Source of the DNA: Marivirga atlantica
GTDB lineage: Bacteria; Bacteroidota; Bacteroidia; Cytophagales; Cyclobacteriaceae
Reading direction: 5' to 3'
Length of the DNA: 64,000 nt
NCBI RefSeq assembly: GCF_016734805.1
Contig: NZ_JAERQG010000004.1
Span: forward strand, 248,001 to 312,000
The notes below the pieces were generated by a model that saw only the letters and a program-made list of their open reading frames with translations, was not told the origin of the DNA and made no database searches. Shown piece by piece: positions 1 to 64,000 of the stretch. A program made the translations under genes and the position numbers. Positions within the stretch are counted from its first letter, which is position 1; each line of letters opens with the position of its first letter.

Positions 1-4
1 AGCT

Positions 5-757
5 ATGGATATATTAGGAGTAATTCCCGCCAGATACGCCTCAACCAGATTCCCCGGAAAACCGCTTGTTGATATTGCCGGAAAAAGCATGATTCAGCGT
101 GTAGTTGAAAAATGTCTCGCTTCAAAAGTTTTCAGGAAGGTAGTAGTGGCAACTGATGATGAGCGTATTTATGATCACGTAGAGGCGCTAGGCTATAACG
201 TAGTGAGAACAAGTGCTGACCATCTAAGTGGTACAGAAAGATGCCATGAAGCACTTAAAATGGACGAAGGTAGCTATGACTTTCTTATAAATGTTCAAGG
301 AGATGAACCGTTTATTGCTCCTGAACAAATCCAACAACTGGCTTCAGTGCTCGATAGAAAATCAGAGATTGCCACTTTGATAAAAGTTATTGATAAACTG
401 GAAGATCTTGAAAATCCCAATGTTGTAAAAGCTTTAAAAGCTGATGGCGGACTAGCATTATACTTCTCAAGATCAAGCATTCCTCACATGAGAAACATCC
501 CCACTGAAGACTGGATGAAAAGTCATCAGCATTACAAACACATAGGTATATATGCTTACAGGGTGGATATTCTAAGTAAAATAGTGACTTTAGCGCCTAC
601 TCCGCTAGAGCTAGCTGAATCTTTGGAACAGTTACGGTGGATTGAAAATGGTTTCAGAATTAAAACTGCGATCACAGATCAAGAAACTATAGGGATTGAT
701 ACCAAAGAAGATTTAGAAGAAGCGCTGAAATTGTTAGAAGCAGGAGAAATAAAATAA
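5..757 (+). CDS. kdsB: 3-deoxy-manno-octulosonate cytidylyltransferase (CMP-Kdo synthetase)
   Basis: Activates Kdo with CTP to give CMP-Kdo, the donor for Kdo transfer to lipid A in the cytoplasm, so the cell makes an LPS-type outer membrane. The 250-residue length is normal for KdsB. The nucleotide-binding N-terminus has the family signature IPARYASTRFPGKPL (residues 7-21), and the metal/substrate motif NVQGDEPFI follows at about residue 97. The ATG lies four bases into the window, so no upstream context is visible. The gene is complete and is followed after 18 bp by a same-strand flavoprotein gene that may share its transcript. Identification rests on clear family motifs. Confidence 0.96.
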   Translation: MDILGVIPARYASTRFPGKPLVDIAGKSMIQRVVEKCLASKVFRKVVVATDDERIYDHVEALGYNVVRTSADHLSGTERCHEALKMDEGSYDFLINVQGDEPFIAPEQIQQLASVLDRKSEIATLIKVIDKLEDLENPNVVKALKADGGLALYFSRSSIPHMRNIPTEDWMKSHQHYKHIGIYAYRVDILSKIVTLAPTPLELAESLEQLRWIENGFRIKTAITDQETIGIDTKEDLEEALKLLEAGEIK

Positions 758-775
758 AAGATTTTAACCGATTTG

Positions 776-1450
776 ATGAAAAAAGAAATAGACGGCTATC
801 CTTACATTCAATTAAAGCATCACCACTTGTCTGATAGCGAAATGATTCAAAAAAGTGAGCAATATTTTGAAGCCATGGATAAGAGAAGGTCTGTTCGCGA
901 CTATTCAGATAAACCTGTACCTAAAGAAGTAATTGAGAATATTATAAAAACAGCTTCCACCGCTCCTAGTGGCGCTCATAAACAGCCCTGGACTTTCTGT
1001 GTAGTATCTGATCCTGAAATGAAGAAGAAAATCAGAGTAGCCGCTGAAAAAGAAGAATATGAAAGTTACAACAGCAGAATGAGTGAGAGATGGCTGAAAG
1101 ATTTAGAACCATTGGGGACTGATTGGCATAAAGAATTTCTGGAAACAGTACCATATTTAATTATCGTTTTTAAAAAGGTTTATGAAGAGGAAGAGGGTGA
1201 AAAGAAGAACAATTACTACGTAAATGAATCAGTAGGAATTGCATGTGGATTTCTTATTTCTGCTATACATCAAGCTGGTTTAGCCACATTAACACATACG
1301 CCAAGTCCTATGAATTTCCTTACGGAAATCTTAGGGAGACCTAAAAATGAAAGACCATTTCTGTTATTACCTGTGGGCTACCCAGCGCAGGAAACATTTG
1401 TACCGGATATTAAAAGAAAGGAATTAGAAGAAATTAGTAAATTCTATTAA
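776..1450 (+). CDS. Nitroreductase-fold flavoprotein, iodotyrosine-deiodinase-like
   Basis: FMN enzyme of the nitroreductase superfamily, 224 residues. The N-terminal FMN-binding segment RRSVRDYSDKPVP (37-49) and TAPSGAHKQPW (62-72) match the iodotyrosine deiodinase (IYD) subgroup rather than NfsB or BluB. The three residues that in IYD hold the zwitterion of the halotyrosine (Glu, Tyr, Lys) appear conserved as E94, Y98 and K119 in the lid segment, with the expected 4 and 21 residue spacing. The C-terminal LLPVGYP and PDIKRKEL also match. I infer reductive dehalogenation of halotyrosines, not shown here. The ATG at 776 is preferred over an adjacent in-frame TTG at 773. No signal peptide, so cytoplasmic. 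Confidence 0.85.
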   Translation: MKKEIDGYPYIQLKHHHLSDSEMIQKSEQYFEAMDKRRSVRDYSDKPVPKEVIENIIKTASTAPSGAHKQPWTFCVVSDPEMKKKIRVAAEKEEYESYNSRMSERWLKDLEPLGTDWHKEFLETVPYLIIVFKKVYEEEEGEKKNNYYVNESVGIACGFLISAIHQAGLATLTHTPSPMNFLTEILGRPKNERPFLLLPVGYPAQETFVPDIKRKELEEISKFY

Positions 1451-1870
1451 CTACAGATCAACAACAATTTTCTCCTCACCTTCTAGTAATTGAATGTGGC
1501 AGCAATCTTTACCGATTGTCATTTGATGCTCAACAATATTTTGATCATCAATAACACCAACAAAAGTTAACATAGTGCCCTCAAATGATAATAAGTTCAT
1601 TTGAGCATCTGAAGCGACAGGATAAATACCTTCGGCAGGATTACTGTCAGCTTTATCTATTTTAAATTCATTTTTGGAATCGATAAAGGTATAATAATCA
1701 TCCAATGCCACAGGCTCACCATCAGTATCAACTACTTCTAGCGTAACAGATACAAAAACTTCAGTACAGCCTATGGTAGGTGGGCAATCAGTTTGAGCTA
1801 CCTCATCCTTACAAGAAAAAAAGAGAAAAGGGACTACTACGACAAATAAAGCTCTTGTTAGATTATTCAT
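1451..1870 (-). CDS. Small lipoprotein, tandem paralogue of the next gene
   Basis: Predicted 139-residue lipoprotein. It has a hydrophobic signal sequence ending in the lipobox FFSC, followed by KDE. The body is closely similar to the gene upstream of it: both share DDYYxFIDS, a YPVA segment, GTxLTFVG, VVEHQM and GKDCCxIxLL with a Cys pair. The start at 1870 (MNNLTRALF) gives a proper signal peptide; an in-frame ATG at 1894 would place eight extra residues inside the upstream gene. It overlaps the stop of that gene by 8 bp, which suggests translational coupling. Function unknown; an envelope protein with a small beta-rich domain is likely. Confidence 0.75.
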   Translation of the reverse strand: MNNLTRALFVVVVPFLFFSCKDEVAQTDCPPTIGCTEVFVSVTLEVVDTDGEPVALDDYYTFIDSKNEFKIDKADSNPAEGIYPVASDAQMNLLSFEGTMLTFVGVIDDQNIVEHQMTIGKDCCHIQLLEGEEKIVVDL

Positions 1871-2282
1871 TTTTAATAACAATTTCAGTATCACCAGTTA
1901 GTAATTCAATGCTGCAACAATCTTTTCCCATAAGCATTTGATGCTCCACTACGTTGCGCTCATTTACAATTCCTACAAAGGTTAAAATAGTACCTTCGGG
2001 ATTGAATAGATCATATTGCTCATTTGTAGCAACCGGATACCAACCAGGTCTTATGGCATAGTCTTTTTGTGTTTCTTGAAATCTTGTTCTCGAATCAATA
2101 AAACTATAATAATCATCTAACAGGACAGGATCACCGTTATTATCAACTATTTTTATTGATATCAATCCGATTGAATCTTCACATTTTACAGTTTCACAAT
2201 TAAGGTCAACTGAATCATCTGAACAAGCCGATATTAAAACGGAAAGTAACAGAAATGAAATAGGAGAAAATAATCTATTCAT
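1863..2282 (-). CDS. Small lipoprotein, tandem paralogue
   Basis: 139-residue predicted lipoprotein with signal sequence and lipobox LISAC, followed by SDDS. The mature part shares its conserved blocks (DDYYSFIDS, GWYPVA, GTILTFVG, VVEHQM, GKDCCSIELL) with the gene directly downstream, so the pair is a tandem duplication. An extra Cys pair (NCETVKCED) follows the lipid-anchored region. It begins 6 bp after the hisIE stop on the same strand and may be read from the same message. I do not recognise the family; no catalytic motif is visible. Confidence 0.75.
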   Translation of the reverse strand: MNRLFSPISFLLLSVLISACSDDSVDLNCETVKCEDSIGLISIKIVDNNGDPVLLDDYYSFIDSRTRFQETQKDYAIRPGWYPVATNEQYDLFNPEGTILTFVGIVNERNVVEHQMLMGKDCCSIELLTGDTEIVIKNE

Positions 2283-2288
2283 AACTTA

Positions 2289-2885
2289 TTAACGATGTCT
2301 TCCTTCCAAAATTTTAATCACATCCTTAAGTTTGTATCCTTTGGCCTGAAGTAATATGAGATAATGAAATAGTAAATCGGCCGATTCATTTAAGAATAGC
2401 TCTTCATCATTGTCTTTGGCTTCAATCACTACCTCAACAGCTTCTTCACCTACCTTCTGTGCTATTTTATTAATACCTTTATTGAATAAAGATTTCACAT
2501 AAGACTTCTCATCGTCACCATTTTTTCTACCTTCAATAACATCCTCCAACTTATTAATGAAGCCAATACCTTCGTTTTTCTCATTCCAACAAGTGTCGGC
2601 TCCGGTGTGGCAAGTTGGTCCATCAGGAATTACTTTTACCAAAATAGCATCTTGATCACAATCAACAGACATGCTCACCAAATTGAGATAGTTCTCAGAA
2701 CTTTCACCCTTCGTCCATAAACGCTCTTTGCTTCTGCTATAGAAAGTTACCTTTTTAGTTTCTTGGGTTTTCTCATAAGCCTCCTCGTTCATGTAGCCTA
2801 GCATTAAGACTTTATTGGTGTAGGCATCTTGGATGATTGCAGGTAGTAATCCTTTAGGGTCTTTAGAAAAATTAGGCTCGCTCAT
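2289..2885 (-). CDS. hisIE: Bifunctional phosphoribosyl-AMP cyclohydrolase / phosphoribosyl-ATP pyrophosphatase
   Basis: Catalyses steps 2 and 3 of histidine biosynthesis. The N-terminal HisI domain (about 1-105) shows LMLGYMNEEAY, TFYSRSKERLWTKGESS and the metal-binding VDCDQDA and GPTCHTGADTCW cysteines. The C-terminal HisE domain (about 110-198) has the helical KVGEEAVEVVIEAK and NESADLLFHYLILL motifs. The fused form of about 200 residues is usual in this phylum. It lies 50 bp after hisF, last in the run hisH-hisA-hisF-hisIE. No hisG, hisD, hisC or hisB is present in the window, so the pathway is split between loci. Confidence 0.96.
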   Translation of the reverse strand: MSEPNFSKDPKGLLPAIIQDAYTNKVLMLGYMNEEAYEKTQETKKVTFYSRSKERLWTKGESSENYLNLVSMSVDCDQDAILVKVIPDGPTCHTGADTCWNEKNEGIGFINKLEDVIEGRKNGDDEKSYVKSLFNKGINKIAQKVGEEAVEVVIEAKDNDEELFLNESADLLFHYLILLQAKGYKLKDVIKILEGRHR

Positions 2886-2935
2886 GGAGTTTATTAATTT
2901 ATGTATTGTGTTGAATTATTTACTGAAGTGATTTA

Positions 2936-3691
2936 TTATAATCTGACTTCTATCTGATTTTGTTTTAAAAAGCCTTTAAGCTCTGGAATACCTATTTCTT
3001 TAAAATGAAAAATACTTGCAGCCAATGCTGCGTCAGATTTCCCATTCTTGAATGTATCTACGAAATGCTGCATATTACCTGCACCACCAGATGCGATAAC
3101 CGGGACATTTACTAACTGACTAACCTTACTGAGCAATTCATCCGCAAAACCAGCCTTGGTACCATCATGATCCATTGAAGTGAGCAAAATTTCACCAGCA
3201 CCTAGCTCAACCACTTCTTTAATCCAATCTTCAGTTTCAATGGTTGTAGCTTTACTTCCTCCATGTGTATGGACAAGGTTTTTTCCATTTACCGCTCTGC
3301 TGTCAATAGCTACCACTATACACTGCGAACCGAATTCATCAGCCATTTGCTTAATAATCTGAGGGTTACGAACGGCTGCAGAGTTGATTGAAACTTTATC
3401 AGCACCTGCAGCAAGTAACATGGATACGTCCTCTACGGTACTGATGCCGCCCCCTACAGTAAAAGGAATGTTGATAGCCTCAGCCACTTTCTCTACCAAT
3501 TCTATTAAGGTCTTGCGCTTTTCATTAGTAGCAGTGATATCTAGAAACACCAATTCATCAGCTCCTTGCTGCGCATATATTTTGGCCAGCTCAACAGGGT
3601 CACCTGCATCTCTTAATTCTACAAAGTTAACTCCTTTAACTGTGCGTCCATTTTTTATATCAAGGCAAGGGATTATTCTTTTAGTGAGCAT
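2936..3691 (-). CDS. hisF: Imidazole glycerol phosphate synthase, cyclase subunit
   Basis: TIM-barrel subunit that uses ammonia from HisH to convert PRFAR to imidazole glycerol phosphate and AICAR. Full length at 251 residues. The two catalytic aspartates are visible in [12 protein letters not shown] near the N-terminus and in [10 protein letters not shown] in the middle. The phosphate-binding VGGGIS and ASGGAG loops are present. The gap to hisA is 2 bp, consistent with translational coupling. Confidence 0.97.
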
Positions 3692-3693
3692 AA

Positions 3694-4407
3694 TTAGATA
3701 TTTTTTAACTCTGAAAGGCTAATTCTTTTTTCATAAATGGCTTTCCCAACAATAGCACCATATACTCCTATTTTGTCGAGTTCTTCCAGATCATAAAGAT
3801 TACTAACACCCCCGCTGGCTATTAATTTGATGGTAGGAAAACGATCTAATATTTTTATGTATAATTCTGTAGAAGGGCCTTGAAGTGCACCATCTTTTGA
3901 TACATCAGTACAGATCACGTGCCTCAACCCTTTTTCAAGATAATGCTCAAGAAAATCATAAATCTGCCAATCAGCTTTTTCTTCCCAGCCATGGATGGCA
4001 ATTTGTTCATCCTTTACATCTGCTCCCAGTATTATTTTGTCACCACCAAATTCATAAATCCATTCAGTGAAAAGTGCTTCATTTTTTACCGCTATGCTTC
4101 CACCTGTAACCTGGCTGGCACCTGCGTTAAATACCTTTTCTAAATCTTGGGTACTCTGCACACCTCCACCAAAATCAATAGCTAAATTGGTCTCATTAGC
4201 GATGTTTTTGAGTACATCTAAGTTGACAACCTTTTTTGCTTTGGCTCCATCTAAGTCAACCAGATGAAGTCGTTTGATGCCGGCAGCTTCAAATTCCTGT
4301 GCCACCTCAACAGGATTGTCATTATACTCTGTTTTCTGGTTGTAATCGCCCTTGGTAAGTCTTACACACTTACCATCTATAATATCTATTGCAGGAATGA
4401 TCTCCAT
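3694..4407 (-). CDS. hisA: Phosphoribosylformimino-5-aminoimidazole carboxamide ribotide isomerase
   Basis: Amadori isomerase of histidine synthesis, 237 residues, TIM barrel. N-terminal [13 protein letters not shown] carries the first catalytic Asp and [12 protein letters not shown] the second; DFGGGV and IASGGVS form the phosphate sites. The start overlaps the last base of hisH (shared A), a typical coupled arrangement. Paralogous to hisF next to it. Confidence 0.97.
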
Positions 4408-4991
4408 TAATGCTGTTTTATAAAGTTCAATAAAAATTGTTCACCACCATCTGCACTTTTCTCCGGATGCGGCTGAATAGCGAGGTAATTATCTTTTTTT
4501 AGTACCGTGCTAAATGAAAGCATATAGTCGGTTTGAGCGATAGTTTGCTCACAAATATCTGCGAAATAACTATGTACAAAATAAAAGTATGAAGCAGGTT
4601 TAATTCCACTAAAACAAGCGTCATTATTGTGCTCAACCGAATTCCACCCCATGTGTGGCACCTTTAATTGGTTAGGAAATTTTTTCACTTCTGTATCGAA
4701 GATCCCTAAGCAGTTAGTATCTCCCTCTTCAGAGTGCTTACACAATAACTGAAGCCCTAAACAAATACCTAAAAAAGGATTCTTAATATTTAAAATTACC
4801 TCATCAAGGCCTTTATCTTTAAGATATTTCATGGCCGAGCTTGCTTCACCCTGACCAGGGAAAATTACCCGATCAGCTGAGAGTATCTCTTCAGGATCAT
4901 CAGTTAGTACACCTTCATAACCCAGCCTTTTGAGTGCAAGCATTACCGACTTAATATTACCCGCATTGTATTTAATTATCGCAATCTTCAT
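4407..4991 (-). CDS. hisH: Imidazole glycerol phosphate synthase, glutaminase subunit
   Basis: Class I glutamine amidotransferase that feeds ammonia to HisF. 194 residues. The nucleophile Cys is in GICLGLQLL and the His-Glu pair in QPHPEKS near the C-terminus. The oxyanion-strand FPGQGEASS is also present. The gene starts 27 bp after the phenylalanine hydroxylase gene on the same strand, so it may be co-transcribed with that gene and come under the Tyr-codon attenuator upstream. Confidence 0.96.
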   Translation of the reverse strand: MKIAIIKYNAGNIKSVMLALKRLGYEGVLTDDPEEILSADRVIFPGQGEASSAMKYLKDKGLDEVILNIKNPFLGICLGLQLLCKHSEEGDTNCLGIFDTEVKKFPNQLKVPHMGWNSVEHNNDACFSGIKPASYFYFVHSYFADICEQTIAQTDYMLSFSTVLKKDNYLAIQPHPEKSADGGEQFLLNFIKQH

Positions 4992-5018
4992 ATTCGATGC
5001 AAACCTATAAAATTGAGC

Positions 5019-5753
5019 TTAGTTTACTGTCTTTTCTTTTAATCTATCTTCAATTACTTTTTCTATGGTATCTAAAGAAGTATAAAGCTGCTCGTAATTG
5101 TCGATAATAAAGTACTTTGTCTGAAAAACATCTTTTCTGTAGCTACTATCAATAATAGCTTCTACATCGTAGTTGAAATGATCAGGCTCATCACTAAGTG
5201 AAAATTTGGTTTCTCCAGGTGAAGAAATAATACCTGCTCCATATATTTTCAATTCACCTTGCTCGCGGATTAAGCCAAACTCAATAGTGAACCAATAAAT
5301 CCTGCTTAGCAGATGAATCGCCCATTCATCATCTATATGCTTTAGCCCTATTTTGGCTAAGCCCTGAAGAAAATCCACAAAGTGCTGATTTGTTAGCAAA
5401 GCTATATGACCAAAGACATCATGAAACATATCGGGCTCTTCCAAATAGTCTAGCTGATCCTTTGTTCTCAGCCATGTTGTTGCAGGGAATATTTTGTTAG
5501 CCAAGAGTTCAAAAAACTTATCATCATCCACTATACCTGGCACAGCAGCAACCTGCCACCCTGTTTGCTCGGCTAAATGTTTATTAGTTTCCTCAAAATT
5601 AGGAATAGACTTTTCTGTGAACTCAATTTTATCAATTCCTTTCACAAACTCTTCAGTAGCTACGGTATTAATATTTTCCCACTGCCGGCTAAAGAGTATC
5701 CTCCATACGTCCTGGTCTTCTTGTGTGTAATTTTCGTAAATCTGCTTCATCAT
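5019..5753 (-). CDS. phhA: Phenylalanine 4-hydroxylase
   Basis: Pterin-dependent non-haem iron aromatic hydroxylase that converts phenylalanine to tyrosine. The short bacterial form of 244 residues has only the catalytic domain. The iron ligands are visible as the two His of FHDVFGHIALL (H111, H116) and the Glu of FTIEFGL (E158); PGIVDDDKFF and FPATTWLR match the substrate/pterin region. Two consecutive ATG codons (5753, 5750) are possible starts. The gene lies directly behind a leader peptide with five Tyr codons and a terminator hairpin, which suggests that tyrosine supply controls it. It heads hisH-hisA-hisF-hisIE. A pterin recycling partner is not in the window. Confidence 0.95.
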   Translation of the reverse strand: MMKQIYENYTQEDQDVWRILFSRQWENINTVATEEFVKGIDKIEFTEKSIPNFEETNKHLAEQTGWQVAAVPGIVDDDKFFELLANKIFPATTWLRTKDQLDYLEEPDMFHDVFGHIALLTNQHFVDFLQGLAKIGLKHIDDEWAIHLLSRIYWFTIEFGLIREQGELKIYGAGIISSPGETKFSLSDEPDHFNYDVEAIIDSSYRKDVFQTKYFIIDNYEQLYTSLDTIEKVIEDRLKEKTVN

Positions 5754-5769
5754 CTTATTTTTTAGACAT

Positions 5770-5799
5770 AAAAAAACCCGGTTCTTTCGGAACCGGGTT
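5770..5799 (-). terminator. Attenuator terminator upstream of phhA
   Basis: Perfect 10-bp inverted repeat, 5775-5784 against 5790-5799, with a 5-nt loop. On the minus strand the stem ends in seven consecutive T (5776-5770). It lies between the leader-gene stop (5836) and the phhA start (5753), so it can only stop transcription before phhA. One arm can instead pair with a segment inside the leader gene, which gives the antiterminator. Confidence 0.88.
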
Positions 5800-5875
5800 G
5801 CTTGATATTTTAGGTTAATTTAAGTGCTATTGTAATTATGACATAACCATACCATTACCGATTCCACTTTGGAAT
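5789..5875 (-). promoter_or_regulatory. Alternative RNA pairings of a tyrosine attenuator
   Basis: Four mutually exclusive segments can be read on the minus strand. Segment 1 is ATTCC (5875-5871). Segment 2 is GGAATCGG (5865-5858). Segment 3 is CCGGTTCC (5796-5789), part of the 5' terminator arm. Segment 4 is the 3' terminator arm (5784-5775). Segments 1:2 form a 5-bp hairpin, 2:3 an 8-bp helix with one G-U pair (antiterminator), 3:4 the terminator. A ribosome stalled with its A site on the last Tyr codon (5883-5881) would cover segment 1 and free segment 2 for segment 3. The pairings are seen in the sequence; regulation is inferred. Confidence 0.72.
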
Positions 5876-5916
5876 AGATGATAATAGTAGTAATAATGGT
5901 TATTTATGTGTGTCAT
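5836..5916 (-). CDS. Leader peptide with five consecutive Tyr codons
   Basis: 26-codon reading frame starting ATG at 5916 and ending TAA at 5838-5836. It begins MTHINNH, continues with five Tyr codons (5895-5881: TAT TAC TAC TAT TAT), then HLF and a Gly-rich tail ending MVMS. It includes three His codons, two of them flanking the Tyr run. A perfect promoter ends 6 nt before the ATG, and a terminator lies 37 nt after the stop, upstream of phenylalanine hydroxylase. This is the anatomy of a trp/his/phe-type leader, here sensing Tyr-tRNA. Too short for ordinary gene finders. Its peptide product probably has no role beyond being translated. Confidence 0.8.
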   Translation of the reverse strand: MTHINNHYYYYYHLFQSGIGNGMVMS

Positions 5917-5922
5917 TGATTG

Positions 5923-5952
5923 CAAATATAACGCGCTAATTTATTAAATCAA
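5923..5952 (-). promoter_or_regulatory. Bacteroidota-type promoter of the leader-phhA(-his) operon
   Basis: Minus strand TTG (5952-5950), 19-nt spacer, then TATATTTG (5930-5923), a perfect fit to the Bacteroidota -33/-7 consensus. Only 6 nt separate it from the leader ATG, so the mRNA should start at or within a few bases of that codon. It abuts the dnaN stop codon (5956). Confidence 0.75.
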
Positions 5953-5955
5953 CTT

Positions 5956-7080
5956 TTAAACGTAATTATTTAGCATTACAGGCATCACTAACAATAGTAT
6001 GTCTTCATTTTCATCTAAGTCAGATGGAAATAACAAACCAGCTTTATTTGGTGCTGACATCTCAATAGAAATCTCTTTACTGCTTAAATTATTAAGCATT
6101 TCTACTAAGAATTTAGCGTTAAAGCCAATTTCAATATCTTCTCCCTGGTGCTCACAAGCAAGAATTTCATTAGCCTCATTAGAGAAATCTAAATCCTCAG
6201 CAAAAATCTGAAGCTCACTACCCGATATCTTTAATCTTACCTGATGTGTGGTTTTGTTTGCGTAAATACTGATCCTTCTTAATGAAGACATAAACTCCTG
6301 ACGATTGATAGTCATTTTGATATCGTTCTGCGCAGGAATTACATTTTCGTAATCAGGGAAACGCTCATCTACAAGTCTACATATCATTTTGATGTTGTTG
6401 AACTTGAAATAAGCATTAGACATATTAAATTCAACAGCAACATTTACATTCTCAGCAGGCAAACAGTTCTTCAATAAAGTTAAAGCCTTTCTTGGTATGA
6501 TAATTCCCGTACCTGCATCAGATGCTACATCCACCCTTCTATAGCGAACCAATCTGTTACCATCAGTAGCAACAAAGGTGGTATTGGTTTCATCAAAGTT
6601 TACATAAACGCCACCCATTGCCGGACGTAACTCATCATTACTCGTAGCATAAATGGTATGATTAATAGCTGTTGCTAAGATATCAGCAGAAACATCTACC
6701 GTATCAGGATTTTCTACTTCCTGTACTTTAGGGAAATCGGTAGCATTTTCACCAGCCAACTTATAACGGCCATTGTCAGAACTAATTTCTATACTGTAAG
6801 TTTCCTCGTCAATTGTTAGCGTAACTGGCTGCTCAGGTAAGTTTTTCAGTGTATCCAATAGTATCTTGGCAGGGACTGCAATACTTCCATTTTCAGACGA
6901 CTCAACATCTATTTCAGTAATCATAGAAGTTTGTAAATCTGAAGCTGTGATAGTTAATAAACCATCTTGAATTTCAAACAAGAAATTTTCAAGGATTGGC
7001 ACCACCGGATTGCTGGTAATAACACCATTGATGGCCGAAATTTGCTTCAATAGTGCTGAAGAGGAAACGATAAACTTCAT
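5956..7080 (-). CDS. dnaN: DNA polymerase III beta subunit (sliding clamp)
   Basis: Ring-shaped processivity clamp of the replicase. Length of 374 residues is standard and the three-domain fold is recognisable. Conserved landmarks are ISSDNGRYKLAGENATDFP in the middle domain, ATDGNRLVRYR, and the C-terminal LLLVMPVMLN, which corresponds to the family's P-M-(R/L) hydrophobic pocket end. dnaA and recF are not adjacent. Instead the gliding ABC gene gldG and a DUF4340 gene lie upstream. A -7 element is visible upstream, so it probably has its own promoter. Confidence 0.97.
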   Translation of the reverse strand: MKFIVSSSALLKQISAINGVITSNPVVPILENFLFEIQDGLLTITASDLQTSMITEIDVESSENGSIAVPAKILLDTLKNLPEQPVTLTIDEETYSIEISSDNGRYKLAGENATDFPKVQEVENPDTVDVSADILATAINHTIYATSNDELRPAMGGVYVNFDETNTTFVATDGNRLVRYRRVDVASDAGTGIIIPRKALTLLKNCLPAENVNVAVEFNMSNAYFKFNNIKMICRLVDERFPDYENVIPAQNDIKMTINRQEFMSSLRRISIYANKTTHQVRLKISGSELQIFAEDLDFSNEANEILACEHQGEDIEIGFNAKFLVEMLNNLSSKEISIEMSAPNKAGLLFPSDLDENEDILLLVMPVMLNNYV

Positions 7081-7160
7081 ATTCGCTAATTTTTTTTAGC
7101 CTGAGCTTGATAAAAACACTCTTTTTAGTGCTCAGGAATAGGGTTTTGTTATAACGTAAG

Positions 7161-7168
7161 CAAAGTTA
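7161..7168 (-). promoter_or_regulatory. Candidate -7 element of dnaN
   Basis: Minus strand TAACTTTG fits TAnnTTTG exactly, 80 bp before the dnaN ATG; no TTG at the ideal spacing. The leader between them can fold: CCTGAGC (7136-7130) pairs with GCTCAGG (7106-7100), enclosing a smaller CACT/AGTG hairpin. Confidence 0.4.
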
Positions 7169-7247
7169 AAAATTAATTCGCAAATCTATACTTATTCAAG
7201 GATTAAGCAAATAATTAATCAGACAGGAAAGAGGATTTTATCAATTA

Positions 7248-8180
7248 CTATTTCAAAAATTGCACTGAATTTGGGAAATACTTATTGTAACGTGCCTTTT
7301 GAATGCCCGCCCACTCCCTATCATTTATCTTAACCAGTATAGCGTTAAAGTTAGGATGGCTAAAAAAATCAAGCTTAAGGTTTCTATTTTTATCTAAGGC
7401 TTGAATACGTATTTTTCCTGCTGAAGCAAACTCACTGACCATTTGTACTGCTTCGTGATTCTCAGGAAGAAACTGATCTACAAAGAAATAATTATAAGTT
7501 TCAATATAATCCATCACTTTTACACTATCCGTATTGGCCCTGTTCTGAAGCTTAATTAATCCTTTGTCATATTTAAAAATTAATGAATCACCATCTGGGC
7601 ATTCAAGTGTTAAGCTAACAATATCTTGCCATGTGCCGTTGAAAATGGTTCTGTCGCGCCAGTCTAAAGTTTTCACTTCAAACATACCAGCCACATAGCT
7701 CTCATAACCCGGTAGCTGCATTTGGTAAACCTTATCATTGTTTACAAAATAAGATGCTATCTGACTAGGGTTACCTACTACTTTAAAATCTCTGAGCTGC
7801 TGCTTATCTGCATAAATTTGCACTTGTATTCCGGTATCGGCTGCTATTTGAATAATTTCCTTTTTTAAATCACCAGATATTTCACGCTGAACCTCCACTC
7901 TTTCAAGTAGTGCCATTAAAACCTGCTGCATAGCAGGGTCAAGTTTATATTTATTATTTACTGACCAGGCAGCATTCTTCAATTCAAGCGTATTACTAAC
8001 ATCCGGTCCATTGATCACTACTTTAGTGAGGCGTTCGGCAGGATTAGCAATGGCAAACACATCCTTCTGCGTAATGCTTGAAGTCTTTTTATAAGGATAG
8101 TAGTTAGCCGCTACTACACAAAGCACTACGAGTACAACAAGTGAAACTAAGAGGAAGATATTTTTTCTTTGCTGTGTCAT
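7248..8180 (-). CDS. DUF4340-type membrane-anchored protein of the gliding ABC locus
   Basis: 310 residues with one N-terminal transmembrane segment (about 9-27, LLVSLVVLVVLCVVAA) and a long extracytoplasmic part. The pattern (WSVNNKYKLDP..., later a second similar beta-rich unit) fits DUF4340, a family commonly encoded next to GldG-like ABC components. It starts 4 bp after the gldG stop, so it belongs to the gldA-gldF-gldG transcript. I infer that it works with the GldFG complex in the envelope; no catalytic residues are visible. Confidence 0.75.
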   Translation of the reverse strand: MTQQRKNIFLLVSLVVLVVLCVVAANYYPYKKTSSITQKDVFAIANPAERLTKVVINGPDVSNTLELKNAAWSVNNKYKLDPAMQQVLMALLERVEVQREISGDLKKEIIQIAADTGIQVQIYADKQQLRDFKVVGNPSQIASYFVNNDKVYQMQLPGYESYVAGMFEVKTLDWRDRTIFNGTWQDIVSLTLECPDGDSLIFKYDKGLIKLQNRANTDSVKVMDYIETYNYFFVDQFLPENHEAVQMVSEFASAGKIRIQALDKNRNLKLDFFSHPNFNAILVKINDREWAGIQKARYNKYFPNSVQFLK

Positions 8181-8184
8181 GGAT

Positions 8185-9870
8185 TTAGAAATTTGTGTAT
8201 TTGCGCTTTCTCCACCAATAGCGAATTACTCCAAAAGCTACAATCAATAACACAGGGAGCACAATATTAATCAACTGAATCATCAGCTTATCCTCCCTTA
8301 GCTTTACTTTGTCAAGCGGCCTGATCTTGAAATCTTTATTTTTAGCAATGATCAGACCTTCATCATCAAGCATATAATTGAGCATATTGAGTAACAATTG
8401 TTCATTGGCAAATGGTGTAGCGTGCCGGGCATAAGGATCAACACCCAGTTCAAAAGGTTTACCTGTTTTTTTATCTGAGGTATTTAACACCATATCGCCA
8501 TCGCCAACTACGATAATTTTATTAGATGCACTCCTTTTTATCACTACGGCAGACTTTCTGCTTGTAGGCGCCAATCTATTTTTGAAGGCCGATGAAAATT
8601 CCCCTTCCAACAAGTAAGCTACCGGAATATTGGCTTGATTGAATTTATCTGGTTGCATATCTTCCTTCAAACTTTCAAAATTAACCAGAACCGGCCCTTG
8701 TAAAGTGCGGCTATAATCAGAAGTGAAAATAAGAGGTGTTTTTTCAATTCCACCTACAGCTAAGGTATCCAAAGAACTAACAAACTTGCCATAAACGGCA
8801 TTTAAACCATTTACAATTGGGTGTTTTGCATATTTATTAAAGATAATATAATAGGGCCAAGGTAATAGTTGTACCTGCGCATTTGATCCCAGATTACCAG
8901 TTACTATAGGGAAATTACCGCTATTAACATCTTGAATGATATCATCATTTACGCGTACTCCATACTTAAAAAGCAACTCATCAAGGTTGTTCTGAATGGG
9001 CAGTGCCATCGCACCAAAATCTTTGATGCTATCAACACTCATACTTAGGCCATCCAAAAAGAACAAAGCTTTGCCACCATTCATGATATATTGGTCAACA
9101 TCGAAAAGTTCTGTATTGGAGAAATTCTGTTGTGGCTTAATAAATAGCGCCCCATCAAATTGGTTAAGCTTGCTTAAATCAGTAAGTACTTGCAAATCAA
9201 ATTTATTTTGAAGACTCTTTCTTAAACCATAAAGTTCTTCCCCAGAAGCTTCCTGATGCCCCTGAACAAGGGCGATCTTTTTGCGCTCGTTACTTGCTAG
9301 ATTATTAATGGTTATCGCCAATTGATACTCCAAATTCTCAACAGACTGATTAATTGCTTCCTTGGCTCCGGCAGCATTATTACCATTAAGTAGAATTACT
9401 GGTGCTTTTCTTCCTTTATAACTAATCTCCGCACCTGGGAAAATAAGTTTTTGGGTTTTCTTACCATCAATATTATCGAAAACTGTAGTCGGGTTAATCC
9501 CCTTATCTATTAATACGTTGTAATATTCATTTCTTGCATTGGCAGAGCTAGCAGCATCCGGATTAATGAAGTTATATTGAACGTTTCCTCTTGAGTAAGT
9601 TTTAAACTGATCAAGTGTTTGCTGTATAGCAGTTTGTAATCTTTTAAACTCAGCATTGATATCGCCTGCCAGGTAAACCTCCACATAAACTGTTTCGTCT
9701 AAATTGGAAAGCAATTCCGTTGTGGCATCACTCATGCTGTAGCGGTTCTCTTCGGTTAAATCAAAACGAAGTAATAGATGACGAGCCAGCAAATTGATAA
9801 GCACCAAGAAGGTTATGACAATCAATAATTGGAGCGTATATGTAAGTGTTTTCCGCTTTAAGAATTCCAT
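8185..9870 (-). CDS. gldG: Gliding-motility ABC transporter auxiliary protein GldG
   Basis: About 560 residues: one N-terminal transmembrane segment (TLQLLIVITFLVLINLLARHLL), a large periplasmic domain (GldG/ABC_transp_aux type, with KIALVQGHQEASGEELYGL and IVVGDGDMV), and a C-terminal membrane segment (IVLPVLLIVAFGVIRYWWRKRK). With GldF and GldA it forms an ABC transporter known to be needed for gliding in Flavobacterium. The ATG at 9870 (MEFLKRKT) is chosen, overlapping gldF by 13 bp; an ATG at 9891 would add seven residues. In operon with gldF upstream and DUF4340 downstream. Confidence 0.9.
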   Translation of the reverse strand: MEFLKRKTLTYTLQLLIVITFLVLINLLARHLLLRFDLTEENRYSMSDATTELLSNLDETVYVEVYLAGDINAEFKRLQTAIQQTLDQFKTYSRGNVQYNFINPDAASSANARNEYYNVLIDKGINPTTVFDNIDGKKTQKLIFPGAEISYKGRKAPVILLNGNNAAGAKEAINQSVENLEYQLAITINNLASNERKKIALVQGHQEASGEELYGLRKSLQNKFDLQVLTDLSKLNQFDGALFIKPQQNFSNTELFDVDQYIMNGGKALFFLDGLSMSVDSIKDFGAMALPIQNNLDELLFKYGVRVNDDIIQDVNSGNFPIVTGNLGSNAQVQLLPWPYYIIFNKYAKHPIVNGLNAVYGKFVSSLDTLAVGGIEKTPLIFTSDYSRTLQGPVLVNFESLKEDMQPDKFNQANIPVAYLLEGEFSSAFKNRLAPTSRKSAVVIKRSASNKIIVVGDGDMVLNTSDKKTGKPFELGVDPYARHATPFANEQLLLNMLNYMLDDEGLIIAKNKDFKIRPLDKVKLREDKLMIQLINIVLPVLLIVAFGVIRYWWRKRKYTNF

Positions 9871-10592
9871 TTCTTCAGCTTTAAAACCCAAAATGTAGCA
9901 TAAATAAAAATGAATGTAACGCTTATAAAGTAGATGACGTCACGAATGTCAATAACACCTTTGCCCAAGGCATCATAATGGTATTGCATGCCTAGCTGAT
10001 CAAGTGAAGTACTCATACCTTCAAAAATAGTCAATGAAGAAATTGATGAGAAGCCCATAAAAAGCAAAAAGCTAAAGAATAGTGCGATAATAAAAGCAAC
10101 TATCTGATTTTCTGAAAGTGACGAAGAGAATACTCCAATAGCTGTATAAGATGAAGCCAGAAAGAGTAAACCAATATAAGCTCCAATAATCCCAGCGGTG
10201 TCTACATTTCCTACCGGATTACTGATATATCTTAATGAAAAATAATAAATAATAGTAGGTAATAAAGTAACCAAGACCAGTGTTAAGCCCGCCAGGTACT
10301 TACCAAAAACCAACTTTATTTCATTTATAGGCTTGGTAAATAATAGTTCTAACATGCCTGATTTTGACTCCTCCGCAATTGATTTCATCGTAATTGCCGG
10401 AATGAGAAACATGAAAACAAAGGGCACCATGTTAAAGAATATACCTAAGTCAGCATAGCCATACTCAAAAATGCCAGTGTCAGGAAACACCCATACAAGC
10501 AAGCCCATAGTGACCAAGAAAACAGTCATCACCAGATAGGCAATAAGGCTATTTAAAAAACTACTGATTTCTTTTCTATATATACTCCACAT
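9858..10592 (-). CDS. gldF: Gliding-motility ABC transporter permease GldF
   Basis: 244-residue ABC-2 type permease with six predicted transmembrane segments. The N-terminus MWSIYRKEISSFLNSLIAY and the KSGMLELLFTKP loop are typical of GldF and related NosY-like permeases. It lies 10 bp after gldA and overlaps the start of gldG. The ATPase, permease and auxiliary genes are therefore all together, whereas gldA is separate in Flavobacterium. Confidence 0.92.
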   Translation of the reverse strand: MWSIYRKEISSFLNSLIAYLVMTVFLVTMGLLVWVFPDTGIFEYGYADLGIFFNMVPFVFMFLIPAITMKSIAEESKSGMLELLFTKPINEIKLVFGKYLAGLTLVLVTLLPTIIYYFSLRYISNPVGNVDTAGIIGAYIGLLFLASSYTAIGVFSSSLSENQIVAFIIALFFSFLLFMGFSSISSLTIFEGMSTSLDQLGMQYHYDALGKGVIDIRDVIYFISVTFIFIYATFWVLKLKKWNS

Positions 10593-10602
10593 AAAGCGGT
10601 TA

Positions 10603-11508
10603 TTAGTCTTTGGTTAGTTTCTGAAATACGGTTTCCATACTTCCTTTTTCAAGAGAAATACCTACTAAATCAACACCTTCTTCTCCTGCCCATTTGAATA
10701 TTTGCTTTCTGATATCTTCTGAAGCTTTTATGAGATAGGTCAGTTTATTTGCTTTCTGTATGGAAAGAATCTTTTCCTTTTCTTTCCAACTTGATAAATC
10801 AGCAACATCTGCCAACTCAATTTTTATAGTATGGCTTTGCTCTTCAGTTGTTAATTCATCAACAGTTTCATTAGCTACTATTTCGCCATTCTTTATGATA
10901 ATCGCCCTACTACACAATGCCTGAACTTCCTGCATAATGTGTGTGCTAAGTAATACAGTTTTATCCTTACTAATAGATTGTATCAATTCACGTATCTCTA
11001 TTATTTGGTTAGGATCTAAACCAGTTGTTGGTTCATCTAAAATCAATACTGAAGGATTATGCAGTAATGCTTGAGCTAAACCAACTCTTTGTCTGTAACC
11101 TTTAGATAGTGAACCAATAAGCTTGTTTTGTTCCTTAAGGAGGCCACACTGTGCAACAATTTCATTAATCCGAGCAATAAGTACTTGTCCTTTTATACCA
11201 TAAACCTTTCCACAAAATTGCAGAAATTCATGTACGTACATATCAAGGTACAGCGGGTTATGTTCAGGCAGGTAGCCAATCTGTGATTTTATGCTATCAA
11301 GCTCGCTTTTAACATCCAGCCCATTAACAAAAATCTGACCTTCGGTTAGAGGTAAATTACCCGTGATCATTTTCATAGTGGTAGACTTACCAGCACCATT
11401 TCGTCCCAAAAAACCTACAATTTCTCCCTTGTCTATTTCAAATGAAATATTCTTAACTGCACGCTGTTCTCCAAATTGCTTTACTACATTAACTACCTTG
11501 ATGGACAT
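10603..11508 (-). CDS. gldA: Gliding-motility ABC transporter ATP-binding protein GldA
   Basis: 301-residue ABC ATPase. Walker A GRNGAGKST, Q-loop region GYLPEHNPLY, signature LSKGYRQRVGLAQALL, Walker B VLILDEPTTGLDP and the H-loop STHIMQEV are all intact. The C-terminal about 85 residues match GldA-type extensions. First gene of gldA-gldF-gldG-DUF4340, with a candidate promoter upstream. It energises the GldFG transporter; what it moves is not known for the family. Confidence 0.9.
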   Translation of the reverse strand: MSIKVVNVVKQFGEQRAVKNISFEIDKGEIVGFLGRNGAGKSTTMKMITGNLPLTEGQIFVNGLDVKSELDSIKSQIGYLPEHNPLYLDMYVHEFLQFCGKVYGIKGQVLIARINEIVAQCGLLKEQNKLIGSLSKGYRQRVGLAQALLHNPSVLILDEPTTGLDPNQIIEIRELIQSISKDKTVLLSTHIMQEVQALCSRAIIIKNGEIVANETVDELTTEEQSHTIKIELADVADLSSWKEKEKILSIQKANKLTYLIKASEDIRKQIFKWAGEEGVDLVGISLEKGSMETVFQKLTKD

Positions 11509-11540
11509 TAATCAGAATTCCGTTTTAGGGTGATTGAACG

Positions 11541-11548
11541 CAAAAATA
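11541..11548 (-). promoter_or_regulatory. Candidate -7 element of gldA operon
   Basis: Minus strand TATTTTTG, an exact TAnnTTTG match, 32 nt before the gldA ATG. A TTG lies upstream but with only 14 nt spacing, so only the -7 half is well supported. Confidence 0.4.
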
Positions 11549-11616
11549 GTAAAAGAAGTATGCAAAGCGAATTAGTGATTAGGAAATAGGTTTAGTGTGC
11601 TTGGTAATTGCCACCT

Positions 11617-12735
11617 TTAGGCATTAAATGGCGTGATGCTAAAACAAAGGATGAAAATAATTAAAGCTATCCACCCAAGTATTTTTCTCCCTTGCGACAA
11701 AGGTCTTTCATCAATAGTTCTTGGATGCTTTATTCCAATAAATCTACCTAAAAGTAGCACAAAAAGCAGATAGCCAGGAAAACCCGATACGTCTACAATC
11801 AGCATACTTGTTAAGAATTGCGCTACATACATACTTACAGCTGTTAAAAGCGTATTCAATCTGTTAAAGCCTAAACCCTGAAAAGCAAAATACAGAAAGG
11901 CAATATAAGCTCCTGAATATAGCAGTAAATCTTCTTGAGGAGTTTGAATTGATACTAAACCTAGGCCCGCTAGGAAGGCAAATATCAGATAGAGCACTCT
12001 GGCTATTTGTTTATGTTTTTTAACACCCAGTATTCCGTAAAGAATATGTCCACCATCTAGCTGACCAATAGGTATAAGATTTAGAGCCGTGAAGAAAAGT
12101 GCCAGGAAACCTGAAAACAGATAAGGATAATGCATAATCTCTTTATGATTAGGCAACCTATCTGGATCGGCCACATACTTCTCAAAAAATCCGAAAAGCA
12201 GGTTGTTACCCATTTCTATACTAACGACATCATCATTATTCTCATAAACGTGATCTGCATAATCAAGACCATATTCAGCATATTCAGGATGTATGTTGAA
12301 AATATATTCCGGCTCCGGCAAGTGTGTAAAGCCATACCATAAGACACCTAAAGCCACCACAAAGCCTGCTAAAGGCCCAGCAATTCCTATATCAAAATAT
12401 TGCTTTCTTGATTTAATAGGGCCTACTATCCTTATCAAAGCACCAAAAGTACCAATAGAGAACCCAGGGAAATACATTGGAATATAATTGGGCAATGTGA
12501 CTTCTACCCCATAATATTTGGCCGTGAAATAGTGACCAAACTCATGTACAGTTAAAATAAGTAGAAAAGGAACAGAATAAGAAAAACCTGCTGCAAAATC
12601 GGTCCATGAATAATCAGGAGTAAAAAAAATTGATTTAGCTGTTACAAGTTCTGAGCCTGCTAAGGTGGTGCAGATCAAGGTAAGAATAAATAAAACTATT
12701 TTTTTTATGTAGTAAGCTGCGTTCTTATTGATCAT
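11617..12735 (-). CDS. Site-2-protease-like (M50) membrane metalloprotease
   Basis: 372 residues with about eight transmembrane segments. The zinc motif HEFGHYFTAKYYGV (HExxH) lies in an early membrane helix and the third-ligand motif NLIPIGQLDGGHI (the LDG motif of M50) later. This arrangement matches intramembrane site-2 proteases; there is no PDZ domain. The loop with many Glu, Asp and Tyr between the two motifs is probably outside. The substrate is unknown; there is no obvious anti-sigma factor next to it. Its start overlaps the end of the upstream HAD gene by one base, so the two are co-translated. Confidence 0.88.
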   Translation of the reverse strand: MINKNAAYYIKKIVLFILTLICTTLAGSELVTAKSIFFTPDYSWTDFAAGFSYSVPFLLILTVHEFGHYFTAKYYGVEVTLPNYIPMYFPGFSIGTFGALIRIVGPIKSRKQYFDIGIAGPLAGFVVALGVLWYGFTHLPEPEYIFNIHPEYAEYGLDYADHVYENNDDVVSIEMGNNLLFGFFEKYVADPDRLPNHKEIMHYPYLFSGFLALFFTALNLIPIGQLDGGHILYGILGVKKHKQIARVLYLIFAFLAGLGLVSIQTPQEDLLLYSGAYIAFLYFAFQGLGFNRLNTLLTAVSMYVAQFLTSMLIVDVSGFPGYLLFVLLLGRFIGIKHPRTIDERPLSQGRKILGWIALIIFILCFSITPFNA

Positions 12736-13379
12736 TATGAATTAATCTCCTCTAATTTCCGATTTAACAAATCAGAAAACCCTTCATTTCTAGGTATGTG
12801 TAAAACATGCATACCAACGCTTTTTGCAGCTGCTATGTTTTCTTTTGAGTCATCCAAGAAAAGTATCTCATTCAACTCAACGCCACAAGCCTCTTGTACT
12901 TTTTGATAAATACTGGGTTCCGGCTTTCTATCACTTAATTCATGAGAGAAAAAAACCTCGTTAAACAGCTCATTTAAATGAGTAAAACTGTGTGATTCAG
13001 ACAAGATTTTATGAAAACAATTCTCGTGAATGCTATTGGTATTGCTTAACACCACGCACCGAAACTTCTTTTTTAATTGCTTGATGTCTTCAATCCTATC
13101 TTCAGGAATATCACCGAGCATCGCATTCCAGGCTTTATCAATACTCTCATCATCTGTAATTACATTCAATGCTTTTCTAAGCTTATCCCTGAAATGCTCA
13201 TTATTCATGATTCCCTGTTCATGAAGCTTGAAAAATTCCGCCTCTTTGTAGGCTTCCATCACATCCCATTCATCAATACCAGCCAATTCAGCAAAAGCCT
13301 TAAAGGTTCTTTCAGGATAGAGGTTTATGATAACACCACCCAAATCAAAGAGAAGTATTTTTATTTGTTGATTTGACAA
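12735..13379 (-). CDS. HAD-superfamily hydrolase (subfamily IA)
   Basis: 214 residues. The nucleophile motif LLFDLGGVIINL, motif II VVLSNTN and the acidic motif FLDDSKENIAAAKSVGM are present, the pattern of YihX-type sugar-phosphate or FMN phosphatases. The substrate cannot be read from the sequence. The only workable start is TTG at 13379 (SNQQIKIL follows); no in-frame ATG lies upstream. First gene of a two-gene unit with the M50 protease. Confidence 0.85.
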   Translation of the reverse strand: MSNQQIKILLFDLGGVIINLYPERTFKAFAELAGIDEWDVMEAYKEAEFFKLHEQGIMNNEHFRDKLRKALNVITDDESIDKAWNAMLGDIPEDRIEDIKQLKKKFRCVVLSNTNSIHENCFHKILSESHSFTHLNELFNEVFFSHELSDRKPEPSIYQKVQEACGVELNEILFLDDSKENIAAAKSVGMHVLHIPRNEGFSDLLNRKLEEINS

Positions 13380-13530
13380 AGTATGAATGTTTGCTCAACA
13401 AATATGTTAATTCTTTATGTAATAGACAATGATAGCTTCTCCAACTAATTTATCCTATTACTAATCGAACAAGTTGGTTTTTTATAAAAAACTTCACGTT
13501 ATTCGCGAGATATTTTAACTGTTATTTTAT

Positions 13531-15693
13531 ATGAAAAAAAACTACCTAATTATTTTAGTCCTATCAGTATTTGTATTCGCTTCTTGTAGCGAAACAGAGT
13601 CCGAACCATCCGTAATTAATATCAATAACGATGTTAGAGACTCTGCCAATATAGCAACACAAATACAAACATTGAACGATGCCGGTGCTTTCTACAATGT
13701 AAGTATGAAAATCTTAAATGGCACTACTCCGATAGATGGTGCTCAAGTAAAATTGACTTCTTCAGTAAATGGTGAAACTATTGAAATGACTGAAAATGCC
13801 GATGCTTCGGGAAATGTTGTTTTTGATGGAATAACTGTTGGAGGAAACTTTATCGAAGTTTCAGCAGAAGGATACTATTCTGCTCTTGGAATTATAGATT
13901 TTAAGTTTGAAAGAGGATACAACTATGAGATAATTGATGGAGTTGTTACGCCAATTACGAAAAGTGAAACAGCTATTATTCCTCTTTATAGAAATGGTGA
14001 AGGAGAAAACACAGCGAAAATTAAAGGCCAAATAAAAATCGAAACAGATGTTACAAATAAAGTATCAGAAGTTCTTAAAAATAAACTGATTCGAGCTGAC
14101 TTTAGTGGTAATATAATCAATGTTAGTGAAGGACTTACTTTTAAAGAGTACTCTTTAAATGTTGAAGGTGGTCTTGGAGAAGATTTAACTGATGATAATG
14201 GACAATATGAGATTATAGTACCTACAAGTCAAAATGGAACTCAAATAAATTTGATAATCCCTCAGCTACAGGTAAAACAAAAGCTTGCGTATTTAAACGA
14301 GTTTGACGAACCAGTTCTTGACTCAGTACTAACAACATTTGGAACTAATGAAACATCATCAAGTATTCCATTTGTGTCTGGTATTAAAACAATAATTCCT
14401 GAACCAGCTGAACCAGGTGCCGGACTACAAGTTACTAATATAAAAAAGCACCCTAGACGTTTATTTGAATCTGGCAGTCCTTATTACTCACCTTCTTCTA
14501 ATCAACTATTTCCTGGAGGTAGTATTCAGGACATGAACAAAATGAAATTTAAATTTCAATCAGGCAATGGCTACAAATCTGTACCAGAGGTGGTAATTGA
14601 AGATGCTACTGGTGCAAATGCCCTAGTAAACGCTGAAGGAGAATATGCTATTAAATCAATCACACTGGATAGTACAGGTTTTTATCCTTCCAATACCAAC
14701 ATTAACTATGATATTCTCGCTTACTATCAGTCGAGCTGGGGAACACGTTCCTATTACATATACGAAGGGTCAGTTATCACAAATAATAGTGGCGAAATAA
14801 CGCAAGAGGCCCTTGACGAAAGCTTAGAATTTGCCTTTGTTGAACGAGATTGGTTTGGAGAAAGATATAGACACCTTAGCAATGGTGAGGTTGATAGTAT
14901 TAAAATAAACTTTGATTCTTATTACTATAATTCGAGCCGAGCTTATGGTACTGTAGATTACGACATCAAGGTAAGAATGCTTGAAATTTTGAATCCTGGA
15001 GATAATTATATTGACCCTTCAATATCATTTGTAGGTGGAGACCCCATTACTCCTGCAACTTTTGAAATAATTGAATTTCCTACACCGTGGACATTCCAAT
15101 TAGATAATAGTAATAACACATCACCTTATGTGGCTAATCCTTCAATAAATATTGAATTCCTCATTGATGGCACTTATGATATAAGTAACAGGATAAGAAC
15201 TGATGAAACAACTTATGATTTTGTAAGTCAAGTTATTAAATCTAAAGATGGAAATATAGTATTTAAAGAAAACCTGGATTATTTCACATATGAATATTCT
15301 ATTGAACAACCTGAATTTTATATAATTGAACCAATACACTATAAAGCGGACGTTCAATTTAATATTGACGAGAACACTGGTGAAATCAACTATCACTTCG
15401 ATTATAATCGAGGCAATGGCTATAAGGAAAGGTTTGAAGTAGCTGTAGAACCAACCTTTGACGAAATAAGTGGTGAGGGAGCAAGTTTTCAGGTGATTGG
15501 CGGAAGTAAATATGGAGATGAATATCAATGGAGTGGTGATCTCTATATTAAAAACAGAGGTTCTGGTTACGTAAGAAATGTAAATAGAATCAATAGCCGA
15601 TCATTTAGCATATCAAATGACTTATCAAATACTTATCTGTATAATGGAGATGAAGTGATCGTGAATATTGATTATGGCACCGGAAGAAGGTAA
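13531..15693 (+). CDS. Large surface lipoprotein with carboxypeptidase-regulatory-like domain
   Basis: 720-residue predicted lipoprotein: signal sequence 1-18, lipobox FASC (Cys19). Residues about 55-120 (VSMKILNGTTPIDGAQVKL, then GNVVFDGITVGG) look like an Ig-like carboxypeptidase-regulatory domain, with a second one possible near 165-240. The rest has several loose repeats built on GxGY followed by P-x-V or beta strands: GNGYKSVPEVVIED (345-358), a diverged GDNYIDPSISFVGG, RGNGYKERFEVAVE and RGSGYVRN. No enzyme motif. It stands alone between divergent and convergent neighbours. I infer an adhesin-like or structural surface protein. Confidence 0.7.
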   Translation: MKKNYLIILVLSVFVFASCSETESEPSVININNDVRDSANIATQIQTLNDAGAFYNVSMKILNGTTPIDGAQVKLTSSVNGETIEMTENADASGNVVFDGITVGGNFIEVSAEGYYSALGIIDFKFERGYNYEIIDGVVTPITKSETAIIPLYRNGEGENTAKIKGQIKIETDVTNKVSEVLKNKLIRADFSGNIINVSEGLTFKEYSLNVEGGLGEDLTDDNGQYEIIVPTSQNGTQINLIIPQLQVKQKLAYLNEFDEPVLDSVLTTFGTNETSSSIPFVSGIKTIIPEPAEPGAGLQVTNIKKHPRRLFESGSPYYSPSSNQLFPGGSIQDMNKMKFKFQSGNGYKSVPEVVIEDATGANALVNAEGEYAIKSITLDSTGFYPSNTNINYDILAYYQSSWGTRSYYIYEGSVITNNSGEITQEALDESLEFAFVERDWFGERYRHLSNGEVDSIKINFDSYYYNSSRAYGTVDYDIKVRMLEILNPGDNYIDPSISFVGGDPITPATFEIIEFPTPWTFQLDNSNNTSPYVANPSINIEFLIDGTYDISNRIRTDETTYDFVSQVIKSKDGNIVFKENLDYFTYEYSIEQPEFYIIEPIHYKADVQFNIDENTGEINYHFDYNRGNGYKERFEVAVEPTFDEISGEGASFQVIGGSKYGDEYQWSGDLYIKNRGSGYVRNVNRINSRSFSISNDLSNTYLYNGDEVIVNIDYGTGRR

Positions 15694-15714
15694 AATTCTA
15701 ATACTCTAAAATTT

Positions 15715-15745
15715 ATAAAGGCTTACCATTTAGGTAAGCCTTTAT
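15715..15745. terminator. Bidirectional terminator between convergent genes
   Basis: 13-bp perfect inverted repeat (15715-15727 and 15733-15745) with a 5-nt loop, between the stops of the plus-strand lipoprotein and the minus-strand VIT1-family gene. The flanks are AT-rich rather than a clean T run. Confidence 0.7.
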
Positions 15746-15768
15746 AGGCTCAAAAAAATCTTCATTAA

Positions 15769-16554
15769 TTAAAAAAGCATACCTTCAAGTAGGTCACCAA
15801 CGAAGTAAGCGGCCGCAGCAGCAATGGCTCCCAAGCCTAATGTTTCAAAAACACTTTTAAACAACCCACCTTTAGTAAGCAAGTGTTTTGCCCAACCTAT
15901 TAAGACAAAAGCCACGCCCGCACACAATGCTGAAATTGTAAAGGGTTTGAAGTTTGAAGCGTTTTGTTGTGTAAATAAAAAAGCAACAAGAGGAACAGCT
16001 CCTGCTAAAACAAAGGCAATAAGGGTAAAAATACCAGATTTAACTGCCGATTTGGTTTCAGGCAGCAGTTCGTGTCTATACACTAATAAAGTATGTGCCC
16101 AAAGCTCTTTCTTGGTTCTAATTTGACCAGTGATGGTTTCTAAATCTTCATCTTCAAATCCTTTATCTGCATATATCTGGTTCAAATGTTTTTTAGCAAG
16201 CCAGGGCTCTCGCTCAATTTTATAATGCTGCCTTTTTAAATGCTTTTTGTAGTTATCAATTTCAGATCTTTTCGCCAAATAAGCACCAACTGACATTGAA
16301 AGTCCATCAGCAATGAGATTAGCCATCCCTAAAATGAGTACAATCTGAATGCTGAGATGAGCACCTGCGGCACCTGCAACAACGGCAAAGGTTGTAACTA
16401 TTCCATCTATAGCGCCATAAACCATTTCAGGTAAATAAGTTTCAATCTTTTCTTTGGCACTCAGTTTATCCATGCTACTACTTGAAAAAACGGATAAATC
16501 AAGCTGTATCGTTTGATCGCTTTGCAGGTTTCTCTTTATCAGCGTAAAAGGCAT
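15769..16554 (-). CDS. VIT1/CCC1-family metal transporter
   Basis: 261-residue membrane protein of the VIT (Fe2+/Mn2+) family. The first helix YGAIDGIVTTFAVVAGAAGA and second helix ANLIADGLSMSVGAYLAKRSE are the family's metal-path helices. The intervening soluble part carries Glu/His-rich segments, and three more hydrophobic helices follow. The assigned start lies 2 bp after the peroxidase gene; an internal Met (MDKLSAKEK, residue 28) is the alternative. It is the last gene after a PhoX-like lipoprotein and a di-haem peroxidase, which suggests a shared role in iron or manganese handling. Direction of transport cannot be read. Confidence 0.88.
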   Translation of the reverse strand: MPFTLIKRNLQSDQTIQLDLSVFSSSSMDKLSAKEKIETYLPEMVYGAIDGIVTTFAVVAGAAGAHLSIQIVLILGMANLIADGLSMSVGAYLAKRSEIDNYKKHLKRQHYKIEREPWLAKKHLNQIYADKGFEDEDLETITGQIRTKKELWAHTLLVYRHELLPETKSAVKSGIFTLIAFVLAGAVPLVAFLFTQQNASNFKPFTISALCAGVAFVLIGWAKHLLTKGGLFKSVFETLGLGAIAAAAAYFVGDLLEGMLF

Positions 16555-16556
16555 AG

Positions 16557-18410
16557 CTAGTTATTTAAGCTTAGGGATTCGATTTCTAAATTTGAACTGT
16601 CAGGTTCAAATTGTTGATCTGTTAAAGTTTTCATGAAGGCGATGATTGCCTCTATTTCATTGTCAGTTAAATTAAGAGAGTCAGGCGGTAAAGTCTGGTA
16701 GCGCACATCTAAACCCATTCCTGCTCCACCACCTACATTATAAAACTGAAGCACCTCTTCCAAACTTTCATAAACTCCATTATGCATGTATGGCGGGGTT
16801 AAGGCAATATTTCTTACTGTAGATGTTTTAAAGAAATGTCTCTTTTCTTCTACCTCGTAAGGATAAAATAAGCCAGGATCATCATCTAACTCAGGATTAG
16901 TAAAACTTGCATTGGCAGGAACGCCTAAGTTTTCAAATTCCGTTTCATTGTATTTAGGTGGAACAGTACCATTAAAAGTTGGAGCAAAGTGACAGGTGCC
17001 ACAGCCTGCTTTGCCCATAAATAAATTAAATCCTTGAATTTCTGATACGGTTAAACTTTGCTCGATATTCTGCATATTCCTATCGAACTTACTGTTAAAA
17101 GAAGCCAAATCTCTCACATAATTGGCAATTGCATTTCTAATATTTTGATCAGAAATTTCTCCTGCGTAGGCGGCATTGAATAGTTTTCTGTAGGCTGAAT
17201 CAGCTTTAACCACATTTTCCACCTCCTTTAAGTCCATGTGGAATTCATCAGGAGCATTTACCACACTTACTATCTGGTTTTCTAAACCATCTGATCGGCC
17301 ATCGTAGAAAAAGCTCTTTTGAAAGGCAGCATAAGTCAGTGTTGGTGTATTTCGTTGAAGTTCTTTACCATCAATTCCAAGTGCTTTTGGGTTACCATCT
17401 GTGAATGCTTTGTTGGCCAAATGACAACTCGCACAACTCATATTCTTATTTTGAGAAAGGCTAGCATCATTAAAAAGTACTTTACCCAGCTTAATTTGCT
17501 CCTTACTTCCAGAAGCATTCTTTTGATAAGCGTACATTTCAAGATTAAGGAAATCTTTACTGAACAGATTTTCAGCATTTGGATTAAGCTCTCTCGATTT
17601 GTTAAGCTCAACACCCCAGTCGTCAGCAGTTTTGTTAACTAATGCTAGTTGATTATTTGTATGGTTTTTTATGAAACCGTATCGATCAAATGAATCGAAA
17701 TCACCTTTCTCAAGTATAGTAATTGTTTCTTTCAGGTTAGACATCCACTCTTCGTAAATGGACTTATCATTGAAACCATCTTTGTAGATTGTTATAATTT
17801 GACTTATAGACTGGTAATTGTAAGCAGCCTCCTTCAACGAATTAGCAAGCATGGGAGAATCGAAACCTGTGATACCTTTAGCTGCAATATTCACAATTGC
17901 ATCTCTAATTAGTTTGAGTTGATGTTTATCTCTTTGTCGATAAATGATATGGTTCTTCTTTATAAAAGGCAGGCGTACTTTGAGAAACTGAAGCGTACTA
18001 TGAAGTTTTTGTAGATCAGGTGATTCATCAAAAATTATTTCCTCTACCACCTGTAAGCTTTTAGGTTCAATTTTTTTTATGTCCGTGTAATCATCAATCT
18101 CTACTTTTAAAAGATTGGGACCATTTATAGTAAGGTAATTTTCGTAATCATAAGCCATCAACATTGGCTCATTATATTTATACCATTTTCTAACCTCTAA
18201 AAATAAGCTCTGATTTTTTTGGAGCGAGTTAGCAGTGTCCATTTGATTTAGGTAGTAAATGGTACTGTCAAGAGTGGTGAAGTAATAGGCTCTTACTTCA
18301 TCAAGAAAAAGAGAAGTATCATTATCTCTGGTATATTTCTGAGGTTTCTCCTCAGAACAGGAAATAGTTATAATCGAAATTATAATGAATGAGAGTATAG
18401 AATATCGCAT
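16557..18410 (-). CDS. Di-haem cytochrome-c peroxidase / MauG-like lipoprotein
   Basis: 617 residues with lipobox TISC (Cys18). Residues about 25-290 are an alpha-helical extension not found in classical CCP. The C-terminal half is the di-haem peroxidase: first haem motif CASCH (326-330), second CGTCH (470-474), plus TPTLTYAAF, FFYDGR and the late TVRNIALTPPYMHNGV. Classical enzymes reduce H2O2 in the periplasm; MauG-like relatives oxidise proteins. Between a PhoX-like lipoprotein gene (64 bp upstream) and a VIT1 transporter (2 bp downstream). The long N-terminal part may bind a partner. Confidence 0.9.
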   Translation of the reverse strand: MRYSILSFIIISIITISCSEEKPQKYTRDNDTSLFLDEVRAYYFTTLDSTIYYLNQMDTANSLQKNQSLFLEVRKWYKYNEPMLMAYDYENYLTINGPNLLKVEIDDYTDIKKIEPKSLQVVEEIIFDESPDLQKLHSTLQFLKVRLPFIKKNHIIYRQRDKHQLKLIRDAIVNIAAKGITGFDSPMLANSLKEAAYNYQSISQIITIYKDGFNDKSIYEEWMSNLKETITILEKGDFDSFDRYGFIKNHTNNQLALVNKTADDWGVELNKSRELNPNAENLFSKDFLNLEMYAYQKNASGSKEQIKLGKVLFNDASLSQNKNMSCASCHLANKAFTDGNPKALGIDGKELQRNTPTLTYAAFQKSFFYDGRSDGLENQIVSVVNAPDEFHMDLKEVENVVKADSAYRKLFNAAYAGEISDQNIRNAIANYVRDLASFNSKFDRNMQNIEQSLTVSEIQGFNLFMGKAGCGTCHFAPTFNGTVPPKYNETEFENLGVPANASFTNPELDDDPGLFYPYEVEEKRHFFKTSTVRNIALTPPYMHNGVYESLEEVLQFYNVGGGAGMGLDVRYQTLPPDSLNLTDNEIEAIIAFMKTLTDQQFEPDSSNLEIESLSLNN

Positions 18411-18474
18411 GGAGGTAAAAGTTGGAGTAAAGAAGAGGCCTTGTTTTAAGAAGACCTCCTCTTGATTTGACTAA

Positions 18475-20259
18475 TTATCTATCTAGTCCAGTAATTTTAA
18501 ATAGGAACGAACCTTCCATTTCTGACTCTGTAGCCGGAATTGCAGTAGGATCGTTAAAAGGTTTGCCATCAGCTCTAACAGCTCCTGGTATATCTCTGTT
18601 ATTCCAGCCATGAACTTGAACACCACCTACAAAAGTAGGTTCTGATGCACCAATGATATCAGTCACGTCAATTAAACCGGTGATTTCCCATTTGCCACCA
18701 CCGCCATAGTTGGCTATTACGCTAGGATCACTCTCATTACACTCCATCACTGTTTTGATAGTACCATTATTTAAATCATACTGATACAGTTTGGCCCATC
18801 CTTCGATAGCTGAGTTAGCTGCAAAATAACCATTAGGATCTTCCTGAATGTAAGCATAGTTTTCAGTTACCAATATGTTGTCTGGTGAGTGGAAGCCATC
18901 AGCTTTACCTCCTACTTTATCTCCATCCAAAACACAAGTGATTTTAGCATCTCCTGTTGGATCATTAGGGTTTAACTCTAATTTATAAACTCTACCTAAT
19001 GAAGTTCCTCTTTTGGCAAGGTCTGGATTATCACTTCTGATTCTTCCTGTAACGCAGAAATAGATAGTTCTTTGGTTTGATGCAGAGCCTCTTCTCCAAT
19101 CAATATCTTCAATTCGTTGAAAACCAATAGCCACTGAATCAGCTGCTTCCTGATTCAATTCTTCAATAGTTCTTTCAGACATTTTTACCCACTCAACATC
19201 GTAGCTGGTACCTTCTGCCATACCCATTTCGAATTTCAAACCACCATTACCAACATTCTCAGTTGTATCTTTACCTCTTAAAACGTAAAGCTCACCGCCA
19301 GATAAATCACCTCTGTTACCAACATACATACCTAAATGACCTTTAGGGTAAGTATTGTTTGATTCATCATCACCCATAAATACAACAGTTTTATCGGAAT
19401 AGGCATCTTTACCAATGGCAACCGCATTTTCTGTAGACCATTCACCTAGTGCAGGTAATCTATCGGCCTGATCTCTATTTGAAGCATCTCTAAAAGGATC
19501 AATACGATAAACACCTTTATTTGCACCACCCCACTCACCACCAGAAAGGTAAAAAGGTCCAAAACCGTGCTCTTCTTCTGTAATGGAAGATCCAGAGCAT
19601 TGTGCCGTGTAAGCAGTTGCATTGGCATTTACGATATACTCGCCAGTTAATGGTTCAAGCTTATCATTCATTACAATTCTAGCAATAGCAAAATCACGCT
19701 CCAAATTGTTGATTAAAGAGAAAGTACCATCTCCATTAGGATAAAGTGCTGTCCCATCCATATACGACCCATAAACGAAAGAAGAATCAGAGTAAAGGAT
19801 GTCCTCTGAAGTCATGATCATTTCAAGCTTCATGTTAGGAAACTCTGCAGAGTTAAGTAGCATAACACTTTCCGGTGTTACTGATTCTGTCAAAGGTTTT
19901 GGAACAACAGTGATCGCTACATCAAGATTAGCTTCAGCATCACCATTTTTTACAGTGAATTTAACATCTATTGCCTCACCTAATTCAGCATTAAAAGGTA
20001 CTTCTACCGAATACGTTACTGTACTATCGGCCGATAAGCTAAGCGTCTCACCATTTGCTGTAATTTCAGGAGTTCCATTTTTTGCTGAAATTTTAGCTGT
20101 TACCTCAACAGTGCTTTTTTGATAAGCCGTTAATGACTGTTCTCCATTAATGGAAACTGTTGGTTCCATTTGCTCCAGGTTGTCTTCATCGTCATTACAT
20201 GACATTAGTAGTGCCACCATTGTCATAATCATGAATGACTTTGCAAGTAAGTTTTTCAT
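18475..20259 (-). CDS. PhoX/DUF839-like beta-propeller lipoprotein
   Basis: 594 residues; signal sequence with lipobox LMSC (Cys21) followed by acidic NDDEDN. Residues about 30-125 form an Ig-like domain. The remainder resembles the DUF839/PhoX phosphatase propeller: VVFMGDDESNN, GELYVLRG, GRVYKLELNPND and FHSPDNILVTENYAYIQED. Characterised PhoX enzymes are Ca2+/Fe3+ phosphatases, but activity here is uncertain because I could not align every metal ligand. First of a likely operon with the di-haem peroxidase and VIT1-family transporter. Confidence 0.72.
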   Translation of the reverse strand: MKNLLAKSFMIMTMVALLMSCNDDEDNLEQMEPTVSINGEQSLTAYQKSTVEVTAKISAKNGTPEITANGETLSLSADSTVTYSVEVPFNAELGEAIDVKFTVKNGDAEANLDVAITVVPKPLTESVTPESVMLLNSAEFPNMKLEMIMTSEDILYSDSSFVYGSYMDGTALYPNGDGTFSLINNLERDFAIARIVMNDKLEPLTGEYIVNANATAYTAQCSGSSITEEEHGFGPFYLSGGEWGGANKGVYRIDPFRDASNRDQADRLPALGEWSTENAVAIGKDAYSDKTVVFMGDDESNNTYPKGHLGMYVGNRGDLSGGELYVLRGKDTTENVGNGGLKFEMGMAEGTSYDVEWVKMSERTIEELNQEAADSVAIGFQRIEDIDWRRGSASNQRTIYFCVTGRIRSDNPDLAKRGTSLGRVYKLELNPNDPTGDAKITCVLDGDKVGGKADGFHSPDNILVTENYAYIQEDPNGYFAANSAIEGWAKLYQYDLNNGTIKTVMECNESDPSVIANYGGGGKWEITGLIDVTDIIGASEPTFVGGVQVHGWNNRDIPGAVRADGKPFNDPTAIPATESEMEGSFLFKITGLDR

Positions 20260-20460
20260 TGTTTTTTTAAGGGTTTGTTTTACAATGCGAAACTCACTAA
20301 TAAGACCGATAAGAAGATGAAAATTTGATTATCAGTAATTTAAATTAATACTGATGTATTTAATGTCCTGATCAATTAAATTTAAAACTATTTTAACAGC
20401 AGTAATTCAATTATTTATAGTTCCTGTAAGAAGGAAAATCATTTACTATAAATTTCAAAG
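20260..20460. other. Intergenic region upstream of PhoX-like gene
   Basis: About 330 bp of non-coding AT-rich sequence runs from 20260 to 20589, between the PhoX-like gene and the ABC permease stop. This part presumably holds the promoter of the PhoX-like operon; the rest holds a terminator. No small gene with a convincing signal was seen. Confidence 0.5.
20331..20355. promoter_or_regulatory. Inverted repeat upstream of the PhoX-like operon
   Basis: Arms ATCAGTA (20331-20337) and TACTGAT (20349-20355) flank an 11-nt AT-only centre, about 75 bp before the PhoX-like start. Could be an operator; no known site is matched. Confidence 0.3.
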
Positions 20461-20491
20461 AAAAATAGCACTCCTCCACGAAGTGCTATTT
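20461..20491 (-). terminator. Terminator of the ABC exporter operon
   Basis: 10-bp inverted repeat 20463-20472 / 20482-20491 with a 9-nt loop, followed on the minus strand by a T-rich run. About 100 bp downstream of the permease stop. Confidence 0.7.
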
Positions 20492-20589
20492 ATATTAGAT
20501 TAATTGCTCAAATTTATAGATTAAGGTCAAGTTAAATTACCAACATGTCGTTCATTCAATCTTAAAATAAGCTTAACTTTTTAGGAATC

Positions 20590-21402
20590 TTAAGCAATAT
20601 CCTTTTTTACAAGGATGTAATAGTTGATTGTCAAACTTATCAAATACAAACCCACACAAATGATAACACTTTGTATGCTTACATAATCCTGAATTTCCAT
20701 GAAAATATAACGCTGAAATGGCACTGGAACGAGGTTATTTACTGCTTCAATTGGGAAGAGGTTTAAAAACCAACTATCATCAGTAAAGTGACCTAAAATA
20801 CCGACTGCAATTGGCTCAACAAAAATGCCATAGAAACATAAAAGAATAATAGCAAAACCTGCTTTCTTCATTAATATTGAGATAAGCATAGCCAAATTCA
20901 GAAATGTTACAAGCTCAATAAAATGAGCAAGTAAAAAATCTGAGCCCATAAAATACAGATGGCCTTCAAAAGTAGAGGCATTTGCCACTCCCATTATAGT
21001 ACCTGCAAGCCAAAGTATAGCAACGTTAATCACGCTAAAAGCTAAAATCATTAATTGCTTGGATATTAAGAAGCTTTTGGGTGACATCCCATCAATGATG
21101 TTTTGCCTGATGGTTCTATAACTATATTCATTAGTTACAGAAATTATTACTATAAAGGCTAAGAAGAATTTAAGGTAACTAGCGAGGTAAGCTAAGTTTT
21201 GCCAAACATCCGGGAAATCATAAAATGGAATAATGTCAGGTGAAATACCTTGAAACTCCATCCCCTGGCTTTGCATCCAGCTAAGAACTAGTTGTACACT
21301 GCATAAAACTAGTAGTAGCAATAAATAATAAACTATCGCAAGCCTTATAAAAGTTTTATAATTCTTAAGTTTTAACCACTCTATTTTTAATAATTGAAGC
21401 AT
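20590..21402 (-). CDS. ABC-2 type transporter permease
   Basis: 270 residues with six predicted transmembrane segments. The N-terminal cytoplasmic stretch LLKIEWLKLKNYKTFIRLAIVYY and the YSYRTIRQNIIDGMSPKSF loop are typical of small ABC-2 permeases paired with BcrA-type ATPases. It follows the ATPase gene by 5 bp. Substrate unknown; export of a peptide or lipid, or a self-protection role, is possible. Ends about 100 bp before a strong terminator. Confidence 0.85.
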   Translation of the reverse strand: MLQLLKIEWLKLKNYKTFIRLAIVYYLLLLLVLCSVQLVLSWMQSQGMEFQGISPDIIPFYDFPDVWQNLAYLASYLKFFLAFIVIISVTNEYSYRTIRQNIIDGMSPKSFLISKQLMILAFSVINVAILWLAGTIMGVANASTFEGHLYFMGSDFLLAHFIELVTFLNLAMLISILMKKAGFAIILLCFYGIFVEPIAVGILGHFTDDSWFLNLFPIEAVNNLVPVPFQRYIFMEIQDYVSIQSVIICVGLYLISLTINYYILVKKDIA

Positions 21403-21407
21403 GTTTA

Positions 21408-22304
21408 TTAGGCTGAAAGGAGTTCTAAAAATTGTTTCTCTAAAGATTTGCTGATGTAGCTTAAGTGAGTAAGCACCACCCCGTTATCGATGAGGTATTT
21501 ATGGAATTGGCTGATATCTTCCTCTTCTTTAAAACTCATCACGATACGTCCTAAATTATTGGTACTTATTCTGAATGAGTTTTTATAGTTATTGCAGAGT
21601 TTTTGAAGCTGCTCCATATTATCAGAAGAAAGTTCAACTCCATCATTTCCGGACAAACTTTCTGCAACACTGCCCTGAAAAATCTTATTCCCTGTTTTTA
21701 ATACAGCAAAATCAGTACATACTTTTTGAACTTCATCAAGGAGATGGCTTGCCAGAATAATGGTTTTACCACTTTTGGCTATATCAATTATCAACTCTCT
21801 TATTTCAGCAATACCTTGTGGATCTAGTCCGTTTGTAGGCTCATCCAATATAAGTAGTTCAGGATCGGCCAATAAGGCTGATGCTATGGCTAAGCGCTGC
21901 TTCATTCCTAAAGAGAAAGTTTTAAATGGATAGTCAGCTCTCTCAATTAAGCCCACTTGTGTTAGCACCTCATTTATTCTGCTTCTTTCCACATTCTTGA
22001 TTTCAGAAACTATGTTGAGGTTCTGTCGGGCAGATAAATAAGGATAAAACGTAGGACTCTCAAGAATTGCGCCTATGCGCTTTCGTGATTCCGCAGTTGG
22101 CTCCTGACCAAACCACTTATAATCACCGCTATCTTTTTGGGTAACACCTAATAAAATCCCGAGTGTGGTGCTCTTACCTGAACCATTTGGTCCTAGCAAA
22201 CCAAAAACGCTTCCTTTTTGAACTTGTAAATCTAGCTGATTAACAGCCTGAATGCGGCCATACCTTTTGGATAGACCTGATATTTCTAAAATAGTTTCCG
22301 ACAT
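21408..22304 (-). CDS. ABC transporter ATP-binding protein (BcrA-like)
   Basis: 298 residues. Walker A GPNGSGKST, signature FSLGMKQRLAIASALL, Walker B LLILDEPTNGLDPQG and H-loop ASHLLDEV are intact, with a C-terminal extension of about 80 residues. It starts 2 bp after a lipoprotein gene and precedes its permease by 5 bp, so the three are one operon. Confidence 0.9.
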   Translation of the reverse strand: MSETILEISGLSKRYGRIQAVNQLDLQVQKGSVFGLLGPNGSGKSTTLGILLGVTQKDSGDYKWFGQEPTAESRKRIGAILESPTFYPYLSARQNLNIVSEIKNVERSRINEVLTQVGLIERADYPFKTFSLGMKQRLAIASALLADPELLILDEPTNGLDPQGIAEIRELIIDIAKSGKTIILASHLLDEVQKVCTDFAVLKTGNKIFQGSVAESLSGNDGVELSSDNMEQLQKLCNNYKNSFRISTNNLGRIVMSFKEEEDISQFHKYLIDNGVVLTHLSYISKSLEKQFLELLSA

Positions 22305-22306
22305 TT

Positions 22307-22909
22307 TTATTGAGCTATTTTTTCCTGGTTTTTGATTGAGTCTTCTTGCTGCTCAATACGTTTTTGTTCTTCGCGCGCTTTCTTCCAGATTTCGCTTCTT
22401 TTTTCCTTCTTACTTTTATCATCCAGAAAATTACTGATTGGGCCAAGATTTAAAGGGCTATTCATCAACTTCACAACTTTATTTAAATCGATTCTCCCTT
22501 CAGCCCAAATCAGATTTACGCCATCAGCTGTTTTTATATAGGCAAAATATTGATCATCTGACTCTTGCGGAGCATAAATAGCGGTTAAGCTACCATTTGA
22601 GGATGCCTGAAACAATTCATCCCATTCTGAGAAATTCTGTTCGGCAAACCAAGCCTGATATGTACTATCGTTTGAATCCTTGCTTAAATCAACAGACAGA
22701 TAATGAATTCTTTCAATATTCTTGGTGGCCTGGTAAAAGGTTGTGTCATTTCCCAAATTAACCATTCTAATGGTGCTTGGGTACAAATAAAGATTTAGTG
22801 AGTGTATTCTCTTCTCTTTTAATTCTGAAATTGGATTTTCAGATTTTTGGCTACAGGAGCCCAACAGCAAAAGTGATAAAATGAAAAGGTAGTAGCTTTT
22901 TTTGTTCAT
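22307..22909 (-). CDS. Lipoprotein of the ABC exporter operon
   Basis: 200 residues with lipobox LLGSC (Cys19). A mixed domain follows (ESDDQYFAYIKTADG, VNLIWAEGRIDLNKVVKLM), then a highly charged Lys/Glu-rich C-terminal helix (about 165-200). Family not recognised. It is the first gene of the unit with the ABC ATPase and permease, so it may be the transporter's outer or periplasmic partner. Confidence 0.7.
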   Translation of the reverse strand: MNKKSYYLFILSLLLLGSCSQKSENPISELKEKRIHSLNLYLYPSTIRMVNLGNDTTFYQATKNIERIHYLSVDLSKDSNDSTYQAWFAEQNFSEWDELFQASSNGSLTAIYAPQESDDQYFAYIKTADGVNLIWAEGRIDLNKVVKLMNSPLNLGPISNFLDDKSKKEKRSEIWKKAREEQKRIEQQEDSIKNQEKIAQ

Positions 22910-22921
22910 AGGTTCTTAAAT

Positions 22922-22967
22922 AAAAAAATAGCAAATGGCTGAACTTGTTAAAAGCCCAGCCTTTGCT
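22922..22967 (-). terminator. Terminator of the sigma/anti-sigma/DUF4252 operon
   Basis: Stem AGCAAA-GGCTG (22967-22957) against CAGCC-A-TTTGCT (22941-22930) with one bulged base, then seven T on the minus strand (22928-22922). It lies 23 bp after the DUF4252 stop and just before the next lipoprotein gene. Confidence 0.75.
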
Positions 22968-22989
22968 TAAATATAGATAGTTTTAAATA

Positions 22990-23511
22990 TTATTCATCCA
23001 TGTCTTCCAACTGTTTCAGGTTTTCCATTCCTGAAATGTTAAGACTTTTACCCATTTTAGACATTTGTTTAAGATCTATATCTCCGTAAATGCTTGCTGC
23101 TACAAAGCTACTATCACTACCTACCAGCATCACTAATTCACTGATTTTACCACCGCTTTCCTTGATAAGGAATTGCATATTGGAGTCTTTGTCTCTCACT
23201 ACCATTAACTCATCGTAACCTCTTTCAAAAGCTTTTTTAGCTTCACCGTAAAGTGCTGATGACTTATTGGTTTTCTGATTAGCAATCAACTTAATCCCTT
23301 TAATTTTTGAAACTGCATCTAGTGCTGCCTGATCTTCAGGGTTATCAGCTTCCAGGTTACTGAATAAAGAAATCATTCTTTCATTAACAGAAACCACTGT
23401 AAAGTCCTGATTTGTTGAATACTTGTTATAGAAGTTTATAAACTCTGAGTTCTGCGCAAATGCTATGTTACCTAACAAGCAAAATGCTACTATTACTATT
23501 ACCTTTTTCAT
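22990..23511 (-). CDS. DUF4252 secreted protein
   Basis: 173 residues with a cleavable signal peptide (KVIVIVAFCLLGNIAFAQ, cleavage after AFA). The body (NERMISLFSNLE, DELMVVRDKDSNMQFLIKE, ELVMLVGSDSSFVAASIYGDID) matches DUF4252, a family often encoded after ECF sigma and anti-sigma genes in Bacteroidota. It lies 17 bp after the anti-sigma-like gene and is followed by a terminator. Likely a regulon member or a periplasmic modulator of the sigma system; mechanism unknown. Confidence 0.8.
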   Translation of the reverse strand: MKKVIVIVAFCLLGNIAFAQNSEFINFYNKYSTNQDFTVVSVNERMISLFSNLEADNPEDQAALDAVSKIKGIKLIANQKTNKSSALYGEAKKAFERGYDELMVVRDKDSNMQFLIKESGGKISELVMLVGSDSSFVAASIYGDIDLKQMSKMGKSLNISGMENLKQLEDMDE

Positions 23512-23528
23512 CTGTTTTGTTGTTTAAT

Positions 23529-24056
23529 TTATGAGTTCTCTTTTTTGTTGTTTTCTTTTTCAAACTTGTTCTTAATCTTATCCTGAGCCACTTTAAATAA
23601 CTCTAAAGATTCTAACTGAGCTTTACCATTATTCATCATTGAGGCCATGAGTGCCAGTGTTGCTTTAGTTTCTTCAAAGGCCATTTCGGGCGTTTGCTGT
23701 GTATTATCTAAAGCCAGTTTATCTTTCTCTTTTTGCTGTGGAATTACAATAGCAGTATAACTCAAAGTTATAATCACTAAAATGGCTGCCGCTACTTTCC
23801 ACCAGTTCCAGCTATCCTTAGATTCTGATTTTCTTTCCTGAATCTTAGCCATAATGTTGTCATCAAAATCATCATCTAACTGTAATGATTCTTTAAAAGA
23901 AGCTGTACTGTTAAACCAGTCGGCTAGTTCCTTAAGCTCCCCGCTTAAAGCATCGTAATTATCAAGCAAATCTGCTTTAAATTGGTCTTCCTCCTTATCC
24001 GAGAGTTGACCTTCCCAATACTTCTCAAGCAACCGATTCAGTCCTTCCAATTCCAT
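23529..24056 (-). CDS. Membrane anti-sigma-like protein
   Basis: 175 residues. The N-terminus LNRLLEKYWEGQLSDKEEDQFK is typical of cytoplasmic anti-sigma domains, followed by one transmembrane helix (about 87-104, VAAAILVIITLSYTAIVIP) and a periplasmic helix. It overlaps the end of the sigma gene by 32 bp, longer than the usual 4-8 bp, and no later start keeps the conserved N-terminus, so the overlap is real. Predicted to hold the neighbouring sigma factor at the membrane. Confidence 0.82.
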   Translation of the reverse strand: MELEGLNRLLEKYWEGQLSDKEEDQFKADLLDNYDALSGELKELADWFNSTASFKESLQLDDDFDDNIMAKIQERKSESKDSWNWWKVAAAILVIITLSYTAIVIPQQKEKDKLALDNTQQTPEMAFEETKATLALMASMMNNGKAQLESLELFKVAQDKIKNKFEKENNKKENS

Positions 24057-24558
24057 AATTGTTTATTTTTAACATGCATGTTTTCAATTTCTTTCTTGCC
24101 CTAAAAAGTTCTGTCTTCACTTGGGCATCTGACAAATCGAGTAAATCAGATATTTCTTTATAAGAATGACCTTCGATATCCCTAAGCTTAAAAACCATTC
24201 TCTGGTTATTATTTAAGGTTTTCACTACTTCATTCATTACCTGCCATTGATCCTGCCACACTGAAATTCTATTAGGGTCTCTCTCATCCCTGTCATCAAT
24301 GAGCATTCTGTTTTGATGCTTTCTTGCATTTGATAGCTTGCGTAACCTATCAAGGCAAATATTTTTAACTACCATCATGCTCCATGCCTCCTCATTTTTA
24401 ATACCTGACCAATCAGCACGTTTATCCCAAATTTTCAAAAGAGCATCTTGCAAAGCATCTTCGGCAGCCTCAGCTTCTTTGAGGTAGTAATAGGCAAAGC
24501 GAAATAGCTTTTGCTTCATACTCAAAAAGGTGTTCTTAAAATATATTTCTTCACTCAT
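24025..24558 (-). CDS. ECF RNA polymerase sigma factor
   Basis: 177 residues. Region 2 is seen in AEDALQDALLKIWDKRADW, and region 4 in RMVFKLRDIEGHSYKEISDLLDLSDAQVKTELFRARKKL (cited in part), an intact helix-turn-helix. Two-region architecture fits the extracytoplasmic-function class. Followed by its anti-sigma-like gene and a DUF4252 gene in one operon closed by a terminator. Confidence 0.93.
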   Translation of the reverse strand: MSEEIYFKNTFLSMKQKLFRFAYYYLKEAEAAEDALQDALLKIWDKRADWSGIKNEEAWSMMVVKNICLDRLRKLSNARKHQNRMLIDDRDERDPNRISVWQDQWQVMNEVVKTLNNNQRMVFKLRDIEGHSYKEISDLLDLSDAQVKTELFRARKKLKTCMLKINNYGIGRTESVA

Positions 24559-24778
24559 GGCTACCTTTATTCTCAGCTATTAAATTTAATTATTCTTTTT
24601 TAATGCCTTTGTATATAGAAGAAGCTCATGTTTCTAAAAAGTTACACACCTCATTAAAAAATTTTAATCATTTACTCAACCCGCTGATTACCTGAACATT
24701 AATCAGACCGCCTCAAATCAATTTATTTAAAGAAATAAAAAGAACTTCCACAATACTGTGTTTTTGCCACAATCAAAT

Positions 24779-24786
24779 CATATTTG
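24779..24786 (+). promoter_or_regulatory. Candidate -7 element of murI
   Basis: CATATTTG, one mismatch from TAnnTTTG, ends 4 nt before the murI ATG. If used, the mRNA would be leaderless. No good TTG at the ideal spacing. Confidence 0.3.
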
Positions 24787-24790
24787 TAGT

Positions 24791-25603
24791 ATGAGTATTA
24801 ATTCTAGTTCACCCATAGGTATTTTTGATTCAGGCATTGGCGGGCTTACTGTTGCACATAAGGTAAGAGAAATACTTCCTGAAGAAAGAATAATATACTT
24901 TGGTGATATTGCACATTTACCCTATGGTGATAAGTCAGCAGCTGCTATTCAAGCCTATTCAGTAAAAGTTACTGACGTATTACTTCAGCAGGGGTGCAAA
25001 CTCATATTGATTGCCTGCAATTCTGCCTCTGCTGCTGCTTTTGATCTTGTGAAGGAATATGTGGGTTCTAAAGCAAAGGTTTTTAACGTAATTGATCCAG
25101 TTGTAAAATATACTGCAGTGCATTACAGCAATAAGAAAGTAGGCTTAATTGGAACTAAGCAAACAGTAAACTCAGGCATTTACGAGCAAAAGATTAAGCA
25201 ATTAAATGCCTCCGTAGATTTAAGCAGTTTAGCTACACCCTTATTAGTACCTATGATTGAAGAAGGTTTCTTCGAGAATAAAATTAGCCATGAAATTATC
25301 AATACTTACTTGAATGATGCTACTCTTAAGGGTATAGAAGCCCTAATTTTAGGTTGTACACATTACCCCTTGGTTAAAAGGGAAATTGATGAATTACTGA
25401 ATGGAAAAGTAGACATTCTAGACTCTGCCTCTATAGTAGCGAAAGCTCTCAAGACTTTTTTGGCTAATGAAAATCTTTTGGCTGATAAACATGAAGGTAA
25501 TGACAGATTTTTGGTATCAGATATTACCAAATCTTTCGAAAGCTCTGCAAAGATGTTCTTTCAGGATTTAATTAAGCTAGAGAAGTATCCTATCTGGGAT
25601 TGA
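24791..25603 (+). CDS. murI: Glutamate racemase
   Basis: Supplies D-glutamate for peptidoglycan in the cytoplasm. 270 residues from the ATG at 24791 (MSINSSSPIGIFDSGIGG); an earlier in-frame ATG at 24758 would add eleven residues that read as non-coding leader. The two catalytic cysteines are in ACNSASAAA and GCTHYPL, and the Asp-Ser loop is FDSGIGGLTV. It runs convergently into the histidine kinase gene with a 14-bp overlap of the 3' ends. Confidence 0.95.
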   Translation: MSINSSSPIGIFDSGIGGLTVAHKVREILPEERIIYFGDIAHLPYGDKSAAAIQAYSVKVTDVLLQQGCKLILIACNSASAAAFDLVKEYVGSKAKVFNVIDPVVKYTAVHYSNKKVGLIGTKQTVNSGIYEQKIKQLNASVDLSSLATPLLVPMIEEGFFENKISHEIINTYLNDATLKGIEALILGCTHYPLVKREIDELLNGKVDILDSASIVAKALKTFLANENLLADKHEGNDRFLVSDITKSFESSAKMFFQDLIKLEKYPIWD

Positions 25604-27584
25604 TAGGTAGTTTGATTGTAAACTTGGTGCCTTCATTTATTACGGATTCAATTGCAATTTCACCTGCCAGATAGGTAATTGCCCGATGTGCCAGAAATAA
25701 GCCCAGCCCTGAGCCCTGTGTTTTATTGCTTATTTTGAAGTAAGATTCAAATACCTTTTCATGGTAGTTTTCATCAATACCATACCCATTATCCTGTATA
25801 TGAATATAGAAGAAATATTTACCAATGTCTGTTGTAATTTCTATTTCAGGTCTAACATCTTCGTTATGATAGATCAGTGCATTTTCAAGCATATTGTCTA
25901 TTGCTATCTTAATTAAAGCAGCATTAGCCCTTAGCTCCTTAGCCTTTTCTGATATTTTAATATGAATTTCTGCCTGCTTATAGTCAATTAGTCTTTTTTG
26001 GTCACGAATGCTATCATTAATTACTTCCTCTACCTGGACTGTTTCTAACGAATGATTATTATTAAGCTCATATGCCATCTGCAGCTTAAATAGCATTTCA
26101 TCCATATTCATGGCCGTATCATGAACTTTAGTAAACAACATCTTAAGTTCGCTCGGATCATCAGTAAACTTCATTACATTATTCAATCCTAACAAAGTTC
26201 TTATTGGCCTTCTAATATCATGTGAGGCTCTATACAGGTAGTTATCTAACTCTTTGTTAATTTCAAGAAGTCTTGTTGTTCTCTCTGAAACCTTTGCTTC
26301 TAACATTTCATTAAGCCTATCTATTTTTCTGTTTTTATGACGTAAAACATAGACATACCACAATACTACCAAAAAGGCAAAACCAATAATAAATAATAGT
26401 GCTGTTCTTAGTTTAAGATGAGAAGCTTGTAGCTCATTAGTTTTTTGAAGAAGTTCTAACTTAGTGATTTCTTTTTCCATGAGATACTTCTCCTGGAGTC
26501 TGCCAACATCATTAATTTTCTTAATAGAATCTATCTTTTTATCAATTGAAATGTATTTAGTTAAATACTCCTTGGACAAAGAATCATTTTCTTCATTCTC
26601 AAAAACATCAGCCGCCAGTTTATAATATGCCAGCAGTTGCCTGTTGTTAAAGTTTATTTCCTCGTTTTCCTTCATTGAGGATATTTTACTGAATAATGTA
26701 TCAAGTTTCTGCGGTTCATCATTTTCCAGGTAAATGTTACAAAGCGTTATCCCAGCGTTAAATGCACTACTTTTAACTCCATTTTTCAAGCTTGTGATAT
26801 AGTCATTTCGCAACAATGGTTCTGCTGCAGCAAAATCACCAGTTTCGTAGAAGATTACAGCCTTATTACCTTTTGAGATAGCAACACGTACAGAATCACC
26901 AAAGGCCTGATTTATTTGTATTGCTTTATCAACATTATTAAGAGCATCTTCATATTTTTGAAGTCTTCTGTTTACTATTCCTTTTACACTGTAAATCAAG
27001 CCCAGAGTAGCTGAATCGGTTCTGGAAGAAACTCCATATTCCATTAGGTTAACCCGAGCTAATTCAGCGTATTCTAAAGCAATTTCATTGTTAGTACTTT
27101 CATAGTTAATCAGAGAAATATTGATGTATACATGCGTCAATCCAAAATGATCCATCTCTTCCTCGAGTATTAAGGATGCTTTTAAGTAATTCTCAAGCGC
27201 AGGAATGGTTTCAGAAAGGTATTTGCTCATCATACCAATTTTGAAATAAACAAAGCTTCTTTCAATTGACTCAGGTTTGGTGAGCAATAGTACTCTTTTG
27301 AGCAATCTTCTACATATTTTATGCTTTCCGAGCCTTTCTGCACCCGCAACAAAATCAAGTATGCTAAGAATATCTTTCCCTCTGATGCTTGAAACACCCT
27401 CTAACTGAATGTTTATAGAGTCTAATTTTTGATCAAAAGAACGTTCTGATAAAGGAGAATCAGCATAGTAATCAAGTTTTGCATTATAAAAGCTCATCAA
27501 AGAATCAAATGAAGTATCTGCACTTGACTCTTTAATGCCTATGATTGTAATGAGAGCAAATAAGATTATTAGTGATTTGCGCAC
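25590..27584 (-). CDS. TPR-containing sensor histidine kinase
   Basis: 664 residues: signal peptide (1-22), TPR-type helical repeats over about 70-345 on the periplasmic side, a coiled linker (355-392), one transmembrane helix (394-414), then the kinase core. The H-box is YRASHDIRRPIRTLLG with H455; N-box NMLENALIYH, G1 DNGYGID and G2 GSGLGLFLA follow. The start is GTG at 27584. No response regulator gene is adjacent, so it is an orphan here. The TPR domain suggests sensing through protein contact; the signal is unknown. Confidence 0.88.
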   Translation of the reverse strand: MRKSLIILFALITIIGIKESSADTSFDSLMSFYNAKLDYYADSPLSERSFDQKLDSINIQLEGVSSIRGKDILSILDFVAGAERLGKHKICRRLLKRVLLLTKPESIERSFVYFKIGMMSKYLSETIPALENYLKASLILEEEMDHFGLTHVYINISLINYESTNNEIALEYAELARVNLMEYGVSSRTDSATLGLIYSVKGIVNRRLQKYEDALNNVDKAIQINQAFGDSVRVAISKGNKAVIFYETGDFAAAEPLLRNDYITSLKNGVKSSAFNAGITLCNIYLENDEPQKLDTLFSKISSMKENEEINFNNRQLLAYYKLAADVFENEENDSLSKEYLTKYISIDKKIDSIKKINDVGRLQEKYLMEKEITKLELLQKTNELQASHLKLRTALLFIIGFAFLVVLWYVYVLRHKNRKIDRLNEMLEAKVSERTTRLLEINKELDNYLYRASHDIRRPIRTLLGLNNVMKFTDDPSELKMLFTKVHDTAMNMDEMLFKLQMAYELNNNHSLETVQVEEVINDSIRDQKRLIDYKQAEIHIKISEKAKELRANAALIKIAIDNMLENALIYHNEDVRPEIEITTDIGKYFFYIHIQDNGYGIDENYHEKVFESYFKISNKTQGSGLGLFLAHRAITYLAGEIAIESVINEGTKFTIKLPINPR

Positions 27585-27778
27585 GCTTGGTTATAATTTT
27601 TTAATCAGTATGTCTGATCCTTTTCTAATATTATTCAAGAATAACTACTTAGCCAAAGATAAACTTAATTCTGTTTTAAAAACTAGGCATATTTTTACTT
27701 TACACCGTAAAAAATGAATTAATAATCGAATTTATTACTTGTATTATTTCAAGTATCATCTTTGTGTGCATAAAATAA

Positions 27779-27809
27779 TTGAACAAAAACTTTAATAGGC
27801 TTAACTTTA
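27779..27809 (+). promoter_or_regulatory. Candidate promoter of the PurF-like gene
   Basis: TTG (27779-27781), 20-nt spacer, TAACTTTA (27802-27809; last base differs from consensus). It ends 19 nt before the ATG. Confidence 0.45.
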
Positions 27810-27828
27810 CAATTCAAAATCAAACTAT

Positions 27829-29706
27829 ATGAGTGACAGCATAAAACACGAGTGCGGAATTGCCCTAATAAGGCTTAGAAAACCTTTGCAGTTTTACATT
27901 GATAAGTATGGCCCGCTCTATGCAATGAATAAGCTTTATTTATTGATGGAAAAACAGCATAACCGTGGACAAGATGGTGCTGGAGTAGGTAACATCAAGC
28001 TCGATGTTGAGCCAGGACATCGCTATATCAGTCGCTACCGTTCAGTAGATTCGCAGCCTGTCACTCAGATTTTCAAGAAGATTTCTAAGAAATACAAAAA
28101 AGCCCGCGAAGAGGGTGGCAAGTGGTTTAACAATGCTGAATGGTTAAAACAAAACAGTGCTTTTACTGGTGAGGTTTGGCTCGGGCATTTACGTTACGGT
28201 ACACACGGAAAAAATGCTATTGAGAACTGCCATCCAATGTTACGTCAAAATAATTGGAAGAACCGTAGTCTAATGGTAGCAGGAAACTTTAACATGACCA
28301 ATGTTGAGGAGCTTTTTGATATTTTAACAGAGCTAGGTCAGCACCCGAAAGAAAAGGTTGACACAGTTACCGTTATGGAGAAAATAGGCCATTTTCTTGA
28401 TGAGGAAAACCAAAGAATTTTTGATGAATACAAAAAGCAGGATACTACAAATGCCGAAATCACCAAGATAATTGAAGATAAGCTTGATTTGCTAAGTGTG
28501 TTAAAACGTGCGTGCAAAGATTTTGATGGAGGTTACGCCATGGCAGGTATCACTGGTGCAGGTCATGCTTTTGTAGCACGAGATCCCTCAGGTATCAGGC
28601 CGGCTCACTATTATGTGGATGATGAAGTTGTTGTAGTTGCATCTGAAAAAACCGCCATTAAAACTGCCTTCAATGTTAACTATGAAGATATTCAGGAGAT
28701 TAAGCCTGCACATGCTCTAATAATTGATAAAGAAGGCGATTATAAAATGGAAGAGTTCATCAAACCGCTTGAAAGAAAATCATGCAGTTTTGAGCGAATT
28801 TATTTCTCAAGAGGATCAGACCCTCAAATTTATGCTGAGCGTAAGCAGCTCGGGAAACTGCTTATACCACAAATTCTAGAATCCATTGATTACGATTTAG
28901 AAAATACCGTCTTCTCTTACATACCTAATACAGCTGAAACTTCTTTTCTTGGTATGATGGAAGGCATGGAGCAACATTTAGCCAAAAGACAACTTGAAGA
29001 GCTGAAAAGTAAAAGAGAGAATGATGAAGATTTAGAAAAGCTCTTATCATTCAGACCTCGCGTTGAAAAACTGGTAATCAAAGATGCTAAGTTAAGAACT
29101 TTCATTACTGATGATGAACACAGAGATGAATTAGTAGCGCATGTATATGACACCACATATGAGGTTATTAAGAAGGGAGTTGATACAGTCGTGGTCATTG
29201 ATGATTCTATTGTACGAGGCACAACCCTGGAGAAAAGTATTCTTAAAATGTTGGATAGGTTGGAGCCAAAGAAAATTATCATAGTTTCATCCGCACCACA
29301 AATCCGTTTCCCTGATTGTTATGGTATCGACATGTCAAAAATGAGGGAGTTTATAGCCTTCAGAGCAGTATTATCCTTATTAAAAGAAACCAAGCAGGAA
29401 AACATTCTGGAGGATGTATATCAGAAATGTCTGAATACAGATAACTCCGAAAATCACGTGAAAGAAGTTTTTGCTCCGTTCAGTTATGAGCAGATTTCTG
29501 CTAAAATTGCAGAGTTGATAAAAACCGATTCAATTAATGCTGAGGTTGAAGTAATTTATCAAACAGTGGATAATCTTCACAAGGCATGTCCTCAACATTT
29601 GGGAGACTGGTACTTCACAGGTGAGTTCCCTACTTTAGGAGGTAACAAAGTAGTTAACAGAGCTTTCGTCAACTTTATGGAAGGCAAAGAAGTAAGGGCT
29701 TATTAA
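27829..29706 (+). CDS. Long amidophosphoribosyltransferase (PurF) paralogue
   Basis: 625 residues against about 470-510 for ordinary PurF. The N-terminal Ntn glutaminase domain has HECGIALIRL with the candidate nucleophile at Cys9, so an eight-residue propeptide would need removal, and KQHNRGQDGAG, HLRYGTHG and GNFNMTN. The phosphoribosyltransferase part keeps the PRPP loop VVVIDDSIVRGTT. Insertions lie between the two halves (about 190-215 and 370-400). Cytoplasmic; expected to make phosphoribosylamine from PRPP and glutamine. This long form may coexist with a standard purF elsewhere. It is monocistronic, followed by a strong terminator. Confidence 0.85.
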   Translation: MSDSIKHECGIALIRLRKPLQFYIDKYGPLYAMNKLYLLMEKQHNRGQDGAGVGNIKLDVEPGHRYISRYRSVDSQPVTQIFKKISKKYKKAREEGGKWFNNAEWLKQNSAFTGEVWLGHLRYGTHGKNAIENCHPMLRQNNWKNRSLMVAGNFNMTNVEELFDILTELGQHPKEKVDTVTVMEKIGHFLDEENQRIFDEYKKQDTTNAEITKIIEDKLDLLSVLKRACKDFDGGYAMAGITGAGHAFVARDPSGIRPAHYYVDDEVVVVASEKTAIKTAFNVNYEDIQEIKPAHALIIDKEGDYKMEEFIKPLERKSCSFERIYFSRGSDPQIYAERKQLGKLLIPQILESIDYDLENTVFSYIPNTAETSFLGMMEGMEQHLAKRQLEELKSKRENDEDLEKLLSFRPRVEKLVIKDAKLRTFITDDEHRDELVAHVYDTTYEVIKKGVDTVVVIDDSIVRGTTLEKSILKMLDRLEPKKIIIVSSAPQIRFPDCYGIDMSKMREFIAFRAVLSLLKETKQENILEDVYQKCLNTDNSENHVKEVFAPFSYEQISAKIAELIKTDSINAEVEVIYQTVDNLHKACPQHLGDWYFTGEFPTLGGNKVVNRAFVNFMEGKEVRAY

Positions 29707-29727
29707 AACTTAGGATTACAAGTAAAC

Positions 29728-29760
29728 AAAAAAGGAGCTGAAAAATCAGCTCCTTTTTTT
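29728..29760. terminator. Bidirectional rho-independent terminator
   Basis: 14-bp stem (29728-29741 / 29746-29759, counting the outer A-T pairs) with a 4-nt loop, T run on the plus strand and A run before it. Serves the PurF-like gene and, in the opposite direction, the IscA-type gene. Confidence 0.85.
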
Positions 29761-29778
29761 ATTTAGTATCCATAATAT

Positions 29779-30105
29779 TTATATAGAAAAACTTTCACCA
29801 CAACCACAGGTTCTGGTGGCATTAGGATTCACAAAATGAAATCCTTTACCATTCAATCCATCGGTAAAATCTAAAGTTGTTCCTAAAAGATAAAGCATAC
29901 TCTTTTTGTCTACTAAAAGCTTGATGCCCTTATCTTCAAACACTTCGTCCTTCTCAGTTATCTGGTCATCAAAGCTTAAATCATACATTAAACCTGAACA
30001 ACCTCCTCCTTTAACTGAAACACGCACATTATGCTTTGGTGTATGTCCTTCCTCAACTTTCAATGAGGCTAATCTATCTTTTGCTTTATCAGTAACTGTA
30101 ATCAT
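29779..30105 (-). CDS. Iron-sulfur cluster carrier, HesB/IscA/SufA type
   Basis: 108 residues. The three conserved cysteines are present in GGGCSGLMYDL and TRTCGCGESF at the C-terminus, with the family's NPNAT before them. A-type carriers pass Fe-S clusters to target enzymes in the cytoplasm. It follows an uncharacterised gene by 12 bp on the same strand. Which subtype (IscA, SufA, ErpA) cannot be said without alignment. Confidence 0.92.
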   Translation of the reverse strand: MITVTDKAKDRLASLKVEEGHTPKHNVRVSVKGGGCSGLMYDLSFDDQITEKDEVFEDKGIKLLVDKKSMLYLLGTTLDFTDGLNGKGFHFVNPNATRTCGCGESFSI

Positions 30106-30117
30106 AATTAGTATTAT

Positions 30118-30525
30118 TTAAGAAACAGGGTTAAGTACTACACTGAACACTGTAATGGTATTACGATCTCTACCGTAATAGAGTTTATCTAAACTGTCTA
30201 ATATATTGCTAGCCCTAAAATAAGAAGTATGTAATTCCTTTTCATCTTTCGCCATCCACTGTATGGTGTAAGAACTTTCCTGATCTCTGTAATTCTTTAC
30301 ATAATCAAGCATTTTCTTTAACACTTCCACTTTATCAAATCCTAACTCTGAATGAAATAAAAACGATTGACTGTGCCTCGGGTTAATTGTGATTAAGTCA
30401 AGTTTTTGTTTACCATCAATAGTGCTGTACTCAAAAACCAGTTCACCACTATTCACTCCAAGATAATTCTTTATCTCACGCTGTATTTTGGCACTTTCAA
30501 CATGTATATCGCTTGATGTTTCCAT
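30118..30525 (-). CDS. Conserved hypothetical protein upstream of IscA-type gene
   Basis: 135 residues, no signal peptide or transmembrane helix. Mixed alpha/beta sequence with a predicted strand-rich middle (GELVFEYSTIDGKQKLDLITINPRH) and a helix FDKVEVLKKMLDYVKNYRD. No Cys residues. I do not recognise the family. It is 12 bp upstream of the A-type Fe-S carrier, which suggests joint transcription but gives no function. Confidence 0.65.
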   Translation of the reverse strand: METSSDIHVESAKIQREIKNYLGVNSGELVFEYSTIDGKQKLDLITINPRHSQSFLFHSELGFDKVEVLKKMLDYVKNYRDQESSYTIQWMAKDEKELHTSYFRASNILDSLDKLYYGRDRNTITVFSVVLNPVS

Positions 30526-30639
30526 CTTCTTCTCTTAATTAAAATTAGGTGCTATCTAAAGCATGCAACTTTTTTATCCGTCAAAAAGTTTCTGCAACTT
30601 TGCAAAGTTAATAATTCTCTGACACTAACACACTAAACA

Positions 30640-31041
30640 ATGCTTAAGGTAGAACATATAGGTATAGCAGTAAAGAATTTAGAAGAATCTAATGAGCTAT
30701 TTACTAAATTATTTAACAGTAAACCTTATAAGCAAGAAGCAGTAGCAAGTGAAGGAGTGACTACTTCATTCTTTAAGATGGGTGAAACGAAGATAGAATT
30801 ATTAGAAGCCACCAACGAAGATAGCGCTATTGCTAAGTTTCTGTCTAAAAAAGGGGAAGGCATTCATCATATTGCCTACGAAGTAGCTGACATTAAAGCC
30901 GAAATGAAACGCCTTAGCAGGGAAGGATTTCAAATTTTAAATGAGCAGCCCAAAAAGGGGGCTGACAATAAACTTGTATGCTTTCTTCACCCAAAAACAA
31001 CTAATGGCGTGTTAGTAGAACTTTGCCAGGAGATAAAATAA
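30640..31041 (+). CDS. mce: Methylmalonyl-CoA epimerase
   Basis: 133-residue vicinal-oxygen-chelate protein. The metal-binding residues are visible in KVEHIGIAV, GIHHIAYEV and VLVELCQ. Interconverts (R)- and (S)-methylmalonyl-CoA on the route between propionyl-CoA and succinyl-CoA. No mutase subunit gene is in the window. Its 3' end faces a tiny lipoprotein gene 3 bp away. Confidence 0.92.
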   Translation: MLKVEHIGIAVKNLEESNELFTKLFNSKPYKQEAVASEGVTTSFFKMGETKIELLEATNEDSAIAKFLSKKGEGIHHIAYEVADIKAEMKRLSREGFQILNEQPKKGADNKLVCFLHPKTTNGVLVELCQEIK

Positions 31042-31044
31042 AGG

Positions 31045-31182
31045 CTATTGGTGTTGAATTGAATTATAATACTTCAGCTTCTTTTTACCTTTGCGAGTCT
31101 GAAATGAGTGTTTAGCACAACTGGAAAAAATAAAAGCACCTAATAAGGTGAGCATCAATATTTTAAATAGCTTTATTTTCAT
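31045..31182 (-). CDS. 45-residue lipoprotein
   Basis: Short frame ATG (31182) to TAG (31045). The first 21 residues form a lipoprotein signal (MKIKLFKILMLTLLGAF...) ending in the lipobox FSSC (Cys22). The mature part is about 24 residues, strongly basic with KHSFQTRKGKKKLKYYNSIQ. It lies in the gap between mce and thiL on the other strand. The well-formed lipobox makes it very likely real. Function unknown; similar in plan to the tiny lipoprotein upstream of cmk. Confidence 0.72.
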   Translation of the reverse strand: MKIKLFKILMLTLLGAFIFSSCAKHSFQTRKGKKKLKYYNSIQHQ

Positions 31183-31223
31183 AAAGTAAAAATAGGAATT
31201 TCATAACGAAAGCCAAAAACAAC

Positions 31224-32255
31224 ATGAGTGAGCAACAAAGAACGGAAGTAAGTAAATTAGGTGAATTCGGCTTAATTGAGAATATATCTAAAAAATTCAC
31301 TAATAAGGTACAAAGTACTTTTAAAGGAATTGGTGATGATGCTGCAGTATTAGATATGGGAAGTCATTTTCAACTTGTATCCACCGATATGCTTGTTGAA
31401 GGTATTCATTTCGATCTAAGTTACCATCCTATTCAGCATTTGGGATACAAGGCGGTGGCAGTTAATGTATCGGACATTGCTGCTATGAATGGCATTGCTG
31501 AGCAAATAACTGTTAGCCTCGCACTTAGCAATAGATTTTCTGTAGAAGCCATTGATGCTTTCTATGAAGGTGTTCATGCCGCATGTGAGGCCTACCATGT
31601 TGATTTAGTGGGTGGTGACACCACAGCTTCTAATGCTGGCCTGGTCATTTCTGTTACAGCCATTGGTAAGGCAGAGAAAGGCAAAGTAGCTTATAGAAAC
31701 GGTGCCAAAGTGAACGATATCATTTGTGTCACTGGTGACTTAGGTGGTGCTTATATGGGACTACAAATTCTTGAAAGAGAAAAGCAGACCTACTTGCAGA
31801 ACCCTGAAATGCAGCCAGAATTAGATAAGTACCAATATATAGTTGGCCGACAACTCAAACCTGAAGCTCGGTTAGATTTGATTCATGAATTGGATGATTT
31901 AAGTATTGTCCCTACATCCATGATTGATATTTCGGATGGTTTAGCTTCTGAGTTACATCATATTGCCACGCAGTCCGGAGTAGGTTTAAATATACACGAA
32001 GATAAACTACCTTTTGCTTCTGCAATGCAGGAGGCAGCAGCTGAATTTAAATTAGACACCAATACAGCCGTACTCAATGGAGGTGAAGACTACGAATTAC
32101 TTTTCACTATTTCACAAGAAGATTTTGAGAAAGTTAAGAATCATCCAGACATCCATTTTATTGGCTACATCAATGAAAAGGATAATGGACTTAACTTAGT
32201 AACCAACAATGGTAACGCCATTCAATTAAAAGCTCAAGGCTGGCAGCATTTTTAA
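31224..32255 (+). CDS. thiL: Thiamine-monophosphate kinase
   Basis: ATP-dependent last step of thiamine diphosphate synthesis. 343 residues, of the PurM/ThiL fold: GIGDDAAVLDM near the N-terminus, STDMLVEGIHFDL, GGDTTAS, and TSMIDISDGLASELHH. No other thi genes and no TPP riboswitch are visible. It converges on the AddB-like gene with 7 bp between stops. Confidence 0.95.
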   Translation: MSEQQRTEVSKLGEFGLIENISKKFTNKVQSTFKGIGDDAAVLDMGSHFQLVSTDMLVEGIHFDLSYHPIQHLGYKAVAVNVSDIAAMNGIAEQITVSLALSNRFSVEAIDAFYEGVHAACEAYHVDLVGGDTTASNAGLVISVTAIGKAEKGKVAYRNGAKVNDIICVTGDLGGAYMGLQILEREKQTYLQNPEMQPELDKYQYIVGRQLKPEARLDLIHELDDLSIVPTSMIDISDGLASELHHIATQSGVGLNIHEDKLPFASAMQEAAAEFKLDTNTAVLNGGEDYELLFTISQEDFEKVKNHPDIHFIGYINEKDNGLNLVTNNGNAIQLKAQGWQHF

Positions 32256-32262
32256 GATTAAG

Positions 32263-35145
32263 TTACCTATTGCAGATGGTGCTATAAGGGCACCATTTGC
32301 ATTTATCCAGATCATCGGTTTGATCGAAAGGCTGGTCGCTGGCAAACATTTCCTCCAAAAGAATATTAAGTTCTTCTTCAAAACGCTCCATAAAAGGAAT
32401 AGCATCTGAAACCGGCATCTCCCTGCCTTTATCTTCTTTTAAAATTAGCTTTTCACTAAAGTCATCTTTAAAGATGTACTTACCCGCATAGAGTCCCGGC
32501 TGAATGGCTTCACTATTTAAAACACCCTTTTTCTTAAAATATAAATAAGAGTAAAAAAGCGTTTGCATGGCGGCTCCATTGCGTTTATTATGATCCCTGT
32601 CAAAAAGTGAAGGAATATCAGGAAATTTAAGATCATCACCTCCTGATTTATAATCAATGACCCTAATGGTGTTGCCTACCTTATCAAGTCTGTCAATTTT
32701 AGCATCCATGAACACTTCTAAATCAGGCTTAACAGCTTGGCCTATTATGTATTCGTCTTTCTCCTCAAGTTCCAAAATTTGAATTGGCGCCAGAGAAATA
32801 TCATAATCGAGCATCCTTGTAATCATTTTAAGCAGCATATCACGAGCAATGATATTTCTACCCTCAAAAACAAAGTCTTCAGCATTGCTTCCATATTCTT
32901 CTGCAAACCTCTGCTCTACTATTGCCTTAAGCTCTTTCTTTTTTAAGCCTTCAATTGCAGCCTTATCTAAAGCCTCTTCACCAACAAATGGTGTGTATAA
33001 ATCTTCTAAGCTATTATGAAGTATATTACCAAATGCAGCAGCATCCAGCTTCTCCTGAACCTCATCCGGCTCTTTCAAACCAGCAATGTATCTGTAGTAG
33101 AACTTCAATCTGCAATCCAGGTAAATTTTAATAGCCGAAGCAGAAAGTTTTCTGGCACTCGGTACGGTATATTCCATTAAAATATTTTTTACATCCTTAT
33201 TCTTAGGGATACTAATTTCTAATGGCATTTGAACCTTGCCAGATGCAGATAATGTTTTGTGCTTAAGTTGAATAGCCGTATTGCCTGACTCATAAATCAG
33301 TTGCTTAATAAAACGACTCGGCTCACCCCCTTTGCCATTACTTCCTTCAGCGTTATAGTATATATTGAGTTTTTTACATCTGTGCAATAGTCTATAAAAC
33401 AAGTAGGCATATATGGCATCATGTTGGTCCATAGTAGGTAAACCATAGGCCTTTCTAATATTATAGGGTATGAATGATTGCGTATTTCCTTTAGCAGGGA
33501 AGTTATCTTCATTCATGGAAAGTAAATGCACCTCTTCAAAATCAAGATTTCTAGATTCCAACACACCCATCAACTGTAAACCTTGTAATGGTTCACCCGA
33601 GAATGGCACCCTGATTGACTGGATGATTCTATTTAGCAACCTAATAAGCGCATCAAGCCCTAAAGACAGCTTAAAATCATTTACTATCTGCTCTAACCTG
33701 GCTACATGTGCATGTAAGTCGTTAAAAAAGCCCAATTCAATGCTTTCATCATCTTCAGGATAACAGATGAGAATAAGCTCTTTCAAATAGCTGAAATAGT
33801 TATCTGAAGCATCAGAAAATATCAATCGAAATAATTCATGCCTGTTCTCATTCAATTCTTTCAGTCCAATCCTTACCTTATTGGTACTTTCAATTTCATG
33901 AATCTTGGCTTTGGTGAAATCTCTATCAAAAGATAAAACCAAAGGATGTTTAAGTATTTTGAGTACATCACGATGATTAAAATCAAGCGATTTTTTACTG
34001 AGCCGCTTATTCTTTTGTAGGTAAAGACAGCTGATCAGCAAACTATAGATTGATGAATACTTTAGAGGGTAACCCATGGTAACATTTACCTTATCCACCT
34101 TTTCCGGGATAGCATGCAACACCGAAAAAAGTAAAGACTCATCACCTAATATAACAGCTGTTTTTTCAGGATTGCTGAGGTCTGCCTGTTGTAATTGCTC
34201 GCCCAGTAACTTGGTTTGACCCAAATTTCCTGAAACTTCTATTAAGTTTACCTCCTTTGTTTCATGCTTGATACTTGCTGGCAAATCTTTGGGAAATGTA
34301 TTACCAAGAATGGTATGCTTCCTGTAATCTCTGAAAAAATTACCTGCTTCCTGATGCAACTGTTTATCCCCGGCATAGTAAGCATCCAAGTCCCAGAAAA
34401 CCTGTGCATTACCATTTGAAACGGCATTAGACATTATGTATTCTTCGGCTTTTGTTAAGGCATTAAAACCGGCAAAAATCAGCTTATCTGATATAGTATA
34501 TTTTCCGGAAATAATATCTTCTGCCAACTGACGATATAACATGCCCGTATAGCCTAACTTTTGAGCCATGAGCTCTTTTTTGAAATCTACATAAACCTTA
34601 AAGAGGATATCCCATGTTTTTCTGAACTTCTCTTTAGCTTCAGTGGGTCGTTGTTCAAAGTTACTCCAGAATTGCTCTATTAAAGCAATCTGCTCTTCCG
34701 ATAAGAAATCAGTGGTTGAAGTAATAGCCTTCCACTCGGCCAAATTGGCGAAAAGAGGCCTGGCATCAGCCATGTATTGATCTACATCATTAAAGTCTTT
34801 AATAAGCAGATCTCCCCAAAAGAAGAATTGCTCAAAATTCTCCTGAAAAGGGCTGTGCTTCTGAAAGACTTCATGCATTTTAAAAATGAGGGTGATTTTA
34901 TCAGGCACACTAAGGGTAGAATGACTCTTCACCAGCTCCTCAAAGCTCATGATTTCAGGTCCCCAGATTGGTTGAGAAACTAACTCCTTCAATGCTTGAT
35001 TGAAAAACAACCCTGCTCTTTTATTTGGAAACACTATCTTCTGATGAGATAGATCATTACCATACTGACCATATAAATCAGCAGCTAGTTCTTGTAAAAA
35101 GCTTTTATGAACCGAATTATTTTGATGACTGCTTAGACTGCTCAT
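32263..35145 (-). CDS. AddB/RecB-type PD-(D/E)XK nuclease subunit
   Basis: 960 residues. The C-terminus has a nuclease core (VIDYKSG) framed by iron-sulfur cysteines: one in LDCRLKFYYRYI and three in CKWCPYSTIC at the end, the AddB pattern. The N-terminal part is related to an inactivated helicase (IVFPNKRAGLFFNQAL, EVHLLSMNEDNFPAKG) but shows no Walker A motif. The 3' partner of the next UvrD/AddA gene, whose stop overlaps its start by 4 bp. Together they should form an end-processing helicase-nuclease for double-strand-break repair. Confidence 0.88.
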   Translation of the reverse strand: MSSLSSHQNNSVHKSFLQELAADLYGQYGNDLSHQKIVFPNKRAGLFFNQALKELVSQPIWGPEIMSFEELVKSHSTLSVPDKITLIFKMHEVFQKHSPFQENFEQFFFWGDLLIKDFNDVDQYMADARPLFANLAEWKAITSTTDFLSEEQIALIEQFWSNFEQRPTEAKEKFRKTWDILFKVYVDFKKELMAQKLGYTGMLYRQLAEDIISGKYTISDKLIFAGFNALTKAEEYIMSNAVSNGNAQVFWDLDAYYAGDKQLHQEAGNFFRDYRKHTILGNTFPKDLPASIKHETKEVNLIEVSGNLGQTKLLGEQLQQADLSNPEKTAVILGDESLLFSVLHAIPEKVDKVNVTMGYPLKYSSIYSLLISCLYLQKNKRLSKKSLDFNHRDVLKILKHPLVLSFDRDFTKAKIHEIESTNKVRIGLKELNENRHELFRLIFSDASDNYFSYLKELILICYPEDDESIELGFFNDLHAHVARLEQIVNDFKLSLGLDALIRLLNRIIQSIRVPFSGEPLQGLQLMGVLESRNLDFEEVHLLSMNEDNFPAKGNTQSFIPYNIRKAYGLPTMDQHDAIYAYLFYRLLHRCKKLNIYYNAEGSNGKGGEPSRFIKQLIYESGNTAIQLKHKTLSASGKVQMPLEISIPKNKDVKNILMEYTVPSARKLSASAIKIYLDCRLKFYYRYIAGLKEPDEVQEKLDAAAFGNILHNSLEDLYTPFVGEEALDKAAIEGLKKKELKAIVEQRFAEEYGSNAEDFVFEGRNIIARDMLLKMITRMLDYDISLAPIQILELEEKDEYIIGQAVKPDLEVFMDAKIDRLDKVGNTIRVIDYKSGGDDLKFPDIPSLFDRDHNKRNGAAMQTLFYSYLYFKKKGVLNSEAIQPGLYAGKYIFKDDFSEKLILKEDKGREMPVSDAIPFMERFEEELNILLEEMFASDQPFDQTDDLDKCKWCPYSTICNR

Positions 35146-38100
35146 TTTACTTCTACAATTTCAAAAGGATCAAGATAAGCCAAGTAACCATTCACTTTCT
35201 CAAAGCCCATAGTTCTTAAAACTGATTGATAGGTTTTGACCTGTTTAATATCTGCCGCTTTTTTAGCTCCTGTTTTAAAATCGATAATCTCAACCTGATT
35301 ACCATTTATATGTACCCTATCAATCCTTATATCTTTACCTTTAGGATTTACTATGGGAACCTCCGTTCTTACTTCCCAGCTGGTGTTAAACCATTTACTA
35401 AATGCTTCATTCTTATCCAGATTATTCAATACCAATTCATTAACCTGATCAAGTTCTTGCTGAGAAAGTGCATTCTCACTCCATAGTTCTTGCAAAACCT
35501 TTTCCTTATCGGTGATATGTTTCATTCTGGAAAAGACCTCATGCACTAACAGCCCAACATTAATCTTTCGTTTTGTTTCTAGCTTTTCTTCACTCAGCTT
35601 TAGCGCCTTTCCTTTTCGTATTTCAAGCTTCTGGTTCCAGTTAAAACTTGGGTAGTTCCTTAAATAAATTGCTTCAGATTTTAGATGCTCATCAGATCGT
35701 TTGCCTTTAGAAAATTCAAAGCTACCTTTTTCATAAATACTATTCTTGTCATCCCAAAATTCCGTTTCCGCTAGCACATTTTCTACTACACCAGCTATCT
35801 GCTTACTGCCGGCCTTTTTCTGCCCGGTTACAATCAAAGCATCCTCTGCCCGCGTAAATGCGACATAAAGTAGGTTGAGGTTATCCAAATAACTCTTGAT
35901 TTCCTCTTCCCAGAATTCTTCAGCAAAATATGATTGTTTAAGAGCCCTACCGCTATGTTTAATCGGCATATAAGGAATATCTTTCGGTAACTCTTCCACA
36001 GCTGAAGGCAGCCATAAAATTGGCCCTTTACTACCATGGTTAAGTGGCCAATCCAGAAAAGGTATCAGTACAACTTTAAACTGTAATCCTTTTGATTTAT
36101 GAACTGTTAGCAAGCGAATAGCTTCAGTTGATTCGGGGATTTTTACAGCATATTTGGTCTGATTAGTTTCCCACCATTCTAAAAAATCCTGAATATCACC
36201 TTTATTACCAAACTCGAGTAATACATCCTGAAAGGCTTGTAAATATGGAATCTCATCTGATTGACTTCCAAGTTGAAAGTACTGAATCAGGCGTTCACTC
36301 AAATCAAGAAGGTTACTATTTAAAAGGTCCTCTCTATTTTCAAGAAATGACTTAGGTAACAACTCCTGAATCTGCGATATATCATGTTTATCATTGCAGG
36401 CATGAAGTAGCTCGTGCTCCTCAGCATGATTACCACAGACAATTTTCTGATAGTAATACACTACCTGTGCTAAAGCCACTCTATTATTTGGCGAGTAGAG
36501 ATATCGAAAACAATTAAGAATAAAATTTACCAATAGAGAAGCACTCAAATAAAGTGATTCATTTGAGATCACCTCATAACTATATTTTGAATCATTATGC
36601 TGCTGATACTGAAGTAGGAAATCATTAATTTCTTTTCCATGAGCAGCCTTGCGCACTAAAATGGCAATATCTGATAACTGTATGCCTTTATCTTGCAGTG
36701 ATTGTAAATCCTTCAAAAGCTTAGCTAAGGCCCGTTCTTTCCAACTCTGGTCATCAACTTCCTTATCGAAGAATTTGATGTTGATATACCCCTCAGCATC
36801 ATAGGCATCTCTTTTTTGCTGAAAAACCTCTTTATACGCCTCAGTAAAAGAATTTATTTTATCATGTAGGTCTAGCGCTAAATTTTCATCTCCTATTTCA
36901 GTAGTGATATGTTGTTGAAGTAAAGCTGGAAGCTTCTCAAATAGCTGATTATTGAAATCGATAACATCTGGTTTAGAGCGGAAATTTCTATCCAGACTTT
37001 GTTCTTGAAAGGCATGTGCCCGAACATCATTCTTTATTCCATTAAGCAGCAAACGCCAATCTCCCCCACGCCATCGGTATATACTTTGCTTTACATCACC
37101 TACCACTAAGTTAGTATAACCTTGATCCAAGGAGTTATTTATTAATGGTTTAAAGTTATTCCACTGAAAAGCAGATGTATCCTGAAACTCATCAATTAAG
37201 AAGTGGTCATAAAAGGCACCCATTTTCTCATAAACAAATGGTGTTTCTTCTTCGACTATAATTCTATTAAGAAATAAAGTAGCATCATTAATGAACAGAA
37301 TGCCTTCTTCCTTTTTGTACTCAACCAATCTTTTTTGATACAACCAAAGAATCCCTAAACTGTAAATATTAGAAAGAATAGCTTTAGCTGTAGCATACTT
37401 TTTATAATCTCCTTCATATAAGGATACAGCCTCTTGAAAATAAGATAATAAGCCAGCTTCGGCTACAGCCGCTATCTCTTCTTTCCTTTTAGAGGTCTTA
37501 GTAGCTAACTTTTGGCCTTCTGTTTCAATAGCCTCATAAACACGCTTGCCTGGTTCATATTTACTTTCTGTAATATTATTGAAGTAGTTAGCTGCACTGG
37601 ATTTTCCATAGCTGAAATCTGCTATTGAAAGCCCGTGTTGCTGGATAAGCTTCAAAGCTTCCTCTCCTATTTTTACCATTTCTGACTCAAAAGAATTAGT
37701 GATAGTAAAAAGCTTATTTTTATAGGCAATAATATTCTTACTCTCTTTTATACTACCGAGCAATTCATTCTCAATAGATAAAAAATCTTCGTTAGTCAGC
37801 TGCTTACTAAATTCAAGGATATCCTTACGAACATCCCAAGATTTAGCATTTTCCAACTTATCTGTTGAAAATTCTAGCAACCAATCCCGCAAATGCTGAT
37901 TACTGTTTAAGTCTTCCAGCAACAGATCTATTACCTGCTCTCTGGCTTCGGAAGAATCAAGTAACAATTCGCCATCACCATGAAGGCCCAGTTCTCTGGA
38001 AAATGATTTCATCACTGACTGGAAGAAAGTATCAATTGTCTGGATGGCAAAGCGAGAATAGTTATGTAAAATCTTTGCCAGCAATTCTGCAGACCGACTG

Positions 38101-38360
38101 GCTAATTCGTTTGCAGTTATGGCTAAGGCTGTCATAATATCCTTACCCATATCGGTTATATCACCTTCGGAGAATTCAGCTAGTGTTTCTACTATTCTAT
38201 CCTTCATCTCTTGGGTGGCCTTGTTGGTAAAAGTTACCGCAAGTATTCTTCTATATTTCTCAGGAAACTGAAGGGCAAGTATTAAATAAGACTTAGCGAG
38301 CGTGTAGGTTTTACCACTACCAGCAGACGATTTATAAACAGTAAATAATTTTTCCTGCAT
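35142..38360 (-). CDS. AddA/UvrD-type helicase-nuclease
   Basis: 1072-residue SF1 helicase: Walker A SSAGSGKTYTLAKSYL at the N-terminus, VTFTNKATQEM, Walker B LIDEFQDTSAFQW, GDVKQSIYRWRGGD, LTVHKSKGLQF and LYVAFTRAED in order. The C-terminus contains a PD-(D/E)XK nuclease with LLVHEVFS and EIIDFKTG. This is AddA architecture (helicase plus nuclease). Upstream of and overlapping the AddB-like gene. No Chi-recognition element can be judged from sequence. Confidence 0.92.
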   Translation of the reverse strand: MQEKLFTVYKSSAGSGKTYTLAKSYLILALQFPEKYRRILAVTFTNKATQEMKDRIVETLAEFSEGDITDMGKDIMTALAITANELASRSAELLAKILHNYSRFAIQTIDTFFQSVMKSFSRELGLHGDGELLLDSSEAREQVIDLLLEDLNSNQHLRDWLLEFSTDKLENAKSWDVRKDILEFSKQLTNEDFLSIENELLGSIKESKNIIAYKNKLFTITNSFESEMVKIGEEALKLIQQHGLSIADFSYGKSSAANYFNNITESKYEPGKRVYEAIETEGQKLATKTSKRKEEIAAVAEAGLLSYFQEAVSLYEGDYKKYATAKAILSNIYSLGILWLYQKRLVEYKKEEGILFINDATLFLNRIIVEEETPFVYEKMGAFYDHFLIDEFQDTSAFQWNNFKPLINNSLDQGYTNLVVGDVKQSIYRWRGGDWRLLLNGIKNDVRAHAFQEQSLDRNFRSKPDVIDFNNQLFEKLPALLQQHITTEIGDENLALDLHDKINSFTEAYKEVFQQKRDAYDAEGYINIKFFDKEVDDQSWKERALAKLLKDLQSLQDKGIQLSDIAILVRKAAHGKEINDFLLQYQQHNDSKYSYEVISNESLYLSASLLVNFILNCFRYLYSPNNRVALAQVVYYYQKIVCGNHAEEHELLHACNDKHDISQIQELLPKSFLENREDLLNSNLLDLSERLIQYFQLGSQSDEIPYLQAFQDVLLEFGNKGDIQDFLEWWETNQTKYAVKIPESTEAIRLLTVHKSKGLQFKVVLIPFLDWPLNHGSKGPILWLPSAVEELPKDIPYMPIKHSGRALKQSYFAEEFWEEEIKSYLDNLNLLYVAFTRAEDALIVTGQKKAGSKQIAGVVENVLAETEFWDDKNSIYEKGSFEFSKGKRSDEHLKSEAIYLRNYPSFNWNQKLEIRKGKALKLSEEKLETKRKINVGLLVHEVFSRMKHITDKEKVLQELWSENALSQQELDQVNELVLNNLDKNEAFSKWFNTSWEVRTEVPIVNPKGKDIRIDRVHINGNQVEIIDFKTGAKKAADIKQVKTYQSVLRTMGFEKVNGYLAYLDPFEIVEVK

Positions 38361-38408
38361 ATGGAAAATTACTGACTATAAACGGTGATTACAAAATGAG
38401 TAGGTGAA

Positions 38409-38543
38409 TTAAATTAGGTGATATATAATTACTGTTAAAGCAAGTACACACTGAAATCCAATAAGTACACCTATAGCAATATCCTCCCTGCTATATTTAG
38501 AAGAGAACGATTTTTTGGTTGCAGTTTTTACATTACTTGACAT
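38409..38543 (-). CDS. 44-residue single-pass membrane protein
   Basis: Frame ATG (38543) to TAA (38409). A basic N-terminal half (KTATKKSFSSKYSRED) is followed by one hydrophobic helix (IAIGVLIGFQCVLALTVIIYHLI). A purine-rich AAGGGGGAT lies directly upstream of the ATG, an unusually strong Shine-Dalgarno-like site for this genome. It lies between the AddA gene and the DUF502 gene. Function unknown. The composition and ribosome site support it being real. Confidence 0.55.
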   Translation of the reverse strand: MSSNVKTATKKSFSSKYSREDIAIGVLIGFQCVLALTVIIYHLI

Positions 38544-38710
38544 ATATCCCCCTTATTAGTAATAGTTCACTATAAAGGTAATATCATACATACATTGATT
38601 ACAAATGTATATGTATAAATCTTTACATAATTAAATAATAAACATATTTATTATTAGTATAATTATATTTTTTAAAATTTAATTATTATATATTGAATAA
38701 ATCTTACATC
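38544..38710. other. Extremely AT-rich non-coding stretch
   Basis: About 85-90% A+T by eye, especially 38610-38700. On the minus strand it holds an exact TAnnTTTG box, TACATTTG (38609-38602), as a candidate -7 element for the small membrane protein, within a partial inverted repeat (ATACAT/ATGTAT). No reading frame of note. Confidence 0.45.
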
Positions 38711-39256
38711 TTAATCAACATGAGAAACTCCTCCAGATACTATGAATTTCATGGCATCGGTACCATTGGCATCCCATGGTTTAATAAGTTCTTTTCTTAC
38801 AAGGATTATATTACCAGAGAAGTTGTATGAATGAGGCAAATACACTGAGCAGAACCCTGGAAGATCAAGGTTACTTAAATCATCCTGAGTGATAAAACCG
38901 GGCTTCATTACATTACCTCCATCATCAAACTGGACAATTACGGGTTTATTAAATTTTCTTTGATCTCCAACGAAAGCCCCTATCAAATCCTTTATTGAAT
39001 TGTAAACCAGACTTAGCAAAGGCACTTTAGATATGAAGCGCTCAAACATTTCAAAAATAGGTTTCATGAAGTAAGTAGAAGCCAGGTAACCTACAGATAC
39101 AATTATTCCTAAAATTATCAGTAAGCCTAAGCCGGGAATATCAACGGGTAGAAGATTATCAACCCAATTAAAAATGGCTTCAAGTACTAAAAATGTAAAT
39201 GCAAGAGGTGCAACAAATAAAATCCCTCTAAAGAAGTAATTAACAAGTTTATTCAT
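38711..39256 (-). CDS. DUF502 membrane protein
   Basis: 181 residues with two N-terminal transmembrane helices (about 8-28 and 43-65), then a soluble part with VPLLSLVYNSIKDLIGAF and NKPVIVQFDDGG. Matches the DUF502 family, function unknown. It lies downstream of the nqr genes but behind a strong terminator, so it has its own transcript or depends on read-through. Confidence 0.85.
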   Translation of the reverse strand: MNKLVNYFFRGILFVAPLAFTFLVLEAIFNWVDNLLPVDIPGLGLLIILGIIVSVGYLASTYFMKPIFEMFERFISKVPLLSLVYNSIKDLIGAFVGDQRKFNKPVIVQFDDGGNVMKPGFITQDDLSNLDLPGFCSVYLPHSYNFSGNIILVRKELIKPWDANGTDAMKFIVSGGVSHVD

Positions 39257-39327
39257 ATCGATGGGTTTATACAGAAATCAGATATTGAAGTTAACGCTTT
39301 TTAATGCTACACTAAATCAATGGACAT

Positions 39328-39358
39328 AAAAAAAGCCTTATCAAAATTGATAAGGCTT
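39328..39358 (-). terminator. Terminator of the nqr operon
   Basis: 11-bp perfect stem (39333-39343 / 39348-39358), 4-nt loop, and seven T on the minus strand (39334-39328). It is 23 bp after the nqrE stop and so ends the operon before any nqrF. Confidence 0.85.
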
Positions 39359-39381
39359 CCTGTAATTATATTTAGTCTTAC

Positions 39382-39993
39382 TTATATGGAAATTCCCATA
39401 AAAGACATAAACGCCATTCCCATTAATCCGGTAATAAGCATTGTAATTCCTAAGCCTTTTAAGCCATCTGGTACGTTCGAGTACTTAAGTCTTTCCCTGA
39501 TCGCAGCTAGCGCAATAATAGCTAAGAACCAGCCTATTCCAGAAGAGAAACCAAATACACCAGCTTCAGCTAAAGTATAATCTCTTTGAGCCATAAACAA
39601 TGACGAACCTAAAATAGCACAGTTTACCGCTATTAGCGGCAAGAATATACCTAATGAGCCATATAAGGCTGGAGAAAACTTCTCAATGACCATTTCAACC
39701 AACTGAACCATCGAAGCAATTACCGCAATAAACATGATAAAACTCAAGAAGCTTAAATCAACAGTTGCAAAGCTCTCGCCCATCCATGATAACGCTCCTT
39801 CTTTTAATACATATTCCTGCAATAACCAGTTAATAGGAACTGTGATAGTTAAAACGAAAATAACAGCCATTCCTAATCCAAAGGCTGTACTCACCTTTTT
39901 TGAAACCGCTAAGAAAGAACACATGCCCAAGAAGTAGGCAAATACCATGTTCTCAATAAATATTGCTTTTATACCTAAACTTAATAAATCCAT
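39382..39993 (-). CDS. nqrE: Na+-translocating NADH:quinone reductase subunit E
   Basis: 203-residue integral membrane subunit with six helices; paralogous to NqrD. N-terminus [24 protein letters not shown] holds the conserved Cys thought to bind the Fe centre shared with NqrD, and [16 protein letters not shown] the second. 11 bp after nqrD. Last nqr gene here, followed by a terminator. Confidence 0.95.
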
Positions 39994-40004
39994 TTTTTTA
40001 GCGA

Positions 40005-40691
40005 TTAATGTTCTACGTAACCAGTTTTATTTCTTTGTACCCAGATGATTAAGCCGAGAATGAAGAAGGCTCCCACAGGGGTTACCATCAAACCATTGGC
40101 CTGATAATCTAAACCAATCCAACCATCAGCAGTAAAGCCTATTGCTTCAAACACTTTAAATCCGAAAATTGCTCCAGATCCAAACAGCTCTCTAAAGAAT
40201 GCTACGGCCAAAATGATCCAGGCGTAACCTAAACCACTTCCTAAACCATCTAAAACAGAATCATAAGGTTTATTTCCCATTGCAAAGGCTTCCAATCTAC
40301 CCATAACTATACAGTTGGTGATAATCAGCCCTACGAATACACTTAATTCTTTATACATATCAAAAGCAAAAGCCTTAAGCACTTCATTCACTAAAGTTAC
40401 CAAAGTAGCAATTACAGCCAGCTGAACAATGATACGTACCCTACCTGGCACTAATTTCCTCATTAGTGATATAGTAAGGTTTGAAAATACGATTACAAAG
40501 ATAACCGCAATTGACATTACCATTGTTGGTTTCATTTGAGTAGTTACAGCAAGCGCTGAACAGATACCTAATACCTGAATAGTAATTGGGTTATCATCAC
40601 TCAAAGGATCTTTTACAAGATTTTTTCTCCTTTTTGAAAGTAAAGATTCTGATTCTTTAACTTCTTTCTTTTCTACAGTTTCTGTACTCAT
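40005..40691 (-). CDS. nqrD: Na+-translocating NADH:quinone reductase subunit D
   Basis: 228 residues with six transmembrane helices. [16 protein letters not shown] and [17 protein letters not shown] carry the conserved cysteines of the NqrD/E iron site. A charged N-terminal extension of about 25 residues precedes the first helix. Between nqrC (15 bp) and nqrE (11 bp). Confidence 0.95.
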
Positions 40692-40706
40692 AACAAATAT
40701 TTTATA

Positions 40707-41456
40707 TTAAAGAGCAGCTGTAGCTCCTTCTTTCTTATTAAAATAAGGTTGATAATACTTGAAGTAATTTCTAAGCATATCTGTAACTCCGTTACCAGTA
40801 AGGGTTGCACCTGACATACCATCAACATGATGCTCGTCCAATTTACTTGGCGGATTATTTTCTCCTTTTAACATTTCAACCGATACAAATTCGCCTTGCT
40901 CGTTGTAAAGCTCTTTCCCAGCGAACCTGCTTTGCACTTCCTCAGAAGTTATCCTAGCTCCTAAACCAGGAGTTTCACCAGCATGTGCAAAAACGGCTCC
41001 TTCTATTTCTGTGCCCTTTGTATTCAAGGCAATATATCCCCAAATATTATCCCAAAGACCATTTCCATAAACAGGCAGAATGTATGACTTAATTTCGTCA
41101 GTAGCTTCTTCACCATAAAACTTAAAAATAGGATATAATCTATCTTCAGCAGGTTTCTTAAATTGTTTACCTATTTCAACCTTCTCGGCAACAACTTTAT
41201 TTCCATCAGCATCTGTTGTTACTGTCTCACCTTTATAGTTAAGAACCTCAGATTTAATCACTTTGTCATAAAGAGCCAAAACATCAGCACCTTCAGGAAC
41301 TTCCATAACTGCAGCCAAAATCTGTCCTTTAGTGTCAAGTTCAACCGATTTGGCTTGAATTGGACCTAGACCTACAGATGTAGCTGCTAACAATCCACCT
41401 AATACTATTGTAAGTATGGCAGAAAATAAGATTACATATAAATTAGACTGTCGCAC
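40707..41456 (-). CDS. nqrC: Na+-translocating NADH:quinone reductase subunit C
   Basis: 249 residues: one N-terminal helix and a periplasmic FMN domain. The covalent flavin site is DGMSGATLTGNG, where the Thr of SGAT receives FMN. It overlaps the end of nqrB by 14 bp. Attachment by an ApbE-type transferase is expected; that gene is not in the window. Confidence 0.95.
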   Translation of the reverse strand: MRQSNLYVILFSAILTIVLGGLLAATSVGLGPIQAKSVELDTKGQILAAVMEVPEGADVLALYDKVIKSEVLNYKGETVTTDADGNKVVAEKVEIGKQFKKPAEDRLYPIFKFYGEEATDEIKSYILPVYGNGLWDNIWGYIALNTKGTEIEGAVFAHAGETPGLGARITSEEVQSRFAGKELYNEQGEFVSVEMLKGENNPPSKLDEHHVDGMSGATLTGNGVTDMLRNYFKYYQPYFNKKEGATAAL

Positions 41457-42636
41457 GTTTTAACCTCCTGTTTTTATTAGATTGAACAACATAATGATCG
41501 ATTAATGGGGCAAATACATTCATTAGAAGAATTGCCAACATAATTCCTTCAGGATACGCTGGGTTAACCACTCTGATTACCACAGTTAATATACCTATCA
41601 GGAATCCGTAAATCCATTTACCTGTTTCTGTGTGTGACGCTGAAACTGGATCCGTAGCCATAAAAACTGCTCCGAATGCCAAACCACCAATCACTAAATG
41701 ATAATGAGCAGGCATTTCCATAAAAGCGTTTAAACCTAAAGCATTAAAGCCTAAGCCCATTAACCACGCTCCTGCAAATACACTAAATATTATCTTCCAG
41801 CTACCAACTCTTGTAATAATAAGAATTAGTGCGCCTACTAAAGCACAAAGTGTTGAAGTTTCACCAACTGAACCCGGAATAGCTCCTAAAAACATATTCT
41901 TAAACGTATACATTCCTTCTGCCCAATAATTAGCGAAAGCTGAAAGTACTGTTCCGGATCCATTAACCGCTGTATCATAAGCCACGGCTAAAGCTGTAGC
42001 ACCTGAGTAACTATCAATTGGTGTTGCATCACCAATGTAGGTCCAAACGCTACCAGAAATATCAGTAGGGTAAGCAAAGTATAAAAATGCTCTTGCTGTA
42101 AGTGCTACGTTAAGAATGTTCATCCCTGTACCACCAAAAACCTCTTTTGCGATAATTACTGCAAACACAGTGGCTAATGCAACCTGCCATAAAGGAATAT
42201 TAGGTGGCATAATTAAGGCTATTAACATTCCTGTAACCAGGTAACCCTCATTAACAGGGTGGTTTCTAATTACGCAGATGGTAAATTCTGTTGATAGACC
42301 TGCTGCATATGAAACAATTACTATTGGTAATACTTGAAGTGCTCCAACGCCTATTTTAGACATGAAAGAAGCTGTTTCACCTATTGCTAGAAAATGCTGG
42401 TGACCTACATTCCATATACCAAAAAGTAAACATGGAACCATGGCCAAAACCACAGTAATCATCATTCTTTTCAGGTCATTACCATCACGTACCTGAACAC
42501 CCTTTTTACCTGTTACCAGCTTAGGACGGAACAATATAGTTCTGTGGCCTTCATAAAGGGTGTAGTATTTTTCGTATTTACCTCCCTTTTCAAAAAGAGG
42601 CTCAATTTTATCGAAGAACTTTTGTATTGGATTCAT
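41443..42636 (-). CDS. nqrB: Na+-translocating NADH:quinone reductase subunit B
   Basis: 397-residue membrane subunit with ten helices, carrying covalent FMN at DSYSGATALA and the site of riboflavin/quinone interaction. N-terminal FFDKIEPLFEKGGKYEKYY and the KDLKRMM-type segment match NqrB. 39 bp after nqrA. NqrB forms the Na+ channel of the pump. Confidence 0.95.
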   Translation of the reverse strand: MNPIQKFFDKIEPLFEKGGKYEKYYTLYEGHRTILFRPKLVTGKKGVQVRDGNDLKRMMITVVLAMVPCLLFGIWNVGHQHFLAIGETASFMSKIGVGALQVLPIVIVSYAAGLSTEFTICVIRNHPVNEGYLVTGMLIALIMPPNIPLWQVALATVFAVIIAKEVFGGTGMNILNVALTARAFLYFAYPTDISGSVWTYIGDATPIDSYSGATALAVAYDTAVNGSGTVLSAFANYWAEGMYTFKNMFLGAIPGSVGETSTLCALVGALILIITRVGSWKIIFSVFAGAWLMGLGFNALGLNAFMEMPAHYHLVIGGLAFGAVFMATDPVSASHTETGKWIYGFLIGILTVVIRVVNPAYPEGIMLAILLMNVFAPLIDHYVVQSNKNRRLKRATV

Positions 42637-42675
42637 ATTATAACTCTATATTAAAGCTAACCGCTAAAGCGATCA

Positions 42676-44040
42676 TTATCCATTTATCATTAAATTGATT
42701 CCTTTTCTCAGAATTCCTTGTAAGTCGTGCTTTGAAACATCTATAAACTCACAAAGCGCCACATCCTCCTCAATTATCTCGAAGATTCCGAGTGCTTCCA
42801 TTTCATCAAAATCCTCTGCCATTATAGCTTTGAACAGATAAGTAGGAAGAATATCCATCGGAAGAACTTTCTCAAATTCACCCGTCATCACAAAGGCTCT
42901 TTCTTCTCCGTTAGTATTTGTGTTAAGCACATACTCCTTGTTAGGATTCATGAAAGAAAGTAAACCTATTGCTCTATGAAAGCTTAATTTTGACGTAGTT
43001 GGCTTAATCCAACCTAGCAATTCTTCAAAGTCACCTTCAGGAATTACTGTTACCTGATTATCATAGAAACTAATATAACCATCAGCATCAATTCTTTCAC
43101 CCGTCAAAACATTACCAGAAATGTACCTTACATGGTCAGACTTGATATTATCTTTTACCATGTTCTTAATAGAAGAACCAGTAAATGATTTATAATACTG
43201 AGGGTTTTTAACTTCAGATCCGGTAAGTGCAACTATTTTAGAAGCATCATACTTTCCTTCCAGGAATAACTTACCGATTTGTGCAATCCCGTAAGGATTG
43301 ATAGTCCAAATCAAATCTCCCTTACCAATTGGATCAATATGATGAATCTGAACACCAACATTACCTGCAGGATGTTTTCCAGATATCTTATTGATTTGAA
43401 CGCCTTCAGCTTGTGTGAACATTGCTGGGTTGTCTCTGTCAGCAGAAACATTTAGGTGAACCTTACCATCAGTCAGCTTCTTAAGAACTTCAAGACCTGC
43501 CTTGAAAGCTTCATCCTGTCCTTTTAATGTAATATTATAATCAGGAGCTAATGGATGTGAATCAAAACAAGAAACAAAGATAGCTTTAGGAGTTTCATCG
43601 GCATTTGAAATAATACCATAAGGGCGCTGCACCAAATTAGGCCAAACACCTCCTTTAAGCATTTGTTCTACTGCATCTTCTTTACTTAAACTTTTAAGAT
43701 CAGATGATGAATAAGTTTTATGAGTATGATACTCAATTTCTTTATCAGCAAGGATTTTAACCTCAAGTAACTTTCTTTTGGCTCCTCTTTTAACTTCTAC
43801 GATTTCACCGCTTACAGGAGAACAATGAAGCACTTTATCTGTCATTTTATCGAAAAGTACAGGAGTACCTGCTTTTACCTTATCTCCTTCTTCTACTAGA
43901 AGCTTTGGTCTGGTAATGCTCGGGAAATCAGTTGGTTTTATCGCAAATGTTTCAGGATTACCAGCATCTGTTACGTTATTCTGGGCTTTACCAGCAAGGT
44001 TTATATCAAAGCCTTTTTTTAGTTTTATGGTTTGAGACAT
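42676..44040 (-). CDS. nqrA: Na+-translocating NADH:quinone reductase subunit A
   Basis: 454-residue peripheral subunit on the cytoplasmic side with a biotinyl-lipoyl-like N-terminal domain (KLLVEEGDKVKAGTPVLFDK, HCSPVSGEIVEVKRGAKRKLLEV). Binds quinone together with NqrB. First gene of nqrA-B-C-D-E with a candidate promoter 38 bp upstream. Confidence 0.95.
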   Translation of the reverse strand: MSQTIKLKKGFDINLAGKAQNNVTDAGNPETFAIKPTDFPSITRPKLLVEEGDKVKAGTPVLFDKMTDKVLHCSPVSGEIVEVKRGAKRKLLEVKILADKEIEYHTHKTYSSSDLKSLSKEDAVEQMLKGGVWPNLVQRPYGIISNADETPKAIFVSCFDSHPLAPDYNITLKGQDEAFKAGLEVLKKLTDGKVHLNVSADRDNPAMFTQAEGVQINKISGKHPAGNVGVQIHHIDPIGKGDLIWTINPYGIAQIGKLFLEGKYDASKIVALTGSEVKNPQYYKSFTGSSIKNMVKDNIKSDHVRYISGNVLTGERIDADGYISFYDNQVTVIPEGDFEELLGWIKPTTSKLSFHRAIGLLSFMNPNKEYVLNTNTNGEERAFVMTGEFEKVLPMDILPTYLFKAIMAEDFDEMEALGIFEIIEEDVALCEFIDVSKHDLQGILRKGINLMING

Positions 44041-44078
44041 GTCGTTATTTACGAATGAGACCTAGTTTGAAAACGTGG

Positions 44079-44086
44079 CAAAATTA
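44079..44086 (-). promoter_or_regulatory. Candidate -7 element of the nqr operon
   Basis: Minus strand TAATTTTG, an exact TAnnTTTG match, 38 nt before the nqrA ATG. No TTG at the right spacing. A small hairpin (ATGCCA/TGGCAT) lies between it and ispH. Confidence 0.4.
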
Positions 44087-44153
44087 ATAATTTTTTAACT
44101 AATAAAAATCATTTAGCCGATTAATGCACATGCCAAAAACTGGCATCTGTGGG

Positions 44154-45065
44154 TTAACAACCCATTGGTTCAGGTTGTTTTGTATTTTCAAGGTAAGTTT
44201 TAACTTTTTCCATCAACCACATGGGTGTAGAAGTAGCTCCACAAATACCTACAGTTTTAACTTCATCGAGCCAATTCAAGTCGATTTCATTAATATCTTC
44301 AATAAAATAACTATTCTTATTGTTGGCCTTACATACTTGGTAAAGTGCCTTTCCGTTTGAACTTTTCTTTCCGCTGACAAATAAAATTAAATCATGTTCT
44401 TTTGAAAATTCCACAAGTCTTGGTTCTCTGTTTGATACTTGCCTGCAAATACTATCATTTGAATTCACTAGTTCATTCAAAGGAGTATTAGGATTTTCTA
44501 ACTGCATCCGTTCTTCAATAAGACCCTTGATTCTATAAAAGCCTGAAGTACTTTTTGTTGTCTGGCTAAACAAAGTAACCGGCCTTGTGTAGTCGATTAA
44601 GTCCAAATCTTCATCATGCATTATGATGATTGCTTTACCGTTTGTTTGCCCTGTTAGTCCTGTTACCTCAGCATGACCTTTTTTGCCATAAATGACTGTT
44701 TGCCCTGCATCAGCACACATTTTATCGTGAGCATTTTTCACTCTATTCTGTAATTTTAAAACCACAGGACAGCTTGCATCAATTAGCTCAATATTGTTCT
44801 CTAAGGCAATTCTATAAGTCTCAGGCGGCTCACCATGCGCTCTTATGAGCACCTGACAATCACGTAGGTCTTTCAAATCATCATAATTTATTACTTGAAG
44901 ACCTTTGGCATTGAGCCTTTTTACTTCAAGGTCATTATGAACTATATCACCCAGGCAATAAAGCTTACCATTTTCTTCCATAGCATCTTCTGCCATTTTT
45001 ATAGCATACTCAACACCAAAGCAATAGCCTGAACCTTGATCAATTGTTACTTTTAAATCACTCAT
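44154..45065 (-). CDS. ispH: 4-hydroxy-3-methylbut-2-enyl diphosphate reductase
   Basis: Last step of the MEP isoprenoid route, an iron-sulfur enzyme. 303 residues. The three cluster cysteines are in GYCFGVEYAI (C15), DASCPVV and DSICRQVSNRE. The HGEPP and IYGKKGHAEVTGL motifs and GICGATSTP near the C-terminus are also conserved. The start overlaps the cmk stop by 8 bp. Confidence 0.95.
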   Translation of the reverse strand: MSDLKVTIDQGSGYCFGVEYAIKMAEDAMEENGKLYCLGDIVHNDLEVKRLNAKGLQVINYDDLKDLRDCQVLIRAHGEPPETYRIALENNIELIDASCPVVLKLQNRVKNAHDKMCADAGQTVIYGKKGHAEVTGLTGQTNGKAIIIMHDEDLDLIDYTRPVTLFSQTTKSTSGFYRIKGLIEERMQLENPNTPLNELVNSNDSICRQVSNREPRLVEFSKEHDLILFVSGKKSSNGKALYQVCKANNKNSYFIEDINEIDLNWLDEVKTVGICGATSTPMWLMEKVKTYLENTKQPEPMGC

Positions 45066-45747
45066 TATGAATAATCATTTTTTCTGTGGCCAATTGCAAT
45101 ACTTTTTCCACTTGCTCTTCAAGCGTTAAATAGCTTGAATCAATTTCATATGCATCCTTGGCCTTTCTCAAAGGGTTTTCCTCCCTTTCTGAATCTATTT
45201 TATCTCTTTTTTTGAGATTTTCTTTTATTTCTGGTAGTCCAACTAGCTGATCTTTCTCTAATAACTCCTTCTGCCTTCTGCCCGCACGAACCGTTAAATC
45301 GGCCACCATAAATATCTTTAATTCCGCATCAGGAAAAACGTTGGTTCCAATATCTCTGCCATCCATCACTATGCCCCGTTTTTTACCTAGTTTGCGTTGT
45401 TGATCAACAAGTCTTCTCCTAACTACAGGTAAAGCGCTTATTTCACTAACACGCTGTGTAACCTCCATTTTCCTAATATGCCCCTCAACATTACTGCCGT
45501 TCAAATAAGTTTCACTAAAACCAAGCTTTTCGTTGAATATAAAAGAAATATCGATTTTGTCCAGTGCCTTTTCAACCTCTTTAGGATTTGAGGGATTAAT
45601 ATAATGTTCTATAAAATAGTAAGTAACTGCACGGTACATTGCTCCGCTATCAATATAATTAAACCCGAGCTTGTTTGCGACCATTTTCGCAGTACTACTT
45701 TTACCGCAAGCAGAGAATCCGTCAATGGCAATAATAATCTTTCTCAT
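45058..45747 (-). CDS. cmk: Cytidylate kinase
   Basis: 229 residues. Phosphorylates CMP and dCMP. P-loop IDGFSACGKSSTAKMVA at the N-terminus, then YIDSGAMYRAVTYY, GRDIGTNVFPDAELKIFM and a Lys/Arg-rich lid. Directly downstream of a tiny lipoprotein gene (TAG-T-ATG junction) and overlapping ispH, so the three are translated together. Confidence 0.95.
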   Translation of the reverse strand: MRKIIIAIDGFSACGKSSTAKMVANKLGFNYIDSGAMYRAVTYYFIEHYINPSNPKEVEKALDKIDISFIFNEKLGFSETYLNGSNVEGHIRKMEVTQRVSEISALPVVRRRLVDQQRKLGKKRGIVMDGRDIGTNVFPDAELKIFMVADLTVRAGRRQKELLEKDQLVGLPEIKENLKKRDKIDSEREENPLRKAKDAYEIDSSYLTLEEQVEKVLQLATEKMIIHNE

Positions 45748-45748
45748 A

Positions 45749-45883
45749 CTAGCAATCTTTTATGGGACAAGGGAGTGGCTTCCTTTTTGGAAGGCTCTTT
45801 CTGTTTTTGTGGCCTGCACATGCTCCTAACAGGGTGGCACCTATTAGTAAAATTGATATGTAAAATTTAAACCTCTTAATCAA
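45749..45883 (-). CDS. 44-residue lipoprotein upstream of cmk
   Basis: Frame from TTG (45883) to TAG (45749). The signal is IKRFKFYISILLIGATLLGAC with a clear lipobox LGAC at Cys22; the mature part is about 23 basic residues ending PLPCPIKDC. There is no in-frame ATG; a stop lies shortly upstream, so TTG is the only start. One base separates its stop from the cmk ATG. A basic mature part and Cys-rich end suggest a small envelope lipoprotein of unknown role. Confidence 0.65.
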   Translation of the reverse strand: MIKRFKFYISILLIGATLLGACAGHKNRKSLPKRKPLPCPIKDC

Positions 45884-45926
45884 TGTTAAACAAATTTATC
45901 TGAGCTTTTTAGTTTCAGTAATGCGA

Positions 45927-45934
45927 CAAATATA
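45927..45934 (-). promoter_or_regulatory. Candidate -7 element upstream of the small lipoprotein-cmk-ispH operon
   Basis: Minus strand TATATTTG, exact consensus, 43 nt before the TTG start. A second exact box, TAAATTTG, lies at 45898-45891 and would give a near-leaderless message. Neither has a good -33. Confidence 0.4.
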
Positions 45935-46090
45935 AGGCTTAATAATTAAAAGAAATTGTAAACACTAAATTGTTGACCTCCAAAGTAAGTTATGTTAAAT
46001 CTTTGGCTTTTTTATACTTAAAGACATATAGTGCGAACGAACAAAAGGTCTACTTTTCGGTTAATTAAATAGTTAAAAAGATTAGGAGCT

Positions 46091-46576
46091 ATGAGAAAAG
46101 ATTCAGTAGAATTCAACGGATTATTAGGTGGATTTATCATACTTATAGGCTTAGTAGTTTATTTCTTCATCATGAAGTTGGCAGGATTAGAACATAATCT
46201 AAATCTAAGAGCACTCAACTTACTAATAATGGCCGCAGGTGTTTTTTACGCAGTTAGGAGTATTAAACATAAAAATGATGATTTCGACTACTTAAAAGGA
46301 ATAGGCACAGGATTGGTAGCAGCCGCTAGTTCATCTTTAGTATTTGCTATTCTGGTTTTCATATACCTGCAATTTATCAATCCTGAATTCTTAGAAGCTA
46401 TAATTGAAAAAGAACCGTTTGGACTTTATTTGAATCCCTTTAAAATTGCCTTCATTATAATTATTGAAGGTTTTGGTTCTGGTTTTTTACTTACCTTTGG
46501 TATGATGCAGTGGTACAAAAAAAGAGTACCACAATCATTAGTTGATGCAGATGGAGATAATGATAAAACTAAATAG
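46091..46576 (+). CDS. DUF4199-like membrane protein
   Basis: 161 residues with four predicted helices (about 11-31, 36-52, 67-92, 114-138) and a charged tail. The pattern fits DUF4199, a Bacteroidota membrane family of unknown role. GGAGC six bases before the ATG is a reasonable Shine-Dalgarno site, uncommon in this window. Followed after 2 bp by a small charged protein gene. Confidence 0.7.
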   Translation: MRKDSVEFNGLLGGFIILIGLVVYFFIMKLAGLEHNLNLRALNLLIMAAGVFYAVRSIKHKNDDFDYLKGIGTGLVAAASSSLVFAILVFIYLQFINPEFLEAIIEKEPFGLYLNPFKIAFIIIIEGFGSGFLLTFGMMQWYKKRVPQSLVDADGDNDKTK

Positions 46577-46578
46577 AA

Positions 46579-46851
46579 ATGGATAATCAAACTGGTAGTG
46601 CTGAGGCTTTCTTTAGCAAAGCAGGCAAAAAAATTGATGAATTATTTAAAGAGTTAAAGGAGTCTGATTTCTCAGAAAAGCTTGACCTCAAAAATAGACT
46701 GGAAGAGCTCAAAAAAGACAAGGATAGATTATCGCAACAATTTAATCAGTTTACGAAAGATAATCAGGATACCTTTGATGATATTAGAAATAGTATGGAA
46801 GAATCAATTGAAGATATTAAAAAAGCTTTCAGTAAAAAGAGAAAAGCTTAA
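46579..46851 (+). CDS. Small charged coiled-coil protein
   Basis: 90 residues, very rich in Lys, Glu and Asp, with a predicted long amphipathic helix (about 15-85) and no Cys. No signal peptide. Coupled to the DUF4199 gene by a 2-bp gap and overlapping the stop of the convergent TamA-like gene by 4 bp. Family not recognised. Confidence 0.65.
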   Translation: MDNQTGSAEAFFSKAGKKIDELFKELKESDFSEKLDLKNRLEELKKDKDRLSQQFNQFTKDNQDTFDDIRNSMEESIEDIKKAFSKKRKA

Positions 46852-49286
46852 AAGGGGTATCCTATACCTATATTATAAGTAGGACTATAATTGTTGCCGC
46901 CTGCTAAATTCCATTTATCGGCTGTCCACCTTTCTCCTTCAGGCTGTGCGGGATCATATAGTTTAAAGCCAATATCCAATCGAAGAATCAAGAAGGAGAA
47001 ATCAATTCTCAACCCAGCACCCGTTCCTATTGCTATTTCTTTATAGAAGCGATTAAATTCAAAATTCGCACCTTCTCTTTCTGGTGTTTGATCAAAAACC
47101 CAAATGTTACCTGCATCTACAAACAATGCTCCATCTAAAAAATTAACCAAGTTTCTTCTTACTTCAACGCTTGTTTCGAATATGATCTCTCCAAACTGCT
47201 CGAAATCATAATTTAATTCACCATTATCATCTGTTGCTGCAAAATTCCCAGGGCCTAATCTTCGAGGAGCCCATGCACGAATACTGCTGCTACCTCCTGC
47301 AAAGAAATACTTTTCGTAAGGCAAGGTGTTTTCTGAAATAGCACCATAAGGTTTGGCTGCGCCCATATTTATTCTGAAAGCAAAAGTACTTTCACGCCCA
47401 TAGGGAAAATAGTGCCTAAAGTCCACACTTGATTTTAAAAACTGATAAAATTCCAAATTGGACTTTTCACTAAGCTGTCTTACACCTTTAAAATTGAGTA
47501 AGTTACCTCCTGTTTCAAAGTAGTACTTCAAAAAAGATGCTCGCTCTTTATCAGTACCATAGTTATTAAAATTCTTGGCGATATTGATAAAACTACTTGA
47601 TACAAAAGATGGGCGAAATGTCCTTTCAAGTTGACTACCCCTACTACTTACACTATCGAGTCTTCTTAACTCTTTAGAGAAAGCTTCTGTTAGATCAGAT
47701 TGGATAACGTTTAAATCAGCTACTCTGAGATCATAAATCCAGTCCTTCCTATTCATCCAGGAATAGCCAAAAGAGGCATTAAAATTTGACCTGTCATATT
47801 CAGGCCTGTCAGTATAGTTATAACCTATACCTGTTTTGGTTTTAGGGTTTAGCAAAGCAAAGGTTGATTTGAGCTCATTACCTAATGGGAATAAGAAATG
47901 GGGAAATGTTAAGGTTAAATTTAATCTGGCTTCAGTAGCATAAGCAAAAGCTGTTTGATCAGTAAAGTTAGCCACACCTTCTAAACCGACCCTACCTGAC
48001 AACTCCAAGATTTCAATACCTCCAAAAGGATTTCTATTCTTAAATGAAGCATTATAAAATGGGCCTGGGAAACCATAAGAAACATTTACGTTAAGCCCGA
48101 CTTCATTACTAATCTGATACTGATCCAGAGGACTTGTGAAAATATTGGCAATGAAATTACCTCCTGCCGTGTCGTACTTTACATTCACAAAACGGAACAT
48201 ATCCAGGTTACCAAGCTGCCGCTGTGTGTTGAAAGTACTGTTTAAGCTGTATAATTGATTGGGCCTAATAAAAACCCTCTGATCTAGGATTTTCTTTTTA
48301 TATGCTGGCTTATAGTAATAGTAGTTTATTCGGTTAAAAACTTCTTCATTTCTTTTCCCAGAACCATAGGCGCTATTTACATCAGTTGTAAAATTTACCT
48401 TATCTATTTTAAACTGCTTATGTACACTTTTATTAACAGGCTTATTGATAAGTACCTCTAATTGAAGGTTATTGGTATCTGGCGACTGATAAACGTTAAA
48501 TTCCACAAACTGCCTTGTAAAAGCATAATAGCCATTATTCTTGAGTAGAATTTCTATTCTTTCTCGTTCAGCACTAAGTCCGGCCTGATCATATTTCTGC
48601 CCTTCTGTGAGTATGCTCTCGTTTCTGTTTTCGACAAGCAGCTTTTGAATGGTTGTGTCCTGTCCGGCATTATAAAAGATAGTATCTATAAAATGAGGTG
48701 TACCTTCCTGAACTTTATAGGTAACCAGCACACGTTTTTTATTTAGCCCTTTTAACTCGGTATCATAAGTTACAATGGCATCAAAGTAACCTTTTGACTT
48801 TACAAATAGCTCAATCTGCTCCTGGGTTCTTTGAGATGAAGTGGTATCATAAACCGCTAAGGGTTCACCCCACCTCATTAATAAATTACCTTCATTAATT
48901 TTCTTACTGAGCTTATCCTCCTTTCTGTTAAGCTTTCTTTCTAGCCGTTTGGCCTTTCCGCTTTTGTCATTTTCTCTTGCCTTCTTTATGGCAGCATCTA
49001 ATTCTTCTCTTGTTCTTTCCAGCTCAGCAACTACTGAATCCTGATTATAATTTTTAGAACCTATCTCATAAAAAGCTACATATGGCGAAATTGGTAACAA
49101 AAGGAGTCTACGGTTGGCTTCTTGGGTATAGAAGTCATTTAATCTTTCAGTAGAAATATTTTGATTACCTTTTATTTTCTGCTTAAATAGTACCTTTTCA
49201 TCTCCTTCAAGGTAACGAGTACCCACACAAGAAGATAAAGACACCATTAGAACTAAGAAGGTGATTTTATAAATTTGTTTAACCAA
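46848..49286 (-). CDS. TamA/BamA-family outer-membrane protein (lipoprotein signal)
   Basis: About 812 residues from the TTG at 49286. Lipobox LSSC, then POTRA-like repeats (KGYFDAIVTYDTEL, KVQEGTPHFIDTIFY, LKNNGYYAFTRQFVEF) and a C-terminal 16-strand surface-antigen barrel with GGSSSIRAWAPRRLGPG and a final aromatic PF. Expected to insert or export proteins at the outer membrane. A longer form from ATG 49334 would overlap the divergent methyltransferase gene and spoil the signal peptide, so TTG is chosen. Confidence 0.88.
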   Translation of the reverse strand: MVKQIYKITFLVLMVSLSSCVGTRYLEGDEKVLFKQKIKGNQNISTERLNDFYTQEANRRLLLLPISPYVAFYEIGSKNYNQDSVVAELERTREELDAAIKKARENDKSGKAKRLERKLNRKEDKLSKKINEGNLLMRWGEPLAVYDTTSSQRTQEQIELFVKSKGYFDAIVTYDTELKGLNKKRVLVTYKVQEGTPHFIDTIFYNAGQDTTIQKLLVENRNESILTEGQKYDQAGLSAERERIEILLKNNGYYAFTRQFVEFNVYQSPDTNNLQLEVLINKPVNKSVHKQFKIDKVNFTTDVNSAYGSGKRNEEVFNRINYYYYKPAYKKKILDQRVFIRPNQLYSLNSTFNTQRQLGNLDMFRFVNVKYDTAGGNFIANIFTSPLDQYQISNEVGLNVNVSYGFPGPFYNASFKNRNPFGGIEILELSGRVGLEGVANFTDQTAFAYATEARLNLTLTFPHFLFPLGNELKSTFALLNPKTKTGIGYNYTDRPEYDRSNFNASFGYSWMNRKDWIYDLRVADLNVIQSDLTEAFSKELRRLDSVSSRGSQLERTFRPSFVSSSFINIAKNFNNYGTDKERASFLKYYFETGGNLLNFKGVRQLSEKSNLEFYQFLKSSVDFRHYFPYGRESTFAFRINMGAAKPYGAISENTLPYEKYFFAGGSSSIRAWAPRRLGPGNFAATDDNGELNYDFEQFGEIIFETSVEVRRNLVNFLDGALFVDAGNIWVFDQTPEREGANFEFNRFYKEIAIGTGAGLRIDFSFLILRLDIGFKLYDPAQPEGERWTADKWNLAGGNNYSPTYNIGIGYPF

Positions 49287-49305
49287 TTTTATACTTACAG
49301 AAAAC

Positions 49306-50046
49306 GTGCTTACTAAGAATAATGCAAAGTTCATTAAATCTCTCCAATTAAAGAAATTCAGGCAAAAAGAAGCCTTATTTATAGTTGAAGGAGAGAAAAA
49401 TACCCTTGAGTTGCTAAATTCAGCCTATAAAGTAAAAACAATTCTTGGCAGCGAACAATTTCTGAGCGATAATCATCTGATTATTTCAAAAGCTGGCGCA
49501 GAAACAATTGAGGTTACTGATAAGCAGTTAGCGAGTCTTGGGAGTTTCAAATCCAACGACAAAGCATTAGCAGTAGTGCATATTCCTACTGAACCTACTT
49601 ACGAACGCAGAGGCATCCAACTTGTTTTGGATGATATTCGAGACCCAGGTAATTTAGGTACTATCATCAGGATAGCTGATTGGTATGGCATAAAGAGCAT
49701 TATTTGTTCCGAAACTACTGCGGAGCTTTTTAATCCTAAAACCATTAGTGCTTCCATGGGCTCAATATTTAGGATTAACGTTTTCAGAAGAAATTTAGAA
49801 GGTTTTTTCAAGGAACAAAGTGGCATAGCCGTATATGGCGCTTTACTCAATGGCGATAATATCCATAAGACAAAGTTTGATAAAGAGGCTTATATAGTAA
49901 TTGGAAATGAATCGAACGGCATAAGAGAGACACTTTTATCGTTTATTGAACATCCTATTACCATTCCAAAATTAGGAGGAGCGGAATCATTAAATGCCGC
50001 TATGGCTACGGCTATTATTTGTGATAATATATTCAGAGAGGCTTAA
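49306..50046 (+). CDS. SpoU/TrmH-family RNA 2'-O-methyltransferase
   Basis: 246 residues, GTG start (LTKNNAKFIKSLQLKKFR). N-terminal substrate-binding domain with FIVEGEK, then the knotted SAM domain: LVLDDIRDPGNLGTIIR, IVIGNESNGI and IPKLGGAESLNAAMA. The RNA target is not certain (tRNA or 23S rRNA). An exact -7 box TAAATTTG is at 49270-49277. Confidence 0.93.
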   Translation: MLTKNNAKFIKSLQLKKFRQKEALFIVEGEKNTLELLNSAYKVKTILGSEQFLSDNHLIISKAGAETIEVTDKQLASLGSFKSNDKALAVVHIPTEPTYERRGIQLVLDDIRDPGNLGTIIRIADWYGIKSIICSETTAELFNPKTISASMGSIFRINVFRRNLEGFFKEQSGIAVYGALLNGDNIHKTKFDKEAYIVIGNESNGIRETLLSFIEHPITIPKLGGAESLNAAMATAIICDNIFREA

Positions 50047-50846
50047 AAGAAATCGCTATCAGCCGCTTCTTCAGCCATTTCATTAGCACTGTCTTTGCCT
50101 AAATAATTATCTATGAAATAATGAGCCACGTAAAGCAAAGGTGTTAATAGAATGGCTAAAGCTCCTTTGTATATGTAATTAATAATACCAACTGATAGCA
50201 TTTGTTCTAAAGTCCAATTGCCAAATACGTAGAAAGCTATAAATAGCACTACAAAACTATCAATTAGCTGACTTACTAATGTAGAGCCTGTAGCCCGAAG
50301 CCATATTTTACCTTCTCCTGTATATTTTCTCAGTCTTTGAAAAACCAATACATCTAAAAACTGCCCAATCAAAAAGGCGGTTAAAGATCCTATTATAATA
50401 CCCAAACCTTGCCTAAAAATAGTTTTATAGGCAAAATTGATGTTAAAAGCATTTCCTACATTATCAGTACTATTTACTTCCATCCAGAAATCGGCAGGGC
50501 TTAAAACAGTAACACCATAAATCACCAGAAAAGAATAGGTAATAAAGCCAGCAGTTAAAAAGCTTATCCTTCGTACCCCTTGTTTACCAAAATATTCATT
50601 GATAATGTCTGTTGTAACAAAAACTATAGGCCAGATGATTACTCCAGCAGTGAGGTTAAAATCCAGTATGAAATCTCCAAATAACTCGATCTGAGCAGGT
50701 GCCATTCCTAGTGTTTTTTCAGCTGAGAAAATTTTAACACCCAAAATTTCAGCTAACAAAGCATTGGTCAAGAATATTCCTGAAAGCACTATAAAAAGGT
50801 TTCTCTTTTTCCTTTGGATGATATCCTTTTGTTCCTGTACTTCCAT
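50043..50846 (-). CDS. Queuosine-precursor transporter (YhhQ/QueT-like)
   Basis: 267 residues with about six helices. The family pattern is seen in NALLAEILGVKIFSA, GVIIWPIVFVTTDIINEYFGKQGVRR and TLVSQLIDSFVVLFIAFYVFG. Imports preQ0/preQ1-type bases for tRNA queuosine. Starts 3 bp after the ribonuclease Z stop. Confidence 0.9.
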   Translation of the reverse strand: MEVQEQKDIIQRKKRNLFIVLSGIFLTNALLAEILGVKIFSAEKTLGMAPAQIELFGDFILDFNLTAGVIIWPIVFVTTDIINEYFGKQGVRRISFLTAGFITYSFLVIYGVTVLSPADFWMEVNSTDNVGNAFNINFAYKTIFRQGLGIIIGSLTAFLIGQFLDVLVFQRLRKYTGEGKIWLRATGSTLVSQLIDSFVVLFIAFYVFGNWTLEQMLSVGIINYIYKGALAILLTPLLYVAHYFIDNYLGKDSANEMAEEAADSDFF

Positions 50847-50849
50847 TTT

Positions 50850-51770
50850 TTAATCCTCCACGTAAAAGGTTAATCCTTCCTCACCCAGATATGACTCTTT
50901 AAATTCAGATCTGGCTTCCGCTAAAAGTGGTTCAAGCTCCCTATAGCGATTAGAAAAATGGCCTAAAATTAACCGATGTACATCAGCTTTTTTAGCAATA
51001 GTAGCTGCTTGCTTAACAGTAGTGTGAAATGTTTGCTTAGCTCTATCAATCAGTTCATGTAAAAAAGTGGATTCGTGATAGAGTAAATCCACATCCTTAA
51101 TGAGTGGAATTATTTCTTCATTGTAGATGGTATCAGAACAGAAGGCATAACTTCTGCTTTTTCTTGGAGGTAAGGTGAACTCTGCAATACTGTATTTCAG
51201 CTTTCCATCCTCATCCAATACATCTTCTCCGTTTTTTAAGCTATTGATTTCAGCAATTTTTAAATCTACGCTTTCAATCTTTTCCTTGATGAGTTTTCTC
51301 GGCTTTGGCTTCTCTTTAAATAAAAAACCATTGCACTGTATTTTATGCTTAAGCGGAATGGTGAAGACTGAAACGACCTTATTGTCAAGAATGAGTTCAG
51401 ATTGCTCACTCCGCAGCTCAACAAAATTGAGCGGATAGCTTAGTCGAGTATTCGAATATTTTAGCTGGATAGTAATGATATCAGCCAAACCGATTGGGCC
51501 ATAAACTGTAAGCTCGTGTTTGCGCCCATTAAGATGCATAGTGGAAAGTAAGCCCATAAGGCCAAGAAAATGATCACCATGCAGGTGGCTGATAAAAATA
51601 TGGCTCAAACGATTTTTCTTTACTCCATATCGTTTCATTTGGAGTTGTGCCGATTCTCCACAGTCGATCAAAAACTGGTAGTTTTGAATGCGCACACTCT
51701 GTGAAGTATGATGCCTGCCATGGGCGGGAGCAGCAGAGTTTGAGCCTAATATTTGAACTTCAAAAGGCAA
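50850..51770 (-). CDS. rnz: Ribonuclease Z
   Basis: tRNA 3' endonuclease of the metallo-beta-lactamase fold, 306 residues. Zinc motif SHLHGDHFLGLMGL, the later FCSDTIYNEEI and the LILGHFSNRY with its His/Asp ligands, plus ESTFLHE, are present. Placed 2 bp after the STAS gene and before a queuosine-precursor transporter gene, so two of these three genes serve tRNA maturation. Confidence 0.95.
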   Translation of the reverse strand: MPFEVQILGSNSAAPAHGRHHTSQSVRIQNYQFLIDCGESAQLQMKRYGVKKNRLSHIFISHLHGDHFLGLMGLLSTMHLNGRKHELTVYGPIGLADIITIQLKYSNTRLSYPLNFVELRSEQSELILDNKVVSVFTIPLKHKIQCNGFLFKEKPKPRKLIKEKIESVDLKIAEINSLKNGEDVLDEDGKLKYSIAEFTLPPRKSRSYAFCSDTIYNEEIIPLIKDVDLLYHESTFLHELIDRAKQTFHTTVKQAATIAKKADVHRLILGHFSNRYRELEPLLAEARSEFKESYLGEEGLTFYVED

Positions 51771-51772
51771 GT

Positions 51773-52162
51773 TTAGTCCTCCTCAGAATCCTCTTCTTCA
51801 CTTAAACCTTTCTCCAACTCATGCATAAATACAGACTCAATAGCCTCGTGTGCTGTAGGAAGTATATCCAACACTTTGTCTAACTGAGAAATCTTGATCA
51901 ATTTTTCAGTATGCTCAGATGGAGCAGCAATAATAAAAGTACCGCCTGCTTCACCAAAAACCCTGTTACCTACTAATAAGGCACTTAAACCTGATGAATC
52001 GATATATTTTACTTCAGAAAGGTCAACAATTACATTTGGAACACCTTCCGCCTGCATAGTAATTAAATCTGACTTAAGCTCTGATGAAACTGAAGAGTCT
52101 AACTTCTCTTCTTTTATTTTCAGTAATGAGTATTTTTCGTCTTTATCAATTGAGTATTTCAT
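51773..52162 (-). CDS. STAS-domain protein (anti-sigma-factor antagonist-like)
   Basis: 129 residues. The STAS core has the switch loop KYIDSSGLSALLVGN (D55, S56/S57), where phosphorylation occurs in SpoIIAA relatives. The C-terminal about 20 residues are almost all Glu and Ser, an unusual acidic tail. No partner kinase of the RsbW type is nearby. It precedes rnz by 2 bp. Confidence 0.85.
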   Translation of the reverse strand: MKYSIDKDEKYSLLKIKEEKLDSSVSSELKSDLITMQAEGVPNVIVDLSEVKYIDSSGLSALLVGNRVFGEAGGTFIIAAPSEHTEKLIKISQLDKVLDILPTAHEAIESVFMHELEKGLSEEEDSEED

Positions 52163-52274
52163 GTACGATTGTTTATTTCTATTTATTAAATGGAATCACC
52201 AATGATTCCTTATTATTTATAATTTGAGGTTTCACCGTTATTAGCGTTTGCTAATTTTACCTAACACTTCGTTT

Positions 52275-53210
52275 TTATTTAATGTTTTTGAGAATATTTT
52301 GCTCAATGTTCTCTTGAACATTATCATAGTCTCTTGGAGTAAAATTACTACCCGTTACTTTCTCAAAAAGCTCAATATAGCGGTTTGAAATTTCACTTAC
52401 CTTCTCATCAGTCATTTCAGGTATTTGCTGCCCCTCCTTGCCTTGAAAACCATTCTCTATCAGCCATTCTCTTACGAACTCTTTGCTCAATTGTTTTTGC
52501 TTATTGCCATGCAGCTGGTTTTCCCGATAGGTATCTTTATAAAAAAATCTTGACGAATCAGGGGTATGTATCTCGTCTATCAGATAGATTTCACCATTAT
52601 GCTTGCCAAACTCATATTTGGTATCTACCAAAATCAATCCTTGTTCGGCTGCCATTTCAGTCCCCTTATTAAAAAGCTCAAAAGTGTAATTTTCAAGCTT
52701 CACGTAATCTTCTTCACTCACTAAGCCTTGTGCTAATATTTCTTCTCGCGAAATATCTTCATCGTGCCCTTCATGGGCTTTGGTTGTTGGGGTGATGATA
52801 GGCTGAGGTAGCTTGTCGTTTTCCTTTAAACCTTCCGCCAATGGCACACCACATAACGTTCTTTTTCCTGCTTTATACTCACGCCATGCATGACCGGCCA
52901 GATAACCCCTGATGACCATTTCCACCGGAAAAGGCTCACATTTCAAGCCAATACTCACATTCGGATCAGGGCTGCTCTGCAACCAGTTAGGCACAATATC
53001 TTTTGTTGCCTGCAAATTTCTTAATGCAATCTGATTAAGCACCTGTCCTTTAAATGGAATGGCCCTTGGCAAAACCACATCAAAAGCTGAAAGCCTATCG
53101 GAAGCTACCATCACTAGCTTATCGGCTGTGGTATAAACATCTCTTACTTTCCCTCGATAGAAATGTTGTTGACCAGGTAAATTGAAGTTGGTTTCCTTTA
53201 ATGCTTGCAT
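52275..53210 (-). CDS. purC: SAICAR synthetase
   Basis: Phosphoribosylaminoimidazole-succinocarboxamide synthase, step 8 of purine synthesis. 311 residues, the longer type. Motifs: [53 protein letters not shown] and [14 protein letters not shown]. The ATG at 53210 (MQALKET) is right because an in-frame TTG at 53219 lies within the -7 promoter element. Confidence 0.96.
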
Positions 53211-53216
53211 AGGCAG

Positions 53217-53224
53217 CAAAAATA
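53217..53224 (-). promoter_or_regulatory. -7 element of purC
   Basis: Minus strand TATTTTTG, exact consensus, 6 nt before the purC ATG. At N19 upstream is TTC, one base from TTG. The geometry equals that of the leader-gene promoter at 5923, so purC mRNA should be almost leaderless. Confidence 0.55.
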
Positions 53225-53343
53225 GGAGATTAAGTTGAGATTGGAAAGGTTGTTTTTTGGAAGTTAGAAGTATGGAAGATGGAAGTTTGAATATTAAGTC
53301 TAATAGCTAAAAGATTGTATATTGTATTAGAAAATCTGAAGAT

Positions 53344-54090
53344 ATGGCAAAGGACAAACCCAGATTAGTCAGACTTACTTCCATACTTACTCATTTGCAA
53401 TCCAAAAAATGGATTACGGCCAATGAAATGGCTGAAAAGCACAGCGTAAGTCTGCGCACCATTTACCGTGATATTAGAACGCTGGAAGCTTCAGGAATTC
53501 CTATCATAGCAGAAGAAGGTCGAGGTTATTCTATTGTTGATGGCTACAGATTGCCACCAGTTTCTTTTACTGAAGATGAAGCCAACGCACTTATCATTGC
53601 TGAAAAGCTTATCAGCAAAAATAAGGACAAGTCATTTTCAGAAAGCCATCAGCAGGCCATCACTAAAATTAAAGCAGTTTTAAAATCTCATCAAAAAGAT
53701 GATGAACCACAAATTGTTGACAGGTTACAAATCCGGAATAATCCGGCAGAAGAAAAAACGAGTAATAACCTGTTAATCCTTCAAAAGAGTATCATCCACA
53801 GGCAAGTGGTGTGTATTCAATATGAAGATGAAAAAGGAATGCCAAGCGAACGCACCATAGAACCCTTTGCCCTGCTTACCACTCATGATAATTGGGTGTT
53901 GATAGCCTACTGCAGAAAAAGGCAAGATTTCCGATACTTTAGACTAGATAGAATAAAGCATTTAGAAATAACTGCGGACACTTTTGAAAAACATGACCTA
54001 ACACTTGATGAATATTTTAAGCAATGCCGTGAAAAATGGCAAAAGCATGCTGACATACCTATGACACCAACCTCAGATACTTTTGCATAA
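53344..54090 (+). CDS. YafY-type HTH-WYL transcriptional regulator
   Basis: 248 residues. N-terminal HTH_11 (ITANEMAEKHSVSLRTIYRD, about 24-43) and C-terminal WYL domain with RQVVCIQYEDEKG, TIEPFALLTTHDNWVLIAYC and FRYFRLDRI. WYL proteins sense small ligands or nucleic acids and regulate nearby genes. The next two genes run in the same direction and are probably co-expressed. Confidence 0.88.
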   Translation: MAKDKPRLVRLTSILTHLQSKKWITANEMAEKHSVSLRTIYRDIRTLEASGIPIIAEEGRGYSIVDGYRLPPVSFTEDEANALIIAEKLISKNKDKSFSESHQQAITKIKAVLKSHQKDDEPQIVDRLQIRNNPAEEKTSNNLLILQKSIIHRQVVCIQYEDEKGMPSERTIEPFALLTTHDNWVLIAYCRKRQDFRYFRLDRIKHLEITADTFEKHDLTLDEYFKQCREKWQKHADIPMTPTSDTFA

Positions 54091-54107
54091 AACAACATGT
54101 AAAAGTT

Positions 54108-54566
54108 ATGCAAAAAGTAAAAATTGATCCTTTCCAAATTATTGGAATCAGTGTAAGAACAACAAACAAAAATGACCTAGCCAGCGAACAGATAGCAGCA
54201 CTCTGGGGTGAGTTTCTCGAAAAGAACCTGATCACACAGATTCCTAATAAAGTAGATGATACTATTTACTCACTTTACACCGAATATGAAGGAGATTATA
54301 CACAGCCCTATACCGCCATTCTGGGCTGCAAAGTGCATTCTCTAGACAACATTCCGGAAGGAATGTTGGGTAAAAGCTTTTCAGGTGGAGATTATGTGAA
54401 AACAACAGCCAAAGGTGATTTAATGAATGGCCTCATAGTAAACCATTGGAATTCTATTTTTGAGATGAACCTGGATAGAAAGTATACAGCCGATTTTGAG
54501 GTCTTTGGTGAAAAAGCTCAGGATAAGAATAATGCAGAAGTTGATTTCTATGTTGCTGTGAAGTGA
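54108..54566 (+). CDS. GyrI-like/effector-binding-domain protein
   Basis: 152 residues; the pattern IDPFQIIGISVRTTN, ALWGEFLEKNLITQIP, IYSLYTEYEGDYTQPYTAIL fits the stand-alone AraC effector-binding/GyrI-like fold. No DNA-binding part. 17 bp after the WYL regulator gene. May bind a small hydrophobic ligand; the ligand is unknown. Confidence 0.8.
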   Translation: MQKVKIDPFQIIGISVRTTNKNDLASEQIAALWGEFLEKNLITQIPNKVDDTIYSLYTEYEGDYTQPYTAILGCKVHSLDNIPEGMLGKSFSGGDYVKTTAKGDLMNGLIVNHWNSIFEMNLDRKYTADFEVFGEKAQDKNNAEVDFYVAVK

Positions 54567-54580
54567 CTGAAGCAAAGTAT

Positions 54581-55009
54581 ATGAAGAATTTAATTGTAAA
54601 ATCATCAAAAGCTGCGGATCAAGTATTCGCAGCTTATCCTTCCCATATAAAAGAAAAAATGCTCAAACTTCGTGAAATGGTTATTTCAGTAGCTCAAGAA
54701 CTTGATGAAATAAAGAAGTTGAATATTGAGCTCAAATGGGGTGAGCCCAGCTTTATCACCAGCATTGGGAGTACTTTACGGATGGACTGGAAACCAAAAA
54801 CGCCTGATGAATATGCCATGTACTTTCAATGCAACAGCCGATTGATCAACACTTTCAAAACCGTTTATGGAGACCTATTCACCTATGAAGGTAACAGAGC
54901 TATTCTGTTTAAATTGAATGATGAATTACCTGAAGAACAATTGCAAGAATGCATCAAAGTAGCCCTTACCTATCATAAAGTGAAGGATCTCCTTACTTTG
55001 GGGTTGTGA
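54581..55009 (+). CDS. DUF1801 protein
   Basis: 142 residues. VFAAYPSHIKEKMLKLREMV, KWGEPSFIT and the late YEGNRAILFKL match the YdhG/DUF1801 family, whose role is unknown. The ATG at 54581 is used; a GTG at 54563 overlapping the preceding TGA would add six residues. Third gene after the WYL regulator. Confidence 0.8.
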   Translation: MKNLIVKSSKAADQVFAAYPSHIKEKMLKLREMVISVAQELDEIKKLNIELKWGEPSFITSIGSTLRMDWKPKTPDEYAMYFQCNSRLINTFKTVYGDLFTYEGNRAILFKLNDELPEEQLQECIKVALTYHKVKDLLTLGL

Positions 55010-55091
55010 GTTTATAGGTTCTTAAATTCATCAAATCCAAAATCCATTTAGATTTATACTTCCAGTTAAATACTATTTTTAAAACTGATGC

Positions 55092-55099
55092 TATATTTG
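55092..55099 (+). promoter_or_regulatory. -7 element of the outer-membrane protein gene
   Basis: TATATTTG, exact consensus, only 4 nt before the ATG at 55104, so the mRNA would be leaderless. No TTG at N19; the -33 is not clear. Confidence 0.45.
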
Positions 55100-55103
55100 T
55101 GAC

Positions 55104-55700
55104 ATGAAAAAAGTACTACTTCTCTTAGCCATTCTTGCCGTTTCACTTCAGCTGAACGCACAGTCTGGTAATTATTATGAAGAGGAGGAATTTTCAACTA
55201 ACGACTTACCCGTACTCTACTTAGGAATTGGTACCGGCACTAACAGTTATACTGGGCTTTTGGGAGGATCGATAAATTACAGAGTTCAAAATAAGCTTTT
55301 CATTCAAGCAGGTTTAGGCTTAAGTACTTGGGGCTACAGGTCCTCTATTGGTTTACGTTATGACCGAGGGTATGATAAGGGCTTTACTTTTGGCTTAGGT
55401 GTAGCCAATTCATCAGGAGTGAATAATATACTGCTTGAACTGGAGACAGCAAATGGTGATATTAGAGAACTTGATATGAAGTTTTACGGTGCCTTTACTT
55501 TAAACATTAAAGCCGGGTATAACTTTAAAGTAGGTAATAATGGCACTTTTTATATTAATTTAGGATATGCTGTCCCCTTCGAACAGCAACCATGGAATGT
55601 AAAAGATGGCACATCTCTATCTGTTACCTCTCAACAAGTGTTAGAAATACTAGCTCCAGGAGGGTTAATCTTTGGCACAGGATTTACTGTAGGTTTTTAG
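55104..55700 (+). CDS. Outer-membrane beta-barrel protein
   Basis: 198 residues with signal peptide (VLLLLAILAVSLQLNAQ). The remainder alternates short strands with Gly-rich turns (YLGIGTGTNSYTGLLGGSIN, LFIQAGLGLSTWGY, FTLNIKAGYNFKVG, FYINLGYAVPF) and ends FGTGFTVGF with a C-terminal Phe, typical of an eight-stranded barrel. Specific role unknown. Confidence 0.78.
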   Translation: MKKVLLLLAILAVSLQLNAQSGNYYEEEEFSTNDLPVLYLGIGTGTNSYTGLLGGSINYRVQNKLFIQAGLGLSTWGYRSSIGLRYDRGYDKGFTFGLGVANSSGVNNILLELETANGDIRELDMKFYGAFTLNIKAGYNFKVGNNGTFYINLGYAVPFEQQPWNVKDGTSLSVTSQQVLEILAPGGLIFGTGFTVGF

Positions 55701-55836
55701 GCTTCTTTCACTCTATTTCTTACTCTCTTTTCAAAAAATCAAACTATAAGATGAATCATCTGTTTGTATGAAATGCCATTTTGAGTTAGGCATTGTATAG
55801 TTCCGTACCTTTTTTAAAAGTCATAAAACATTTCAT

Positions 55837-57093
55837 TTGATAAATATTAAAGACAAAAGCCTGTTTGGTTATGATAGCAGGGTTATACTTTTGGGAGTTG
55901 CCAGAATGGCTGATGCCTTTGGTAATTCCTTTCTAATAGTTGTTCTTCCACTTTACATTGCAAGCAAAGGTGTAGAAGGAGATGCTATGGGCCTTTCTAA
56001 AACATTTATTACAGGGATCATCCTTGGCTTATTCGGACTTATCACCTCCATTGCCCAGCCTTTTACAGGTAGATTATCTGATAAAGTAGGCAAAAGAAAG
56101 TTGTTCGTAGTGATTGGATTAGCCCTCTTTACAGTCGCTAATTATTCTTATTCGATAGCTGATTCATATATTCTTTTATTGATCATACGAACTGCTCAAG
56201 GTATTGCTGCTGCATTTACCATAACAGCGAGTTTAGCCTTGATTACCGAATTAAGCAATAAGGGAAATAGAGGTAAAAATACCGGTATCTACAATTCATT
56301 TCGTTTAGTGGGTTTTGGTGTGGGGCCTTTACTAAGTGGCATTTTAACTGAAGGCGGACCTTATCACTTACCTTTGATTGGAGAAATTGATGGTTTTACC
56401 GCCTCCTTTGGGGTAGCCTCATTGGCAGCATTGGTCAGTGCTTTGCTAGTTGGCTTTTTTGTTTCTGATCCTGACAACACTAAGCCCAGCACTAAAAAAA
56501 TGAAAATCAATCTCCTTACTGAAAGGAAGGGTTATTTTCTCGATCCTATTTTTGCCCTGGCGCTGGCGACACTGATAATGAGTTTTGGCTTCTCTTTATT
56601 GGCGCCTATAGAAACTGCCATTAATGAAAAGCTTTCGCAAGGAGCTTTTATGTTTTCCATTCAGTTTAGTGCTTTAATTGCCATGCTGGCGGTGACACAA
56701 CCAATAATAGGAAATGCCAGTGATAAATATGGGAGAAGAATATTTATCATTATAGGGTTAATAGGTTTAATACCTATCATTCTATTGGAAGGATTTGTAA
56801 CCGAATCGTGGCAATTAATAGTTGCCAGAGCATTACAAGGCATAAGTGCCGCAATGGTTTTTGCGCCCTCATTGGCACTGGCAGGAGACTTGGCTGAGGA
56901 AGGTCAACGAGGTTCGCAACTTGCAGTGGTGACTATGGCTTTTGGCTTAGGCATTTCATTGGGGTCTTTTGTATCAGGCTATGCTATTAAATTTGGCTAT
57001 GCTGTTCCTTTTGTTATGGCGGCCATTCTATCAGCTATAGGGGTTTTTATTGTGAAAACACAAGTACCCAAGAAAGAGGCTGAGATTGATTAA
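55837..57093 (+). CDS. MFS transporter
   Basis: 418 residues with twelve predicted helices. FTGRLSDKVGKRKLFVVIGL is the MFS signature A loop, repeated in NASDKYGRRIFIIIGL in the second half. The start is TTG at 55837; the next Met lies inside the first helix. Substrate unknown; drug-efflux-type families are closest in pattern. Confidence 0.85.
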   Translation: MINIKDKSLFGYDSRVILLGVARMADAFGNSFLIVVLPLYIASKGVEGDAMGLSKTFITGIILGLFGLITSIAQPFTGRLSDKVGKRKLFVVIGLALFTVANYSYSIADSYILLLIIRTAQGIAAAFTITASLALITELSNKGNRGKNTGIYNSFRLVGFGVGPLLSGILTEGGPYHLPLIGEIDGFTASFGVASLAALVSALLVGFFVSDPDNTKPSTKKMKINLLTERKGYFLDPIFALALATLIMSFGFSLLAPIETAINEKLSQGAFMFSIQFSALIAMLAVTQPIIGNASDKYGRRIFIIIGLIGLIPIILLEGFVTESWQLIVARALQGISAAMVFAPSLALAGDLAEEGQRGSQLAVVTMAFGLGISLGSFVSGYAIKFGYAVPFVMAAILSAIGVFIVKTQVPKKEAEID

Positions 57094-57203
57094 TGAGATG
57101 CATATTCTACGTCACTTGCCAGTGAGTGAGAGCATATATCAAGTGGCAAGAGCGTTTTATACAAAAAACAGATTTCTACGGATCTACCTTTAAAAACAGA
57201 GAC

Positions 57204-57237
57204 AAAAAAAGCCTTCCAATAGCTATTGGAAGGCTTT
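57204..57237 (-). terminator. Terminator of the thioredoxin gene
   Basis: A perfect 30-nt palindrome (57208-57237; about 13-bp stem with a 4-nt loop) followed on the minus strand by seven T (57210-57204), 24 bp after the trxA stop. Confidence 0.85.
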
Positions 57238-57261
57238 CTACTTTTTATATTATGTTTTTTA

Positions 57262-57585
57262 TTAAGCCATTTGTGCTTCCAGCTTGTCAGCTAAAACCTG
57301 CTTAGGAACTGCACCAATTTGCTTATCAACAATTTCACCACCTTTAAATACTAATAAGGTAGGGATACTTCTGATACCAAACTTAGCAGAAACGTTAGGA
57401 TTTTCATCTACGTTAACTTTACCTATAACAGCTTTTCCATCGTACTCACCTGCTAATTCTTCCACTACAGGGCCAATCATTTTACATGGTCCACACCACT
57501 CTGCCCAGAAGTCAACCAATACAGGAGTTTCTGATTTTATAATTTCTTCAAAATTGCTATCAGTAATTTCTATTGTTTTTGCCAT
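57262..57585 (-). CDS. trxA: Thioredoxin
   Basis: 107 residues; active site WAEWCGPCKMIGP, conserved cis-Pro in GIRSIPTLLVFK. Cytoplasmic disulfide reductant. Monocistronic with a promoter -7 box at 57634-57627 and a strong terminator. Confidence 0.96.
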   Translation of the reverse strand: MAKTIEITDSNFEEIIKSETPVLVDFWAEWCGPCKMIGPVVEELAGEYDGKAVIGKVNVDENPNVSAKFGIRSIPTLLVFKGGEIVDKQIGAVPKQVLADKLEAQMA

Positions 57586-57626
57586 CTCTTTTAAATTATC
57601 TATTTCTATTCTATGTCAAGGAAACG

Positions 57627-57634
57627 CAAAGATA
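57627..57634 (-). promoter_or_regulatory. -7 element of trxA
   Basis: Minus strand TATCTTTG, exact consensus, 41 nt before the trxA ATG; no clear -33. Confidence 0.4.
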
Positions 57635-57709
57635 AAGCTTTTTGTTACTAAATTGTTATTCAATAAAGAGCAATAAGTCACATACTTGACATTAGGCTAC
57701 TTATATAGC

Positions 57710-58297
57710 TTAAAGCTCTTCCTGTACTTTACCGCATTTCAACATTTTATCGCCAAAGTACGGGTTCATAATCGTTTCTTCCTGACTTAACCAAAAAGCT
57801 CCTTTATTATTAAATGCCATAGGGCAATATTGTTTATACACAGCTCCTTCTACTTTATCAGCATTAGCCTTTACTACATTATACATTGAACTGCTAAGCT
57901 TTTCAAAATCCGCTCTGATGGCTTCAACATCTTCCTTTTGTTGCATACCCGAAACCAGAGATTTTAAGTTACTCATTTCGTCAGTCAAATTTTTCACTAA
58001 ATCAGAAGCAGCTTTTTTAGCCTCTTCAGCGCTGGTATTAACCAAAGCGTCTTTTAAACTGAAATAAGACGATAGCATACTTTCAAGCTGCTCTTTACTC
58101 ACTGTTGATGCTTCCATTTTATCCGGATTCATTTCTTCAGCATGAGCATGAGCCTGGCCCTCCCCATGCATATGCTCACCATCATGCATTTCTGCCTTAT
58201 CATGATGGGCATGTTCATCATTTGCCTGCTTTTTTGTGTCACAAGCCTGAACTATAAATGCCGCAGCGAGAAGTGTAGTAAATATTTTAGTCTTCAT
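57710..58297 (-). CDS. DUF3347 copper-related lipoprotein
   Basis: 195 residues with lipobox VQAC (Cys19). A His-rich segment (28-56: HAHHDKAEMHDGEHMHGE, then HAHAEE) probably binds metal. The DUF3347 domain follows, ending YCPMAFNNKGAFWL and NPYFGDKMLKCGKV with CPM and C ligands. The same domain closes the CusB-like protein at 62.8 kb. 27 bp after the permease gene, last of the copper cluster. Confidence 0.8.
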   Translation of the reverse strand: MKTKIFTTLLAAAFIVQACDTKKQANDEHAHHDKAEMHDGEHMHGEGQAHAHAEEMNPDKMEASTVSKEQLESMLSSYFSLKDALVNTSAEEAKKAASDLVKNLTDEMSNLKSLVSGMQQKEDVEAIRADFEKLSSSMYNVVKANADKVEGAVYKQYCPMAFNNKGAFWLSQEETIMNPYFGDKMLKCGKVQEEL

Positions 58298-58324
58298 GTT
58301 TATTTGGTTTTTTGTTTTATCAAT

Positions 58325-59545
58325 TTAAATGTAAAAATAATGAATAATAAGCCCACCTGCTATCCATGCATAAGCTATAAAAGCCAGATACTTTAAAGTG
58401 CTTTCAAGAGCGGGACTTTTGGGTGCCATCTCTTTATGGTGCATAACCTCCTTACCTTTTACAAAGCCAAAGTAAATCAATACACCTGATATAATGAGAA
58501 AAGCAATGTTCATAAAAAAGGTATAATCAATTTTAAAATGTTCCTGCCCAGCAATATTTACAGCTTTTGCCGCAGGTAATATATCAATTGCATCTAAACC
58601 ATAATGCAATAGCAGCGAAGCTCCAATCAGAGATGTGAATAATAAGAATAGGATGAAGAATGACATCTTCCATCCATAGTACTTGGCATTAATCCTTAAT
58701 ACAGGAAAAACCACCAAATCACTAAAAATAAATGCCATTACACCTGCAAAACTAACTCCCTTACCAAATAAAAGAGCCGCTAAAGGGATGTTACCCATTG
58801 AACCAATGAATGTCAAAAAAGCTGCAACTGGCCCCACAACTATATGCTCTAGTAAAGTAAAAAAGCTGAAAGATGATTGACCTTCTGCCGTATTGATAAA
58901 CAAAGTCTCAAAAAAACTATCAGGCACAAAGGCAGCTACAATACCAGCTATGGTAAACCCAACGGTGACATCCTTCCACACCATTTTCCACTCCATAAAG
59001 TATTGCTTACCTACTTTTGCCCATTCCTTTTCGGACTTTATTTTTTCTATAAAGCTCTTATCATCCGAATCACTTTCATCAGCCTTGCCTAGATTTTCTC
59101 TGGCTTGCTTAATGAGTTTTTGCGGCTTAATAAGCTTAATAAGCAACCAACTGCTCAAGATCAAAATAATACCACCCACGTATTCACCCACTACAAATTG
59201 CCATCCTAAGAATATAGAGATTACAATGCCCAGCTCAATAACCAAATTGGTTGATGCCAGCAAGAAGGCGATAGAAGAAACAAAACTGGCTCCCTTTTGA
59301 AATAATGACTTAGCCGAAGCCAATGCTGAAAAGGAACAAGAGCTACTAATAAACCCAAAAAAGGTTCCTAAAAAAACGGGCTTAGCTCCCTCGCCTCCCA
59401 TCGTTTTTTGCATGCGTTCTTCGGTTACAAAAATTTGGATCATGCTACTAATAGCGTAGCCCAATATAAAAGCCCAAAGTGCCATCCAGAAAAAGCCTGC
59501 TGTGGTATTTGCAGCTTCACCCCATTTGGTTAAAAAATTATCCAT
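58325..59545 (-). CDS. SO_0444-like Cu/Zn efflux permease (DUF318 family)
   Basis: 406 residues with about ten helices. SSSCSFSALASAKSLFQKGA with its Cys, FIFSDLVVFPVLRINAKYYGWK, and GSMGNIPLAALLFGKG mark the DUF318 permease group. Between the CopA gene (53 bp) and the DUF3347 lipoprotein gene. Inferred to export copper or zinc; direct evidence in the sequence is only family and context. Confidence 0.8.
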   Translation of the reverse strand: MDNFLTKWGEAANTTAGFFWMALWAFILGYAISSMIQIFVTEERMQKTMGGEGAKPVFLGTFFGFISSSCSFSALASAKSLFQKGASFVSSIAFLLASTNLVIELGIVISIFLGWQFVVGEYVGGIILILSSWLLIKLIKPQKLIKQARENLGKADESDSDDKSFIEKIKSEKEWAKVGKQYFMEWKMVWKDVTVGFTIAGIVAAFVPDSFFETLFINTAEGQSSFSFFTLLEHIVVGPVAAFLTFIGSMGNIPLAALLFGKGVSFAGVMAFIFSDLVVFPVLRINAKYYGWKMSFFILFLLFTSLIGASLLLHYGLDAIDILPAAKAVNIAGQEHFKIDYTFFMNIAFLIISGVLIYFGFVKGKEVMHHKEMAPKSPALESTLKYLAFIAYAWIAGGLIIHYFYI

Positions 59546-59598
59546 AAAAGATATTCTGGTTAAAAAATTATATTTCTGATGTTGGTATTTGCTCCAAT

Positions 59599-62103
59599 TT
59601 ACAGCCTCACGCTTCTTAATCTTAAGGCATTTCCAATTACGCTGACAGAACTTAAGCTCATGGCTGCAGCCGCCAGCATTGGACTTAGCAAGATTCCGAA
59701 GAATGGGAAGAGTAATCCACCTGCAATTGGAATACCTATCGTATTATAAACAAGAGCAAAGAAAAGATTTTGTTTGATATTGCCCATCACGGCATCGCTT
59801 AGGTGAAAGGCTTTCACAATGCCGTCCAAGTCACCTTTTACCAGAGTAATGCCTGCACTTTGTATCGCTACATCAGTGCCAGTGCCCATGGCAATACCCA
59901 CCTCACTTTGCGCCAAAGCCGGTGAATCGTTGATACCATCACCTGCCATAGCTACCTTTTTACCTGCTTCCTGCAATTTTTTGACCTCCTCTAGCTTATC
60001 TTCTGGTAACATGCCCGCTCTAAAGTCAGACAAACCTAAGTTTTTAGCCACCGCGGCTGCCGTATTTTCACTATCTCCTGTAAGCATTATGACATCAATG
60101 CCATGATGCTGCAAATCGGCAATGGCCTTTTTACTGTTCTGCTTGATAGCATCTCCAATCACTATATAGGCTACAATCTGACTGTCAACTGCAAGATAGC
60201 TTACTGTTTTACCAGATTTTTGTGCCTCCACTCCTTTTCCCCGTACCTCCTGGCTAATTTCAGCTTGAACATCTTGCATCATGCGCTCATTACCAAGTGC
60301 TACTTTTTTACCTTCTAGCATTCCAGAAACGCCCTTTCCACCATGTGCCTTAAAATCATTAACCTCCAAAAGATCGACCTTCAGCTCATGGGCAAAAGCT
60401 ACTGTGGCTTCGGCTAATGGGTGTTCACTTCTTTGATTAAGTGAGGCGATATATTTTGTTGCCTTTTGTTCGCTATAATTTTCTTTAACCGACACCACAC
60501 CCTCCACTGAGGGCTTACCTTCAGTTAGGGTACCGGTTTTATCGACCACCAGCACATCTATTTTATTGAGTGTTTCCAATGATTCGGCATCTTTGATTAA
60601 TACACCTTGCTGCGCACCCTTGCCCACACCTACCATTACAGACATAGGAGTAGCGAGTCCTAAGGCACAAGGACAAGCAATAATTAACACTGCAATTGCA
60701 TTGACAAAGGCGTAGACGAAACGAGGTTCAGGACCAAAAATCACCCAAAGAACAAAGGTAATAATGGAAACTAACACTACTATCGGCACAAAATAAGCTG
60801 AAATTTTATCTGCTAATTTCTGAATTGGCGCCCTACTTCTGCTGGCTTTATTCACCATTTCTATTATCTGAGACAGCAAGGTGTCTGCTCCTACCTTTTC
60901 AGCCTTCATGGTAAATGACTGATGACCATTAATAGTGCCTGCACTTAGTTTGTCCCCAACTTCTTTAGTCACGGGCAGTGGCTCACCAGTAATCATTGAT
61001 TCGTCCACACTGCTTTCTCCCTCTTCCAAAACACCATCTACAGGAATTTTTTCTCCAGGCTTTACTCTAAGCAAATCCCCTTTAGCAATATCATTAATGG
61101 CAACAACTTCTTCTTTACCATTTTTGATTCGTACTGCCTTATTAGGGGCTAATTTAAGCAATTCTTTCACTGCGGAATTAGTCTTGTTGTGGGCTCTGGC
61201 TTCTAAAAGTTGCCCTAAAAGCACCAGGGTAAGGATTACCGTAGTGGCCTCGAAATAAACGTGTACTGTTCCTGTTTCAGTAGTAAACTGTGCCGGAAAA
61301 ATTTGAGGAAAGAGCATACCTACTACACTAAATAACCAGGCTACACCTGCTCCTATACCAATAAGGGTAAACATATTTAGATTCCAGCTGATGATGGAAC
61401 GATAGGCTCTTTCGAAGAACATCCAGGTAGCATAAAACACCACTGGCAGCGACAAGCCAAATTGAATCCAATTCCAATATTTCAAATCCAATATGTTGTA
61501 TAAAGGATTGCTGGGTATCATTTCTGACATGGCTATCAAGAAGACAGGCAGAGTAAAGCCTACTGCCCAAAAGAATTTGTGAAGCAGGTTTTTATAGGTT
61601 GTATTTTCCTCTTTCAGCTCTGGCTCTTTGGGCACCAGGTCCATACCACATTTAGGACAGCTACCAGGACCTTGCTGTACCACCTCTGGATGCATGGGAC
61701 AGGTATATTCTGTTTGAGAATTGGCACTGCTATTTGCCTCTTCCACTAGATCCATTCCGCAAACAGGGCAATCGCCAGGCTGGTTATACGTTTTATCGCC
61801 CTCGCAATGCATGGGACAATAATAGGTAGCACCTGGAGTAGGCTTTTTCTTTTTAATAGCAGGAAAAGGTACTAGCTCATCAGGCTCTTTACCAGGAATA
61901 TGAATATCGTATCTATCATTATCACCCTGTACCACTTCATGCAGTTTGGAAATTGGAATTTCTTGTTCTGAACTAATTACAGCTTCCTTATTGTCAAGGT
62001 TTACGCTTACCTCTTCCACCTCGCTCAACTGAGCAATACTTTTCTCAACATGCTCTCTACAGCCGTTGCAGGTCATTCCAGAAACTTTATAAGTTTTTTC
62101 CAT
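59599..62103 (-). CDS. copA: Copper-translocating P1B-type ATPase
   Basis: 834 residues. An HMA domain (MTCNGCREH, CxxC), then two heavy-metal-binding domains (YYCPMHCEG...PVCGMDL and TCPMHPEVV...PKCGMDL), then the ATPase: CPC metal site [12 protein letters not shown], phosphorylation [11 protein letters not shown] motif [18 protein letters not shown]. Pumps Cu+ out across the inner membrane. A candidate operator lies 36-51 nt upstream of its start. Confidence 0.95.
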
Positions 62104-62138
62104 TGCTTCTTATTTTATAATAAAATTAAGCGACCCAA

Positions 62139-62154
62139 TGTAGATGTATCTACA
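62139..62154. promoter_or_regulatory. Candidate metal-responsive operator before copA
   Basis: Perfect inverted repeat TGTAGAT-GT-ATCTACA between the regulator gene's stop and the copA start. A good dimer-size site; which protein binds it is inference. Confidence 0.45.
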
Positions 62155-62170
62155 CAATTTTAATTAAAAG

Positions 62171-62749
62171 CTATACAATTTTGTCAATGCCCCTTCGCCT
62201 GGTTACTTCTTGCCCTTTATAATCACTTAAACTCATGCCTACAAAGGATTTGAATTGTTTGGAGAAATGATTCACATGTGCATAATCCAATTGTTGGGCA
62301 ATTTCAGTGAAGTTTAGGCGACCATATTGAATAAGTTCCTTAGCCTTTTCTACCTTAAGCAAAAGAAAATAACGCTCAATAGTAATTCCTTCGTGCTGCG
62401 AAAACAATTTGCTCAAATTAGGATAACTCACAGCAAATTGCCTGGCTAATAAGTTGGAGAGTTTATCGTCTAAGGTAAGTGGCAATTGATTGAGCAAGGA
62501 TTGTAAAAAGATTTTCACTTGTTCCATCAGTACCTCTTGCGCATTCTTGATCAATTCAAATCCATGCGCTGCCAGGGTATTTTCAACTTCTTTCAAATCT
62601 AAGGAATTGCTATATCGTGCCATGCCAAGTTTCACCTCAACATCTTCTGCACCAAGTTGCTTTAAGCTACTTTCTACTGTAGCAATGCATCGATCACACA
62701 CCATATTCTTGATTGTGATTTCGCCTTTATTTTCCTTTGCCTTTTTCAT
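62171..62749 (-). CDS. AraC-family regulator with N-terminal HMA domain
   Basis: 192 residues. An HMA-like metal-binding domain (residues 10-75, NMVCDRCIATVESS with CxxC) is fused to an AraC/XylS HTH (about 75-192: YFLLLKVEKAKELIQYG, FTEIAQQLDYAHVNHFSKQFKSFVG). This suggests a one-component metal sensor. It sits between the CusB-like gene and copA, on the same strand. Metal is probably Cu+; not proven. Confidence 0.85.
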   Translation of the reverse strand: MKKAKENKGEITIKNMVCDRCIATVESSLKQLGAEDVEVKLGMARYSNSLDLKEVENTLAAHGFELIKNAQEVLMEQVKIFLQSLLNQLPLTLDDKLSNLLARQFAVSYPNLSKLFSQHEGITIERYFLLLKVEKAKELIQYGRLNFTEIAQQLDYAHVNHFSKQFKSFVGMSLSDYKGQEVTRRRGIDKIV

Positions 62750-62798
62750 TATCCTTTTATGCGCTAGAATCTTAACGTCAATACTTTGATGGTTTCTC

Positions 62799-64000
62799 TT
62801 ATAATTCAGCAGTTACCTCTCCGCATGTAAGCATAGAAGCTCCAAAATAGGGGTTTCTTATTTCACTCTCCGCACTCAACCAGTCGGCCCCCTTATTGTG
62901 ATCGGCCATAGGGCAATGCTGTACATAAATCTTGTTATCACTCCATTGAAGTGTTTTCAAAAGGTCAATCATTTGATCAGAAAGTGTAATAAAAAAATGG
63001 CGAGCCCTTGTCATGTCCTTTGCCTTTGAAAGACTAAGTGCATCTCCTTCCAAAGGCTTCTTAAATTTCATCCAGACTTGATGGGCATCATGATCAAAGG
63101 CATGCATAGGCACCTGCTTGATATGCTTTTCCAGCGCAGCGGCATTCTTTTGGGCCATCTGAAAATCATCTTTCACAAGACTATTTTTCACCTCTAAATA
63201 AGCATTAAGAATAGCCGAGAGCTTATTTTTAGCTACTTCACTTAAGCTATAATGTTGAGGTTGCTCACGATTCATCATACTAGCTTTGCCTGCCAACTGC
63301 GCGGCAGCGTCAATACTAAAGGTTCCATTCACTGCAATTTCTTCACCTGCTTCCAAACCACTTTTGATGATATAGCTATCTCCCAAACTAGGTCCAAGCA
63401 CTAACTCACGCATGCTAAAATTCACCCCTCGATCGGACGATTGCTTCACATAGGCTACGGATCGTTTACCTGTCCACATCACTGCCGACTTAGGTATCAC
63501 TAATTGAGATTTCCCCTCCCTTAAAGAAGCTTCCAACTCACCAGTTACAAACATTTCAGGTTTCAATTGATGTGCTTTGTTCTGAACAACAACACGCGCT
63601 TTTGCTACTCTAGTGACCGGATCAATGATAGGGTCCACATAGCTGATCATTCCTGAAAAGCTTTCACCAGGAAGAGATTGCACCCTAAAGGTAATGTCCT
63701 CCCCTTCTTTTACCCATTGCATGTCTGACTCATAAATATCAAACAACACCCAGAGGCGCGATAAATCAGCTATGCGATAGATTATCTCTCCCTTTTTCAG
63801 ATAATCCCCTTCATTCACCAACTTTTCGACAACATAGCCAGAAACTTCTGCTCTTACCGGAAAATTCTCAGTGGCAGTTCCTTTGGATACAATTTGGTCT
63901 ATTTGCACATCAGTAAGTTTCCAACTTTTCAATTTGTTTCGCGCAGCCTTGAACAAGCCTGGCTGTGTCTCTTTTATTTTTTGAGCTTCGAAAAGTTCCT
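62799..64000 (-). CDS. CusB-like efflux RND periplasmic adaptor with DUF3347 domain (partial)
   Basis: The reading frame stays open to the window edge, so the N-terminus (signal, further N-terminal part) is missing; the TTG at 63956 is not a real start. Visible: an adaptor hairpin end (ELFEAQKIK..., ARNKLKSWKLTD), lipoyl/beta-barrel parts (VEKLVNEGDYLKKGEIIYRI, LWVLFDIYESD, VQSLPGESFSGMI), and at the C-terminus a DUF3347 domain with HCPMADHNKGADW and NPYFGASMLTCGEV. Brings copper from periplasm to a CusA/C-type pump. The partners would lie beyond 64 kb. Confidence 0.88.
   Translation of the reverse strand, partial: ELFEAQKIKETQPGLFKAARNKLKSWKLTDVQIDQIVSKGTATENFPVRAEVSGYVVEKLVNEGDYLKKGEIIYRIADLSRLWVLFDIYESDMQWVKEGEDITFRVQSLPGESFSGMISYVDPIIDPVTRVAKARVVVQNKAHQLKPEMFVTGELEASLREGKSQLVIPKSAVMWTGKRSVAYVKQSSDRGVNFSMRELVLGPSLGDSYIIKSGLEAGEEIAVNGTFSIDAAAQLAGKASMMNREQPQHYSLSEVAKNKLSAILNAYLEVKNSLVKDDFQMAQKNAAALEKHIKQVPMHAFDHDAHQVWMKFKKPLEGDALSLSKAKDMTRARHFFITLSDQMIDLLKTLQWSDNKIYVQHCPMADHNKGADWLSAESEIRNPYFGASMLTCGEVTAEL

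Follow-up and report, generated by a model that had tools for sequence, protein, structure and literature searches.

How is phhA, the gene for a phenylalanine 4-monooxygenase, controlled in Marivirga atlantica, where it stands behind a short open reading frame (ORF) with five consecutive tyrosine codons and in front of four his genes? The trp, his and phe leader attenuators of Proteobacteria combine a short ORF that contains a run of codons for the product amino acid with four RNA segments and a terminator. An earlier note on this DNA had proposed an attenuator of this type, reading tyrosine codons, for phhA. Here, we analysed the locus in the window, by which we mean the whole 64,000-nt stretch of M. 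atlantica DNA, and compared it with phhA loci of other Bacteroidia.

Anatomy of the region upstream of phhA

The features of the locus all lie on the minus strand and are given below with their window coordinates in the 5' to 3' direction of that strand.

7080-5956, minus strand: dnaN, directly upstream of the leader element and on the same strand as phhA
5952-5923, minus strand: promoter of the Bacteroidota type, with TTG at 5952-5950, 19 nt, and TATATTTG at 5930-5923
5916-5836 including the stop codon, minus strand: putative leader ORF of 26 codons, MTHINNHYYYYYHLFQSGIGNGMVMS (ORF call)
5898-5896, minus strand: His codon directly before the Tyr run (sequence; comparison of linked and unlinked leaders)
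5895-5881, minus strand: five consecutive Tyr codons, the candidate control codons (sequence, shuffles, conservation)
5880-5878, minus strand: His codon directly after the Tyr run (sequence; comparison of linked and unlinked leaders)
5875-5871, minus strand: segment 1, ATTCC, paired with segment 2 when the RNA is folded free
5865-5858, minus strand: segment 2, GGAATCGG, the predicted anti-terminator half inside the leader ORF, which forms a duplex with segment 3
5799-5768, minus strand: predicted intrinsic terminator, with the stem AACCCGGTTC-CGAAA-GAACCGGGTT of 10 pairs at 5799-5775 (terminator scan, fold)
5796-5789, minus strand: segment 3, CCGGTTCC, in the 5' arm of the terminator
5784-5775, minus strand: segment 4, followed by seven T at 5774-5768
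5753-5019, minus strand: phhA, phenylalanine 4-monooxygenase (TIGR01267 and NF008877 above cut-off)
4991-4407, minus strand: hisH (TIGR01855 above cut-off), 27 nt behind phhA
4407-3694, minus strand: hisA (TIGR00007 above cut-off)
3691-2936, minus strand: hisF (TIGR00735 above cut-off)
2885-2289, minus strand: hisIE (NF002747 above cut-off)

The promoter, the 26-codon leader with its five tyrosine codons, the 10-bp terminator with its T run and the placement of segments 1 to 3 had been described in the earlier note, and all of them were found again when the sequence was re-read. Two points were absent from it, namely the histidine codons of the leader and the his genes behind phhA. Histidine is encoded at codons 3, 7 and 13 of the leader, and codons 7 and 13 flank the tyrosine run, which gives the core HYYYYYH. 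The terminator stem and the phhA start codon are separated by 21 nt. phhA is the first gene of the same-strand run phhA-hisH-hisA-hisF-hisIE, which extends to 2289, and due to the shared strand and the close spacing we take phhA and the four his genes to be one putative transcript. Two adjoining, similar lipoprotein-like ORFs without an NCBIfam match at an E value of 0.001 are present at 1451-2282, also on the minus strand.

The promoter of the window matches TTG / TAnnTTTG, which we take to be the Bacteroidota consensus. A sigma-70 scan of positions 5200-6800 stayed at chance level (7 sites versus 6.6 expected) and is uninformative on the promoter. TATATTTG is separated from the leader ATG at 5916 by a spacer of 6 nt. 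Of the 73 leaders called in the bacterial family of M. atlantica (see below), 40 have a TAnnTTTG element no further than 30 nt upstream of their start, with 1.8 expected from shuffles, and the spacer measures 5 or 6 nt in 30 of these 40. As the element sits so close before the leader start, ribosomes probably begin the leader at, or only a few bases from, the first nucleotide of the transcript, that is, on a nearly leaderless mRNA.

When the 230 nt upstream of phhA were shuffled, five tyrosine codons within eight codons of a short ORF were reached in 2 of 1000 shuffles, and a chance origin of the run was rejected on these grounds. The bare TAY x5 pattern is uninformative alone, since it occurs five times in the genome and its reversed control pattern is even more common with eight occurrences; the case is carried by the position, the terminator and the conservation of the run. 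A second TAY x5 run of the window is located at 23488-23502 on the plus strand (G000:C9:271488-271502).

Five terminator-like sites were detected on the two strands of 5200-6800, compared to 0.9 expected, and two of these five are the two strands of the phhA-leader terminator. With dnaN directly upstream on the same strand, the hairpin might serve as the dnaN terminator and nothing else, and the tyrosine run might have arisen by chance, as the five TAY x5 runs of the genome would allow. However, the leader has its own promoter-like element, and the same layout recurs elsewhere behind other genes: the genes upstream of the leader and phhA differ between lineages and include asnA and DAHP synthase, the latter by its reading in 9 of the 21 loci listed and confirmed by family search in L112 and L074. 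This variation of the upstream gene led us to reject the dnaN explanation, to which we give almost no weight.

The leader region is structured, its fold being better than that of 200 out of 200 shuffles (z -3.9), and segment 1 pairs with segment 2 in the free-RNA fold of the window. Such a structure could also be expected of a metabolite-binding RNA, i.e. a riboswitch, or of a known structured RNA. However, Rfam 15 gave no match at the gathering threshold anywhere in the 64,000-nt window, and all matches in 5700-6000 stayed below threshold, among them Thr_leader (20 bits, threshold 55) and Trp_leader (17.6 bits, threshold 41). A known RNA family was rejected on these results. In addition, the codon identity of the leaders tracks the operon content (see below), for which a ligand-binding RNA has no need, making a riboswitch highly improbable.

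Conservation of the leader and of the competing pairings

Marivirga, Roseivirga, Algoriphagus, Fulvivirga, Cesiribacter and Echinicola were among the best 80 of 576 PhhA relatives, which were kept from a protein scan. A phhA family search gave matches in 194 of 295 genomes, and 60 loci were taken for comparison. The family locus set consisted of 121 distinct loci including the window, after 20 duplicates had been dropped. We refer to loci with hisH within 600 nt downstream of phhA as linked (85 loci) and to the others as unlinked (33 loci); three loci were too short to tell. Leaders were called by a rule that requires a cluster of two or more tyrosine codons together with a terminator and takes no account of histidine. 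Under this rule, a leader with a terminator precedes phhA in 73 of the 121 family loci (52 of 85 linked, 20 of 33 unlinked and one of the three short loci), and none was called in the other 48 (33 linked, 13 unlinked and two short loci). Twelve of the 33 rule-negative linked loci carry an Algoriphagus leader that is missed by the rule, with two or more histidine and one or two tyrosine codons in the core region. The N-terminus of the Algoriphagus leaders (L021, L034, L036 and others) is nearly fixed as MNPTPRT-[YF]-[VI]-HHS, a constancy ahead of the control codons that might stem from RNA pairing or from a function of the peptide as such. Outside the bacterial family, a short ORF with at least four Tyr or His codons in eight was found in 8 of 20 loci. 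Seven of these eight were viewed closely and have, as judged by eye, a hairpin and a T run between leader and phhA; they span five families of the same class. In four loci from another family of the same order, no such Tyr/His short ORF was found.

The anti-terminator pairing was assessed with segment 2 placed 0 to 18 nt after the Tyr core and the 5' arm plus loop of the terminator as its partner. A stricter first scan, confined to unbroken helices and to the terminator arm without its loop, returned p<0.05 in 33 of the 73 called leaders and p 0.075 for the window. A second scan allowing loop bases and bulges, which was set up after the result of the first was known, returned p 0.007 for the window and p<0.05 in 46 of the 73 leaders; in the other 27, the 2:3 duplex was no better than in shuffles. 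The sequence of the 2:3 helix varies by lineage, for example GGAATCGG with CCGGTTCC in the window, GGAATAGG with CCTATTCC and GGATTAGG with CCTAATCC. In 65 of 73 loci, the two halves of the 2:3 helix pair more strongly with each other than, on average, with the halves of other lineages, and when partners were permuted among 17 lineage representatives, the own partners paired better (p 0.0003), so that the two halves covary. L046, L127 and L140 showed no advantage of own over cross pairing in this comparison, and the advantage was slight in L099 and Litoribacter. The competing pairings 1:2, 2:3 and 3:4 claimed in the earlier note are thus borne out in silico by the fold, the duplex and the covariation, and the tyrosine-run leaders, terminators and pairings, on whose presence in relatives that note had made its reading depend, are conserved in many of these relatives, not in all (leaders in 73 of 121 loci within the family and 7 of 20 outside).

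Four loci were also folded with parts of the RNA masked. With a ribosome on the core and segment 4 not yet made, the best fold contained 2:3 in all 12 cases. When the RNA is free, three of the four loci tie up segment 2 in a different hairpin; L009 already forms 2:3. A ribosome at the leader stop codon blocks 2:3 in L021 and L112 and leaves it unblocked in the window and L009; the latter result, like the 2:3 pairing of the free L009 RNA, counts against the proposed switch. Of 16 masked states folded at full length, 15 retain the terminator, and the choice between 2:3 and 3:4 would therefore have to fall during transcription, as in other attenuators. One might also speculate that the short ORF acts on the translation or stability of the phhA mRNA, by coupling or reinitiation, and that the hairpin is not a regulated terminator; the terminator retained in those 15 states would fit, and the leader-like ORF before the organism's own hisG, which has no terminator-like site in the stretch scanned (see below), hints that other modes may exist. 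This explanation is, however, at odds with the recurrence across lineages of a stem, a T run and a partner that covaries with the 5' arm and loop of the stem, and we regard it as very improbable.

Histidine codons and the his genes

The histidine codons accompany the his genes. Within the family, histidine is present in the Tyr core or one codon to either side of it in 51 of 52 linked leaders versus 0 of 20 unlinked ones (Fisher p 6.7e-17, with leaders counted as independent despite their kinship). Linked cores read, for instance, HYYYYYH (window), AYYYHYYH, AYHYHYYH, AYHHHYYH, TYVHHSYH and KYYSHYYH, and unlinked cores TYYYYYQ, KYYYYYYYR and SYYYYYS. The one linked exception, L127 (MNTRQHHKGYYYYPL), has no histidine in the core and carries HH two codons before it. 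The seven out-of-family leaders are all unlinked; six are Tyr-only, and one has histidine in its core (L186, YYYYH). In Marivirga, the two linked loci (the window genome and L004) have histidine on both sides of the tyrosine run and the eight unlinked loci on neither side, most of the unlinked leaders keeping a histidine codon three codons before the run. On the PhhA tree, which was built in quick mode and is unsure in parts due to several long branches, linkage changes five times, and two of these changes are forced by well-supported branches. Of two independent pairs on well-supported branches, an average of 1.9 show codons that follow linkage and none shows the reverse; such pairs are too few for a sign test to reach 0.05. 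A likelihood-ratio test of dependent versus independent evolution gave 32.5 (p 1.5e-6), with the seven out-of-family rows included and the test being liberal with so few changes.

A simpler account would be that the attenuator reads tyrosine alone, that the histidine codons have drifted from tyrosine, a single change from TAT to CAT, and that the his genes are passengers. The five tyrosine versus two flanking histidine codons of the window agree with it, as do the Tyr-only leaders at unlinked family loci and at six of the seven loci outside, and the lack of a detectable histidine leader at the moved his unit of Marivirga. Drift should, however, also hit unlinked leaders, which is contradicted by the 0 of 20 and 1 of 7 counts given above, and the histidine-rich core region of the Algoriphagus leaders likewise argues against it. 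We therefore consider this account unlikely. The claim of a Tyr-codon attenuator in the earlier note thus stands in silico for its tyrosine part; its Tyr-only reading is probably too narrow, as leaders also carry histidine where hisH-hisA-hisF-hisIE is attached.

In seven Marivirga relatives (L143-L149), hisH-hisA-hisF stands apart from phhA. A search for a histidine leader (three His in 12 codons) in the 1.5 kb upstream of hisH found none in six of these seven loci and, in the seventh (L144), only a TTG-start His ORF 655 nt from hisH. The same search was negative in four other genomes in which the his unit is not behind phhA, so that the prediction of a histidine leader before the relocated his unit failed in both sets. 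In the Fulvivirga-type, G011 and G075 loci, hisH sits behind a gene that reads by eye as hisB. Upstream of hisG in the M. atlantica genome itself, a short ORF identified by eye, MLNAAENITSINIATPAMHAAHPFHHSSF, is found behind a TAnnTTTG element (L082:1278-1367). As no terminator-like site was found at this ORF in L082 1200-1520, it may, if it is a histidine leader, work in another way.

The reading that we prefer is an attenuator with two inputs. Beside what is observed, namely the anatomy of the element, its conservation, the codon content that tracks gene content and the covarying pairing, we infer from the sequence that the leader is translated, that ribosomes stall on it, that transcription terminates, that phhA and the his genes are co-transcribed and that the element responds to each of the two amino acids. 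In this model, the attenuator would control phhA and very probably also the hisH-hisA-hisF-hisIE genes that follow. Transcription would begin a few bases before the leader ATG, a start point predicted from the promoter-like element. When Tyr-tRNA, and in his-linked loci also His-tRNA, is well charged, the ribosome would clear the Tyr/His codons; the 1:2 hairpin or the ribosome itself would then keep segment 2 off segment 3, 3:4 would form and transcription would stop before phhA. Under a shortage of charged Tyr-tRNA or His-tRNA, the ribosome would stall in the control codons and cover segment 1, 2:3 would pair and RNA polymerase would read on. Following read-through, PhhA would make tyrosine from phenylalanine and the his gene products would make histidine. 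The switch would then answer to a shortage of either amino acid, although the two come from unrelated pathways.

That the element is a tyrosine attenuator seems to us very likely, and histidine is a likely second input in the his-linked lineages. For the window genome, where tyrosine dominates, we lean towards a role for the two flanking histidine codons. The combined reading, a ribosome-mediated attenuator that senses tyrosine, is old in Bacteroidia and takes histidine as second input where hisHAFIE is attached, appears probable to us. We also find it reasonably probable that this old, nearly leaderless phhA attenuator has been rewritten codon by codon: histidine would have entered the tyrosine run together with hisHAFIE, turning the leader into a two-amino-acid sensor, and would have been lost beside the run in the Marivirga lineage without his genes behind phhA.

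Function of PhhA and relation to known attenuators

The earlier note had assumed that phhA acts in tyrosine synthesis. The M. atlantica genome also contains tyrA. In 9 of the 34 phhA genomes searched (G170, G191, G280, G269, G263, G011, G013, G023 and G107), tyrA (prephenate dehydrogenase) had no match, and one more has a sub-cut-off match only; PhhA may be the only tyrosine source in these nine. In three Fulvivirga-type loci with Tyr-only leaders, tyrA follows about 1.2 kb behind phhA, and in L112 and L101 an aminotransferase gene lies between the two (scanned in L112, where it scored below cut-off). In the fitness data for Echinicola vietnamensis, according to passages of PMC7311316, PAH is important in some defined media, and tyrosine is proposed to be made via both PAH and prephenate dehydrogenase. 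Three other Echinicola loci have hisH 245-253 nt behind phhA, and if his genes also follow phhA in the E. vietnamensis strain studied, polar effects are conceivable in the fitness data. The genomes without a tyrA match, the order phhA-aminotransferase-tyrA and the Echinicola fitness data all fit phhA as a tyrosine-synthesis gene. Proteins resembling HmgA are encoded in 34 of 34 phhA genomes, all of them below cut-off (0 of 34 above), which leaves room for a catabolic use of phhA; such a reading, which was considered, would leave an induction at low tyrosine unexplained. No run of aromatic or histidine codons was found in a short ORF before the pheA-aminotransferase-tyrA genes of M. atlantica (tyrA was identified by family search, pheA and the aminotransferase by eye).

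Similar to the trp, his and phe leaders, the phhA leader has a run of product codons, four segments and an intrinsic terminator before the structural genes, and a competing anti-terminator was found as well, except in 27 of the 73 called leaders. It differs from them in its control codons (Tyr, or Tyr and His), in the pterin-dependent hydroxylase encoded by the first gene behind it and in its Bacteroidota promoter, which is followed by the start codon after only a few bases, and no Rfam leader family scores over threshold. Leaders whose control codons stand for two or more amino acids are also known from thr and ilv, where the amino acids share a pathway or its enzymes. The phhA leader resembles them in this respect, and its control codons for both products track gene content, albeit over few independent changes; tyrosine and histidine, however, share neither pathway nor enzymes.

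Passages of a 2025 review (PMC11802643) describe the trpL, pheL and pheST leader attenuators of E. coli and, citing Neshat 2014, the aroR leader of Corynebacterium glutamicum, which contains Phe-Tyr-Phe and precedes aroF. Like the phhA leader, aroR is an aromatic leader with a Tyr codon before an aromatic gene. According to the same passages, however, AroR is induced by Phe limitation and Tyr availability is without effect, so that it differs from the proposed phhA leader both in the amino acid sensed and in the gene controlled. A 2021 transcriptome study of Flavobacterium psychrophilum (PMC9723704) describes strong signs of attenuation by leader peptides ahead of amino-acid operons, and these leader peptides resemble the phhA leader in belonging to Bacteroidota and in preceding amino-acid biosynthesis operons; neither tyrosine nor phhA occurs in its main text. 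A 2005 TyrA paper mentions putative attenuators before tyrA operons (PMC1173090), and passages of a 2016 leader-gene paper (PMC4833913) had no match for tyrosine or phhA. A Tyr or Tyr-His leader before phhA is absent from the passages of these four papers (PMC11802643, PMC9723704, PMC1173090 and PMC4833913). In what the open-access PubMed Central literature returned in part or excerpt, we found neither a tyrosine-responsive leader-peptide attenuator nor an attenuator joining two unrelated amino acids. The class of mechanism is known. Within the literature searched, tyrosine as the amino acid sensed, histidine as its partner and a codon content that matches the gene content appear to be new.

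If the proposed attenuator operates as described, its regulation would be a separate line of evidence that these bacteria use PhhA to make tyrosine for growth, in agreement with the published fitness data. Histidine codons that are present with the his genes and absent without them amount to a natural experiment on the evolution of attenuators.
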